Below, one piece after another: positions 1-64,000 of a DNA stretch of 64,000 nt. Positions within the stretch are counted from its first letter, which is position 1. Each line of letters starts with the position of its first letter. The translations under genes and the position numbers were made by a program. The notes below the pieces were generated by a model. That model had not been told where the DNA came from. It saw nothing but the letters and a program-made list of their open reading frames with translations, and made no database searches. This DNA is from Ascochyta rabiei (Eukaryota > Ascomycota > Dothideomycetes > Pleosporales > Didymellaceae), in contig NC_082418.1 of the NCBI RefSeq assembly GCF_004011695.2, positions 1,467,557 through 1,531,556 of the forward strand. The letters are read 5' to 3'.

Positions 1-1177
1 GTATTAGAAACTAGGTATAGTCCTGTAGCTACACAAGGCACTATATAGACTAAGAATCTCTCTACTCCTCTAGTAGAAGGAATTTATATCTACTCTAACA
101 AGCTATAGATTTGCAGTTGTTCCCTATAAACCCTGCTGCTTACTTAAGAATAGAGTTACTATCTTCTTCTATGTAGATAATATTATTATAGCTTATTACC
201 TAACTAGAAGACATAAGGCAGATAAGGCCCTTAGCTATATTACTAATAAATACTCTGTTTTAGGAGGAAACAATCTGTAATAGTTCCTAGGAGTAGAGAT
301 AACCTAAGATTAAGACAACCTAAGGATCTTCCTCTTATAGGCGTTATACATTAACAAAATTATCTCCCTAGTAGATAAGACAGACATATAACACAACATA
401 CTAATATTAAGTATTAAGCTTCTACTAAATAAAGAGGAAGCTGCAGCATTAGAAATTAACAGATACTAGAGAAAGATTAGATCTCTCCTCTTTACTGCAG
501 TTACTACTAGGCCTAACATTGCCTTTGCCACATCTAGGCTGGCACAGTTTCTAACTAACCCTAGACAGTAGCACTATAATGCAGTAGATTAAGTATCATT
601 ATACCTACAAGGAACACAAGACCTATCCCTTACCTTTAGAGGCAATAAGCACCTAGTAGTTGCTAGTAATACATTATTTGCTAATAATACTCTTAATAGG
701 AAGAGCTTCTAAGCATATACTATTAAACTATATAGAATACTTATTACCTAGAGAGCTAATAAACAAGACATAGTTACTATATTAACAACTAAAGCAGAGC
801 TACTTGCCCTAGCACAGGTAGCTAAGGAAGCTATCTTTATCTTACAACTATTATTAGAACTTAGCATACACCTCTTATAATTAATAATTACTATTTAATA
901 TAATAATACCTAGACTATCTAATTAATTAATAAGGAAGTCTTAAAACTCTAAACTAAACTACAACATGTAGACATTTATAACTACTAGCTATAACAAGAG
1001 GCAAATAAAGGCACTATAACAGTAACCTATGTCCTATCTACTAAGATGTTAGCTAACAGACTTACAAAGGCTCTGCCTGCAAGCAAGTAGTTAACCTTTC
1101 TAAGGCAGCTAGGACTAGAGAAACATACTAAACAAAGAAAGCTAGCTAACACCTAGATAGAATTACTTAACTAAAAG
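1..1177 (+). pseudogene. Ty1/copia pol 3' part (RT and RNase H), RIP-damaged
   Basis: Translated with its many stops read through, this gives the end of a copia polyprotein. The RT box is YVDNIIIA (copia YVDD, with D to N) near 170-200, followed by RHKADKAL. RNase H follows: TKAELLALAQ near 790, HVDIYNY near 965 and the C-terminal KMLANRLTKALP near 1050-1085. The start lies left of the window. The element resumes after the gypsy A insertion at 7943 and ends with its 3' LTR at 8010-8172. The same sequence appears inverted in copia A (about 20828-22000). Stops are mainly TAG and TAA at former CAG, CAA or TGG codons, as RIP would produce. Certainly non-functional. Confidence 0.85.
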
Positions 1178-1182
1178 CTCTC

Positions 1183-1368
1183 TGTTAAGGGTTAAAGTGG
1201 CCTTCTAACGAGTATGCATTTGTCCTATACTACAGAAGCAGAAAGATAAGAGAGAAAGACAGATTGCCTCTTCTCGTACAAGATATAGCAAGATGCCAAG
1301 CTGTGCTCTATAATCACGTGCGTAGGTTTAGTGCGTAGTCTTGTACACTTAGGGCTTAGCCCATTACA
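1183..1368 (-). repeat. Gypsy A 3' LTR
   Basis: This is one of two 186-bp direct repeats with TG...CA ends. Relative to the right copy it has TA where that has CA at several sites (for example CATTACA against CATCACA), and the right copy has TAG and CAAG where this one has TGG and CGAG. Both copies have therefore taken independent RIP-type transitions. Confidence 0.92.
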
Positions 1369-1384
1369 ATACCCCTCTCCTTTA
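1369..1384 (-). other. Polypurine tract of gypsy A
   Basis: On the minus strand this reads AAAGGAGAGGGGTA directly beside the 3' LTR. It is the usual plus-strand priming site of an LTR retrotransposon and fixes the direction of the element. Confidence 0.75.
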
Positions 1385-1873
1385 CTTTAATACTTTTGCT
1401 TGTACGTAAAACTCAGAGCAGTAACATAACAGCAAAGCAGTTACCTAGAGGTTACTGTTCTTAAAACAAGGCACAGCGTCTAAATTAGGTAATCTAGATT
1501 TTGCTGTAGGGCCGTGATCTTGTTGTGTGCGTGCTCCTTCACTTGCACTTGTACGGCACTGGCCAATTACAGTCTGTTTGCGTACAGCTTTGGCACTAAC
1601 AGCAGTCCTAAATTGTTGTGTTGCCTTGTCTTGTAACTTAACTCGCGATTGCTCTCCTGTATGGTAACTGTTAGTCTGTTAACTTTACCTTAAGACCTCT
1701 GTAGCCTTGGCGGGGGTATGTAGGTCTAAGTCTCCCATATAAACTGTACAGACCCCTCTCTAGAGGCTCTTCTCTTTCTTTACCTCGCGCTTAACTTATT
1801 AATTGTTCTACAGGTTTTATACGCTTTTCTAGAAGTCTTTCTTTTTAACAATCTTCTACTCCTATATGTTGTT

Positions 1874-2800
1874 ATGTCTGCTCCCGCTCGCAGTATGTGG
1901 GGTCCTGGTGGCCAGCCAGGTGGTGGTCTCAACCATCTTCAAGGTTCCACTGGTGGCTCTGTGAACAGCACTCACTCTGCTGCCTTTGACTACCTTGTTA
2001 ATGTTGCTTACCAGCTTGTTACTTGTACAACTGCTGGAAGTGTTATCCCAGCTAACATCAACATTCCTTAAGGTCCTGCCAACTTTAACTAGCACTACAC
2101 TGTGTGGTACATTATAGACAAGGCTGTTACTAACAAGATCTGCCAGATTCTTGCGTTTGCTCCTGTACGGTGCTCTTCTTTTTATAGTCTTTTCCTTTGC
2201 TAACACTCTATGCAGATCAATATCTGTCGTGTTGCTAACTACTTCCTCCGTCCTCGCAACCAGTCCCTGTACGACGCCGTTTTCGGTACTAGTGTCTGCG
2301 ATTACTCCCCTGTTGTCGCTCGTACGACCGTTCACGCTCGCCAGCTGCTCACCCAGCGCCCCTCCTACCTTAAGGCTTTCGTCATTCACTCCTGTGGTGC
2401 TGTTAACCTCACTGGTTATACCAACAACTGCGCTGCTGCTGTCTAAGGTAAGAAGACATTCACAGCTTTCCTTAGCTGCGTGTCTATTAGTAGAGAGTAG
2501 AATAGGGCTTGCTCTAACTGTGTGTGGAGTGATAGTGGTGCTCAATGCCGCTTCGCCAACCCTCGTACGGGTACTTCCTCTGAGTCCACCAACGGTGCTT
2601 CTGGTGCCTCTGGTCGTTCCGGCGGACGGGCTGTCGTTGCTCCAGTGGAGGAGGGACACTTCAGCGATGCTGAGTAGGCTCTTAGTAGTGTGTGCGGTCC
2701 TTCTGTACAGTTGCTGTTCGCAACATAGGTAAGGTTCTTCCTCCAGTTTCTGGCTAGTCTTCCTGTAGGTAGCCGTACATCTCTTGTACGAGCCATCCAA
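1874..2800 (+). pseudogene. Extra ORF antisense to gypsy A pol, with Cys cluster, broken
   Basis: It lies between integrase and the 3' LTR of gypsy A, on the opposite strand to gag-pol. One frame runs from an ATG at 1874 (start MSAPARSMWGPGG) through about 2800 with stops at 2069, about 2090, about 2195, 2444, about 2498, about 2675 and about 2726 but no obvious frameshift. Near 2500-2560 it holds a CxxC...C motif (ACSNCVWSDSGAQC) followed by a Ser/Gly-rich tail. A TATA-like CCATATAAAC near 1737 and a C/T-rich stretch (about 1745-1790) precede the start, a plausible promoter of its own. The function is unknown. The Cys motif suggests a small metal-binding, perhaps nucleic-acid-binding protein. 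The 312-codon minus-strand frame over the same bases is low-complexity and I take it as a shadow. Confidence 0.6.
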
Positions 2801-2879
2801 CTTTTATAGGCTTCAGTATTAATAACATTAGCTCTTAGCTCCCAAGTCAGAGCTTTATAGCCTGCCTACTTAACTTAAT

Positions 2880-5800
2880 ATTATAGTTAATTATTCCGTA
2901 CGCGTTTATTAACAATGCCTTTAACAAGGTATTCTAGGTGTTCCTCTTAGTCTTCATCTCGTACGACAACTGCTCCTGGTGCTTGATTGTTGTGTTGTAA
3001 GGGCAGCGGATCAGTCGCAGCAGGTCGTAGTAAGTCAACATGGTAGGACTTGGTCTGCCATAGGACATCAAGTTCAACCCAGTAGGGGTCTCGTACGCGG
3101 GCTACTTGGAACTTCCCATTTTTCTAATCTAGCTTTTTACTAGGTCTGTTAGTCTAAACATTCTTTAGGTTTAGCCAGACCTAGTCTCTAACTTGGTATT
3201 TAGGCGCTGGTTGTCTTATACAGTTGGCCTGAGCTTCCTGTTGTTGTTAGGCGTATGTTATTGCTAAGATTGCCCAGTCTACTGCTTGGCGTAAGGTCCG
3301 TCTAATTGTTTCAGCCTGCTTCTTTAGATCTGTCGTACGATCTATTGGGTCGCCTTTAGCTAAGTTATCTGGCAGGTCTGGAGGGAACAGAGTGTTCTTA
3401 AACCTGTGTTAAAGGAAGAAGGGTAAGACTCTAGTTGTTGAGCTTGTATGGGTGTTAAGCATTAGTTCCAGTATTAGAGTAAGTGTAGCCCAGTTGTCTT
3501 GCGCTTGGTTTGCGTACGTACGTGCCACTACTTCAATATCACTATTAGCTCTCTTAGTAAGTCCATCTGTTTGTGGGTAGAATGCAGTAGAAAGGTTCTG
3601 TTGTACGCCTAGAAGTTTGCACACTCTTCCTTAGAGTTCACTAACAAACTGAGTACCTCTGTCTGATGTAATTAATCTTAGGAGTCTGTGTAGCCGGTAT
3701 ACTTCTCGTACAAATGCCTAAGCAACATTGTCTGCCTCAATCTTCTCTAGGGGGACTAAGATTGTACCCTTACTTAGTCGGTCTTTTATAACTATAAGGT
3801 TCACACAGCCTAAGGAGAGTAGAAGACCTGTAATAAAGTTAACAGTAAGGTCTTGCCACGTACGGCTTGGCACTAGTAATAGTCGCAGGTAGCCATGTTT
3901 CCCATCTCTCCAAGGGGTACTTTGTTGGCAGATGTTACAATTCCGTACGAAACGGCGGTTATCTTCGCTCATCCCTAGCTAGTACCACATTCTCGCGATT
4001 GTGTAGTATGTCTCTTCTCTTCTAGGGTGTCCTGTCTGGACAGTAAGGTGTGCTTGCTGTATAATCCCTGTACAGATTAGCTCGCTATCAGGTACCTATG
4101 TCCAGTTTCTCCATTAAAGCTTGTTGTTGCCTGTTACTGTACAGTTGCCTAGAGAGACTGCAAGCTTCTTTGTAATTGTGTTTAGAGACCTTGCGCCACT
4201 TTGTACAGCCTGTCGTACAGCCTAGTAAGTTTCATCTTGTTCTACTGCTTGGTCCCAGTGCTGGGTTATTAGGTTGTCCAAGGATGGTGGTTAAGGCAGA
4301 TAATTTGGTAGAATGGAGCCTTCTGGTGTAAGTGTTGGCGCCTGTACAGGTGCAGCGTATGTTAGGTCTTGTTAATTATATAGGACAAGCATTATAAACT
4401 CTCTACTAGCAAGTCTTTTATTGTCCTCTCCTTTAGGCATGTCTTGATCTCTTCTTGAGAGGGCATCCGCTCGTACGTTGTCCTTGCTAGGTCGGTATTG
4501 TATCTTCATGTTGCTAAACTGTGACATAATCTAAGCCTATTGTACGTGTCTTTCAGTAAGCTTCTGTTTCTTCGTAAAGTACTCTAGGTTTTTGTAGTTA
4601 GTAACAACTTTAAACTCCTGTACGCTTCGTAATTCAGCGTCCCATTCCTGCAAGCAGAATATTACTGCAAGGAGTTCTTTATTGTGGATAGGGTAGTTTG
4701 CTTTATAAGGCAGGAATTTCTAAGAGAGGTATGCCACCGTACGAAGATTGCCAGATGCGTCTTCTTGCGAAAGGGTGGCTCCTATGGCAAAGCCAGAAGA
4801 ATCACATTCTACTACGGCTCTCTGCTCAGGGTTAAGGGTAGCAAGGACCTCTTCTGACAGGAAGGCTTCTTTTAGGGCCTGGAAAGCTTAATCTTGTTCC
4901 TCTGTCTATTTGAAAGGGAGATCCTTCTTAGTGAGTCGTACAAGCGGTTCTGACAGTGTAGCAAAGTCTTTAATAAACTTCTAATAGAAGTTTGTAAACC
5001 TAAGGAACCCTTATACGCCTTTAACTGTAGTAGGTGCTTGCCATTCCTAAATAGCTTGTACTTTTTTAGGGTCTATTGATATACCCTTCCCTGCTTCTAG
5101 GATAAATCCTAGGTACTTTGTACGCTGTACGTCAAATTCGCATTTGCTAAGTTCTAAGTTTAACCCAGCTTCTTGTAGGCGTTTAATTACCTGTTGTACG
5201 TGCTTGTGGTGTTTGTGTAGAGAACCCTCAGTAAAAATCAATACATCGTCCAAGTACGCTGAGGCAAAGTCGTCCAGAAACTCTCTAAGGGCCCAGTTAA
5301 TGTACCTCTGGAAGGTACTAGGAGCGTTAGCTAATCTAAAAGGTGTTACTAGCCACTTGTACGAACCAAATCGTGTACAGAAGGCAGTCATCTATTCCTG
5401 TCCTTCTGCTATCCTAATCTTGTAGAAGGCAGCTGTAACGTCTAGTTTAGTGTACCAGGTGGCTCGTCCAATCATGTTCAGGGTCTCCTTGATTAGGGGA
5501 AGAGGATACCGGTCCTTCTTGGTTAGGGCATTCAGTGCTCTGTAGTCCACACAGAACCGTAACCCGCCTCCTGGCTTCCGTACGAACAGTACCGGTGATA
5601 CAGCTAGGGAGTTGCTGGCCCTAATAAACCCTTTTTCTAACAAATCTAGTAACGTACGGCGTAGGACTAAGAGCTTATCCTGAGACATAGCGTAGAGGGG
5701 ACCGTACAGAACCTCCAGGGTCTTGCCGTCTACTTTATTTAGCTTGATTGTATGGTCCACTGTTAGGCCACGGTAGGGAGGCAGTTTATTACCTTCTTCT

Positions 5801-5905
5801 GGGACAAACAACTTAACGTACGACTGAAGGTACGCAGGTAGCGCTGCTTTAACCTCCTGTATAGTCATCTGGGTCTTCAGTTTTAAGGCCTTCTAGATAT
5901 CCTTT
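2880..5905 (-). pseudogene. Gypsy A pol: RT, RNase H, integrase, SH3/chromo-like tail
   Basis: RT: 5868-5392 carries FIRASNSLAVSPVLFV and LRFCVDYRALNALT; a single TGG-to-TAG type stop at 5392-5394 separates this from 5391-5047, which has the intact catalytic box YLDDVLIF. RNase H: AVVECDSSGFAIGATLS near 4830-4740. Integrase: zinc-binding CNIC near 3935, core with VIKDRLSKG near 3790, then STAFYPQTDGLTKRAN (about 3600-3540), where the catalytic Glu of the usual TERAN is Lys, a G-to-A change. An SH3-like PYWVELDV (about 3080) and a possible chromodomain start (LEYLVKGIVNKRVR, about 2930-2900) follow. Several stops interrupt the frame, so it is non-functional. Confidence 0.88.
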
Positions 5906-7740
5906 ATGCTAGCAGCAAAGACTTAGATTCCTGAGTTTTCCTTGCGGCTCTTTCGTACGTGGTACTGGAAGGCTACTGCTGATACTGGGTAACAGTCTAG
6001 TAGGGTAAGCACTTCAGTGCTTCGTACGGTAACGTTATACCGTTCCATAGATAGGAGCTTGTCCTTAGTGCTGATTACACCACCAACATCTTCTAACCAT
6101 GTCTTTCTAAGGATTATGTTGTAGTCGTACGTTAAAGGGGTGATGTACGCTGTAACACGGTGTTACTGTACGCCTCTAACATTAAGGGTAAATTCTGTAA
6201 TAGCAGTAATAGTGCTTCTTTAACTGTTGACTCCTTCTATAGTTATAGGTGTAATTAGGATGCGTAGTAAGTTTATCTTCCGTACGGACTGTTCGTTCAC
6301 CAGGCAATAGGTACAACAACCATTATTAACTATGGCAGTAGCTGGCGTGGTAGAGTTGATAACTGTATGAATTGACATTAGTTTAGTCGCAGCTAGTTAA
6401 TAGAGCAGTGAACGTGTTAACCGTACGGGCTTAGGAACTTGTTAAAGAGGCCCTAGCGTACGACTTTCGGCTAGGGCTGTTCTTTTCCCTCGTCTTCTGA
6501 TGAAGAGGTCTCTTCAGCTGGTTGTATGGCTGCTACCTTAGGGATTCTTAAGGTTAACTTTTGTTTGTTCGTACGAGCAGGTAATTTGGATAGAACGTTC
6601 TTCTTGCAATCACGTACCATATGGCCTTTGTTGCCACATTTAAGACAGGCTCCTGTAGCCCTTCTTTTACAGATTTCTTTATCTGTTCCCTAGTATTCTC
6701 TTTTCCTTGTACGGGGCTGGTGAGCGCCTACTGTAGGCTGCCAGTCCATTTCATTGCTGTTCCTACGTGGGTTTTCCTGGGAACTAGGGCTGTTATACGT
6801 CTGGGTGGAGTAGCTGTTACTTATAATCCTGTCTACAGCCTTAAGGTTCTCCCAGGTTATCCTAGCACGCTGTACGAACTGTTCGTACGTCTCAAGTCTA
6901 GGTAGTTGGTATCTAGCTTAAGCTCTTAACAGCTTGCTGTTTAAACTGTTCTTAAGATAGTTAATCTTCTAAGCGTGGCTTGCTCCGTCCAAGGCTGCCT
7001 CTTGCAGCTTTAAGTTAAACTTCTGGATATGTAGATTAAAGTCGTTTTTGCCTTGTTTTGTCGTACAGAGGTACTTAAGGGCTTTCTCCTGGGCAGTAGG
7101 GTCCTTAAAGAACCCGTCAAGGTATGCCCAGGCCTTCTTAAGCGTTGGCAGGGTAGTGCCGTTTATAAGGCTTATTATTATTAGAGATAGAGTATTAAAC
7201 GCTTGACCAGTTGTACAAGTAATCACGTAGTTGACTTAGTCCTTCTTAGTGGGGTACGCCGGCTGGTCCCTGTACAGCTTAGCCTGTACCTTTATCTTCT
7301 ATTAAAGATATTATTTATGTGATCCTTTGTTAAATACTTCTACATTAGGAAGCCTGGGCTTTTTAGCCTGTTAGACGGTGTAATCTTAGTAGTCACTCAA
7401 AGGGGTAGGACTAGAGGAAAAGTTTTGTCTACTTCTTTCTGAGGTTTCCGGACGAGTGTTGTTGCTCAGCATCCCCCTAAGTTTGTTTATTTAGGATTAT
7501 AGCTGCTTGTACAGTTGTCTCTCTTGCTTACTTGCCAGTTTATCTAGGTTGGCTTTTAGGGATTGTATTGTTGCTATCAGATCGTCCACTGATAGGTTGC
7601 GCAACAGGTCTTGCTGTTGCTCGTACAGATGCTGCGATTGCATCTGCTGTTCGTACGTTGGCTGGCTGCTAGGCAGCTGTTAGTTGTGAAGGCTGTCTCC
7701 TTCCATTGTCGTACGCTTAGGGGGTTTGGTTAGTTTTAAT
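5906..7740 (-). pseudogene. Gypsy A gag and protease region
   Basis: Gag shows a capsid-like stretch at 7226-6969 (LKKAWAYLDGFFKDPTAQEK) and a retroviral CCHC zinc knuckle, CLKCGNKGHMVRDC, at 6647-6606. The start near 7710 follows the 5' LTR. The protease must lie around 6400-6000, but I could not place its DTG-type motif with confidence. Stops and TpA-rich patches interrupt the frame. Confidence 0.75.
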
Positions 7741-7751
7741 CTTTCTGCTTA

Positions 7752-7937
7752 TGTTAAGGGTTAAAGTAGCCTTCTAACAAGTATGCATTTGTCCTATACT
7801 ACAGAAGCAGAAAGATAAGAGAGAAAGACAGATTGCCTCTTCTCGTACAAGATATAGCAAGATGCCAAGCTGTGCTCTATAATCACGTGCGTGGGTTCAG
7901 TGCGTAGTCTCGTACACTCAGGGCTCAGCCCATCACA
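7752..7937 (-). repeat. Gypsy A 5' LTR
   Basis: This is the second 186-bp direct repeat, TGTTAAGGG...CCCATCACA, followed by the TSD CTCTC at 7938-7942. The interrupted copia sequence resumes immediately after it. Confidence 0.92.
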
Positions 7938-8009
7938 CTCTCTAACCTAGAGGTATAATAAGAGCCAGTTATGTCTAACTTTAATTAGGGCCTTAAAGCT
8001 AAGGGGGTG

Positions 8010-8172
8010 TGTCAGATAACTAACCTTGCTAAACCAAGTTGGGGGGTTTAGGGTTAACCTTGGTTAACTTAGGGGCTAGCGGCACACACACATAAAATAA
8101 GCCATTAAGACAGATAATTATTAATTAATTACCTTTATTATTATCTTTGCACATTAAGCATATTATCTAACA
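8010..8172 (+). repeat. Copia 3' LTR (family A), end of the left-hand copia element
   Basis: It starts TGTCAGATAAC after the purine tract AAGGGGGTG and ends TTATCTAACA. It matches the LTRs of copia A at 20589-20750 and 25620-25781 in inverted orientation, and a truncated copy at 28368-28505. Between 7943 and 8009 is the copia 3' untranslated part, also repeated inverted near 20760-20820. The next five bases, ACACC, are its probable TSD. Confidence 0.85.
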
Positions 8173-8385
8173 ACACCTTACCCTAGAATTTATATCTGCA
8201 GGGCAGCTTTAGCTAGAGAGGGTTAGAAAAACCTAGAAGTAGGCAAACAATAACAGGAGTTAGAAAACTTGCGCAAATAGTTATAAGAGAGAAAAGACTA
8301 AGAGGAACTTTTCTTTTTTTATAAACTTAGACGCCAATATAATAAAGGAGATCTAGTAACTATTTTATCCTTTTAAAAAGTACTA
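8173..8385 (+). mobile_element. Gypsy C-like gag fragment
   Basis: This short stretch matches the reverse complement of about 41490-41640 in the gag region of gypsy C, including a shared stretch near AACTTGCG. It is the host sequence into which the left copia and the first pogo element inserted. Frames are closed by stops. Confidence 0.6.
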
Positions 8386-9820
8386 ACGTACCCTACAGGC
8401 GAGTTAGACAAAAGGCAAGTTAGACACTTTTACTAAGCCCCTACTAAACACCACCCTATTATAGCCTAAAATAACCTAGTTTAGTACTGTAACGTGCAGT
8501 ATAGTCTGTAATACTATTTAGAAACTACTTCTACCTCTTTTTTACACGTTTGTACGTTATGTCCTGTCTAATTACACTGTCTGCAGCGCCTTTAGGAGGG
8601 CTTACCTCCTTTAGCACGCACCTACTTCTTTGCCTTCTTCCTATTACTATGCGCCCTAAACTCCTTAAAAGCTGTTAATTACTAGCCCTCTTTAACTGTT
8701 AGGGTCCCTTCTGCCTAAACTTACTTTCTTTTGTGTAATTCTTATTGTGTAGCTGCCTTATTAGCAGCGTAAAGCTAAGTAATCTCCTGTTGCGCTAACA
8801 CTAGCTTATACGCAATTATTGCTACCCCCTTTACTACCTTATTAAACGCCTTAACTATAGAGTTAGGCAAACTATCTATATACCTCTAAATCCTTGTCTT
8901 TATAAGCATTAATTACAACCTAAGTTTAAGGGTGTTGCTTAGGGTTTGCGACTGCTAGAGCTTATTATTAACAGGTAGTAGTGGTGATAGAGTGCGCAGC
9001 TTTACATTAAGGGCTATTATAACCTAGTCTAGGTTAAATAGAACTAATCCAGCACCTTAGAACCCTCCCTAGATATTTTTAGAAGTAATTACATTATTAT
9101 AGGCGCGTAAGAAGTATAGTAGGAACTCTGTCTTTATAATATAGTTAATCTAGTTCTATATAAGTACTTTAGCTTAGCGCCTATACACCTTCTTTAGAGT
9201 AGTAAAATAACCTATACTAAGGGGCTGTATAAGGTGCAATAACTAAAAAGGTAAATAGAGAGTAAATATCTTGTTATCCTTACAGCATTGCTGGAATTTA
9301 AGAGAGTTGTAGCTCTTATAACTATTAATAATAAGTAAATAGTAGGTGCTAACAGTACGCTCCTTTATATACCTGTTAAAGTAGTTTATCTAGTCTATAC
9401 TAAGCTTGTTAGTAGTCTAGCTGTTATTAGAGACTCTAATAACCTAGTCTTAAGGCAGTTCTTCCTTCTTATACCAGGCAGAGAGGTAGTAGTAGGCCTT
9501 AAAGATAAGGAAGGCTAGAATGGCCTATCCTTTAGTATTAATGCTTACTATAGCTGTAGCCTACTCCCAGTCGCCTGGCTAGATAGCTTTTAGCCAACCT
9601 TATTGTTCTAAAGCTGTAACAACTGCTCCTAGCGAGATCTGGCTTATTATGAAGCCTGTCTTGTTAAAGTTGTACATGTCTTTATCCTAGATGCTATACT
9701 TAGCTTTAGTGTTAGCTACTTGGCTAAACTAGCGCTGTATAACCTTAGGATCCTTACAGAATGATCTCTTATAGTCGTACTTGCAATTAAACTTAACTTT
9801 AAGTTCTAGGTATTGCTTAA
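8386..9820 (-). mobile_element. Pogo/Fot1-type transposon (pogo1), left portion
   Basis: It begins ACGTACCCTACAGG after a TA target site and aligns with the left half of pogo3 (42991 onward). The minus strand encodes a decayed DDE_1 transposase. It is cut at CAAAC (9821-9825) by copia D. Its continuation, starting from the same CAAAC, is at 45015-45063 on the far side of the whole nest. Stops throughout mark it as dead. Confidence 0.8.
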
Positions 9821-9992
9821 CAAACTGTTCGATGTGATAATAATTGTAGTAGGTTGATGATGATGTGTTGATGTATGTTCTTGTTCTATGTAAGGGTCAT
9901 TTTCGTCTAATCTAGGTTCTAGTAGGGGCCCCTGCACGGTTTCTTGGCAGGTATATTGCCTAACCTATTTCCCTAGTACCTTTTATTTAACA

Positions 9993-10684
9993 CACCCCCT
10001 TAGCTTAGAATCTCATTGCAAGCGGCGTAGACTTGTTAATTTACTCTTTAACGTAAGGTCCTCTAGTTGCTCTTACATCTTCTTAAGTAGGATTTCCCTT
10101 AATATACCCTTCCAGCCCTTAATAAGTCCTAACTAATTAAGAAAGCTGGCCTATTTGTTAATTAGCAACGACTTTATAAATGTATCTGCAATTATGTTGT
10201 TAGATAGGATATATTCTACTTTAATTATTTTGTAGTTAACTTCTTATTATAACTAGTGGTGGTGTATATTAATATACTAAAGCTTAGTTTATATCCTAGC
10301 AACGTCTGTAGTAACTAGACATATTATCTGCATATTGTTATATTTAATTGTTATTGTTAAGTTGCTTAGGGTTACCTAAAGCTCCTTTAGTAATCGCAAG
10401 GTAAATATTACTTCTTTAGCCACTTAAGAGAGTGCTAGGAGCTTAGCCTTAGTAGTAGACGTTATAACTGTTTCTTTTTTGTTTGCTCTCTATGCAATAA
10501 GTCCTCTAGATAGCTTAATTATGTATCCTTAGGATCTCTTTTAGTCTATAGTGTTATTAGCAAATAATGCGTTACTTGCAACTTTAAGTCCTTCGCCCTG
10601 TCTAAAATTAAGCGACAGGTTCTTTGTCTTTTGTAGAGACAGGAGCACTTAATTAGCAGCGTTCTAATAATTATTATTTAGATT
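9993..10684 (-). pseudogene. Copia D RNase H / pol C-terminal part
   Basis: This lies directly after the left (3') LTR and its polypurine tract (minus AAGGGGG). It resembles the RNase H part of copia A and of the left copia, but is heavily RIP-altered. It is interrupted by pogo2 at 10686 and continues at 12551. Confidence 0.65.
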
Positions 10685-10685
10685 A

Positions 10686-12548
10686 ACGTACTCCACGGGT
10701 GAGCGGATCAAACGGGTGAGCGGATTACTCTGCCAAGACCACACCAAATTTCTACCCTATTATAGCTCGCATTAGCCCACTTTGGCCTTGTATACAGTAG
10801 TGCAGTACATAATATTATTTAGAAACATCTTCTACAGCCTTCTTATATGTACGTAAGTTATGTCTAACATTATAGCACTTTGTACAGCGTCTTTAGGTTA
10901 CTTCCCCTCCTTCAGCGCGCACTCGCTTCTTTGCCTTCTTACCATTACTACGCGCCCTAAACTTAGTTAGAGTAGTTAATTAAAGGCCTTCCTTAGCTGT
11001 TAGGACTCTCTCCTGCTGTAATTGCTTTCTTTTATGCAATTTACGTCGCATAGCAGCCTTATTTGCTGCTTGAAGCCCAGTAATCTCCCTTTAAGCTAAC
11101 ACCAGCTTGTGCGCTACTATAGCTGCGCCTTTAGCAAGCTTTTTAAAGGCCTTAACTATTAAAGTTAGTAAGCTGCTTGCATGCCTTTAAATCCTCTCTC
11201 AAACCAGCGTTAATTGCGACCCTAATTGCAGGGTAGTGCTTGGGGTTTGGGACTGCCAGGGCTCATCTTCTATAGTAGGTAGCGGTAGGGTACGTAGGCG
11301 GACATCAAGACCCATTATAACCCGTTCTGGGTCAAGGGGGACTATTCCAGCGCCTTAGAAGCCTCCTTAGATATTACTAGAAGTAAATGTCTCCTTATAG
11401 GCGTCTATAAAGCATAGTAGGAACTTAGTTTTAGTAATATAAGTAATATAGTTATGTATAAGATTCTTAGCTTAGCGCCTATATACCTTCTTTAGAGGGG
11501 TAAAACAACCTATATCTAGTGGTTATAAGAGGTAAGATAAGTGTAGAGGCATACATAGTATAACAATCTTTGCTTCCTTATAGTATTGTTAGAAGTTAAG
11601 GGAGTTGTGGCTCTTATAGCTGTTAATAAGGAGCAGCTAGTGTACTCCTTAGGTGCGCGTCTTTGTATAGGCATTAAAGTGCTTCAACCAGTCTAGACCA
11701 AGCTTGTTGGTAGTCCATCTGTTCTCAGAGACTCTAATAACCCAGTTATAGGGCAGATTGTCCTCTTTGTACCAGGCAGAGAGGTGGTTGCGGCCTTTAA
11801 AGATAATGAAGGGTGGAATAGCCTACCCTGTGCTATTGATGCCCTGTATAACCGTTGTCCACTCTTAATTACCCTGCTGCACTGCCTTTAGCCGTCCTTA
11901 ACGCTCTAAGCCTGTAACAACTGCTCCTGTTAATATCTGGCCTATTATAAAGCCTGTCTTATTAAAGTTGTACGTGTTATTGTCCTAGATGCTATACTTA
12001 GCTTTAACATTCGCTACAAGCCTAAACTAGCCCCTAATAATCTCTAGATCCTTACAGAGGGCTCTCTTGTAGTTGTACTTGCGATTAAACCTTACTTTAA
12101 GGTTAGGGCGGCGCTTAACAAACGTGTTAGGCCAGTTTATGCTAACATGGCCTATATTGCGCTTAGCACGCAAAGAATTAGCTATATTATCTACAGCAGC
12201 CAGCTAAGGGGCAAATCCTTGTGCATCTAGCTTAAGGATGTACTTAGCAATCACGTCCTCCTTAGTCTGGTCTATAATCTGTTAAACTGGCGTATAATTA
12301 GCTTATGTAAGTTGTCCTGTGTATTAAGCGTGTAGTGTGCTGTAAGGCGCGTTATATATAGCTGCAGCGCGTTATATAGTAAGCGTTGCGTCTTATTTAA
12401 TTGCCTAGAGCGCAAGCTGTATCGCAGCTTCTTTTAAGGGCGTAGATTAATGTTGTTGTTGAGGCATTGCGTGGTAAGGTGGAGGTTTGGTGTGGTCTTA
12501 GCAGAGTGATCCGCTCACCCGTTTGATCCGCTCACCCGTGGAGTACGT
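10686..12548 (-). mobile_element. Pogo/Fot1-type transposon (pogo2), full length, TA target site
   Basis: The 1863-bp element has inverted ends ACGTACTCCACGGGTGAGCG, each followed by a second copy of a GGTGAGCGGAT subterminal repeat, and is flanked by TA. The minus strand encodes a DDE_1 transposase: SLRAKRNIGHVS, WPNTFVKRRPNLKVRFN, then YNFNKTGFIIG (normally NFDETGF, so D to N and E to K) and a C-terminal zinc-knuckle relic. Many stops interrupt it. It is inserted in copia D. Confidence 0.88.
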
Positions 12549-12550
12549 TA

Positions 12551-15116
12551 GCTAGAAACTGTGTAAGTTGTAATATAGTAAACGCTATATCAGGTTATAT
12601 AGTTACTGCTGCGTACAATAGAGATCTAATCTTTTATTAATATTAATTAATCTCTAGTAGTTTAGCTAGGCTGTCCCTAGGCTTAAGTTTAATTCTAGAC
12701 ATTAGCGTATTTTGCCTTATGTCCTGTCTAGTTGCTAATTAACTAATCCTGTTAACGTATGCGGCTTATAACAGTTAAATAGTCTATTACTATCTGTTTT
12801 GTTAGATTTCTACTCTAAGGAACTATTAAAGGTCGTCTCCTCCGGTATACAGGTATTGTTCCTATATCTATTTAATAGCATTATCTGCCTCTTGCTTATA
12901 CTTTAAGTGGTATGTAATTATAATATTGTCTATATAGAAGAAGATAATTACTTTATCCTTAACTATACAGCATAGCTCTTATAGTACTTATTTAAATCTA
13001 ATTCTAGCTAATGTTGCTATAAATTCTTTCTGCTATAGTAGAGGAGAGATGTAGAGTCTGTATATGGCTTTCTATACCTTTACTAAGGTGCCTATCTTCT
13101 AGTATGCTCTTAGTATCCTTATATATAGTTTGCAGTTAATAGCTATATAGACAAACGCATTTGTAACATCCTATTACTTTAGTTTAAGGTTATATTTTGT
13201 AGTAATTGCTATTAGTATTCTAAGTAAATAACTAGCAAGTGTTGCTGTATACGTGTCTTGTAAAGTAATGTTATATTATTAGTCTCCTCTAACTACTAGC
13301 CTTACTTTATACTTATTAAGGTAGTAGTGTTTATTAAATTTGTATGTATAGACCTACATGCAATTAAGTATTTATTATCTAGACTTCTAAACTAGAGTTA
13401 ATAGGACTTCAGTCTATAACTCTATCTGTTTGTAACTTTGCAGATGTTCCTTTTCTGCCTGTTTAAACATATTGTAGAGAAGGTGCCTCTCTAGCTTTAA
13501 GTATGCTGTAGGTAATAGCAGAAGCTTATTCTAATACAGCTTAATCTCTTTTACTATAAGTTTCTTTAGTTAAGCTTTATTAATTAGTTTTTCTTTGTAT
13601 TAACTAGGGTGTCCTACCTTAGCGCTAGCTATAAATGCAGCTGCCTACAGGATTATTACAGACGTTCCTTAGTCTTGTTTAACTTAGTCTATTGTCTTGT
13701 TATAGCTTATCTACTTAGTTAGGAAAGCTGCAGGTAGAGGAGTTAGTAGAGGCGTTAGGTATGCCTCTATGATCTTTCTACCTTAGTGATATTAGGGTTG
13801 TTTAGTACGTAGAGTATCCTCCTGCGTTGTAATATCCTTCTAGAACGTTTTAGTTTTAGGTATTTAGCTCTGTAAAGCTAGGAATTTAACTGTACTAATC
13901 TAAGTTATAATCTCCTCTAACATATTATACATAAGGTTATCTATAATATCCTCTGTCTTGTTATTAAATAATATTTCTTTATTAAATACCACATCACAGG
14001 TGCTAATTACTTTAGCTATTAATAGGACCTAGATTTGGTATATGTTAGTAGACTAATATCCTACTAGGTATCTAATCTATGCCTTTTGGTCTAGTCTTTA
14101 TAGCCTTAATTTTCCTTAATAGGTGTTATTAGTTATAGCGAATGCCTTGCATCTATATACTCTTAGGTAAGCCTAGTTTAGTTTTTAAGGTCCTGTAAAT
14201 ATGCTATTTAAAGTAGCTGCGCGTATAAGGAATATTCTGTACAGTAATCTCTACTTATTTAGATAGTTTAGTGTTTAATTGTATAGGTATACTGCCGCTC
14301 TAGTGATTTCTAGCTAGAGTTCCTATAGTAGATTTACGTCTAATTAAATTGCGCATACCTTTTCTTTTATTACACCCCCTAGGTGTTTAGCTTCTCTATT
14401 TTAAGATTGCGTATCTAGAGCAGAGGGCTTCATTTGTATTAATAGGGACGTGTACTATCTCTTAACTTCTTGTTTAACAGTAACAATCTTGTTGTCTATC
14501 TTAATTACCTTAACTGTAATGTTAAACTGCTTCTTTAAGAACTAAACAAAGATTCTAAGGAGTTAGATAATAGATCTTATAGGTCTGTTGTCTTTACAGT
14601 AGAAGTCCCACACGTACTAAGAGTGTTGGCAGGTAATAAGCATTTAACTCTTCTCTTTATTAAAGCTTCCCTCTTTGTATTTATAGAAGGCTATAGCTAT
14701 TTATTTACCTAGACCTTTATTATTTAATTGAAGGGTTCTTTGTATTTAGCGCTTTAATTTAAATTGTCCATTTGCGTTATATTGCACTGTAGTAATATAT
14801 TTAATCTTTATCTCCTTAGATTAATTTACAAGGTGTTTAATAGCAGATAGTCCTAGGTGTCTAAGCCTCGTATGCTATATTATAGCTGTTGCTCTTTGTA
14901 GTAATCTTTTATTTTAATTTATATGTATATAGAGCGCTGCTGTATATATATTTAGTTGCTTAATTACCTACTGTCTAAAGCTTTCCGTTAGGATAGCTAT
15001 TATAGAGCTGTCTCTTTGTTATAGCATTATTAGATTTTCTTAGTTATCCTACCATATTCCTTGTCTTTAGAGTAGCCTAAACAATACTAGGTTGCAGAGG
15101 AAATCTAGGCACTACG
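12551..15116 (-). pseudogene. Copia D RT and integrase region, RIP-damaged
   Basis: The minus strand gives the RT box FFYIDNIIITYH near 12960-12920 (copia YVDD with D to N), preceded toward 13900 by the rest of RT and by integrase toward 14900. It breaks off at 15116 where gypsy B1 inserted; the five bases CTACG at 15112-15116 are that element's TSD, and copia D resumes at 27706. Stops throughout. Confidence 0.75.
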
Positions 15117-15271
15117 TGTTATGGGCTTAGACCTTGTCTAAGCCTTAAGCGAGATAGGGCGGTTACATGCCCTATAGACATATTAGAAGGACACGCAACG
15201 TGTTACCTCCTTAAGAGATATAATACTATATTAACCCTTATTACATCCTACCTTAAGGCTAGTCTATAACA
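15117..15271 (+). repeat. Gypsy B1 5' LTR
   Basis: This 155-bp repeat is matched at 27546-27700 and inverted at 28506-28660. Confidence 0.9.
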
Positions 15272-15479
15272 TTTATATCTCTTCTTCTAGAAGAACAGCT
15301 AGCATTTATACTATGTTAGCTAGCTCCTAGAATAACCCCTTAGACAAATCTGTCCCCTTAACCCTTTAGGAATTTATAGCCTAGACGTTATAGTTTATAA
15401 CAAACTTATAGTAAGCTTTATTAGCTGCTAATAAGCGTATAGTATTGCTTAAGCGTAATAATTCTAATATACGCGCGTT

Positions 15480-18400
15480 TGTAGAGTCTCTAGCATAAAC
15501 AGCTAACGCCTGTACTAGACCTGCGTTTATAGTCCTATTGTCCTCCTTAAGAGCAACGCTGTACCTATTAACGTCTACCCTAGCCCCTAACCCGCCTTAT
15601 AAAGCGCTGTTTTTAGCGTCTACCCTAGACCTGTATACCCTTATGCAGACGTCTGTAGCCTATAGTAAACCTCTTCCTATAGGTAAGGCCTTTACTAGGG
15701 ACAAATCCTTATTTAAGGTGTAGTAGGTTATAATAGACTACAAGCTATAGGTAGATGTGTTCTTTATTAGTAGGCTATAGGACATGTTTACCTTTATATA
15801 GTCCTAGCTTAGTATATCTATATAATAAGATATAGCTCTGTTCTATAAGATTAGAGGTACCTAAGGTGTATAGAGCCTAGAGGACTTCCTAATATACCTA
15901 GAATTCTGCTACAGCAACAACTACAGCTAGGAATAAGCCTAGGCGAAACTAGAGAGCGTCTGCTAGAGTCCTAATAAGTTGTTCCTAGACTTTTTTATCT
16001 AGGCTAAGCAGCTACTAGTATAAAGTGGCAGCCTCTACTAGGACAGAGAATAATGCCTATTAAAGCTCTGCTAGGCCCTAAACGCAAACATCTATAATAT
16101 AGCAATAAACTAAGGAGTAACTTATATAGATTATAATATAGCTGTTGCAGAGTATAAGTCTATTACTATAGACGTTAAGACTATAGCTATAGAAAACTAG
16201 CTATGCTATATCCCTACCTAGACGCTACCTAAGTATAATAAGGACAGTAACGTTAAGATAACAGTTATGTCTGCAGTTTGCACTAGCAGTAGTGCTAAGT
16301 GTAGGAGTTAGAAGTAGTCTACTCCTAACCAGGCTACGTAGGTTCCTAATAAGGTATTTTAGCAATGCTAGGAGGCTAACCTGTGTACCTATTACAGTAA
16401 AGAGGGACATATTTACTAGGATTGTGCTAATGTAGTAGTAACTACAGTATAGGAAGTAATAATCTTAGGTAAGAAAGAGGCTAGTTTATTTAGAGGAAAC
16501 TAGCTGCTCCTAATATAAGTCTAAGTTAGGAGTGCTGTAGAAGTATATTAGTAGAGGAGACTACTAGTGCAGGGGCATTATAGGCTGCTAGGGGAGCTAT
16601 TACAGACTCTATAGATAAGCCCCTATTCTGCGTTCTATTATTTATTAATAGGGCAATTTAGGCTAACGTGCTAGTAGACTTAGGGTATAAATGCTTTAGT
16701 GTAGTAAGTAATAACTTTGCTGCGCATTTAGGAGGAGACTTTATTAAGGTGCTGCTATAACGCTTAGCATAAGCAGTAGGTACTAGTAGGAAGTCTGTAA
16801 TCTCCTGTTTAGTCCTGTTTAGGTATAACTTAGACAGGTAGCACTTGCAGGCTGTAGCCTACGTAGTGCTAGGTCTAAGCTAGGATGTTATTTTAGGGAA
16901 GCCCTAGCTCTAACAAGAGGGTGTAGTGTTAGACGCAGAAAAGGGCATACTAAGGATATAATAGGTAGGGAACCTTATTATCTATAAATCCTTATAGTGT
17001 ATAGCAAACATTTACATAGCTCTCCTATTAGCAACTAAGTTTAATAAGACCCTAGCTAATAGGCTCTAGAAGCGCCTGCCTAGGGACTAGTTTGTCTCTA
17101 CAAGCCTCTACAACATCACTAAAATCCTCTTAGTTTAATCCCTAGGAGCGTAAGGGACGGCGGAGGAGGTAGACCCTCTTCCCCCTAAGTTAGTCTAGTT
17201 TTAGGACCTATTTAATAAGAGTAAGGCCTCTAGCCTCCCTTTATATAGGGGCTAGATAGATTACTATATATAGTTGCAACGCAACCAGTCTAGGAAAGAG
17301 GAGCCTCTACCCTAGGGTCCTCTGTACAACATACTAAGGGACCAGCTACTTAAGCTACAGAAATAGGTGTTAGCACTAATAGACAAGGGGTAGATCTACG
17401 CCTCCTCTTCCCTAGTAGGGGCCCTAGTCTTGCTAGTTAAAAAGTCCTCTTGTAGGTAGCGTATATGTGTGGACTATTACGCACTTAATAGTATTATAAT
17501 TACTAACTAGTACCTACTCCCTCTTATTAAGGAAACCTTGCGTACACTAGGGGTTGCTTATTAGTTCTCTAAGGTTAATATCTGTTTAGTATTTTACTAG
17601 ATTTGTGTTGTAGAAGGAGATAAGCACCTTACTACGTTCTGTACCTGGTTTAGGCTCTTTAAGTAGCTAGTCTGCCTGTTTAGCCTAGCTAGAGCACTAG
17701 CGTCCTTTTAGCGTTATATTAATAGCGCGCTTTAAGAGATATTAGGCAACTATGCTACTGCGTACCTAGATAATGTCCTAGTTTACAGTAGTAGGTCTAG
17801 GACAGACTACTTAAGGAAGGTTAGCAGAGTCCTTACGCTTCTACGCAATACAGGGCTATATTTAGACCCTAAGAAGTGTATATTTATAATAAAGGAAGTA
17901 CACTACCTAGGATATATTATAGAAGCTAGAAAGGATATTTATTCTAATCCTAAGTAGGTTAAGGCTATCTATAATTAGGAAGCCCTACTGTTAGGCTCTT
18001 AGCCTTACTCTCAGCCTTAGGCATGTGGATGCGTCCACCTCTAACCTATAGGGCAATAAGTACTGTTCTAGCCGCTGTCTCACTATCAAAGTGAGCATTG
18101 TTACCTTTTTGGCATGCTTGGCACGGTGGGCAGAGCCGTGGCCTTAACACCTATAGTCTTTACGCGGGGTCTACAGTTTCCTAGGGTTTGCTAACTTCTA
18201 CTAAGACTTTATTACAGCCTTCTCTAATATTACTGCCCTACTTAAATAACTTATAGGGAAGGATATCCTGTTTAGGTAGGGGCAGGAAGAGGATGTAGCG
18301 TTCTACTAGCTAAAGAACACATTTATAACAGAACTAGTCCTAGCCTAGTAGGACCCTAAGTAAGAAACACTATTAGAGGCAGACTGCTCTAGTAAGGCTC

Positions 18401-20340
18401 TAGGTAGCTGCCTTTCTTCATAGCATAGGAAGGTGCTTTACCTAGTAGCGCACTACTCTACTATACTTATAATAGAATAATAGAACTACACTATCTATAA
18501 CAAGGAGTTAACTGCTGTTATAAAGTGCCTAGAGGTCTAGGCAGCTAAATTAGGGTCTATTGCTAGGCTGTTTACTATCCTAACTAACTATAAGAACCTC
18601 TAGTACTTTACAACAGCGCGTAGGCTAATTAAGAGACAGCACTAATAGGCAGAGGAGCTGTTAAAGTTCTGTTTCTACCTTTGCTTCCGCCTAGGACGCC
18701 TAGCAGCCTAACTAGATGTGCTAAGCCGCTGGGAACAGGACTATAATAGGAGGTTAGGGGGGGTCTATAGGATAATAACCCTAGTTTTAGTATTAGTAAT
18801 TAGTATACTAGGCTCTAGTACGCCTCTACTTTTTATTAATACACATATATAATTACTGTAGGATAAAGGTGTTTAGTAGAACGTAGAGTATATAGTGCGC
18901 CTGTCTACTATCTATAATAGGGCCTACTAGTTCCCTTCTAAGGCTAAGACTACTTAGTAAATTGCAGATTGCACGCTTAGTGCTTACAGCACGCTGCTAT
19001 AGTGTAGGGTTACGTAGGTTCTGTGTTAGAAGCTACTTACAACTATAATAATCTAAAGAGCACACAAATCTAACCTAACAGGCTATCTAGGTGCTAACGC
19101 CATGTTCTACATTATTAGACGCAACTTCTACTAAGAGAGGATATTACAGGATGTTTAGTGTTATATCTGTATCTACTACTTTTTTAGCGCGTAAGTATTG
19201 CAGCGCTAACAGTAGGGCTTACTCTAGCTATTACCTATTACTAACTGTTTTTAGTCCTAGATTTCTATAGACTTTATAGTTAACCTTTCTTAGGCTTATA
19301 AGAACGTACTACGCTATTTCTTAGTTATTACAGATTACCTCTCTAAGTATGTGTAGCTTAAGGCAATAACTTCTATAACTGCAGAATATTGCGCTAAGGT
19401 CTTCTGCAACATATAGTAGCAGTTCTAAGGCTTTCCTAGCTCTATAATCTTAGACTGTAGCTTAGACTAGCTAGGATATTTTTAGACAACGCTGTGTAGC
19501 CTTATAGGGGTAGACTAGCTACTCTCTACAGCCTACTACCTGCAGATAGATAGAGGGACAGAGTGTGCTAACTAAGAGGTATAGGCAGTCCTACAGGTTA
19601 TAGTTAACTTCAAACAGAATAACTAGCCTAACTATCTTCTAGCCTACTAACTAGCACTTAACAATTGCAACTCTTTAGTTACTAGGGCTAGTCTTAACCT
19701 GCTCCTCTATAGTTATAATATAGACCTCCTACAGACAACAGTACTACTAACTATTAGCTAGAACACACTACAGGGACAGGTAGTCTATTTTCTAGACTAC
19801 CTCTAGCAAGGTATAGAGCTTACCTAGGCAGCTATAGCATAGGTGTAAAAACGCACCTAGAACACAACAGACTATAGCTGTTAGCCTGCAGAGTAGTACT
19901 ACGTAGGAGATAGGGTGTAGTTTTCCCTCTACAACATAAAAACTAACAGGCTAAGCTAGAAGCTTAACTAGTTACAAGCCTAGTATACAGTAGTTATAGT
20001 TCTTACCCCTCTAACAGTTACCTTAGATTTACTAGGTAATCTCTATAAGATAGTGTATGTAGACCTACTAGAACATACAGCTTCTAACCTATTACTAACA
20101 CAGCGCCTGTAGGAAAGTAGACTAGGCCTGCTGGTTATCCTAGAGGAGGACAACCTAACCCTAGCTAAATAGGAGGTAGAGTCTATTCTAAAAGAAAAGA
20201 GGGCTTGTAGGTAGAATAAGTTATAGGTTCTAGTTAAATAGAAGGGATATACAAAACTAACATAGGAACTGCTAGAAGCGTTACAGGATATAAAGGCCTA
20301 GGAGGCCTTTACAGCAATACACACAGCACGTAAGAAGTAG
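15480..20340 (+). pseudogene. Gypsy B1 gag-pol with chromodomain, RIP-damaged
   Basis: Gag is from about 15480. The CCHC knuckle near 16380-16428 reads C-TYY-SKEGHIY-stop-DC, so its second Cys has become Tyr. RT shows AYLDNVLVYSS near 17757-17795 (catalytic DD now DN) and DPKKCIF. RNase H: LTTDCSSKALGS-like sequence near 18370-18420 and YNKELTAVIKCLE near 18500. Integrase about 19000-20000. A C-terminal chromodomain near 20215-20310 reads LVKxKGYTKLTxELLEALQDIKA, with Trp positions now stops. A solo LTR interrupts it at 17989-18149. Dozens of TAG and TAA codons leave no function. Confidence 0.82.
17989..18149 (+). repeat. Solo LTR inserted in gypsy B1, little RIP
   Basis: The 161-bp insert (TGTTAGGCTC...GGCCTTAACA) is absent at the homologous place in gypsy B2 (about 32850). 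It is flanked by CCTAC (17984-17988) and CCTAT (18150-18154); the second is the first with one CpA-to-TpA change. Its base use is visibly less TpA-rich than its host. It contains short inverted stretches such as GTGGATGCGTCCAC. I found no internal sequence or partner LTR of this family in the window. Confidence 0.85.
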
Positions 20341-20588
20341 ATATAAGAAAGAAGAAACTTTTATTATTTATAATAACCCTTATAGGGTCCTATTAGGAGA
20401 TTCTGTATAGGGTATAAGGCCTAGCGCAGGAGAGCTTAGGGACCTTACAGCGTTAGCATAACGCTACCTTAAGCTCTATACTATTAGACAAACAGTAGTA
20501 AGCCTTAATGCTTAAAAAAGATAGAGTTGTCTACAGACAGGGAGCGACAGGCAGCAGTAGCTATGTCTTAGGCCTAGTTCTGCGCAAT

Positions 20589-23500
20589 TGTCAGATAATA
20601 TGCTTAATGTGCAAAGATGATGATAAAGGTAATCAATTGATAATTATCTATCTTAATGGCTCATTTTATGTGTGTGTGCCGCTAGCCCCTAAGTTAACCA
20701 AGGTTAACCCTAAACCCCCAACTTGGCTCAGCAAGGTCGGTTATCTGACACACCCCCTTAGCTTTAAGGCCCTTTTAAAGCTAGACACAATTAGCTCTTA
20801 TTATACCTCTAGGTTAGCAAGCTTTTAGTTAAGTAATTCTATCTAGGTGTTAGCTAGCTTTCTTCGTTTAGTATGTTTCTTTAGTCCTAGCTGCCTTAGA
20901 AAGGTTAACTACTTGCTTACAGGCAGAGCCTTTATAAGTCTATTAGCTAACATCTTAGTAGATAGGATATAGGTTACTGTTATAGTGCCTTTATTTACCT
21001 CTTATTATAGCTAGTAGTTGTAAATGTCTATATGTTGTAGTTTAGTTTAGAGTTTTAAGACTTCCTTATTAATTAATTAGATAGTCTAGGTATTAATATA
21101 TTAAATAGTAATTATTAATTATAAGAGGTGTATGCTAAGTTCTAATAATAGTTGTAAGATAAAGATAGCTTCCTTAGCTACCTATGCTAGGGCAAGTAGC
21201 TCTGCTTTAGTTGTTAATGTAGTAACTGTGTCTTGTTTATTAGCTCTCTAGGTAATAAGTCCTCTATATAGTTTAATAGTATATCCTTAGAAGCTCTTCC
21301 TATTAAGAATATTATTAGCAAATAATGTATTACTAGCAACTACTAGGTGCTTATTGCCTCTAAAGGTAAGGGATAGGTCTTGTGTCCCTTGTAGGTACAA
21401 TAGTACTTAATCTACTGCGTTATAGTGCTGCTGTCTAGAGTTAGTTAGAAATTGTGCCAGCCTAGATGCGGCAAAGGCAATGTTAGGCCTAGTAGTAACC
21501 GCAGCAAAGAGGAGAGATCTAATCTTTCTCTAGTATTTGTTAATTTCTAATGCTGCAGCTTCCCCTTTATTTAGTAGAAGCTTAATGCTTAATATTAGTG
21601 TGTTTTGTTGTATGTCTGTCTTATCTGCTAAGGAGACAATTTTGTTAATATATAACGCCTATAAGAGAAGAATCCTTAGGTTGTCTTAATCTTAGGTTAT
21701 CTCTACTTCTAGGAACTATTGCAGATTGTTACCTCCTGTAATAGAGTATTTGTTAGTAATATAGCTAAGGGCCTTATCTGCCTTATGTCTTCTAGTTAGG
21801 TAATAAGCTATAATAATATTGTCTACATAGAAGAAGATAGTAACTCTATTCTTAAGTAAGCAGCAGGGTTTATAGGGAACAGCTGCAAATCTATAGCTTG
21901 TTAGAGTAGATATAAATTCCTTCTACTAGAGGAGTAGAGAGATTCTTAGTCTGTATAGTGCCTTATGTAGCTATAGGACTATACCTAGTTTCTAATACCT
22001 ATATAGCATCCTTATATAGACCTCTCTATTAATTTATATATAAATAAAGGCGTTTATAACATTAAACTACTTAAGTTCTAGGTTCTGTGCTACTAAAATT
22101 ACTAAAAGTATTCTAAAGGACCTGCTAGCTAGTGTCGCTGCGTAGGTATCTTTAGAAGTAATGTTTTATTACTAGTTACTTTAGACTACTAGTTGCGCCT
22201 TATATTTAAGTAGGTAGTAGTTCTTATTAAGCTTATGCGTGTATACCCACATACAGTCAAGTATCTAGTATCCTACTACCTTAGTCTTTATTAGGGGTAC
22301 TTTAGACTATAACTTTATAGTCTAATAGCTGCTAAGGTGTTCTTGCTTAGCTTCTTTAAACTATTAGTAAAGCGGGTGGTCCTCTAGGTTTAATTGTGCC
22401 GTTAGCTCTAGTAGGAGTTGGCTTTAATAAGGCTTAAGCCCTTTTATTAGTATTTGTTTTAACCTAGCCTTATTAATATTATTGCCCTAGTATGTGCCTA
22501 TGCATCTGCCTTATATACTAGCTATAAATGCAGCTTTCTATAGGATAGTTTATAAAGTTCCTTAAGATTACGCTAGCGTTAATTCTAACTAATTAGCAGT
22601 TAACTAGTGCTACCTTCTAACTCCTGATTAGCTGTTACCTCTTGCTGACTGGAATAACGACAGCGTGTTTATTAACAACGCGACTAGTAGTAGAGTTAGA
22701 GGAGGGGTTAGATATATATGTCCAGCTTTCTGTCTATTATTATAACCTAGTTAATCTTCTGTAGTATTTAAGTGTGTAATAGTGTTGTCCTTATAGAATA
22801 ACTAGATTTTAGCCTTATTTTAGGGTAAAGGTAGAAGCTCTACGCTCCTTATCTATATTACTATCTCTTTAAGAGTGCTGTGTATAAGATTGTCTATTAG
22901 GTCCTAAGTCTAGCTACTAAAGACAGTATCCTTATTAAAGATTATATCTCTTATGCTAATAACTTTTACTAAGGTTAGAATCTATATCTAATATATGTTT
23001 AAGGATTAGTATCCTACTAGGTATCCTACGTATGCTCTTAGGTCTAGTTGCTAGAGTTATAACTTTCCTTAAAGGGTGTTACTTATAAGAGCAAAGGCTT
23101 TACATCTATATACTTTTAGATGTGCCTAGTTTAGTTTCCTACTTTATGTGTTTAGGCTAGCTAGTTAAGCTGTATAGGTGAAGAACATATTATAGGGTGT
23201 TTTCTAGTTTTTTAATAACCTTAGTATTTAGTTGTGTAGGTATACTACTGCCCTTACAATCTCTAGCTATATTTCCTATAGTAGGTTTACGTCTAATCTT
23301 ATAGTGCATGCCTTATCTTTTATTACACCCCCTAAGCGTTTAGCACCTCTGTTCTGTGCTTAGGTGTCTGGTGCAGAAGGCTTAAGCCTAATTAATTATG
23401 CAGCGCACTATCTTAATACTTCTAGTTTTATTATACTAATTTTACTATTACACTTAATTACCTTAACCTAGATCTTGTTTTGTTTTAACAGGAATTATGT

Positions 23501-25781
23501 AAGATTGTCTAGGAAGTAGATAATTATCTTTCCTAGTTAATTATCTTTAAAATAGAAGTCCTAGAGGAAGCTAGATCGCCTGTTAACAGCAAGCAGTTAG
23601 CTCTTTTCCTTAGTAAAGCTTCCTTCTTTATATAAGTAGAAGTTAATTGCTATGCATTCTCCTAGTCCTTTATCGCTTGTTTGTAGTGTTTAACTAATTT
23701 GCCTCTTAGTCTTAGCTTGTCTGTAAGCATTACATTAGACTGTAGTAATACCCCTAACTCTTACCCCCTAAGATTGTTAGATAAGGTGTTTAATAGTAGC
23801 AGCTCTAGCGTGCCCTATTCGCATGTGCTATAGCAGAGCAGTAGTAGTCTTAGGTATTTAGCTTTGTGTTAATTATATTGCAAATACTGTCTGTAGCTGT
23901 TCCCTAAGTACCTATTGTCTATGTTATTTATCTAAGGATGTTATAGCTGTATTGTCTACTTGTCTAAGCTAAGTTAGATCTCTTTTTATGTCCTACTAGA
24001 TGCCCTGTTAACGTAGTTGTTAAAAAGAGACAAGGTTACAAAGTATGTCTAAACACTATGCTACGTTGTGTAGTTTAAGAGTAGTTAGTTAGTTTGTGTT
24101 TAATAGATAGAGATAGACAGTGCTATATCCCTATATCTATACCTAGGAGTTTCCTACCTATAGGTAGTTGTTTAATGTAGGTAGAGTAAGGTCTTATATC
24201 TAGTCCTTGTTGTTTATAATATAGATAGTTAATCCTAAGTTAAGGATAAAGGAGTTCCTAAGAGGGTACCTTAGTAGCTCTGTATTGTATAATTCTTTAA
24301 CTAGACTTATATTAATTGTTAATAGCTTCTGTCCCTATAGTTATCCTAGAGCTGCCTCTAGTGTTTAGGATGTCTTAATAGCTAGTGTCTTAGTGCAAGC
24401 TTGTTTTGTAGATCTAACCTAATCTTAAAGGTTAGTATTTTATTCTATCCTAAATTGTACTATCTTACCAATTCTATTATATAGGGTAAACTATTCTAGT
24501 GCTTTATCTTTATAGACGTAGTAGCAATCTTCTACTCTATAGCGTTGTCTATAAGTAGGGCATTTTGCTCCTCTAGCTACTGCTGTATCCCCTCTTAGGG
24601 GCTGCTTAGATGTAGTTATTTAACTAAAGTTCTATTTTTAACAAGGTCTTCCCTAACTCCCCTCTGTAGTAGGAGTAGATAATACGTCTTTAACAACATA
24701 AGAGGCGTCCCTGTTAGTGTCTAGAGTAGATTTACTACTAGCAGTAAGAGTTAAGTTGTTCCCTGCAGCAAAGGCGCCCCTTTACTGTCTCCTCTTAGGG
24801 TAGTACTTACTTATATACTCTTAGAAGCGTTTTATTATTTCTTTATAAGTTATGTTTTATTCTTGTCCACTATAGTCCTAGAATATTGTTACCTAGGTTA
24901 GCGCTATCTTTATTACTAAATCTAAGAAGTCTTAGACAGTGCCTTATATATTGTATATTTCAGTAATACCCTCTATTTTAGCGTTAGTTGCAGCATAATT
25001 ATACTTAAGGAGCTAGGTATCCTAGCTCCTAGGTTGTCTTATTAGTTTAAGGACTGCTAGGTATTAGTGGCGTGCGCGTAATTGTTCTTCTTTAGCATTA
25101 ATACTAACTGTGTGTTTAAGGCTAATAAGCTATGTTTAAATTAATTTACCTAGTTAGCAGCAGTTCTTTATAAGGTAAGGTAATACTAAGCTTTAGATAA
25201 ACATTACTACCTTGTCTAGGTTAGTTTGTTCCTTGCAGTAGTCTCTATCCGCTATCTTGTAGGATTTAAGGCAGCTCTTCTAATAGTTATTATCTTCCTT
25301 CTATGCCTTTAGGCTGTTAGCTGATAGTTTAGATAGGATTTTAGGAAGCTAAGGGTTTCCTTGTTTATTATTGCTAAGGGCTAGGCTCCTCTTATAGTTA
25401 GTAATGTCTAGGGCGTTAGGCACTTATAGCTTAGTCCTTAGAGGGGCAGTCTAATTTAGGTCTATCTTCTCCTATACGTCTAGAGAGGCGCAGTAGGTCT
25501 GTAGTTAATGTAACTAAGGTGTGTAGGTTATATAATCTATAAGAATTGTTATTAAATTACGCATAGTTAAAAGCGACATATTAAAAGGGTATTTTAGTAG
25601 TGTTAGTAAGACTCTTAATTGTTAGATAATATGCTTAATGTGTAAAGATAATAATAAAGGTAATTAATTAATAATTATCTGTCTTAATGGCTCATTTTAT
25701 GTGTGTGTGCCGCTAGCCCCTAAGTTAACCAAGGTTAACCCTAAACCCCTAACTTGGCTCGGCAAGGTCGGTTATCTGACA
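20589..25781 (-). mobile_element. Copia A, full-length 5193-bp insertion in gypsy B1
   Basis: The 162-bp LTRs are 20589-20750 and 25620-25781, TGTCAGATAA...TTATCTGACA, with the TSD GCAAT at 20584-20588 and 25782-25786. Coding runs right to left: gag about 25600-24700, integrase about 24500-23000, RT about 22600-21750 (YVDNIIIA near 21830-21800), RNase H to about 20850. The polypurine tract is beside the left LTR. Next to the right LTR is a primer-binding site resembling the anticodon arm of tRNA-Lys(CUU) (25604-25619). RIP stops throughout. Confidence 0.9.
25604..25619 (-). other. Copia A primer-binding site, half-tRNA-Lys type
   Basis: The plus strand reads AGTAAGACTCTTAATT immediately before the LTR end. 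GACTCTTAAT is the anticodon-arm core of tRNA-Lys(CUU), so the element RNA would pair with an internal tRNA segment, as copia elements primed by a 5' tRNA half do. The same 16 bases adjoin the right LTR of copia D at 42966-42981. Confidence 0.5.
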
Positions 25782-25799
25782 GCAATACAGCGGCAGCAG

Positions 25800-27500
25800 T
25801 TAACTTTATAGTTATTGTTATTATCTACCTTATCTACCTTAATAGTGCTGCTATGTGTTAGCTATAATATCTCCTTAAAGTTGTAGTAGGGTGTGTGCGG
25901 CTCTATAATAGATAGTAAGCAGTAATAGTAGGTAAATAAGCGCAGCTCTATAGGGGAGGGGGAGTAGTAACAGCGTAGGGGCACAGGTAACTCTATAAGG
26001 AAGGGAGCGCAGTAACAGCACAGGGGTGTAGGCAACTCTATAGGGGAAGGAGAGTAGTAATAGTAGGAAGGCAAGCAGAGCTAACAGACAGATAAGCAGC
26101 GCTTATTAGGGGAATTAGAGCAGTAGTAGTAGGATAAGCAGGACAGTAGAGCGTACTCTAGGCGGTAGTAGAGCGTAGTAAGCAGGTGCTTAACTTAGTT
26201 AATAGCATCCTTTAGATTAAGTTAGCTGCGTACCTAATATAGGCAGAAAAACTTATAGTAGTATAGGCCTAGACTACCTCTATCTAGTTTATACGCTTAG
26301 TCTAGGACTAGAAGGCTAACCCTATAGTAGCTATAAACTGTTAGAGGTATATATTAAGCTAGTTACTACTATAACACCTAGACAACAGTGTAGTAGGCAG
26401 GGTAACCTAGGTACTAGGCTTAGCAGGGGCATAGGCAGCGTAAGAGGTAGTTAGCCGCTTTGCCAGCATAGGGTTAGCTAGGGCTAAGTTAAGGGCAGCC
26501 TTATACACCTGCCTATGCTTATAGTAGGCGGCTAATAAGACTGTTATGTTAGAAAGGAAGACCTACAGGGGTGCTAAGGGGGTAACTTACAGTAGAAGAC
26601 AGGCCAACGCCCTTAGTTAGCCTTGTTAGCGCCTATACCTTAGGTGCTAGGTGTCTTAATATAGGCGTTACTAGTACGCACTAATACCTTAACTGTAGTT
26701 AGTTAGGAATATAGGGCTAGGACAGAGATATATACTTAGATGTACTACTTAAAGTTACGCTAGGCGTAGTAGAGCTTAGCGTTTATAGTAAAGAGGTTGT
26801 TATTATATATATAAGTGCGCTTATACTTAGCGCAGGTATAGCACGTCTTACTAGCGCTAGAAATGTAGTTAGCTGTAGAAGGTTAGTAGGTAGGTAGGCT
26901 TATAACAGAAGTAGGACACGTATAAGGCTAACTAGTAAGGATAGTAAGAAGGTAGTATAGGCAGCATAGAACAGCGCTAGTAGAGATAGGGACTAGGTCC
27001 TTATTATCTAAATTGCCCTTAACCTTATAGTTGCCTATATAACAGCAGTAAGCTTTCTATATACACTGTTAGGCCCTATAACTAAACTAGAAACTATAGA
27101 AATAAAAATACTAGAGGTACATTATAGGCGGAGGGGAGGGACTGTAGCAGACTATAACTGCCCCCTCTAGGGGGACTACCAGCTCCTTAGCTAGTGGCCT
27201 AGTAGCTGTAACTAGAAGTAATAACAGATATAGCAGGTTAAGCATAGGCGTAATATAAAAAAATAGGGTAGGTGTAAGACAGGTAGTTTAGTAGGAGTGT
27301 AGAGTGGTATAGTGGCTAACTTAGGCAGGTACGCTAGATAAAACAAAAACAACCTAGGTGCGCGTAGGGACTACCCTAGGTAAACTACAGACTAGACTAG
27401 CAGCTAACTTACTAAGAGGTGGGCCCTTACGTAACTATAACTAGCTCTAGGGTTTACCTGCTACTAGTGTCCCTCTAATCCACGTAAAATGTAGAAAGGA
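25800..27500 (-). pseudogene. Antisense ORF region of gypsy B1 with CxxC and 17-residue repeats
   Basis: It lies between the gypsy B1 chromodomain (interrupted by copia A) and its 3' LTR, in the opposite direction to pol. Near 26870-26830 the minus strand gives TCYTCAKYKR, a CxxC start like a zinc cluster. The matching region of B2 reads YTCAKRKHV. Near its end (26074-25862) an open stretch consists of repeats of about 17 residues around YYSPSPIELPTPL. Stops interrupt the rest. Function unknown. Confidence 0.5.
25890..26110 (-). repeat. Minisatellite of about 51 bp within the gypsy B antisense ORF
   Basis: About four imperfect units encode variants of CYYSPSPIELPTPLR on the minus strand. The related array in gypsy B2 (about 30110-30310) has diverged in unit sequence and number. 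Confidence 0.6.
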
Positions 27501-27705
27501 CCTTGCAAAATATATTTAGCTAGGGAGAGATAGGGAAAGGAGGTATGTTATAGGCTTAGACCTTGTCTAAGCCTTAAGCGAGATAGGGCAGTCACGTGCC
27601 CTACAGACATATTAGAAGGACACGCAACGTGTCACCTCCTTAAGAGATACAATACCATATTGACCCTTATTACATCCTACCTTAAGGCTAGTCCATAACA
27701 CTACG

Positions 27706-28293
27706 CAACATTGTCTAAGCGTAGCATTAGTTTGCCTTAAGATCCCTCTGCTGATACCTTAACAGCACTGTATCCTTTTATCTAGACTTTAGAGTTCCTA
27801 GTCTAGATATAGTCTTCTATTCCTAGTTAGTATACATCCTTAAATCTTAAGAGATTATTGTAGATGTGCGTAGTTGTGCTAGAGTCTAGGATAAACGCAT
27901 CCTTTAATAGACATCCTTATTAGCTTACGCTATATACTGCTTTTATTATACCTTCTATAAGTTTTACTACTTTATATCTAGCTAGTTAGTCTATAACTAT
28001 ATTAGGAGTTTACAGTGTCTTAATATAGAGGGTAATTAATTATAACACTGTTATTGTTTAAGGTTCCTTAGTTCTAGAGACATTTTCTATATTCTTCTCT
28101 ATAAGCTAGTATTATGTTCAAGCTTATAGTATACTAGTTTTATAATACTTCTATTTAGCTTAAACTACTAAGGTGCCTTAGCTGTGTCTATATAGTAGTA
28201 GTTAGATATACTATAACACTATTTACAGGCAGAATATATGTCTTTAGCTCTTACTGTATTCCTCTCTAGGAACTGCTTAGTTCTTATAAAGAG
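27706..28293 (-). pseudogene. Copia D gag/integrase remnant
   Basis: Copia D sequence resumes after the TSD CTACG of gypsy B1. The minus strand reads as copia-type gag and early pol with many stops. It ends at 28293 where a gypsy C LTR fragment begins. Confidence 0.5.
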
Positions 28294-28367
28294 TGTAAAG
28301 AGTGTACAAGGCGATTACAAGGGAGGATAGGGTTAAAGAGAATAGTAGGTGTATTAAGGTACGTAGT
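28294..28367 (+). repeat. Gypsy C LTR, first 74 bp only
   Basis: It starts TGTAAAGAGTGTACAAGG and matches the beginning of the LTRs at 34505 and 41857. It is cut off by the copia A-type LTR that follows, so it marks an older broken junction. Confidence 0.7.
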
Positions 28368-28505
28368 TGTTAGATAACTAACCTTGCCGAACCATGTTGG
28401 GGGGTTAGGGTTAACCTCGGTTAACTTAGGGGCTAGCGGCACACACACATAAAATCAGCCATTAAGACTAATAATTATTAATTAATTACCTTTATTATTA
28501 TCTTT
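28368..28505 (+). repeat. Copia A-type LTR, truncated
   Basis: It starts TGTTAGATAACTAACC and follows the 8010-8172 LTR but lacks the last 25 bp or so, where the LTR of gypsy B2 begins. Confidence 0.75.
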
Positions 28506-28969
28506 TATTATAGACTAGCCTTAGAGTAGGATGTAATAAGGGTTAATATAGTATTGTATCTCTTAAGGAGGTAACACGTTGCGTGTCCTTCTAATATGTC
28601 TGTAGGGCACGTAACTACCCTGTCTTACTTAAGGCTTAGACAAGGTCTAAGCCTATAACATACCTCCTTTCCCTATCTCTCTCTAGCTAAATATATTTTA
28701 TAGGGTCTTTTCTACGTTTTGTATAGATTAGAGGGACGCTAGTAGTAGGTAAACCCTAGAGCTAGTTGTAGTTGCGTAAGGGCCTGCCTCTTAGTAGATT
28801 AGCTACTAGTCTAGTCTGTAGTTTACCTGGGGTGGTCCCTACACGCACCTAGGTTGTTTTTGTTTTATCTAGCGCACCTGCCTAAGTTAGATACTGTACT
28901 ACTCTACGCTTCTACCTAACCTACCTATAACGCACCTACCTAACATTTTATACACGCCTTTACCCTACC

Positions 28970-30330
28970 TACTATATCTGTTATTACCTCTAGTTATAGC
29001 TATTAGGCTACTAGTTAAGAAGCTAGTAGTCCCTCTAGAGGGGGCAGTTATAGTCTGCTATAGTCCCTCCCCTCTGCCTATAACATACCTGTAGTATTTC
29101 TTATCTATAGTTTCTAATCTAGTTATAGGGCCTAACTATGTATATAGAAAGCTTACTGCTGTTATATAGGTAACTATAAAGTTAAAAGTAACTTAGATAA
29201 TAAGGACTTAGTCTCTATCTCTACTAGAGCCGTCCTATACTGCCCCTACTGCCTCTTTACTATTTTTACTAGTTAGTCTTATAAGTGCCTGCGTCTGTTA
29301 TAGGTCTACTTACTCGCTAATTTCTTCTATAGCTAACTGCGTTCTAGGTGCTAGTAAGACCTATTATACCTGCGCTAAGCGTAAGCACGTTTAAATTTAT
29401 AATAATAACCTCTTTACTACAAACGCTAAGCTCTACTATACCTAGTGTAATTTTAAGCAGTATATTAACATACGTGTTCCTGTTCTAGCCCCTTATTTCT
29501 AACTAACAGTAGCTAAGGTATTAGCACGTGCTAGTAACGCCTATATTAAGATACCTAGCACCTAGGGTATAGGTAATAACAAAGCTAACTAGGGGCGTTA
29601 GCCTGTTTTCTACTTTAAGTTACCCTCTTATTGCTACTGTAGGTTATCCTTTCTAATATAATATTTTTATTAGGTACCTACTATAAGCACTAGTAGGTGT
29701 ATAAGGCTGCGCTTAACCTAGCCCTAGCTAACCCTACGCTAGCAAAGCGGTTAACCTCTACTTACGCTGCCTGTTCCCCTGCTAAGCCTAGTACCTAGGT
29801 TACTCTACCTACCACGCTGTTGTCTAGGCGTTATAGCAGTAACTAACTAGATATCTACCTCTAATAGTTTATAGCTACTATAGGGTTAGCCTTCTAGTCC
29901 TAGACTAAGCGCATAAACTATATAGAGGCAGTCTAGGCCTATACTACTATAAGAATTTCTGTCTATATTAGGTGTGCAGCTAACTAGATCTAAAGGACGC
30001 TATTAACTAAGTTAAGCACCTGCTTACTACGCTCTGCTGCTGCCTAAAGTACGCCCTAGTATCCTGCTTATCCTGCTGCTGCTGCTCTAACTCCCCTAAC
30101 AAGCGCTGCTTATCTGTCTGCTAGCTCTGCTTGCTACCCTACTGTTACTGCTCTCCCTTCCCTGCAGAGTTGCCTACGCCCCTACGCTAGCGCTGCTCTC
30201 TCTTCCTTATAAGGTCCCCTACGCCCCTTGCTATCACTACTTCCTCTTCCTTATAGAGCTGCGCGCGCCTACCTGCTATTACTACTTACCTTCCCCTATA
30301 GAGCTGCGCACGCCTAACTACAACTTTAAG
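28970..30330 (+). pseudogene. Antisense ORF region of gypsy B2
   Basis: It is homologous to 25800-27500 of B1. The plus strand near 29360-29400 gives CAKRKHV followed by YNNNLFTTNAKLYYT. The downstream repeat part is C-rich with CTGCTGCTG runs. Broken by stops. It is independent support that gypsy B carried a gene antisense to pol. Confidence 0.45.
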
Positions 30331-30599
30331 AAAATATTATAGTTAACGCGTAGTAGTACTATTAAAGTAGATATAGAGGGTAGTAATAATAACTATAAGG
30401 TTAACTACTGCTGCTATAATATATATAACTAGGCCCTAGATATAGCTACTACTACCTGTTATTCCCTATCTATAAATAATAACATCTTTTTTAAGTCTTA
30501 AGGCTTACTGCTAGTTACTAGGTAGTGTATAAGTAAGGCGGCAGTATACTGTTGCTGTAAGGTCCCTAAGCTCTTCTGCGCTAGGCCTTATGCCCTACA

Positions 30600-33500
30600 C
30601 AGTATCTCCTAATAGGACCCTATAAGGGTTATTATAAATAATAAAAGTTTCTTTTTCTCTATATCTACTTCTTATGTGCTGTGTGTATTACTGTAAAGGC
30701 CTTCTAGGCCTTTATATCCTATAATGCTTCTAGTAGTTTCTATGTTAGCTTTATATATCTCTTCTATTTAACTAGAACCTATAACTTGTTCTGCCTACAA
30801 GCCCTCTTTTCTTGAAGGATAGACTCTACCTCCTATTTAGCTAGGGTTAGGTTGTCCTCCTCTAGGACAACTAGCAGGCCTAGTCTACTTTCCTGTAGGC
30901 GCTGTGTTAGTAATAGGTTAGAAGCTGTATATTCTAGTAGGTCTATATACACTGTCTTATAGAGGTTACCTAGCAAATCTAGAGTAACTATTAGAGAGGT
31001 AGGAACTATAACTACTATATACTAGGCTTGTAACTAGTCTAGCTTCTAGCTTAGCCTGTTAGTTTTTATATTATAGAGGGAAAACTACACCTTATCTTCT
31101 ATATAGTACTGCTCTACAGGCCTACAGCTATAGTCTATTGCGTTCTAGGTGTGTTGTTACACCTATGCTATAGCTACCTAGGTAAGCTCTGTGCCTTACT
31201 AGAGGTAGTCTAGGAAATAGACTACCTGTCCCTGTAGTGTGTTCTAGCTAACAGTTAGTAGTCCTGTTATCTGCAGGAGGTCTATATTATACCTGTAGAG
31301 GAGTAGGTTAGAACTAACCCTAGTAACTAAAGAGTTGTAATTATTAAGTGCTAGTTAGCAGGCTAGAAGATAGTTAGGCTAGTTATTCTGTTTAAAGTTA
31401 ACTATAACCTATAGGACTGCCTACACCTCTTAGTTAGCACACTCTGTCCCTCTGTCTATCTAGAGGTAGTATGCTGTAGAGAGTAGCTAGTCTACCCCTA
31501 CAAGGCTACACAGCGTTGTCTGAAAATGTCCTAGCTAGTCTAAGCCGCAGTCTAAGATTATAGAGCTAGGAAAGCTTTAGAACTACTACTATATGTTATA
31601 GAAGACCTTAGCGCAATATTCTACAGTTATAGAAGTTATTGCCTTAACCTACATATACTTAGAGAGGTAATTTATAATAACTAAGAGATAGCGCAGTGCG
31701 TTCTTATTAGCCTAAGAAAGGTTAACTATAAAGTCTATAGAAATCTAGGACTAAAAACAGTTAGCAATAGGTAATAGCTAGAGTAAGCCCTGCTGTTAGC
31801 GCTGTAATATATGCGCGCTAAAATAGTAGTAGTTATAGACATAATACTAAACGTCCTATAACATCCCCTTCTAGTAGAAATTGCGTCTAATCATGTAGAA
31901 CATAGCGTTAGCCTCTAGATAGCCTATTAGGTTAGATTTGTGTGCCCTTTAGATTATTGTGGCTATAAGTAGCTTCTAACACAGAACCTATGTAACCCTG
32001 CGCTACAGCAGCGTGCTATAAGCACTAAGCATGTAATCTACAATTTACTAAGTAGTCTTAGCCTTAGGAGGGAACTAGCAGGCCCTCTTATAGATAGCGG
32101 ACAGGCGCGCTACATGCCCTGCGTCCTGCTAAACACCTTTATTCTACAGTAATTATATATATATATTAATAAAAAGTAGAGGTATACTAAGGTCTAGTTT
32201 ACTAATTACTAATACTAAAACTAGGGTTATTATCCTATAGACCCCCCCTAACTTCCTATTATAGTCCTGTTCCTAGCAGCTTAGCGCATCTAGTTAGGCT
32301 GCTAGGCGCCCTAGGCAGAAGTAAAGGTAGAAATGGAACTTTAATAGCTCTTCTGCCTATTAGTGCTGCCCCTTACTTAACCTACGTGCTGTTGTAAAGT
32401 ACTAGAGGTTCTTATAGTTAGTAAGGATAGTAAACAGCCTAGTAATAGACCTTAATTTAGCTGCCTAGACCCCTAGGCACTTTATAACAGTAGTTAACTC
32501 CTTATTATAGATAGTATAGTTCTGTTGTTCTATTATAAGTATAGTAGAGTAATATACTACTAGGCAAAGCACCTTCCTATACTATTAAGAAAGGCAGCTA
32601 CCTAGCGCCTTACTAGAGCAGTCTGCCTCTAATAGTGTTTCTTACTTAGGGTCCTACTAGGCTAGGACTAGTTCTGTTATAAATGCGTTCTTTAGCTAGT
32701 AGAACGCTACGTCCTCTTCCTGCCCCTACCTAAATAGGATATCCTTCCCTGTAAGTTAATTAAGTAGGGCAGCAATATTAAAGAAGGCTAGGATAAAGTC
32801 CTAGTAGAAGTTAGCAAACCCTAGGAAACTGCAGACACTGCGCAAAGACTGTAGGGCTTCCTAATTACAGATAGCCTTAACCTTCTTAGGATTAGAATAA
32901 ATGTCCTTTCTAGCTTCTATAATATATCCTAGGTAGTATACTTCCTTTATTACAAATACGCACTTCTTAGGATCTAGATATAGCCCTACATCGCGTAGGA
33001 GCGTAAGAGCTCTACTAACCTTCCCTAAGTAGTCTGTCCTAGACCTGCTACTGTAGATAAGGACATTATCTAGGTACGCAGTAGCATAGTTACGTAATGT
33101 CTCCTAAAGCGCGCTGTTAATATAACGCTAGAAGGACGCTAGTGCTCTACCTAGGCTAAACAGGCAGACTAGCTACTTAAAGAGCCTAAAATAGGTGTAG
33201 AATGTAGTAAGGTGCTTATCTCCTTCTATAACACAAATCCTGTAAAATACTAAACAGATAATAACCTTAGAGAACTAACAGGCACCCCCTAGTGTACGCA
33301 ACGTCTCCTTAATAAGGGGAAGTAGGTACTAGTTAGTAATTATAATACTATTAAGTGCGTAATAGTCCACGCACATACACCACCTACTAGAGGACTTTTT
33401 AACCAGCAGGACTAGGGCCCCTACTAGGGAAGAGGAGGCACAGATCTACCCCTTATCTATTAGTGCTAACACCTGTTTTTATAGCTTAAGTAGCTAGTCC

Positions 33501-34504
33501 CTTAGCATGTTGTACAGAGGGCCCTAGGGTAGAGGCTCCTCCTTCCTAGACTAGTTGTGTTACAACTGTATATAGTAATCTATCTAGCCCCTATATAGGG
33601 GAAGGCTAGAGGCCTTGCTCTTATTAAATAGGTCCTAAAACTAGACTAACTTAGGGGGAAGAGGGTCTACCTCCTCTGCTGTCCCTTGCGCTCCTAGGGA
33701 TTAAACTAAGAGGATTTTAGTGATATTGTAGAGGCTTATAGAGACAAACTAGTCCTTAGGCAGGCGCTCCTAGAGCCTATTAGCTAGGGTCTTATTAAAC
33801 TTAGTTACTAACAGGAGAGCTATATAAACGTTTACTATACACTATAAGAACTTATAGACTATAAGATTCCCTATATAACATATTTTTAGTATACCCTTTT
33901 CTATATCTAACACCACGCCCTCTTGCTAGAGCTAGGGCTTCTCTAAAATAACATCTTAGCTTAGAGCTAGCACTACGTAGCCTACAGCCTATAAGCGCTA
34001 CCTGTCTAAGTTATACCTAAATAGGACTAAACAGGAGATTATAGACTTTCTACTAGTGCCTACTACTTACGCTAAGCGTTATAGCAGTACCTTAATAAAG
34101 TCTCCTTCTAAGTGCGTAGTAAAGTTATTGCTTACTACGCTAAAGCATTTACACCCTAAGTCTACTAGCGCGTTAGCCTAAATTGCCCTATTAATAAATA
34201 ATAGAATGTAGAATAGGGGCTTGTCTATAGAGTCTGTAATAGCTCCCCTAGCAGCCTATAATGCCCCTGCACTAGTAGTCTCCCCTGCTAATATACTCCT
34301 ACAGTGCTTCTAACTTAGACTTATATTAGAAGCAGCTAGTTTCTCTATACAAACTAGCCTCTTCCTTACCTAAGATTGTTGCTGCCTCCACTGTAGTCAC
34401 TACTACGTTAGCGCAATCCTAGCAAATATGTCCCTCTTTGCTGCAACAGGTACACAGGTTAGCCTCCTAGCGTTACTAGATACCTTATTAGGAACCTACG
34501 TAGC
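30600..34504 (-). pseudogene. Gypsy B2 pol remnant
   Basis: It aligns base for base, apart from RIP changes, with B1 16335-20340 reversed: chromodomain near 30780-30690, integrase to about 32000, RNase H about 32300-32700, RT about 33000-33500 with the YLDN-type box near 33080. No open frame of note remains. Confidence 0.8.
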
Positions 34505-34706
34505 TGTAAAGAGTGTACAAAGCGATTACGAGGAAGGATAGGGTTAAAGAGGATAGCAGGTGTATTAAGGTACGTAGTATGTAGTAACAAGACTAATTAC
34601 TAGAGTATTAGTAATAACCTCTAACACCTTTATATAGTCTGGGCTGACTAGCCCTATAGTAGCTTGCCAAGACTAGTAGAGGTACCTCTAGGCCCAGCGC
34701 CTAACA
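34505..34706 (-). repeat. Gypsy C 3' LTR
   Basis: This 202-bp repeat begins exactly at the truncated end of gypsy B2. Confidence 0.85.
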
Positions 34707-35711
34707 ATGCCTCCCTTCTCTAGATTGTTTAGCTTAAATAATGGTATAATTAGTAATACTGTATTATTTTAGCCTAGTTTTAGACGTGTTTACTCTGTCT
34801 GTCCTGTTATAGCTAATTCTAACTAGTTTTAGGCGTTTTAGACGCCCTGTAAGGCTAGATAGGGCTTAATACTAATTCTGCCTTTACCTAGTAAAAGTTA
34901 AATAGAAATCCTCTCTTACCTCTTACTTTACCTCTAGGGTCTAGGCAGCCGTCTGCGCAGGCTAAAGCTCTAAGTAGGTAGCTAGCAGCATAAAAGCTAT
35001 CTATACCTCTAGTTTTATTAGTTACTACTATATCCTACTTTATTTTAGTAAGTACTAACCTATTCTGTCTAGCACTTTTGTAAGGATAGCTAAGGGATTT
35101 TCTAGGTCTTTCTAGCTCGTTCTAATACGTTTTAGCAGATAGCACCACATAACACGCCCTAGTAACCTTTTTAGACTATTTCTAACCGCTACTGCCTACT
35201 ACTAACTATTACTAACTGTTACTAACTACTATTTGCTATAGCTGTTATGTTAATACCTGCTTACTACAAGATTAATATTGCTAAGAATAGTAGGACTGCT
35301 AAGTGGTGCTGTATGCTCTGTCTCTACTATATTGCTAATAGTAATATCTATAGGGACTATTGTTTCTCTGCTAACCTAGCTTTGTAGGGTAGCCTGTGCT
35401 ATAGGGAAGCACAGGCCTACTACTACAGAGAGTGTTATAATAGCAATAAGAATTACCTATTAGTATGTGTTTTGTCTCCTTTTAGCTTATTTTAGCATCT
35501 TTTAACACGTTTAGGGCCCTAATAAGTATGCTAACAGCTATTTAAGGCTTTCTAGCAACATAGCGCGCCTTTACTCTAGTTGCTACCTAGTTACTACTGC
35601 TTGTGCTGCTATTGTTAATGCTGCTGTGCCGGTGCACACGGTGACTTCCTTAGTAAGAACTAGGATGCTTAGCTAGTGTACGTAATCTGGCCGGCAGAGG
35701 GGTATAAGAGA

Positions 35712-35732
35712 CCTTAACAGGAACTGTTAAGG
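35712..35732. promoter_or_regulatory. Perfect palindrome upstream of the gypsy C antisense gene
   Basis: CCTTAACAG, GAA, CTGTTAAGG: 9-bp arms around a 3-bp centre, just after GGGGTATAAGAG, a TATA-like box (about 35699-35708), and about 80 bp before the ATG at 35813. It could be an operator or a short hairpin in the 5' leader. The surrounding bases (about 35600-35760) are less TpA-rich than the neighbourhood. Confidence 0.4.
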
Positions 35733-35812
35733 CAGGACACCTACGACAACAACTGGTAACGCTTACTTATGGAATTCAACTACCGTATCACTCGTCTCTT
35801 TAACCCTTAACA

Positions 35813-36480
35813 ATGATGATGATAAGTATCCTTCCTAATGTGCCTGCTAACGAGATGCTTCGATACTTATACTGGAACACTGCTAGCGTTAAGACTACCC
35901 CTGTAACACCTGCTACTACTACGCCTATATCTATTAATAAGAAGACTGCAATAGGCAAGTCTATTATTAACTAGGCTAGCTTGTTACTAGGTATAATTTA
36001 AGAGTATGTTCTGTCTTATTTAGGCTTATTATAGTATAATCTAACCTTTATAGGAACTATTTGCTGCAGGAAGAGCTACTTACACTCTATAATAGCAACA
36101 CTTATACACGTAAGTTAACCTTATCTAGCATCTACGTTAAGAAGTAAGATTAGTCTAAGGCTAGCGCTGTTAAGGCTAAGATAAAGCGAAAGAAGACGTT
36201 AGAGGAGAGCAGTGGCGAGTCTGATCTAGATGCGCCTATTACCCCCTGTAAGTAGGTATTATAGCACGTTTTAACCTATTTTAATAATATCTAACTTCTC
36301 TTATAGTTGAAGTAATAGATTACAGGCACTAGAAAGACACTTAGTTAACTCTAAGAGGAGCGGGAGGAGCAGGAAGCTGCCAAACAGGCTGCCGCTAATG
36401 CTGCTGCTGCTGCTGCTGCTGCTAAGAAGCCTTATAGTGGTTGCAAGGCTACTACTTATACCTGTAGAAGTAGTTATAGT
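35813..36480 (+). pseudogene. Intron-containing gene antisense to gypsy C pol, broken
   Basis: It starts with ATG ATG ATG at 35813 (MMMISILPNVPANEMLRYLYW). Two credible fungal introns follow: 35991-36053 (GTATAA...CTAAC...TAG) and 36248-36306 (GTAAGT...CTAAC...TAG). Exon 2 encodes a basic Lys/Arg stretch (KAKIKRKKTLEESSGESD), a possible nuclear signal; exon 3 runs into a poly-Ala tract from GCT repeats (about 36398-36425). Stops lie in every exon. Real introns mean it cannot belong to the retrotransposon sense transcript. Product unknown. Confidence 0.5.
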
Positions 36481-36879
36481 TAGTAGATATTTCCTATAAT
36501 AGAAGGTTTAGATTAATAATACCTAAGTTTGTAGTTAGTAGATAGTTTTAGGCTAATATAGCAATTAGGTGTATTACACTCTTAGATAGTCTAAATAATA
36601 CTAGGAAGGTGTTCTTCTATACTGATTCTCCTATATTTGCTTATAATTGTAACTGTATAATATAGTATATAACTTTCTTTATCTCTTTATATTAGAAATA
36701 GCTTTAATAGGCTAAAAGATATCTGCTTTAGCTAGTCTGTATTTCTTAGGGTAAGGCAGGGTTATGTTTTCCCTTAGCGTAAACTATTAAATACATATTA
36801 ATTAAAAAACTCCTGTAGGGAAAAATTATAATTAAGTAAAGGTATTTAGCCTTTTTGTCCCCCCCTTTTTTAGACTTTA

Positions 36880-39800
36880 ACCTTAACGTCTTATTACGCG
36901 GTCTAAGTAGTTACTTTATTCTTCTCTAGTATTGTTTTAGCGCTTCTTTAGAAAGATTTGTGCTAATTTCCTAGAAGTTTTCTAAGTTAGGGAATCTGTC
37001 CTACTTAATAAGGTATTCCTACTGTCTGTTGTCTAGTTACCTTCTGTTAAGGACTTTTTCTAAATTCTATACCTTCTCTTCTCTTTTAACTATAGGTTCT
37101 TATATTTATTCCTATATAATTAGGAGTTAACTTCTTAGTGTGTATAGGTCTAGCAGTAACGCATAGAATACTAGATAGATCCCTTTTATTCCTAGCAGGT
37201 CTACTCTGTATACACTAGGGCTAATCTAGGCTATAATAGTCCTAGGTCCTAGGTATTTCTAGTCTAGCTTCTTTTTTAGGCGTACTGTCCTAATGTTCTT
37301 ACTAGAGACTAGTACTTTGTTGCCTACTTTAAAGGGTGCCAGTAGTTGTTGCTTATCTAAGTGTTTCTTTTAATACTTATTTAACTTTTCTATATTTACT
37401 TTGCAGGTAGCCTGTAAGGCAATAACTCTAGCAGCTAATTCCTTTGCAAGGGGAGAATCTCTACCTTTTAATGCTAAAGTAGGCTAATCTATGCCTCTTA
37501 GATCTATACTGTAATAGGCTTAGAAAGGTGTTACCTTTATAGATGCGTAAATGCTATTATTATACGTAAATTCCGCAATTAAAATCTATAGGGCCTAATT
37601 GTCTTATTCTAGAGTAGAGTAGCAATGTAAGTACTATTTAAGAGTCTAATTTTACCTTTCTGTTTAGCTATCTGTCTAGGGATAATAGGCTAACCTTAAG
37701 ACTTGTCTTAAGTTTAAATAATAGTTAAAGGTTTCCTACGTCTTTAAGTTTATTAGCAGCCCCTAATCTAAGATAATTTGTACTAGCGCGCTGTGTAAGT
37801 AGATAATTTCTCTAATCTAGGTGTGTACTAGGTCTTTTCTATCCTAATTATCCCTAGCTGGTATGTAATGTGACATTTTAGTTAATTTGCACACTACTAC
37901 TAGTATTAAGTCGTACACTAACCTAGCCACCTTACTAGAGGGTAGTTCTGTAATAGAATCTATTATTACGTCCTTCTATAGTTAGCTTAGCACTAGTAAA
38001 GGTTATAATAACCTGTACAGTTTATGTTAGGTAGTAGTTAATCTCCTACATACTAAGCAGTTATGGCAGTAGTTAGATATATCCTAAGTAATGCCCTTCT
38101 AGGTGTATCTGCGCTAAATCTTCTCTAAGGTCCTTTGTGTTCTAAAGTGTCCTAATATTAGGTTATTGTAACGTTCTTTAATTACTTATACTTTATCTTT
38201 TAGCCTTATAAGTACGATACGCTTCTCCTTAGCTATATTATCTTTTTCTAGGTTATTTTGTCCTATTTTAACGTTGCTTAACTCTTTTTTAGTACTAGAG
38301 AGTTTGTCTGTGTTGTCTAAGTCCGTTATTAGCTCTGTGTAACTGTTCTCTCTTAACCCTTCTCTTTTAAGATCCCTTATTTTCTTTCTTTCTTTTACAG
38401 ACAAACAGAGGGTTATAGCCGCTACTAGGGGAGTATTAGGGTTCCTCCTAGTTAGGATCTCCTAAAGCAGTTATATAAAAGCCTTATTATACTTTTATAA
38501 GGGGTCTTACACCTCTCTTATGTAATTAGGACACTGTAAGGGTCTATCTGCAGGGTTTGTAGACCCTAGGTAATAAGTAATTATAAAGTTAAACTTAGAT
38601 AACACTAAGTATGCCCTTACTTGCTAATAGCTAAGAACCTTTGTCTCTATAAACTATTTTAGGTTTTAGTAATCTGTTAGTATCTTAAAGAAGGTACTGT
38701 CTAGGTATCTTTGCTAATGCTGTAGGCTCTAGACAATTATAAGAAGTTCCTAGTTATAAGTATTATAGTTGTACTCTACTTAGATTAACTTCTTTAAATA
38801 GAAGTCTACAGGCCTCTATTATGCCAGCTTCCCCTCCCTAGGGACTAGTTAACTAAGGATTCCTAAGATAGCGCCTCTAGAGGCATCTACTTCTATCCTA
38901 GTCTGTCTCCTAGGTACAAAATAAACTAAGATAGGTACGTTAATAAATAAGTCCTTTATATTCTGGAAAGCTTATAGGGATTCTTTGCTTAGCTTAAGAG
39001 GCTAACTCTCCTCCTTCCTTATTACTTAACTAGATTTAGCCAAATTTAGCCCTTTCTAGGTTAATTAGGTTAATGGCAAGGCTAATTTAGAAAACCCTAT
39101 AATAAACCTCTAATAGTAGTTTATAAAGCCTATAAATAATTAGATATTACAAACTATGCGCAGGATTATCTATTCTTAGATTATTTTAACCCTGTCTAGG
39201 TTAATACTTACCCCTTTAGGTAAGACTATATACCTAAGGTACTCTGTATATTAACAGTACTATTTACACTTATCTAAGCGCATATAGAGGTTTGCTTTGT
39301 AAAGCCTCTCTAAGACCTCCTTAACGTGTCTAACGTGGTCTTCCTCTGTCTTAGAGTATACTAATATATCGTCTAAATATACAATATAAGTTATATTAAG
39401 TAATTCTATTAGTACCTTGTTTATATAGGTCTGAAAGTAGGGAGGAGCATTTATAAGTCTAAACAGCATTACTGTATACTTAAAATGTCTAAACCTAGTT
39501 TAAAAAGCAGTCTTCTACTTATCCCCTTTCTTAATTTATATATAGTAATACGCCTTACGTACATCTAGTTTAGTATAGAACTTAGCTTACGCTAGTTGTT
39601 CTAGTAACTCTGTAATTAGTAGCAATAGATAGCAGTTTTTAACTGTTATCTTGTTTAGACCTCTATAGTCTACACACAGTTATAGGTTGCTATCTTTCTT
39701 CTTTAAAAAGAGAATAGGCGCCCCTGCTAGTAACCTTAAGTGTTATATCTAGCCACGTTGTAGATATTCTACCAGATACTTCCTAAGTATCTCTAATTCT

Positions 39801-41850
39801 GTTGTAGACAGCCCGTATAACGGTTAGTAGGGGGAAGTAGCTCCTTCTACAATATTAATTGCTAGGTTATGCTCTCTATGCTCTAGTAGGACCTAAGTAT
39901 TATCCTCTAATCCTAAGTACATATATTCGCAATACACTTCTAGGATTAGGCTCTTTTTAGCAGATATTAGGTTATATATACCTACTAAGTTTACTATACA
40001 TATATAAATGTCTACTAAGGAACTTCTTATAGTGCGTTTAAACTCTTTAGTATCTTCTAACACTATTTTTTCTAGTTTAGGAGAGTCCCTATACTTCTTC
40101 CCTTAGAAAAGCATACGCTAGTTTAAATATCTTAGCTTAGGGTTTGTCTAGTTAATCAAGGGTAATCTAAGGTATATCTTGTACCTTTATAGGTCTATAA
40201 CTACAAAAGGTATCTATTAGACCTTCTGTCTTCCACAGGAGTTAACAATAGACACTTCTGCTGTAGTTACTCTGTAGATAGGCAATTCTGCTTCGCCTAC
40301 ACCTTTAGCTACTATTTTATTTAATAGTGTAACCTCTAGATCCTGCTCCTTTACTAGGAGAACTAAAATTAAGTTTAGTTGTAACACTCTATCTATTAGG
40401 GCTTCTATATTCTCTGTGTTGCTAATAGATACTTTAACTGTAAGTAGGCATATATATTCTAAGTACACTACCTTATAAAGAGAGATATTCTCTTTCTTCT
40501 TCTTAGACAATTTAATATAGGCTATAAGAGAGGAGATTAGGTCTTAGGCCCCTTGACTTTTCCTAACTTATATAGGGCAGGGTCTTTCTAATTTAACTTT
40601 AGCTTTACGTAGTTAGGGCAGTAGTAACTGGTTTCTCTGCACTTAAGGCACGCATTTTAGGTCTTGTGTAGCCTATCTTAGCCTTTTTTGCCCTTTACTA
40701 GCTCCTTACAGAACTTCTTAGACTTAAATAACTTTTTTAGGGTTTTTGTATTCCCCTCTAACCTAGAGTTACTAAATTGGCGCTTCTGTAGTCCTTTATT
40801 AGTTGTCTTACCCTTAGCTAGAGTCTTCTTAGGTAGCTGTTAGCTATACTAACCTAGTCTCTAGTTAATAATATTAGCTTATTCCTCTACCTCTAGGATT
40901 ATGTCCCTTTAATTATAGGGAATAAGGAATAAGTCCTTTTATATGCTAGGGAGCAGTACAGTAACATATTCTAGAACTTAAAGCTCTAGCGTATGTAAGT
41001 TGCCTAGTTCCTCCTATAGTAGACGCATAAAGTCTAGCAGATCTATAAGGGACTAAGATTTCTACTACTTATATTACTTTAAGGATTTATACGCCACTTA
41101 CGTGCGTTTAGCTAGCATTCCTAGGGCATCTAGCATAATTCTTTTTAGCTCTTGCTACGTTAGTTCCTAGATTAGCTAATTACAGTAGTTAGTTGTGTAG
41201 TAGGCCTACTATAACATCTTTAGGTTCTCTAAGAGGTACCTTATACTAAAGTTAATCTTTTGTTCCTCTATAAGGAAATTAACTAGAGATTAGAGGAAGT
41301 ATCCCTTATAATCTTTCTCCTAACAGTTATATTTAGCATAGTTGCGCTTTACGTACTTCTATAGGAGTTTAGGTTATAAAAGGTTTACAGATAGAGAAGA
41401 TTGTAGTTTCTCTACCCCTTCTAGTACTTTTTAGAAGGATAGGATTATTGCTAGATCTCCTTTGTTGTATTTGCGTTAAGGTTTGCAAAGAGAAGAAAGT
41501 TCCTTACAGTCTTTTGTCTCTTACAACTATTTACGCAAGTTTTCTAACTCCTGTTATTAATTACCTACTTCTAGGCTATTCTAGCCTTCTTTAGCTAAAG
41601 CTGCCCTATAGATGCAAATTCTAGAGTAAGGTGTACTGCCTAGAGGACCTACAGATCCTCTTAAGGCACTATAGACACTTAGTGTCTGTTAAGGTATCTC
41701 CTTATCTGCAGAGGGAGGTGTTACCTTACGCTCTACCAGCTCTCCTACAGGTAGGTTGTCTTAGTCCCTCTCTAAGGACAATAAGCCTAGATAATTTAGT
41801 TTAAGACTTATAGTAGCTTAGGTCTATCTTTAATTATAATATAAGAGTAA
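36880..41850 (-). pseudogene. Gypsy C gag-pol, RIP-damaged
   Basis: The chromodomain remnant is EYLIKxDRFPNLENF (about 37030-36935). The RT piece at 39469-39260 has YLDDILVYSKTEEDH with intact catalytic DD. An acidic/basic open stretch at 38404-38186 lies in the integrase region, and one at 40510-40217 in the protease region. Gag is about 41850-40550. The remaining frames are full of TAG and TAA. Confidence 0.78.
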
Positions 41851-41856
41851 TTAGAA

Positions 41857-42058
41857 TATAAGAATTATACAAAGCAACTACAAGGAAGGATAGGGTTAAA
41901 GAGGATAGTAGGTGTATTAAGGTACGTAGTATGTAGTAACAAGACTAATTACTAGAGTATTAGCAATAACCTCTAACACCTTTATATAGTCTAGGCTAAC
42001 TAACCCTATAGTAGCTCGCTAAGGCAGGCAGAGGTACCTCTAGGCCCAGCGCCTAACA
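41857..42058 (-). repeat. Gypsy C 5' LTR
   Basis: This 202-bp copy starts TATAAGAAT where the left copy has TGTAAAGAG and ends CGCCTAACA. Most differences are transitions. Confidence 0.82.
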
Positions 42059-42420
42059 CTCTTACTTTAGCACAGATACAAGAAGGGGAGAAGGCAGCTT
42101 TAGATAAGCTAGATAATCTCTTTAAGCTACTAGCTTGTCCTAGTCTAGAAACAGAGATTATAGAAGAAGAGCAACACAGTAGTAGTACTAAAGAAACTAG
42201 TCTATTACCTCTATCTCGGCGAGAACGGCGGCTGCAAAAGAGAGTAAGGCTACTACAGTATTAGGATACATAGTTCTGTAATAAATAGCTGTTATAAATA
42301 GAGAAAATCCCAGAATTCTGTCCTCTATTTAAATCTTTTAAAATTAAGTGCTTTGCGTATACAGCATTTCTAAGTAGCATACTATTAAGTATGTTGTCTG
42401 TAGTATTATAGAAAATTAGG
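42059..42420. other. Unassigned RIP-altered sequence
   Basis: This A/T-rich stretch lies between the gypsy C LTR and the telomere-like tract. The plus strand has a short acidic then Arg-rich stretch (SRRERRLQKRVRLLQ, about 42210-42260) that could be a gag relic. I cannot assign it. Confidence 0.4.
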
Positions 42421-42719
42421 TAACTTTAACCTACTCTACCCTACCCCTACCTAACCTCTACCTAACCTCTACCTAACCTCTACCTAACCCTACCCTACCT
42501 AACCCTACCCTACCTAACCCCTACCTCTACCCCTAGTCCGTGCAGACTGTACCCTACCCCTACCCCACGCTAGAGGTACCTCTACCCTACCCCTACCTAA
42601 CATCTATGTAGACCCTACCCTACCCCTACCCTATATAGACCCTACCCCTACCCTACCCCTACCTAACGTCTGTGTAGACTGTACCTAACCCCTACCTAAC
42701 CCTAGAGTACCTCCTACCC
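42421..42719. repeat. Interstitial telomere-like CCCTAC/CCTAAC tract
   Basis: About 300 bases are built of CCCTACC, CCTAACC and CTACCCC words, interrupted by short GTCTGTGTAGAC-like pieces. It is the C-strand orientation, opposite to the TTAGGG end of this chromosome. It lies inside copia D, about 260 bp from its right LTR, and shows little RIP, as expected for sequence with few CpA sites. Confidence 0.8.
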
Positions 42720-42965
42720 TTTTGCTAGCGTACTTATTACTAGTTTATATTATATAATTCCTAGAGGTAGTAGTGCCTTTAGTTGTATGCGTTAGAGTTA
42801 TACTCCTTTAGGATCTACTAGCAGCTATATATATTATAATTAGCACTTATTCTTAAGTTAGCAGTACTAGGAGACCTAGTTGCTTAAGTTAGTAAGAGTA
42901 ACCGTCGCGTCCCTCTAGTTCTGGTTTGTTGTTATTTTACTTATAGTTGGCGCTTATTATAGCAG

Positions 42966-42981
42966 CAGTAAGACTCTTAAT
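42966..42981 (-). other. Copia D primer-binding site, half-tRNA-Lys type
   Basis: AGTAAGACTCTTAATT directly before the right LTR is identical to the site in copia A, although the LTRs of the two families differ. Confidence 0.5.
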
Positions 42982-42990
42982 TGTTAGATA

Positions 42991-44854
42991 ACGTACCCTA
43001 CGGGCGAGCCGCTCAACAGGCGAGCCGCTCACTTTTGCCAAGCCCCCACCAAACTCCACCCTATTATGGCCCAAAACAACCTAGTTTGGTGCTGCAAAGT
43101 GCAGTATGGCCTGTAATACTATTTAGAAACTACTTCTACCTCTTTCTAACACGTTCGCGCGTTGTGTCCTGTCTGATTGCACTGTCCACAGCGTCTTTAG
43201 GAGGGCTCACCTCCTTCAGCGCGCACCTGCTTCTTTGCCTTCTTCCTATCACTACGCGCCCTAAACTCCTTTAGAGTTGTTAATCGCAGGCTATCCTTAA
43301 CTGTTAGGGTCCCTTCTGCCTAAACTTGCTTTCTTTTGTGTAATTTTTGTTGTGTAGCTGCCTTATTAGCAGCTTAAAGCTAAGTAATCTCCTGTTGCGC
43401 CAACACTAGCTTATGCGCAATTATTGCTGCCCCTTTTGCTACCTTCTTAAACGCCTTAACTATAGAGGTAGGCAAACTATCTATATACCTCTAAATCCTT
43501 GTCTTTACAAGCGTTAATTGCGACCTAAGTTTAAGGGTGTTGCTTAGGGTTTACGACTACTAGAGCTCGTTGTTAACAGGTAGTAGTAGTGATAGAGTGC
43601 GCAACTTTATATTAAGGGCTATTATAACCCAGTCTAGGTTAAATAGGACTAATCTAGCACCTTAGAACCCTCCCTAGATGTTCTTAGAAGTAATTGCAGC
43701 ATTATAGGCGCGTATAAAGCATGGCAGGAACTCTATCTTTATAATATAGTTAATCTAGTTATATATAAGTATTTTAGCTTAGCGCCTATACGCCTTCTTT
43801 AAAGCAGTAAAACAACCTACATTAAGGGGCTGTGTAAGGTGTAATAAGTAAGGAGGCAAACAGAGAGTAATAATCTTATTATCCTTGCAGTATTACTGGA
43901 ATTTAAGAGAGTTGTAGCTCTTATAAATATTAATAATAAGCAAATAGTAGGTGCTAATAGTACGCTCCTTTATATGCCTGTTAAAGTGCTTCAACCAGTT
44001 AAGACCAAGCTTGTTAGTAGTCCAGCCGTTATCAGAGACTCCAATAACCCAGTCGTAAGGCAGATCCTCTTCTTTGTACCAGGCAGAGAGGTAGTGGTAG
44101 GCTTTGAAGATAAGGAAGGCCGGAATGGCCTATCCTTTAGCATTAATGCTTACTATAGCCGTAGCCCACTCTTAGTTGCCTGGCTAGATAGCCTTTAGCC
44201 GACCCCGTCGTTCTGAAGCTGTAACAACTGCTCCTAGGGAGATCTAGCCTATTATGAAGCCTGTCTTGTTAAAGTTGTACATGTCTTCATCCTGGATGCT
44301 ATACTTAGCTTTGATATTAGCTACTAGGCTAAACCAGCCCTGTAGAACCTCAGAATCCTTACAGAGGGCTCTCTTATAGTTGTACTTGCGATTAAACTTA
44401 ACTTTAAGCTCTAGGTGTTGCTTAACAAACGTACTAGGCCAGTTTACGCTAATAGGGCCTAGATTGCGCTTAGCGCGCAAAGAATTGGCCATAGTAGCTA
44501 CATCTAAGAGCTAAGGGGAAAATCCTTACGCATCTAGCTTAAGAACATGCTTAATAATTACCTCCTCCTTATTGTTGTCTAGCTTCTGTAAGTTAGCTAT
44601 AGAATCTGTGCGTGAAGGTTGTCCTGTGTGTTAGTTGCTTAGTGTCTTTTAAGGGACCCTGTAGATAGCTGCAGCGCGTCGCTAAGAGAGATTTGTGTCT
44701 TGTTTAAGAGCCTGGAGCGCAAGCTGTATCTGAGCTTCCTTTAACGCGTCTAAATGGTGTTGTTAAGAAGACATTGGTGTAGGAGGAGAAGTTTGGTGGG
44801 GGCTTGGCAAAAGTGAGCGGCTCGCCTGTTAAGCGGCTCGCCCGTAGGGTACGT
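42991..44854 (-). mobile_element. Pogo/Fot1-type transposon (pogo3), full length, least RIP-damaged
   Basis: The 1864-bp element has inverted ends ACGTACCCTACGGGCGAGCC plus subterminal GGCGAGCCGCTCA repeats, and TA on both sides (42989-42990, 44855-44856). It is inserted in the right LTR of copia D. The minus-strand transposase includes an intact stretch at 44492-44244 (MANSLRAKRNLGPIS...YNFNKTGFIIG), NWLKHFN, LTQPLNVGCFTALKKAYRR and a C-terminal zinc knuckle RRCGQCNQTGHNARTC (about 43210-43160). Catalytic Asp positions read Asn (NFNKTG; LLIIN), G-to-A changes that would kill catalysis. Confidence 0.9.
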
Positions 44855-44856
44855 TA

Positions 44857-45014
44857 TAATAATAATTATAGTAGGTTAATAATAATGTATTAATGTATGT
44901 TCTTGTTCTATATAAGGGTGATTTTAGTCTAATATAGGTTCTAGTGGGGGCCCCTGCACGGTTTCTTGGCAGGTATATTACCTAACCCATTTCTCTAATA
45001 CCTTTCATTTAACA
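44857..45014 (-). repeat. Copia D 5' LTR, main part
   Basis: It continues the 9 bp at 42982-42990 across pogo3 and ends TTTAACA, followed by the TSD CAAAC. It contains GGGGCCCCTGCACGGTTTCTTGGCAGG, shared with the left LTR (9826-9992) and low in RIP changes. Confidence 0.85.
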
Positions 45015-45081
45015 CAAACGTACTAGGCCAGTTTACGCTAATAGGGCCTAGATTACACTTAGCTACGGTGGCAAAAGTGAT
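45015..45081 (-). mobile_element. Pogo1 remnant, right side
   Basis: From CAAAC it continues the transposase gene exactly where pogo1 was cut at 9825 (GTACTAGGCC..., as at 44434 in pogo3) until about 45063, then jumps to GGCAAAAGTGA, which belongs near the terminal repeat. About 300 bp are therefore deleted, and the outermost end is lost at the adjoining CCCTAC tract. Confidence 0.7.
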
Positions 45082-45082
45082 G

Positions 45083-45186
45083 TACCCCTACCCTACCCTA
45101 CCCCTACCCACGCTAATTCCATGCCAAGAGGGTAGGGGTAGGGTAGGGTTCACATGGGGTAGGGGTAGGGGTTGGGTAGGGTAGGT
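45083..45186. repeat. Fold-back telomere-like repeats (CCCTAC then GGGTAG)
   Basis: A C-rich run (45083-45110) is followed after about 20 bases by a G-rich run (45130-45185) of the reverse-complement words GGGTAGGGG. It borders the truncated pogo1 end. Confidence 0.8.
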
Positions 45187-45196
45187 GTCAGCGTCC

Positions 45197-45484
45197 AACT
45201 CTTTAACTAAAGCAGTTATCGCAAAACTTTGTACTGCAGAAATGTAGGGCAAAAGGAGCGCCTTCAAACGGTCCATATACTGTGAGATTCCGAGCAAAAC
45301 TGGTAGAGTTACAGCAGTTGTTGTGTAAATCCTAGGTCGTTACAATGTAGGCCTACGTAACAACTACTCTAGCTCTACTAGGTTTGCGCGAAATCTCACG
45401 GTATATAAACCGTCTGAAAGCGCTCCCTTTCCTCTACATCTCTTCAGTACAAAGTTTTGCAATAACTGCTTTAGTTAAAGAGTT
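45197..45484. repeat. Long inverted repeat (about 130-bp arms)
   Basis: The left arm starts AACTCTTTAACTAAAGC (45197). The right arm ends GCTTTAGTTAAAGAGTT (45484) and mirrors it with about 80 to 90 percent identity by eye, including the GCGCTCC/GGAGCGC and TGTGAGATT parts. The centre is near CCTAGGTCGTTACAATGTAGG. No coding. It could be a fold-back or MITE-like element, or an inverted duplication. Confidence 0.75.
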
Positions 45485-45546
45485 ACACGCCGACACATAC
45501 GGGCCCTACTTAGGCCTACCTCTTCCCTACCTCTACCCCTACCTGT

Positions 45547-45660
45547 AACTTTTACAGTAAAGCAGCTATTAAAAAATTCTGTACTAGAAAGATATAGAGC
45601 AAAGAAAGCGCTTTTAAACAGTCTATATTCCGTGAGATTCTGAGGGAAACTGGTAGAGCT
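45547..45660 (+). repeat. Third copy of the inverted-repeat arm
   Basis: It is in the same orientation as the left arm, with shared parts such as AAAGCGCTTTTAAAC and TCCGTGAGATTCTGAG, and is more TpA-altered. Between it and the palindrome is another short CCTACC-rich stretch (about 45510-45542). Confidence 0.65.
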
Positions 45661-46360
45661 GATTCTCCACCGTGCGCATTTCCTTTTCTACCGCTGCTCT
45701 GACCGTACCCGCCGGAATTTTGCCATTTTCGCCATTTTCGCCATTTTCGCCATCTGCTCTGGAGATGTCGACTGTGACGTTGGGCACGTCGATGGGAGCG
45801 AGGTTAGCCCTGTTAGTGTGATGCTGGCTTGGTGCCGTTCTAGGAATGGCGCTTGGTCCTGCAGGTACGCTTGCACCAGCCACCACAGCCCAGGAACGCG
45901 CGCCTGAGGACGCTGCTGCCGCCGCAAGGTCTTTAATGCGCGTCTTGAGCTCAGCGACTTCGTCGATAAGCTTGACGTTGTGGTCGATGATGGCTTGCTA
46001 GTTCTGTCTGATCTCCTTGGTTTCGCGTTCAAGGTTCCTGGTGGTCTTAGTATGTCACCGGATAATCTCGGTTATAGCGACAAGCTGGTCTTTGTTAGCT
46101 CCTCCTAGTTTGCGAGTTGGGTTAGCTGCTTTCAATCAGGATGATGTCGGAGTTGTTGGCTGATGGGTTTGGCTGTGATAGTGGTCTGCGGTAGTGTCTA
46201 CTTTGCGCGGTGGTGTTACTTGGGTGTCTCTTTCGTGGTGCTGGTAGCTTAAATGGCAAGGATAACGCATCGCGATCACGTTTGCGGTCACTTCCCGGTC
46301 GCGTTCAGGGGTTGAGAACGCCACCTCTCTCACCCGCCCAGATCGCAAGCTTATCCCCAA
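45660..46360 (-). pseudogene. LINE (Tad-like) ORF1/gag-like N-terminal remnant
   Basis: One minus frame, with stops at 46136, about 46055 and about 46007, shows a heptad-like segment (IIDHNVKLIDEVAELKTRIKDL), then ARSWAVVAGAS, then NVTVDISRADGE and GTVRAAVEKEMR. This order resembles ORF1 of fungal Tad-clade LINEs; that is from memory of the family, not a search. A 9-bp repeat (GCCATTTTC x3.5, 45722-45753) inserts three ENG units. It ends at the 45547-45660 repeat, so only the 5' part of a LINE is present. Confidence 0.45.
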
Positions 46361-47105
46361 GGTTCCGTATCACAGTTTGAAACAGTTCTAAAATAGATCT
46401 CCGCGAACCCCTTCCTTTGTTGCTACTGTAAAGCCGTACAGGTTTGCATAAAATGCGCATCTCAAGAAGATTTTTTAGACTCCTCGCTACATGGAGAAAG
46501 TGCAAACCTATTAATTGTTTAGACGAGCGCATATGTGTTTTCGCCGTCATCGCGTGTATGTCTCCATCTTACTCAGTTTCACACAATCTACGAGACTGTT
46601 ATACCTCTAGTTTCCCACCACAATTGCAGGTCCAAGTTCACAACTATCCTTCCTGTTGACATGAGCTTGATACGTGGCAGAGCGACACTAGTGACATGGG
46701 GATCTGGCTTGGAAAGCCCGTCGGAGCAGGAGATAAAGACAGGCTTCATGTGGGACTCTTAGACCTTGGGATTATTATCATATATGAAGTTGGTCAACTT
46801 TATGTTTTTTTACATGATAGATGCGACTGTGCGTACCTACTGCATTCTGTGCCTAGGAAGTCTTTAATAAGCCATCACCGAACACGGAATTGGCACAATA
46901 GGAGGAGCTGCAATATGGACAAATAAAAGGTCCTCTACTTATGTTTTTATTATATTGCATCAAGAGTGCTGTATATGAAGATGATAATTCTAGCGTTCCA
47001 CTTTCCTCTCCTTTAGATATGTATCCCAACCATTGGCCCTGACATAACCTGTCTAATACTCTACATCCCCTTCCGCAAAGCTTTACAAGTCTCCAATCAA
47101 GACAT
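46361..47105. other. Single-copy-looking intergenic DNA
   Basis: Balanced composition, no RIP signature. Short frames on both strands overlap each other and show no family motif. The minus frame 47218-46853 only overlaps the downstream end of the secreted-protein gene. I see nothing else. Confidence 0.5.
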
Positions 47106-47644
47106 TTACGCAACACCAGTAGTAGCCTGAAAAGTGATGTTGTGAGCGGATCCACCCTTGCCGCGAATAGGATCGAGCTTAGTAGTGAAGGGCTGCGAGG
47201 TACCCATAACAGTAACATTAGTACCGCTAAGCTCTACAGTCTGAGTAAGGGTCAAAGAAGAATCTAATAACATATCTCGTTAGCAACCGATAGCACAACA
47301 ACCACATACTCCACGCTCAACGACATAAGAGAAATTTGGGATGAGAATTACGTACCAGTGGTGTTGTACACGTAGCTGAAAGACGCAGGAGTGCAGGTCA
47401 GGGTCGTAGGATCGTTTCCGGAGAAAACCTTTCCATCGCTCACTGTCTGCAAGAGACAGTCGACAGCAATGTTGTCCTTAAGCTCCGCGTTGGCGTATAC
47501 GCCGTAGACGTGCTCAGAGTGCGACCTGTCGGCTCCGCCGCTCTGGACGTAGGATACGTTCCAGCCGCCGAGGTCGGAGCGCGGGAGTACGGTGGCGCTG
47601 GCGGAGGCGGCTATGGCAGCGATGGTGGCGATGGTGAAGCGCAT
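47106..47644 (-). CDS. Small secreted protein, two exons, 148 aa
   Basis: Exon 1 is 47644-47356 and exon 2 is 47263-47106; the 92-bp intron has GTACGT at 47355 and TTATTAG at 47264. Splicing restores one frame of 447 bases including TAA. Residues 1-18 are a clear signal peptide (MRFTIATIAAIAASASA), then LPRSDLGGWNVSYVQ. There are two Cys (VDC and LTC) that could form one disulfide, and N-glycosylation sites (NVS, NTT, NVT, NIT). The second half, with SYVYNTTDSS and LTQTVELSGTNVTV, looks beta-rich. The layout recalls the Alt a 1-like (AA1-like) secreted family of Dothideomycetes, but I am not certain of that. The frame has no stops or RIP look. Its upstream region is dominated by a MITE. Probably apoplastic; role unknown. 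Confidence 0.8.
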
Positions 47645-47768
47645 GGTGATTTTTTGTTGTTGAGGTGGGTGGCTTGTTGGTGTGTGGGAGTGTGGGGGTA
47701 ACGACTGTGCTTGATCAACGGAAAGCTTGAGTAATGTCTATCAGAAAGCAGAGAAGTAACCTCTTATA

Positions 47769-48045
47769 TACTATGGTAGCTGGCATAAGTAGTGTAGGTG
47801 GGTCCGGCATAACTAGGGTGTCATCCGAATGACCCGGAATGGCCCTACTGACTAGATTACACCGAATCCCCCCTATTTTAGTATATAATACAGTGTAAAC
47901 CTGTCTTTAACTACATCAACGTGTCATAGATGCCCATGGTGGGTACACAAAGTACTGAGTAATCAATTCAATTCACCTGAAAAATACAGCCGAACACCCC
48001 TGTCGTGCTTCCCCACCTACACTACTTATGCCAGCTACCATAGTA
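47769..48045. mobile_element. MITE with perfect terminal inverted repeats, TA target site
   Basis: Counting the TA sites, the ends TATACTATGGTAGCTGG... (47767-47802) and the reverse complement (48012-48047) match in all 36 positions. The 277-bp element has no ORF. It begins 125 bp upstream of the secreted-protein start codon, where TTATATACTATGG also forms the only TATA-like sequence. TA flanks suggest mobilisation by a Tc1/mariner-pogo type transposase, though its ends differ from pogo1-4 here. It shows little RIP. Confidence 0.88.
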
Positions 48046-48047
48046 TA

Positions 48048-50050
48048 ACCAGACAACACTATTCCTCGTATCCGACGTTAGTGATGACATGAGGGTCGAC
48101 ATGGTATAACGCAGGAGGCGTGTTTATTTTTAGGAACGGCATTATATAACCTGTGGCGGGACGTGCACATCGTATTTCTCCCTACTAAAGATAGACACGA
48201 AGGAGGGGGAAATGTATAGGGTGACTTTCGTACAAACTTGTTGTTTTTCTTGCCCTGTCCCCCATATAGTCAAGTTGCGCAAGTTACAGCTGGAACTGTT
48301 CCAACATGCTACACAATCCTTTGTTTACTAGACCCCGACCCCAAAAAGGCTTGTTCTTAACTGCAAGAAGGGCAGCGTACATGATCGTGCGGATAGTTCC
48401 TTAGCACAGGAAGTTTAGACCGACGTCGTACAACGCAGCATGAAGGGCGGATCGCAAAAACTGCTGCCGCGGCTAATCGAAATTTTAGGGATGACGCTAT
48501 CTCAAGGGGGAAAGTATGGGAGCGAAGCCCGTTGCTGGGTACTGCATGTGCATGTGTGATGGGCGCGTTAGTATTAAGAATACTAAACACAACGCTATGC
48601 TAGACGTGGGCAGTGATAAATGTTGCTTTCTGGTGTGTATGGGTGGTGTGTATCTAGCTGACGGCGGCGTGCCCCTTCGTATCCAGAGTTTTGTTGCGCT
48701 ACGGACTAAGTTTCCTAGACTGACGTACGAGCTTCGATACTGGCAATGATTCCCAGACAACTTGCTGGCGGTGAGAAATTGCAGGAAGGTGCACAGGTAG
48801 GTTGCAGAATACCCACATTAACGACCCTCCCTAGCTAGGTGCTGGGACACACACTGCTGTGGCTTATGCAGGGGCAGCCCTTTCGCACTGCAACGGCAGC
48901 TGCGCAATCCTACAGGGACACAGATCCTATGCCGCGATGCCATCGGTTTTTGCACAGCACAGCACAGCACAGCAGAGTACAGTACATACAGTAGTGGCAG
49001 GTGACGGGGATTTCGTCGAAGAGCTTCTATGGAGCCCGTTCATGGTCGCCCCTTGCAGACCTAGTGGCGGACGGGGCTTTAAACATCCGACAAAATGCTG
49101 AGGCGCAAATAGCGTCTATGATCACAACACCCAAAACCAAGGCATTCTCCTGATACACGTTCTTCTGGCTATTTCCCACTTCCAGAAATTTGTGCGTGTG
49201 CCATCCACATGCAGAACGACGACACCTGTTCGCCTTCCTAGCTTGGAGATCTCAAGCTCATCAACCCCACTTGCCACTTACAGTAGTGGCGTCCGTCTTG
49301 GGGAACACGTTGCTGCTCAAGTCCAGGACAGGAAATGGGCATGAGATGTTAACATCTTCGCAAGCGGTTGTAACGCACCAGTCACCCAAAGCCTTGTCCG
49401 ATTCCTCTCCGACTCATCACCGACTCAGTGCCGTTACATCCGTGTCCACCCCACACCCCAGGCCAGCACTCTGATTCTTTCTAACTCTTATAAGGTATAA
49501 AAGGCACAAGGTTAACAGGCATAGATAGCTAGTTTTTAAGTATTCTTTTGTACAAGACCTATAGGAATAGAACAATTCTCTGTGTGAACTATCCCAGTGC
49601 TCCCATACACCTCGTAGCGGATGCCCACATCTATCAGAGACTTCTATCATCCTGCGTCGTTACAGCAGTGAGGATAGCTAGATACCAATAGTGCACAAGA
49701 CCCATAAACCCAAGACCTCCTACAATGTGAGCAGCTTGTTGATATGCTCTAAATTGGCCTTTGTTGTGTCGTGCCATACACAACAAGCTAGTAGTGGCAA
49801 TTAAGAATTACAGCATAATTAGGTAGAAGAAAGTTAAGGTGAAGAACATTTTGAGATCGTGAGGAGCGACGGCACCGTGGAAGCCGCGAAGGAGGAGAAA
49901 AGTCGTTGTACAAGGGCCGGGAAGCTACTAGAATCGAGCAGCGATAGGCCCTTTCATGATGCAGAAAAAGCGGGATATAAGCCCGGGCCACCCACCAAAA
50001 TCAGCAAGGCACAACCACAGTAAATAAAGCTCAATTGCAGCACAACTACG
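48048..50050. other. Intergenic, non-repetitive DNA
   Basis: Balanced base use. Many short overlapping frames (48357-48760, 48859-49101, 49190-49474 and others), none with a recognisable motif or a convincing splice pattern. A CACAG microsatellite with degenerate continuation (AGAGTACAGTACATACAGTAG) lies at about 48953-48992. Around 49480-49560 is an A/T-rich patch with TATAAAAGG. No gene can be supported. Confidence 0.5.
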
Positions 50051-50284
50051 TAGTATTAATAGCTAAAGTTTTGTTACACGTTCTTGTGTAAAATTCTAGT
50101 ATTTTATAAGGCGCTTTAGATAGCCTTAATAGTTTTATTAATGTTACGTAAGTCTAAACTTACCTATATCTAATAGAACTAAACTATTCTCTTACATTTT
50201 GACCTATATATCTAGGTCTCTATAATTAATAGGTCTAGAGACTTTATAAACTCTAAGATATAGTTCTAGCTATAAAGATGTATA
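50051..50284. other. RIP-like A/T-rich sequence
   Basis: TpA-rich DNA starts abruptly here and leads into pogo4. No motif recognised. Confidence 0.4.
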
Positions 50285-50286
50285 TA

Positions 50287-52149
50287 ACGTACTCTACAGG
50301 TAAGCAGATTAAACAGGTAAGTAGATTACTCTGCTAAGACCACACTAAACCTCCACTATACCACGCAATGCCTTAATAATAACATTAATCTACACCCTTA
50401 AGAGAAGCTGCAATATAGCTTACGCTCTAGGCAATTAAATAAGACGTAACACTTACTCTGTAACGCGCTGCAGCTATATATAACGCGCCTTACAGTATAT
50501 AATATGCTTAATATATAGAATAACCTATATAAGCTAATTATACGCTAGTTTAACAGATTATAGACTAGACTAAGGAGGACATAATTACTAAGTATATCCT
50601 TAAGCTAGATACACAAGGATTTGCCTCTTAGCTAGCTGCTGTAGCTAATATAGCTAATTCTTTGCGTGCTAAGCGTAATATAGGCTATATTAGCACAAAT
50701 TAGCCTAATATATTTATTAAGCGCTGCCCTAATCTTAAAGTAAAGTTGAATTACAAGTACAACTATAAGAGAGCCCTCTATAAGGATCTAGAGATTATAC
50801 AAGGCTAGTTTAGGCTTATAGCAAATATTAAAGCTAAGTATAGTATCTAGGATAATAACACATATAACTTTAATAAGACAGGCTTTAGAATAGGCTAGAT
50901 ATTAACAGGAGTAGTTGTTATAGGCTTAGAGCGTTAAGGACAGCTAAAGGTAGTGTAGCAGAGTAACTGTAAGTAGACAATAGTTATACAGGGCATTAAT
51001 AGCATAGGGTAGGCTATTCTACCCTTTATTATCTTTAAAGGCTGCAACTACCTCTCTACCTAGTATAAAGAAGACAATCTGCCCTATAATTAGGTTATTA
51101 GAGTCTCTAAGAATAGATAGACTACTAACAAGCTTAGTCTAGACTAGTTACAGCACTTTAATGCCTATACAAAGACGCGCACCTAAAGAGTACACTAGAT
51201 GCTCCTTATTAATAGCTACAAGAGCTATAACTCCCTTAACTTCTAATAATACTATAAGGAAGTAAAGATTATTATACTATGTATACCTCTACACTTATTA
51301 CACCTCTTATAGCTACTAGATATAGGCTGTTTTGCCCCTTTAAAGAAGGCGTATAGGCGCTAAGCTAAGGATCTTATATATAACTACATTACTTATATTA
51401 CTAAAACTAAGTTTCTACTATGCTTTATAGGCGCCTATAAGGAGATATTTACTTCTAGCAATATCTAAGAAGGCTTCTAAGGCGCTAGCATAGTCCCCTT
51501 TAACCTAGAACAGGTTATAATAGGTCTTAATGTCCGCCTACGTACCCTACTGCTACCTCCTGTAGAAGATACTCTCTAGTAGTCCTAAACCCTAAGTAAT
51601 ACGCTGCAATTAGGGTTGCAATTAACGCTAGTTTAAGAGACAATTTAAAGGCATATAAGCAGCTTACTAATTTTAATAGTTAAGGCCTTTAAAAAGCTTA
51701 CTAAAGGCGTAAATATTTTTGCGTATAAGCTAGTGTTAGCTAAAAAGGAGATTACTAGGCTTTAAACAGCAAATAAGGCTGCTATGCAACGCAAATTAAA
51801 TAAAAGAAAGCAGTTACAGGAGGAGGGGGTCCTAACAGCTAAGGAAGGCCTTTAATTAACTACTTTAACTAAGTTTAGGGTGTGTAGTAATAGTAAGAAG
51901 GTAAAGAAGCAAGTGCGCGCTAAAGGAGGGGAAGTAACCTAAAGACGCTGTACAAAGTGCTACAATGTTAGATATAACTTACGTACATGTAAGAAGGCTG
52001 TAGAAGATAATTCTAATTAACATAATGTCTTGCACTACTATATATAAGGCTAAAGTAGGCTGATGTAAGCTATAATAGAGTAGAGGTTTAGTGTGGTCTT
52101 AGTAGAGTAATCTGCTTACCTGTTTAATATGCTCACCTATAGAGTACGT
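50287..52149 (+). mobile_element. Pogo/Fot1-type transposon (pogo4), full length, heavily RIP-damaged
   Basis: The 1863-bp element has ends ACGTACTCTACAGGTAAGC and inverted GAGTACGT, flanked by TA (50285-50286, 52150-52151). It has the same length as pogo2, of which it looks like a more mutated copy in the other direction. The plus strand reads NSLRAKRNIGYIS, YNFNKTGFRIG, LLDIGCFAPLKKAYRR and a C-terminal RRCTKCYNVRYNLRTC, where the knuckle's GH is lost. Stops throughout. Confidence 0.87.
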
Positions 52150-52151
52150 TA

Positions 52152-52350
52152 GTTAAAATTCTTTTATAGTATATATAATAAGTTCTTATCTATATACAAT
52201 GTCTACCTACTACTATAGTAGAACAGCTCTGTCTATAATATAGATAAAATAATTCTAGTAAAGATCTTACTATTTATTTTACTACTACTATAAGTTGTCT
52301 TATTAGATATATACTATATAAAGTTATATTCTAGTATAATATACTCTATA
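52152..52350. other. A/T-rich RIP-like spacer
   Basis: Only TpA-rich sequence between pogo4 and pogo5; nothing recognised. Confidence 0.4.
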
Positions 52351-53178
52351 TATAAGTTGTCTAAATAGACAAGTTATCTACTTTTACTAAGTCTCTACTA
52401 AACTACTCTTTCTACACTAATACCTTCTTAACACTACTATTTAGACATATTAAAGAAAGCTTAGATATAGCTTATAATCTAGAATTTTAAACAAAACGTA
52501 ACTCTCTCTTAGTAATATACTATAGCTATCTATAGAGTTTCTTAAAAGACACTAAGTAACTAATATATAGAATAATCCCTACATACTAATTCTATAGCTA
52601 ACTTATAAAAGCTAAATAATAATAATGAAAAAATATTTATTAAATATATTTTTAAGCTATACTTGCAAGAATTTTCCTCTTAGCTTTTAGATATAGCTGC
52701 TATAGCTAATTCTTTACGCGCTAAGCGTAATCTAGACTCCATTAGCATACACTAGCCTAGCATGTTTGTTAAGTAATACCTAGAGCTTAAAGTTAAGTTT
52801 AATTATAAGTATAACTATAAAAGAGCTTTCTATAAGAATTCTAAGATTCTAGAGAGCTAGTTTAGTCTAGTAGCTAACGTTAAAGCTAAGTCTAGTTACT
52901 ATAGTATATAGAATAAAGATATATATAACTTTAACAAGATAGACTTTATAATAGGCTAGATCTTTCTAGAAGTAGTTGTTATAGCTTTAAAACAACAAGG
53001 TTAGCTAAAGACTATCTAACTAGATAACTAGAAGTAGACTATAGCTATAGTAAGTATTAATACTAAAGAATAGGCTATTCTAGTCTTTCTTATCTTTAAG
53101 ATTTACTACTACCTCTCTACCTAGTATAAAGAAGAGAATCTACTTTAAAACTAGATTATTAAAGTCTCTAATAATAGC
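52351..53178 (+). mobile_element. Pogo-type transposon (pogo5), truncated at the 3' side
   Basis: The left end contains two degenerate AAGTTGTCTA / AAGTTATCTA subterminal repeats followed by TTTTACTAAGTCTCTACTAAAC, as in the other pogo copies. The plus strand then gives NSLRAKRNLDSIS, YNFNKIDFIIG and related transposase pieces and stops abruptly at 53178, with unrelated DNA after it. The domain order matches pogo4 up to about its middle. Confidence 0.7.
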
Positions 53179-53180
53179 TA

Positions 53181-53894
53181 AACTACTAATGTAGTGGAAG
53201 GTTATGCTTGATGCAAAGTGTAGTGTATTGTTGATCGTCCCCAACGAGCCCAATGGCTCATTGAGTCTATCTCGTCACGTGCTAGCTTTGCTACCTTTTC
53301 CGAGCCCTAATGAACCATTGAGATGTAAGCCTATTGGAGGGGATTAGGTGCTTTTCTGTGTCGTACTTACTAGATTTCGGCAGCCAACTGGGTTGGGTAT
53401 AGCGGGTCGCTCACCCCTAACTAGCTCTGGTGGGACTTTAGACAAGACAAAAAATAAGGTTTACAGCAGAGGGGTTTAGGTTAATTAAAGTACAGTAAAT
53501 CTGGCATATTAGCAATTGTCTTTTTTTCTTAGATTTGTTAGCAAACACATATATAATATAGACCCTAATTAACACCTCCCAGTGATTATACGAACAAAGA
53601 CAGTGTATTTGTTCGCTTTGCCTATGTAAATTTTAGCGTGAGCACAGACACTCGACTGTATTTGTTCGCTTTTTCAGCGTGAATTTGTTCGCTGTTCCTG
53701 AAGTCAAATATTGCTGCAACGATTGCGGAACGTGTACAAAGTGCGTCCCAATTGTATGTTGAATTTCTAGAAGAATCGAGCATACAGTACGTGAGTGGAA
53801 TATAGTAGATGTTTCAATATTGATGTTTGCAATGTTATAGGGCAGTATCGATAAGGTATGTAGCACAATGTTCAGAGTTAAGCGCAGGTAACAT
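53181..53894. other. Intergenic with repeated TTTGTTCGCT words
   Basis: No gene. TTTGTTCGCT occurs three times between 53605 and 53700 (near 53609, 53661 and 53686), two of them near TTTAGCGTGA or TTCAGCGTGA, and CAGTGATTATACGAACAAAGACAGTG lies at about 53581-53606. These look like the subterminal repeats of a DNA transposon end; no partner end was found. Confidence 0.45.
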
Positions 53895-55727
53895 CTACTC
53901 TACAGGATGGAACAATTCAAGCAAAGTTAGCTGACGCAACCGCAGAGCTGGCATAGGACTCTTCAGCGAAGCATGACTTTGCTCTCTAGTGCTGTCGTCA
54001 ACGCTGTTGTCAGTTTCGTCGTCTTCGCTGTCTTGAATCTCTTCCACCTCGTAGATGGTTGCTGGCGCCTCCGCCTCAATGCTCAGCGTTTTCTTCTCGT
54101 TGATGGGCCCGCCAGCAATTCCCTCTGGCCCTAACCAGTTCTTAAGTGCCTTGCTAGCTGCACAAATGTCTAGACACTCCTTCTTAAGTAGCTCAATCCA
54201 GACATGCAGCTGGCCTATACAGAGGGTGCGTTCTATCTAGCGATTTACAATCTCGTCGTGTGGTATCAGGGTCAGAATGCCCCAGCCTAGCTCCTGACTA
54301 ATGGAGTACCAGCGCATGGCTTGGCCTAACCGTCGTCTAAACACCTGCTTGTCCTTCTCAGTAGCGTTAGGACTAACTAACTCTACTAGCGCTGCAACTG
54401 CCTCTGTGCGGATCTGTCCCTTTCCGTATCAATTTTGCGTCCTGTCGTTGCTAGATACAAAGTTGTTATGCCAGATCTGCGCTATCTTGTTAGAGTATGC
54501 TTGACCTAGGAGAGCTGACGCCCATCGAGACTCGATATAGACAGCTGCTAGCTCTGCTTCGTAACATGTGCACATGTTCCAGGCAAAGCAGAAATCCCTG
54601 TCAGCATTATTGCGCACACTCAGCAGCTGCAAGCGCTTAGCTCCCGCACCGGTCCTGCTCTGGCTGCCAGCGAGCTCGCCGCCACCTCTGAAGGGTGAGC
54701 CACGTTCTCGCTAAGCCTGCAGGAACTGGGCAGCGTGGTACCGAGAGGACTGGTTTCTAAGCACGCGCACTTTCTCTAGAAGGGTGCAGGCCGTAAGGTA
54801 GGGAGTTTGGGTGGAGCTGTAGAAGTCCGTGTCATCAGAGACCGGCTGCTTAATGATCCAGGCGACGACAGACTCGTCCTTTTGCACAATAGAGGTGTAG
54901 GCAGCCTGCTCTGGAAGAGGAGCCTTGTTGCCAGGTGCTACCAGACCAAGGGCAAGCCGCTTCTTCGCACGCGAAGTGGCGAGTGTCCTGCTGCGTTTTT
55001 GCTCCGCACGGCGGTTGTTGTTAGAGATGGTAGTGATGTGCAGAGGGGAGTCTTTTAGCTGCTTATCTGGTTCGCTAGGCTGTGACAGCTAAGGGCTGGC
55101 TGGATGTGTCTTATTGGTAGTTGTTCGAGCGCGCTTTGGTGTAGGGGCCGGCGCAGATAGGTGTGGCCGCTTCTTTTGTTACGGGGGTGGAGCGGAGGCC
55201 TGTTGTGAAGGGGAAGCAAAGGGCTTCTGCGCAGACGGCGGCTCTTCCATCCCGTCCTCCGCAAGCGACTCGGCCGCGCAGACCAGACGATCCCAGATAT
55301 TGTCAGGCAGGACGTCGTCGGCGAGCGTCTCGCGCAGAAGCCAGATCGCTGACAAGACGGAGTAGGCAATGAAGACGGGCTTGCAGACGCTGGCATCGTC
55401 ACGGGTGGGGATCAGCCATCCTGCGCTGTGCGGACGAGCACCTGGATCACGCTGCGAGCGTAAGATAGTCGCTCGGCAGAAGAAGAGCTTCTTGTAGTCC
55501 TCATTCGGCGGCTCGTACGCGTAGTTGCGAACGAAGTCAGCTTCGCTGGCCAGAGGAAAGCTCCAACGACCGCCATCAAACCGCTCTGCGGCGCTGTCTA
55601 ATGCTGCCAACCAGTGCATTATCGACTTGTGTACTGCAAATGAGGTTGCAAGCAGAAGTTTGGACGAAGGTTGTGCGGAAAGGGGGTTAGGTGTTGTTGA
55701 GGTTCTGACGCGGTCACACCGCGGCAC
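53895..55727 (-). pseudogene. 610-codon protein of unknown family, divergent partner of the telomeric helicase, in-frame stops only
   Basis: One minus frame is continuous over 1833 bases to TAG at 53895-53897, broken only by stops at 55179 (TAA), 55089 (TAG), 54711 (TAG), 54429 (TGA) and 54237 (TAG); most fit CAA or CAG to TAA or TAG. The frame opens at 55733 and the first ATG is at 55619, so the true start or a 5' exon is uncertain. Visible parts: an N-terminal globular part (MHWLAALDSAAERFDGG, IWDRLVCAAESLAEDG), a Pro/Lys/Arg stretch with PKRAR and KKRLAL (possible nuclear signals), a central RRRLGQAMRWYSISQELGWG, and an acidic tail (EEIQDSEDDETD). No catalytic motif recognised. It is head-to-head with the helicase frame, about 125 bp apart. 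Confidence 0.65.
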
Positions 55728-55853
55728 CGAAAGTCAGGCCGCACACGGATGTACCACGACGCCCTCACCAACCAGCATTAGCAGAGCTGGGAGCGCAATT
55801 AAACCAAAAGCAAGATCGATACACAGTCTGTCGATCAATATGCCAGGGGATAG

Positions 55854-58800
55854 CAAACACTAGGCCAACGGACGTGTTGCATAGCGCCCACTTGTGTCCC
55901 TTCTGCTCCTTACACTATAGAACTATTTGCGCAGCTGTTTAAACACCAGCCTGAACTTCAAGTCGTAGTTTGTAAACCATGTGCCACTGCTATTCCACCA
56001 GCGCAGATCGTTACGCACCTCAAAGAGCGCCATCCCAAGGTCACAGTCGCTACGCGCAAGAGCCTGGCGGCAGCTGTACGCGCGCTACCAAACCTTGCGT
56101 AGAGTCCAGGAGACGTGCGTGTACCAAGGCCGGCTAAGGAGCCCATCTTTGGTCTGAAAAGCCGAGAAGACGGGCTGGTATGCTTGTCGGAGCGTTGTTG
56201 GTATACCTGCATCTCGCTGCAGGGCATGCAGAAACATTGCAAGGATGAGCATGGCTGGGTGAACAAACAAAAGCGAGGGGGAGATATAAGGCAAAAGAGC
56301 AAGCACTCGCGCAACCAAGTATGGCGAGACAGCCAATCCTGCCAGCGCTTGTTTAGAGCTGTTGGCTGGCCGGCGTATGTTGCAGTCGAGACGAGCGTTG
56401 GAGCTGCGACTCTAGCAGACATCTCCCAGAGAGTGAAGGCAGATCGCCAGCATCAGCGAGAAGAGCGTAAGGCAGCAGCAGCGCAGGATAAGATTAAAGA
56501 GGGCATCCGTTCGCAGGCTGATCCGTGGCTAGAGCTCACAGAATGGGTCCCGCACCTACAAGGTATCCCAAGGGCGGCACTTCTGCGCGCTAAACAGCTA
56601 GCTGGTGGGGAGGTAGACGCGCGTGGGAAGGAAGAAGTAGCGTTTAACGACACGGGCTTACGCGATGTTTGCAAAGCTATAGAGCGGCTGATACAAAAAG
56701 CGTTCAATAGCAGCCAAGCTGAGGTTGTCGGCAGACTCGCACTGGAGATTATCGAGCGACGTGAGGCAGGCGCAGAATCGAACGAGCGGCCCTTCTACGC
56801 TAGGCATTGAGTCGGTACGATCAAGAAGTACAGCCAGAAGCTGGTAAGCATCCTCTGCTACCTGTGGCGCACATATGACCAGGTCGAGCGGCCGCCATAC
56901 AAACTTACCAGCACGCAAGACGCCCTCTTGGTGTCACTCCAGCAAATAGCCCGCTCAGACAACGCTGCGAAGAAAGAGAAACTAGAAGAGCGATGCCTGC
57001 GCTTTTGGATCGCCTTGCTCAACCACAGCCTGACTGGCGACGAGCACGAGAGCGCACTGCTGAGCGGAGTGGCTGTCCTCGGCCTCAAGCCTGATCACCA
57101 TGGCGGTGGGTGGGTTCCGGCGCACGAGTTCTCGCCAACGCTGTCTGCTTTAATCACTACCTCGAAAGCGCTTGTAGTGCATCATGCCCGCTGCCAGCGA
57201 GATAAAGCGCTTCAGAAAGACCCTTGTACAGCACCTACTGCGTATGAGCTAGTTAAAGACATGTCTGAACAGTTTATGACGCTGTCCGACTTTAAAGGCA
57301 CACCTAGTCCTATGAATCGAATGCTCCGCTTGCGTACGCTAGCTAGAACACAGGCAAAGCGACGTAATACTCCCGGTATCGTGTCGTGGGATGGAGATCG
57401 GCTTCTCATTGACAAGCAGAGCTTTTCGCTAGCCGATCTCCGGTCGATAGTGAAGGGACTCTGCGAGACAGTGCGGTTGCAGCTATTTAAGGACGTCCTA
57501 CTCTTGGATCTAGACGAAAGGGGTTGCGTGCGACCCGGGACCACCCCGCTTCCAGAGGTGTCCGTGGACAAACTCGTCGATCAGCCAGCCGAGCTGGCTA
57601 CGGGCTGGAGCTTTCTGAAGCACCCCGACAACCAGCTAGATAGATAGCAAGACTGGCTTCTAGACCGGGTGTTGGACGAGGCTCCGCTAAGGGAGAGATT
57701 CATTCGTGGGATAGATAGCACACAACGGCCGGAACGGACGCTATGGCGCAATGACGCTGTAGCTAGGTACATGAAAGGAGTGCGTTAGTTTAAAGAAGGC
57801 CTCTTCACGCTTGTTCACATGTCTGGCGGCGGGCCTGGTCGCGGGACAGAGATTACCTCGATACAGTGCGAGAACAGTGCAGACGGGGTAGGGTATCAGG
57901 GGGTGTTTGTAGAGGGTGGCCTGGTATCCTTCACCACTACGTACCACAAGGGGTATAGCTTTAGCAAGCGTGTTAAGACGATCCACCGCTATGTTCCCTG
58001 GGAGGTGGGTGAGCTGGTGGTGTACTTCCTTGGGCTCGGTCGACCGTTTATAGATGATCTCCAGATGCTGCACAATGGCGTTGCCCGCCCTACCGCTTTC
58101 ATCTGGGAGCCAGAGCCGGAGGAGCAGTGGGGCGACGAGAGCGATAGCGAAGAGAGCGACGACGGAGACGAGTACGGCGAAGCCGACCGTAAGAAGGCAC
58201 GATCCGCTAACCCAGACGGGTACTGGGGCACCAATCGCATACGCCGTGTCCTGCGCAAGCAGACCTTTCAGTACATGAACACCGCTCTCGGCACCCGCGC
58301 CTGGCGGCATGCCTACCCAGCCATCCACCGAGAGCTGGCAAGAGATGGACAAGCACGCGACTGGTTGGAAGTGCTCTACTAGAACAAAGCGCCGGCGAAG
58401 AGCAACGCGCAAGCGTTGCAGTCCGGCCACAGCCTTAAAACAGAGGAGGGCAACTACGGCCGCTCCATAATGGAGTCTCCCTTTCAGACCATGGCTAAGC
58501 AGGAGGAGTTCCGGCGGGTGAGCATGGACTGGCATCGCGTGCTGGAGTTTGCATCCGCCTGGGAGGACGGCCGCATGCACCCCGGTGTTTGCGCAGAGAT
58601 GGTAGCGCAGCAAGAGAAGCAGGCGCTCCAGCGCTGGTCGTCGCTCGCGATGGTGGACCTCAAGGCAGAGTTCAGGCGACTCGCTGGACGGCCGGACGCC
58701 GAGTATCGTGGCAAGCAAGAAGAAAGCCTCAAGGCTGTGATGCAGCGACGGCTGCGCGTGCTAGTTGTTATGGCTACCGGCACCGGCAAGAGTATGCTGT

Positions 58801-60542
58801 TCATGCTGCCCGCGTCTGTCTCGCCAGGCGGCGTCTCCGTGGTCGTGGCTCCGTTGAATGCCTTGCGAGACGATCTGCAAGATCGCTGCGACCAGCTCAG
58901 CATCCCCTGCGCGAAGTGGGATGGAAGAAGACCGCCGTACTGGGCTCGTATTGTGCTAGTGACGCCTGAGAGCGCAGTCACGAAGGCGTTCGGCAGGTTT
59001 ATTAACGAAAAGCGCATGCTCCATCAGCTAGATCGTATCGTGATAGACGAGTGCCACGTGCTGCTGGAGTCGACACAGGACTGGCGGCCAGACCTCCTCA
59101 AGATGGTGGAGATGACGGAGAAGGGCACACAGGTTGTCTACCTGACTGCAACCTTGCCGCCCACGCTGCAGCCCGCCTTCTTGCACACCGCAGGGCTTGA
59201 TGCCCAGACTGTAACCATATACTGCGATGAACGCACCACGCGAACGAACATTACGTACCAGGTGCTAGAGTACACACGTAGCACGCTAGAAAAAGTACTT
59301 ATTAAGCTCGTGGCTGCGAAGAGGAGTAGGTACGGACCCAAGGCGCAGATCATCGTCTATTGTCCAACTGTGGACGAGACGAAACGGCTTGCGAAGCTTC
59401 TGCAGTGCTCTGCATACTACCGTCAGATGGGCTCAGACGAGGAAAAGGCACGCATGGTGCGAAGCTTCACCCTAGGCATAGAGAAGCTTTGTACAGCCAC
59501 GAACATGCTAGGTCTTAGGCTTGACGCTGCAGGCGTCTGGGTGGTGATCCACGTTGCCATGTGTCCCCTGCTGCTCCAATATGTGCAAGAGAGCAGCCGG
59601 GCGGGACGAACGGGGCTCGACAGCGAGTCTATTGTTATGAGAGCGTGCTATGTAACAAAAGAGGGGAGGGTAGAGAAGGCGCTCGGCTACAAGCTGGAGC
59701 GACCTGCAAAGGAGTTTATGACAGTCGAATCCTGTCAGCGAATCGCGATAGACAAGCACATGGACGGCAGACAGAACAGGCAGCAATGCAAGATGGGAGA
59801 GTCGAAGTGTGATCTATGCGAGCGACACCCCGGTAGTACCAAGCGACAAGCCGTCGAAGAAGAGCAGGAAGAGCCAGAGGAGACGCAGGCCGACACTGCG
59901 GCGGTGGCAGCAGAGGAGCAGCGCAGATGTATAGAGCGAGCTATAGTCGTTAAAGAGCGGAGGGTTAAGATCTGGCAACGGCGAAGGACAGAACAAAAAG
60001 TATATGACCTGGAGCGGCTAGAGCAGCACTTCCAGCGCTGGAGCAATGCGTGCGCCATCTGCATGGCCACTCAGGCTGACCCGGCGCGCCACGACTGGAA
60101 GGACTGTTCAAAGGCCAGCGGAGCGCAGATGATATTAATAGAGTCTAAGGTGAAATCTATGCACTAAGTGAAGTGGGAGAAGTATGCGCGGTGTTTTTAC
60201 TGCTGGGCGCCCTAAGCCATCTGCAACAAGTGGGAGGAAACAAGCATACAGGGTGCGTTTAAGACACAAGGGATGCATGTGCCTTGCTAGTACGATGGAG
60301 TGCTCCAGAGAGCAGTAGCTGCGCTGCTTGCCTGCCAGCCACTGATGTGCACGCCATGGCTGGAGCAGCAGATGCAAGACGCCGCGATTGTGCACGGTAG
60401 CGATGAGCTCCGGCTTTACAAGTGGCTCGGATTAAAGATCAAGATGGGCTAGAGAGACGCGAGCCAGATGTGTCGTTTCCTATATGCTTGGGAGAAGGGG
60501 CATGTGCAGTCGTATTTAGCAGACTAGAAAGAATGTGTTTGA
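55854..60542 (+). pseudogene. Telomere-linked RecQ helicase with zinc-finger and tyrosine-recombinase-like regions, stops only
   Basis: One plus frame runs 1563 codons with no frameshift, interrupted at 56100, 56811, 57645, 57786, 58380, 60165, 60213, 60288, 60450, 60525 and 60540 (7 TAG, 2 TAA, 2 TGA). Order: zinc-finger-like CKPC...HLKERH (residues 40-60) and CLSERCWYTC...HCKDEH (about 105-130); a recombinase-like region (663-868: GRGTE, YHKGYS, TRAWRHA, GHSLKTEEGNY); RecQ motifs GTGKS (Lys979), DECH (1065-1068), TATLPP, QESSRAGRTG; and a Cys-rich tail (CDLCERH, CAICMA...HDWKDC, then CFYCWAP and AIC beyond stops). Motif V reads GLRLD where GLGLD is usual. Lengths and order fit fungal telomere-linked helicases next to telomeres. 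The 5' end is unclear: no in-frame ATG before about 56223. Confidence 0.85.
58416..60167 (+). CDS. Longest open part of the helicase frame (RecQ core)
   Basis: These 583 codons without a stop hold the recombinase-like GHS...Y box at the start, both RecA-like helicase domains and the first half of the Cys-rich tail. The frame has no ATG at 58416 (TTG), so it is not a gene in its own right unless it starts at a later ATG such as 58470. Helicase motifs are complete except for the Gly-to-Arg change in motif V. If expressed from an internal start it could still give a helicase fragment; I consider it part of the pseudogene. Confidence 0.5.
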   Translation: MQSGHSLKTEEGNYGRSIMESPFQTMAKQEEFRRVSMDWHRVLEFASAWEDGRMHPGVCAEMVAQQEKQALQRWSSLAMVDLKAEFRRLAGRPDAEYRGKQEESLKAVMQRRLRVLVVMATGTGKSMLFMLPASVSPGGVSVVVAPLNALRDDLQDRCDQLSIPCAKWDGRRPPYWARIVLVTPESAVTKAFGRFINEKRMLHQLDRIVIDECHVLLESTQDWRPDLLKMVEMTEKGTQVVYLTATLPPTLQPAFLHTAGLDAQTVTIYCDERTTRTNITYQVLEYTRSTLEKVLIKLVAAKRSRYGPKAQIIVYCPTVDETKRLAKLLQCSAYYRQMGSDEEKARMVRSFTLGIEKLCTATNMLGLRLDAAGVWVVIHVAMCPLLLQYVQESSRAGRTGLDSESIVMRACYVTKEGRVEKALGYKLERPAKEFMTVESCQRIAIDKHMDGRQNRQQCKMGESKCDLCERHPGSTKRQAVEEEQEEPEETQADTAAVAAEEQRRCIERAIVVKERRVKIWQRRRTEQKVYDLERLEQHFQRWSNACAICMATQADPARHDWKDCSKASGAQMILIESKVKSMH

Positions 60543-60714
60543 TATAACCGTAACCCGAAACCTTAGGTCAGGAGAAGTCAGGAGAAACGTGCTGTAGGCT
60601 GACTTGCGACTACACAGTGATCACAAGTCAGAAAGTGCAAAACAGCCAAATAGCAACACAGACACTTCAGAGACGTAGAAAGAAACGCCCAGAGAAGGGC
60701 CACCAACCAAAGTA
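60543..60714. other. Spacer after the helicase frame
   Basis: No gene or motif. It leads into the satellite. Confidence 0.4.
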
Positions 60715-61400
60715 GTCCCCACAACCCGAGTGATACCCGCCAACCCAAGTAATACCCGCCAACCCAAGTAGAGCCCCCCAACCCAAGTAGAGCCCCCAAC
60801 CCATACGGATCCCCCAACTTAAGTAGAACCCCCAACCCAAGTAGAGCCCCCAACCCATGCGGATCCCCTAACCCAAGTAGAGCCCCCGACCCAAGTAGAG
60901 CCCCCAACCCAAGTAGAGCCCCTGACCCAAGTAGAGCCCCCAACCCATGCGGATCCCCCAATCCACGTAGTCAGCACCAACCCGCATAGTCAGCATTAAC
61001 CCGCGTAGTAAGCATCAACCTGCGCAGTAAGCATCAATCCACATAGTTACATGGTCAGCATCAAGCCGCGTAGTCAGCACAAACCCGCGTGGTTCCCCAA
61101 GTAGTTCCACAAGTAGTGCGTCAACCCAAGTGGTTGCCCCACCCGAGTGGCACGTCCAACCCGAGTAGGTCCCCTAATCCAAGTGGTTCCTAAGTAGTTC
61201 CCTACGTGGTTCCCCAAGTAGCGCGCCAAGTAGTGCGCCACCCTAAGTGGTCCGAAAGTAGTCCCCCAAAGTGGCCTGAAAGTGGTCCCTGCAAGCCAAG
61301 GGAGTCCACATCAGTGCCCCCAAGTAGTAAGAGCCAATCATTTAAGAAGAGCCCCCGATCCAGGAAGAGCCCACAATCCGGAGAGAGCAGACCAAACCAA
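60715..61400. repeat. Subtelomeric satellite, C-rich AACCCAAGTAGAGCCCCC-type units
   Basis: Roughly 18-bp units (AACCCAAGTAGAGCCCCC, with AACCCATGCGGATCCCCC variants) fill 60760-60960. They change to AACCCGCGTAGTCAGCATC units (to about 61080) and then to CCAAGTAGTTCC and CCAAAGTGG variants (to about 61400). The minus-strand Gly/Leu-rich frames (GLGALLGLG) only reflect the repeat. Confidence 0.85.
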
Positions 61401-61839
61401 GTAAGTCCCCATCCAAAAGCAGCCGTGCGTATTGAAGAAAGTGAGAGTCAGGACAAAGTAAATTTGGATAGATAGTAGAGTAGTTGAGAAAGACATGCGC
61501 AATAGGTAGAAGAGCCAGCAGGATGGTGGATGGGAGAGGTACAAGAAGTTATTCGTGCAAGAGGGCGTCAATCGCGTTAATCGCGCGAATTTAGATTAGG
61601 CAGGGTTGGTTGCTTTGTAAATCGGGTATAAGAATGAATGGTAGAGGGAAAGGGCATTTGAACAGGGTATCAGGTAGATTGGAAAGATAGAACAGGATAA
61701 AAATGACGTGGAGCAAGGTGTTTTGGGCGTTTACATAGTATTGTCACAAGATAGAACAGTAGTTAGGGGAAGTTTGGCAAATCCGATTGTGGTGCCGCAG
61801 CCCAGAAAGGCATTCCTGAACCTGTAGATGCCGTAGTGC

Positions 61840-62215
61840 GTAAGAGAGGGGCGGGCGGAGGGCCCGTCAGGTGTCACAAAGCAGTTGGGCAGGGCGGTAG
61901 AGGGTAAAGGAGAAAGAGGGGAGGTGGGTGGGGCCGTGATAAGGCATCACGAGCAAAGGATGAAGGAGAGAAGAGAGTAGAATAAGGGTGGGCGGTGGGC
62001 CCGTGATAAGGTATCATGGGAGAGGGGGGTAGAGGGTTGGGCGGGGGGGCCCGTGGATGTGCCCCCGGAGCGATGCGGTTAAGAGTGAAGGAGGGGAGGT
62101 GTTTAAGACCGTGAAGCGGGATAGAGAAGAGTAGCAGGTAAGCAGGGTGAAGAAGAGAAAGTGGGTGGGCGGTAGGCCCGTCAAGTGTTACACAAGAGTG
62201 AAGAGGCAGTTATAG
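61840..62215. repeat. G-rich subterminal repeat with GGGCCCGT...GATAAGGTATCA
   Basis: About five imperfect units at intervals of roughly 70-120 bp share GGGTGGGCGGTGGGCCCGT and often GATAAGG(T/C)ATCA. Closely spaced G runs could form quadruplexes on the plus strand. No coding. Confidence 0.65.
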
Positions 62216-62329
62216 AGATAGATAAGCGGTATAGAGAGCGGTTTTAAGGCGAATTTTTTTCAGCAACACAATGGTAGTAGCAATCAGAGTAGTGTTGTTC
62301 ATGCAGCAGTATAACAGCGCGCAAGTAGC

Positions 62330-63894
62330 AGAGATAGGGTTAAGAGATGTATAAAAGAAGAAAAGGAAAGAAAAGAGAAATGAAAGAATTGTTAAGAGAA
62401 GAGAATAGTAGAGAGGATAAAGTAAGAAGAGAAGTAGAAAAAGGTAAAAAATTGTTAAAAGAGTGTTAGTAGGATAGAAAAGATAGTTAAATGTAGTATT
62501 TAATAAAGAGAGAGTGTAAAAGTATTAGAAAAGATATTTAAAGTGATTAAGATGTAAAGATAGTAAATGAAGAAAAAAGAGTAGAAAATAGAGAAAGATG
62601 AAAAGAAAGAATTAAAAAGAAGAGAAGAAAGTAGAAGAAGAAGTTAGTTTATTAAAAGATGTATGAAATAAAAGAGTAGTTAAATAGAAGGTGAAAAGAA
62701 AAGAAAGATTAGAAAGAGTAAAAGTTGAGAAAAGAAAGAAGGTTGAAGAGAAAAAGTGTAGAAAGAGGAAGGAAAGGAAAAAGTAAAGTAAAAAGGAAAG
62801 TTGTAGTTTGTTAGAAATTTAAAAAGGTTGAGGAAGAAGTAAATAAGGAGAAAAGAAGAGAAAAGGTATAAAAAGAAGTAAAAAGTAGAGAGTATATGTT
62901 TAAAGAGTTTATAAAGAGTTTAGGGAAAGAGATAAGAGATAGAAAGAAGAGAGAGATTGAGAAGAAAATTTAGAAAAGTAGAAAGAATAAGAATAGAGTA
63001 AAGAAAGTAAGAGGTAAGGATAGAAGAAAGAAGTAGAAGAAAAGGAAAAGAAGTTAAAAGAGGTTAGTTAAGAAGAAAATAATGTTTAAGAAAGAAAGAT
63101 AAGAGAGTAAAGTAGGTTAAGAAGAGAGTAAGAATAATAGGTAGGTGTTAGTATAGAAAGAGAGTATAAGTTTAGAAAAGAAAAGTTAGTAGGGTAAGAA
63201 GTAAAAGTAGAAATGGGGTAAAAAGAGTAAGAAGAGAGAGGTAAAGGTAGAAAAAAAAAAGGTAAGAAAGAGTAGGAGAAGTAGAGAGAAAAGTAGGAGA
63301 AGTAAGAGGGAAGTTAAGAGAAGAAGGAAAAGGTGAGAGAGTAAGTGTGAGGGTTAGGGTTTTAGTGTTTTAAGAGGAGTTAGAAAGAGAGGTTAGAGAA
63401 GTTTAAAGGTAGGGAAAAAAAGGGTGGAAGAGGAAGAAGTGAAAAGAAAAGAGAGGAAGTGGAAGGAGAAGAGGAGGAAGTGAAAAAAAAAGAGAAGAAA
63501 GTAAAGTAAAGTTTTAAAGAGTTGTAGAGAGTTGAGAAAGAGGTAAGGGTGAGTTAGAAGAGAGTGTGAGTGAAGAGTTAGGGTTTAGGGTAAAAGTAGT
63601 AGTAGAAAGAGAAGTAAAGGTAGAAGGAAAAGTAGAAGAAAAAAGGGAAAGTGTAGAGAAAAAGAAAAGAAAAGAGAGGAAAAGGGAAAAAAGGGTGTAG
63701 AGGTGGAAGTAGTAGAAGAGAAGAGGGTTAGGGTTTTAGAGTGGGAGAGTGTTAGGGTTAGTAAGTAAAGTTAGAGAGAAAGGGGTGTTGAAAGGAGAGG
63801 AGTTTGGATGGAAGAAAGTGGTAGTTGGGAAGGAAAGGAGTAAAGAAGGGTTTAAAAAAGGGAGAGAGAGATGAGATTGGAAGGGGGATTGGAA
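62330..63894 (+). repeat. Cytosine-free, purine-rich telomere-adjacent tract
   Basis: After the C at 62329 not one C occurs on the plus strand up to the telomere. The tract is mostly A and G with some T, full of GAAGAAG and AGAAAG words. It begins with GATAGGGTTAAGAG and contains scattered telomere words (TTAGGG near 63353, 63578, 63727 and 63753). No ORF. Confidence 0.95.
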
Positions 63895-64000
63895 TAGGGT
63901 TAGGGTTAGGGTTAGGGTTAGGGTTAGGGTTAGGGTTAGGGTTAGGGTTAGGGTTAGGGTTAGGGTTAGGGTTAGGGTTAGGGTTAGGGTTAGGGTTAGG
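63895..64000 (+). repeat. Telomere, (TTAGGG)n
   Basis: Perfect TAGGGT units continue to the last base, about 17.7 copies. The G strand runs 5' to 3' toward the right, so this is a true right chromosome end in the assembly. Confidence 0.99.

Follow-up and report, generated by a model that had tools for sequence, protein, structure and literature searches.

Telomere-linked helicase (TLH) genes of the ascomycete Ascochyta rabiei probably encode the transposase-like enzyme of a telomeric mobile element, one that possesses an exact proximal end and for which the telomere serves as the second end. The computed basis for this reading consists of a recombinase fold, near-invariant residues, purifying selection and exact proximal ends in three families, together with many different flanks, a fixed orientation and a near-constant length to the telomere. 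A preliminary description of this DNA had proposed that the protein may be, or descend from, a mobile element's recombinase-helicase that became adapted to chromosome ends, and that proposal finds support in the fold, the conserved residues, the exact proximal ends and the terminal anatomy.

Descriptions of TLH genes at the ends of fungal chromosomes go back to about 1998 and have not given them a clear function. In passages of two earlier accounts, the function of the A. rabiei genes is called ‘currently unclear’ (PMC11893274), TLHs are treated as host genes with the word ‘recombinase’ absent (PMC12857005), and neither a recombinase domain nor an exact element end is mentioned in either. A search of the full-text literature (with most subscription papers and preprints outside its scope) found no telomere-linked helicase discussed together with a tyrosine recombinase or a mobile element; in PMC8381367, TLH appears in one legend and ‘recombinase’ is absent, and PMC6070336 concerns fission-yeast heterochromatin.

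The window (the whole 64-kb stretch analysed, G000:C14:1467557-1531556, from a genome of 40.9 Mb in 23 contigs) is a right chromosome end that finishes in TTAGGG repeats at 63895-64000. The helicase gene that it carries qualifies as a TLH, being RecQ-like, adjoining telomeres and present in multiple copies in this genome. The parts of the terminal unit, with residues numbered in a window protein counted from 55854, are:

53576..64000, forward strand: terminal unit of family F1, window copy, from its exact proximal end to the telomere (10,425 bp in the window)
53576..53615, forward strand: proximal terminus CTCCCAGTGATTATACGAACAAAGACAGTGTATTTGTTCG, with the 8-bp inverted repeat CGAACAAA-N9-TTTGTTCG
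53591..53691, no strand assigned: putative recombinase half-site CGAACAAA/TTTGTTCG, four exact copies (53591, 53608, 53661 and 53684)
53898..55733, reverse strand: companion gene, divergent to TLH, with 5 stops
55917..60530, forward strand: TLH gene (OrsD, recombinase, RecQ), broken; both limits approximate, the start set by comparison with locus L060 and the end by eye, beyond the TAA at 60165 and from homologue lengths
55932..56255, forward strand: OrsD (PF12013) zinc-finger domain by Pfam, interrupted by a stop codon
56790..57371, forward strand: helical region, tentative core-binding domain (in the larger model, it falls in the range that aligns with XerH and Cre N-terminally)
57369..58571, forward strand: putative tyrosine-recombinase catalytic domain (modelled over this range in L010, the open C5 copy)
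57840..57842, forward strand: R663, Arg I
57948..57950, forward strand: K699, flanked by two strands in the model
58305..58307, forward strand: R818, Arg II, in an HxxR-like box
58428..58430, forward strand: H859, His III
58455..58457, forward strand: Y868, putative nucleophile
58716..59615, forward strand: RecQ-type helicase (DEAD and Helicase_C)
60699..60970, forward strand: 18-bp tandem repeat opening the tail
63895..64000, forward strand: terminal TTAGGG array, distal boundary of the unit

The recombinase-like domain and its conservation

The four recombinase-like motifs to which the preliminary description drew attention are all found where it had placed them, in a single frame. The zinc-finger-like motifs that it had noticed ahead of them correspond to Pfam OrsD (PF12013), and the Pfam DEAD and Helicase_C domains follow, which puts the set N-terminal to the RecQ motifs as described; between OrsD and DEAD/Helicase_C, Pfam gives no match above its cut-off. 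The window copy itself is broken (stops at residues 83, 319, 598, 645, 843 and 1438), and TLH copies with long open frames are present elsewhere in the same genome, among them L021, which has Gln at Arg II.

Homologues were collected with three queries: residues 400-900 of the window protein (72 proteins) and protein P0073 (61 proteins, itself included), each scored among the best 8,000 candidates, and P0071, from which the best 120 of 158 matches were taken. Alignment A1 has 65 rows, of which 64 come from the set of 72 and one is an open copy from this genome; it leaves out P0006 (with Gln at Arg II), P0008, P0010, P0013, P0028, P0038, P0065 and P0072. The proposed catalytic set of R663, K699, R818, H859 and Y868 is conserved in it beyond chance (64/64, 65/65, 65/65, 64/64 and 63/64, respectively): in random draws of R, R, K, H and Y columns matched for residue type, all five fall among the columns conserved at 98% or more with a probability of 3.6e-6 over the whole fragment, and of 3e-4 inside the well-conserved recombinase domain alone. 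The first His of HxxR, already said in the preliminary description to be replaced, occupies a variable column, where S, A, R, K and Q are found among others; a first His or Lys is missing from some tyrosine recombinase families.

The residues persist at greater distance. In alignment A4 (83 rows, a chosen subset with identity down to 20%) the R, K, R, H and Y are present in 83, 83, 83, 81 and 83 of 83. Across the wider collection, of which 251 of 252 proteins could be aligned (the window's own included) and 25 were incomplete, R-K-R-H-Y is kept in 222 of the 226 with letters at all five positions; a two-domain protein was scored as fitting if either domain fits, and P0066 is such a protein, one of its domains having Phe in place of Tyr. 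Four proteins depart from the set: P0006 and P0109 carry Gln at Arg II, and P0129 and P0130 carry Arg at His III. Lack of conservation at R663, R818 or Y868 had been named beforehand as one outcome that would refute the idea, and it was not observed, since nearly all homologues keep these three as well as K699 and H859. One homologue, P0180, is named telomere-linked helicase 1 (Pyrenophora tritici-repentis) and has all five residues. TLH-like proteins are also filed under Mycobacterium kansasii, a Pseudonocardiaceae MAG and Tanacetum cinerariifolium (P0133, P0227 and P0138), records that are probably fungal contamination.

Purifying selection on the recombinase domain is likewise shown by computation, with dN/dS values of 0.10 for the recombinase and 0.20 for the helicase, which are rough because dS is above 1 (an open copy was compared with a copy 76% identical in the region, one stop being skipped).

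The helicase motif DE[C/V/A]H is present in 143 of the 222 R-K-R-H-Y proteins and absent from 79. Nine of the latter have a helicase domain among their precomputed Pfam domains and some others are possibly fragments; because many of the 79 are proteins of 750-1,050 aa with OrsD, the recombinase seems to occur without the helicase. Such relatives with the same residues are common in Fusarium, Metarhizium and Purpureocillium (P0073-P0128; for example, P0079 of Metarhizium robertsii and P0092 of Fusarium oxysporum), and in P0073 the OrsD match is C-terminal. Their existence indicates that the helicase is not always needed. It also bears on the reading in which the domain, still active, has been domesticated as a recombinase- or topoisomerase-like enzyme that maintains telomeres by resolving junctions or hairpins, while the units spread otherwise. 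That alternative is improbable: helicase-less relatives keep the same residues, the proximal ends described below are exact and have clustered half-sites, and many inner TLH copies carry numerous TAG/TAA stops, which may be read as RIP of a repeat.

A predicted fold unrelated to tyrosine recombinases was the other outcome named beforehand as refuting, and it was not observed either. The predicted fold of the TLH domain aligns best with tyrosine recombinases and corresponds to their catalytic domain, while Foldseek searches with the TLH domain models gave no match at E <= 0.001. For a larger model, which could be aligned from residue 127 (with XerH) or 96 (with Cre) at an rmsd of 7.6-8.3, the best Foldseek rows were unrelated to recombinases, and the Tyr lies in a poorly modelled loop. 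Sequence profiles see little of this relationship. No recombinase family was found by hmmsearch of profile A2 against the PDB, or by scans of 16 trimmed domains with Pfam and of PHROGs, and PF00589 has no match in this genome; profile A1 finds helicases only, among the best 60 of 282 PDB matches, and the nearest solved structures by sequence are RecQ helicases. An hhalign comparison of A2 with E. coli XerD, XerC, FimB, FimE and IntS brings the Arg boxes into register with a weak score (E 0.044, probability 1.2). Taken from predicted structure and alignment, the presence in TLH of a conserved, putatively catalytic, tyrosine-recombinase-like domain is supported.

Exact proximal ends and the anatomy of terminal units

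At five other chromosome ends the match to the window stops at 53572-53576, and at none of them does it extend into the window's flank; the proximal 2.9 kb is 97-98% identical among the six ends. A genome search with the F1 proximal end recovered 37 copies, all of which share the same starting point (aligned, CTCCC in 33, CTCCT in three and TTCCC in one). The 40-base flanks of these copies comprise 34 distinct strings, which form 32 groups when merged within 4 edits and 26 when merged within 14, the latter joining nine purine-rich flanks at a distance that none of 2,000 random pairs reaches. Some flanks are only 1-4 edits apart, and a loose likeness links many of the purine-rich ones, so that 26 to 32 groups is a fair range. 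Near-identical flanks are found at L065/L066/L086, L068/L073, L069/L080 and L078/L090. This junction evidence is drawn from a single assembly, with loci L096-L098 left out of the analysis.

Two further families display ends of their own. F4 starts with CTATCC at 13 of 16 F4-side loci (12 distinct flanks in 11 groups), that end being absent from L102, L106 and L114, for each of which 800 bases were read; F3 starts with CTAACT at 4 of 4 loci (4 groups). F1, F3 and F4 all begin with CT. Loci L105 and L114 share another start, CTGACAG (CTGACAGTTAATACTTTTC), beside different flanks, and this is perhaps a fourth family with an exact end.

Subtelomeric blocks do spread by ectopic recombination or break-induced replication, and the terminal blocks might have been distributed by such ordinary homogenisation, with the recombinase-like domain incidental. 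Homogenisation may indeed equalise copies already placed, as the near identity of the six proximal regions would allow, and the few near-identical flanks resemble duplicated segments. However, a process driven by homology does not give an identical boundary base beside at least 26 flank groups, nor do three families, each with its own end, fit it well; as the source of the units, it is very improbable.

All 37 F1 copies are oriented toward the nearer telomere, and 32 of them are the terminal unit, at 32 different ends. The unit measures 12,390-12,459 bp at 28 of the 32; the window copy is among the four that fall short of the usual 12.4 kb (C13 left, C14 right, C11 right and C9 right). At C5 left and C21 left the last 3 kb match C8 left at 99%, with an identical telomere junction, and the last 800 bases of the window are unlike the C8 tail near the telomere. 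Seventeen of the 37 F1 flanks match the unit itself, in the same orientation throughout, and 16 of these map to its tail, between 7.6 and 12.3 kb of the 12.43-kb unit. The near-constant length of terminal units to the telomere led to the rejection of another reading, in which a two-ended element is simply inserted into old tails. Most terminal units share one length and are not followed by an old tail, so that each join appears to have replaced everything beyond it; the proximal end is the sole working end seen, and the telomere is therefore the other boundary.

The Drosophila element HeT-A is added by reverse transcription of its RNA onto broken chromosome ends, and comparable addition of an RNA with a fixed 3' end would also yield a constant proximal end, head-to-tail arrays and capped, truncated ends. 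Such a process is nonetheless highly improbable here. No reverse transcriptase was found above the cut-off in the TLH pieces or the companion gene (a single RVT_1 match among 16 trimmed domains, at E 0.17, was taken as chance), there is no poly(A) at the join, and the RNA would have to span 12 kb, telomere included. The companion gene is open over 612 aa in the C9 copy (L061:798-2636), and its protein has no Pfam family and no PDB match better than E 0.16. It matches 72 stretches in the genome, some of them pieces of one gene, which adjoin TLH copies by their coordinates and, judged by eye, are oriented opposite to TLH; it is probably part of the element's machinery.

The unit's first 116 bases contain four copies of CGAACAAA/TTTGTTCG, one of them inverted, of five in the whole window. 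Among the 19,420 8-mers of window positions 1-60600, 22, the half-site included, occur four times within 120 bases; the remaining 21 were assigned by eye to tandem or simple repeats. Of two F4 copies, L099 has an inverted repeat at its end, as F1 and F3 do, and L112 has none; an F1-like one occurs in 120 of 20,000 random 60-mers, and such repeats arise in 3-4% of random 120-mers. A distal recombinase site, sought as exact 8-mers, gave no CGAACAAA/TTTGTTCG beyond 53691 in the window; the C8 unit has one further copy, within TLH.

The joins exhibit a weak target preference. Position -4 holds A in 23 of 34 flank strings and in 16 of the 26 groups (P 0.003), and position -1 holds C in 12 of the strings and 12 of the groups (P 7e-5); the next tail base is T in 7 of the 8 joins traceable in an intact tail, two of the 8 being probably one site. 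These preferences were noticed post hoc, and the P values, which refer to the groups, are uncorrected for the 20 positions looked at. Weak target specificity is unusual among tyrosine recombinases. Interstitial TTAGGG was rejected as a general target: it occurs in 13 of 37 flanks of 200 bases (background 36/250), but 10 of the 13 match an older tail. Clustered CCCTACC/AGGGGTAG-like repeats lie at window positions 42437-42713, well inside the chromosome.

A proposed mode of movement and its relation to known elements

Outward from position 53576, the element would consist of the exact proximal end with its half-sites, the companion gene, the OrsD-tyrosine recombinase-RecQ gene, the purine-rich tail and the telomere. 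OrsD and the recombinase may bind the clustered half-sites, and the Tyr would then cut the proximal end and join it to a weakly preferred target, an exact join being within reach of a tyrosine recombinase. The outer segment would subsequently reach the chromosome terminus, by copying more probably than by transfer, while the fused RecQ motor unwinds the DNA and possibly peels a strand up to that terminus. No terminator would be needed there, and the unit would in this way be copied; the recipient loses the sequence beyond the join, and so would be capped by the new unit. Many recipients would be the truncated tails of older units. Counting against the element reading, a few copies lack Arg II or His III, and the first His of HxxR is missing.

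The last of these steps might alternatively be conservative, with a single reciprocal crossover between the unit's proximal end and a short target elsewhere exchanging the two chromosome ends without copying. Such an exchange requires known tyrosine-recombinase chemistry alone, and it accounts for the exact proximal end, the one-sidedness and the loss of the recipient's outer part. By itself it does not raise the number of units, although similar terminal copies are present at 32 ends, and it leaves the fused helicase with no role; it is judged rather unlikely, and, as a sub-version of the final step of the element reading, overlaps with it in probability.

For an element that copies itself to the terminus, several systems offer comparison. 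The TLHs of Magnaporthe, Ustilago, Metarhizium and Fusarium are the same kind of gene (a RecQ-type helicase, subtelomeric and multicopy). TLH resembles Xer, Cre and other tyrosine recombinases in predicted fold and in the order R-K-R-H-Y, and differs from them in the absent first His of HxxR, in sequence similarity below detection and in its fusion to OrsD and RecQ.

Starships and Cryptons are fungal mobile elements with a tyrosine recombinase, that of Cryptons being Pfam Phage_integrase or GCR1_C. The TLH unit, in contrast, is seemingly one-ended, telomere-bound and about 12 kb long, and carries a RecQ helicase. No Phage_integrase or GCR1_C match is found in TLH by Pfam, which misses the recombinase fold itself too, and PF11917 (DUF3435) is without a match in 5 TLH pieces, 7 homologues and 16 trimmed domains, a search in which Pfam may miss a remote relation. 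DUF3435 captain matches elsewhere in this genome (C9, C7, C18, C15 and others) amount to 16 pieces, 15 with internal stops, a decay that may be overstated where introns were read through.

Helitrons combine a nicking-joining enzyme, fused to a helicase, with one-ended movement, and TLH is like them by this working analogy alone: Helitrons pair an HUH nuclease with a Pif1-type helicase, whereas TLH pairs a predicted tyrosine-recombinase fold with a RecQ-type helicase, and Pfam finds DEAD/Helicase_C and no Helitron domain in it. HeT-A, which forms arrays of units with a fixed inner end, resembles the TLH unit, as do MoTeR and FoTeR, in residing at chromosome ends; the unit differs from all three in that no reverse transcriptase was found in its two genes.

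The combination of a recombinase domain, an exact inner end and a telomeric outer end suggests a mobile element, hitherto unrecognised, that spreads from one chromosome end to another. Carried to its full extent, this view would make TLH units a new class of mobile element (one-ended, telomere-terminated DNA in which a tyrosine recombinase-RecQ fusion would cut at the inner end of its unit and copy the whole outer segment, together with the telomere, onto eroded chromosome ends), and the selfish element would double as a second, telomerase-independent capping system in many fungi; we offer that extension tentatively, as a possibility of slightly less than even promise. With a conserved recombinase-like active site and an exact end, TLHs are at present a candidate class of mobile element that has a testable enzyme, testable half-sites and a testable target. 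If the reading is true, tyrosine recombinases would join reverse transcriptases and homologous recombination as builders and cappers of chromosome ends, with a bearing on the evolution of subtelomeres and on telomerase-independent survival.
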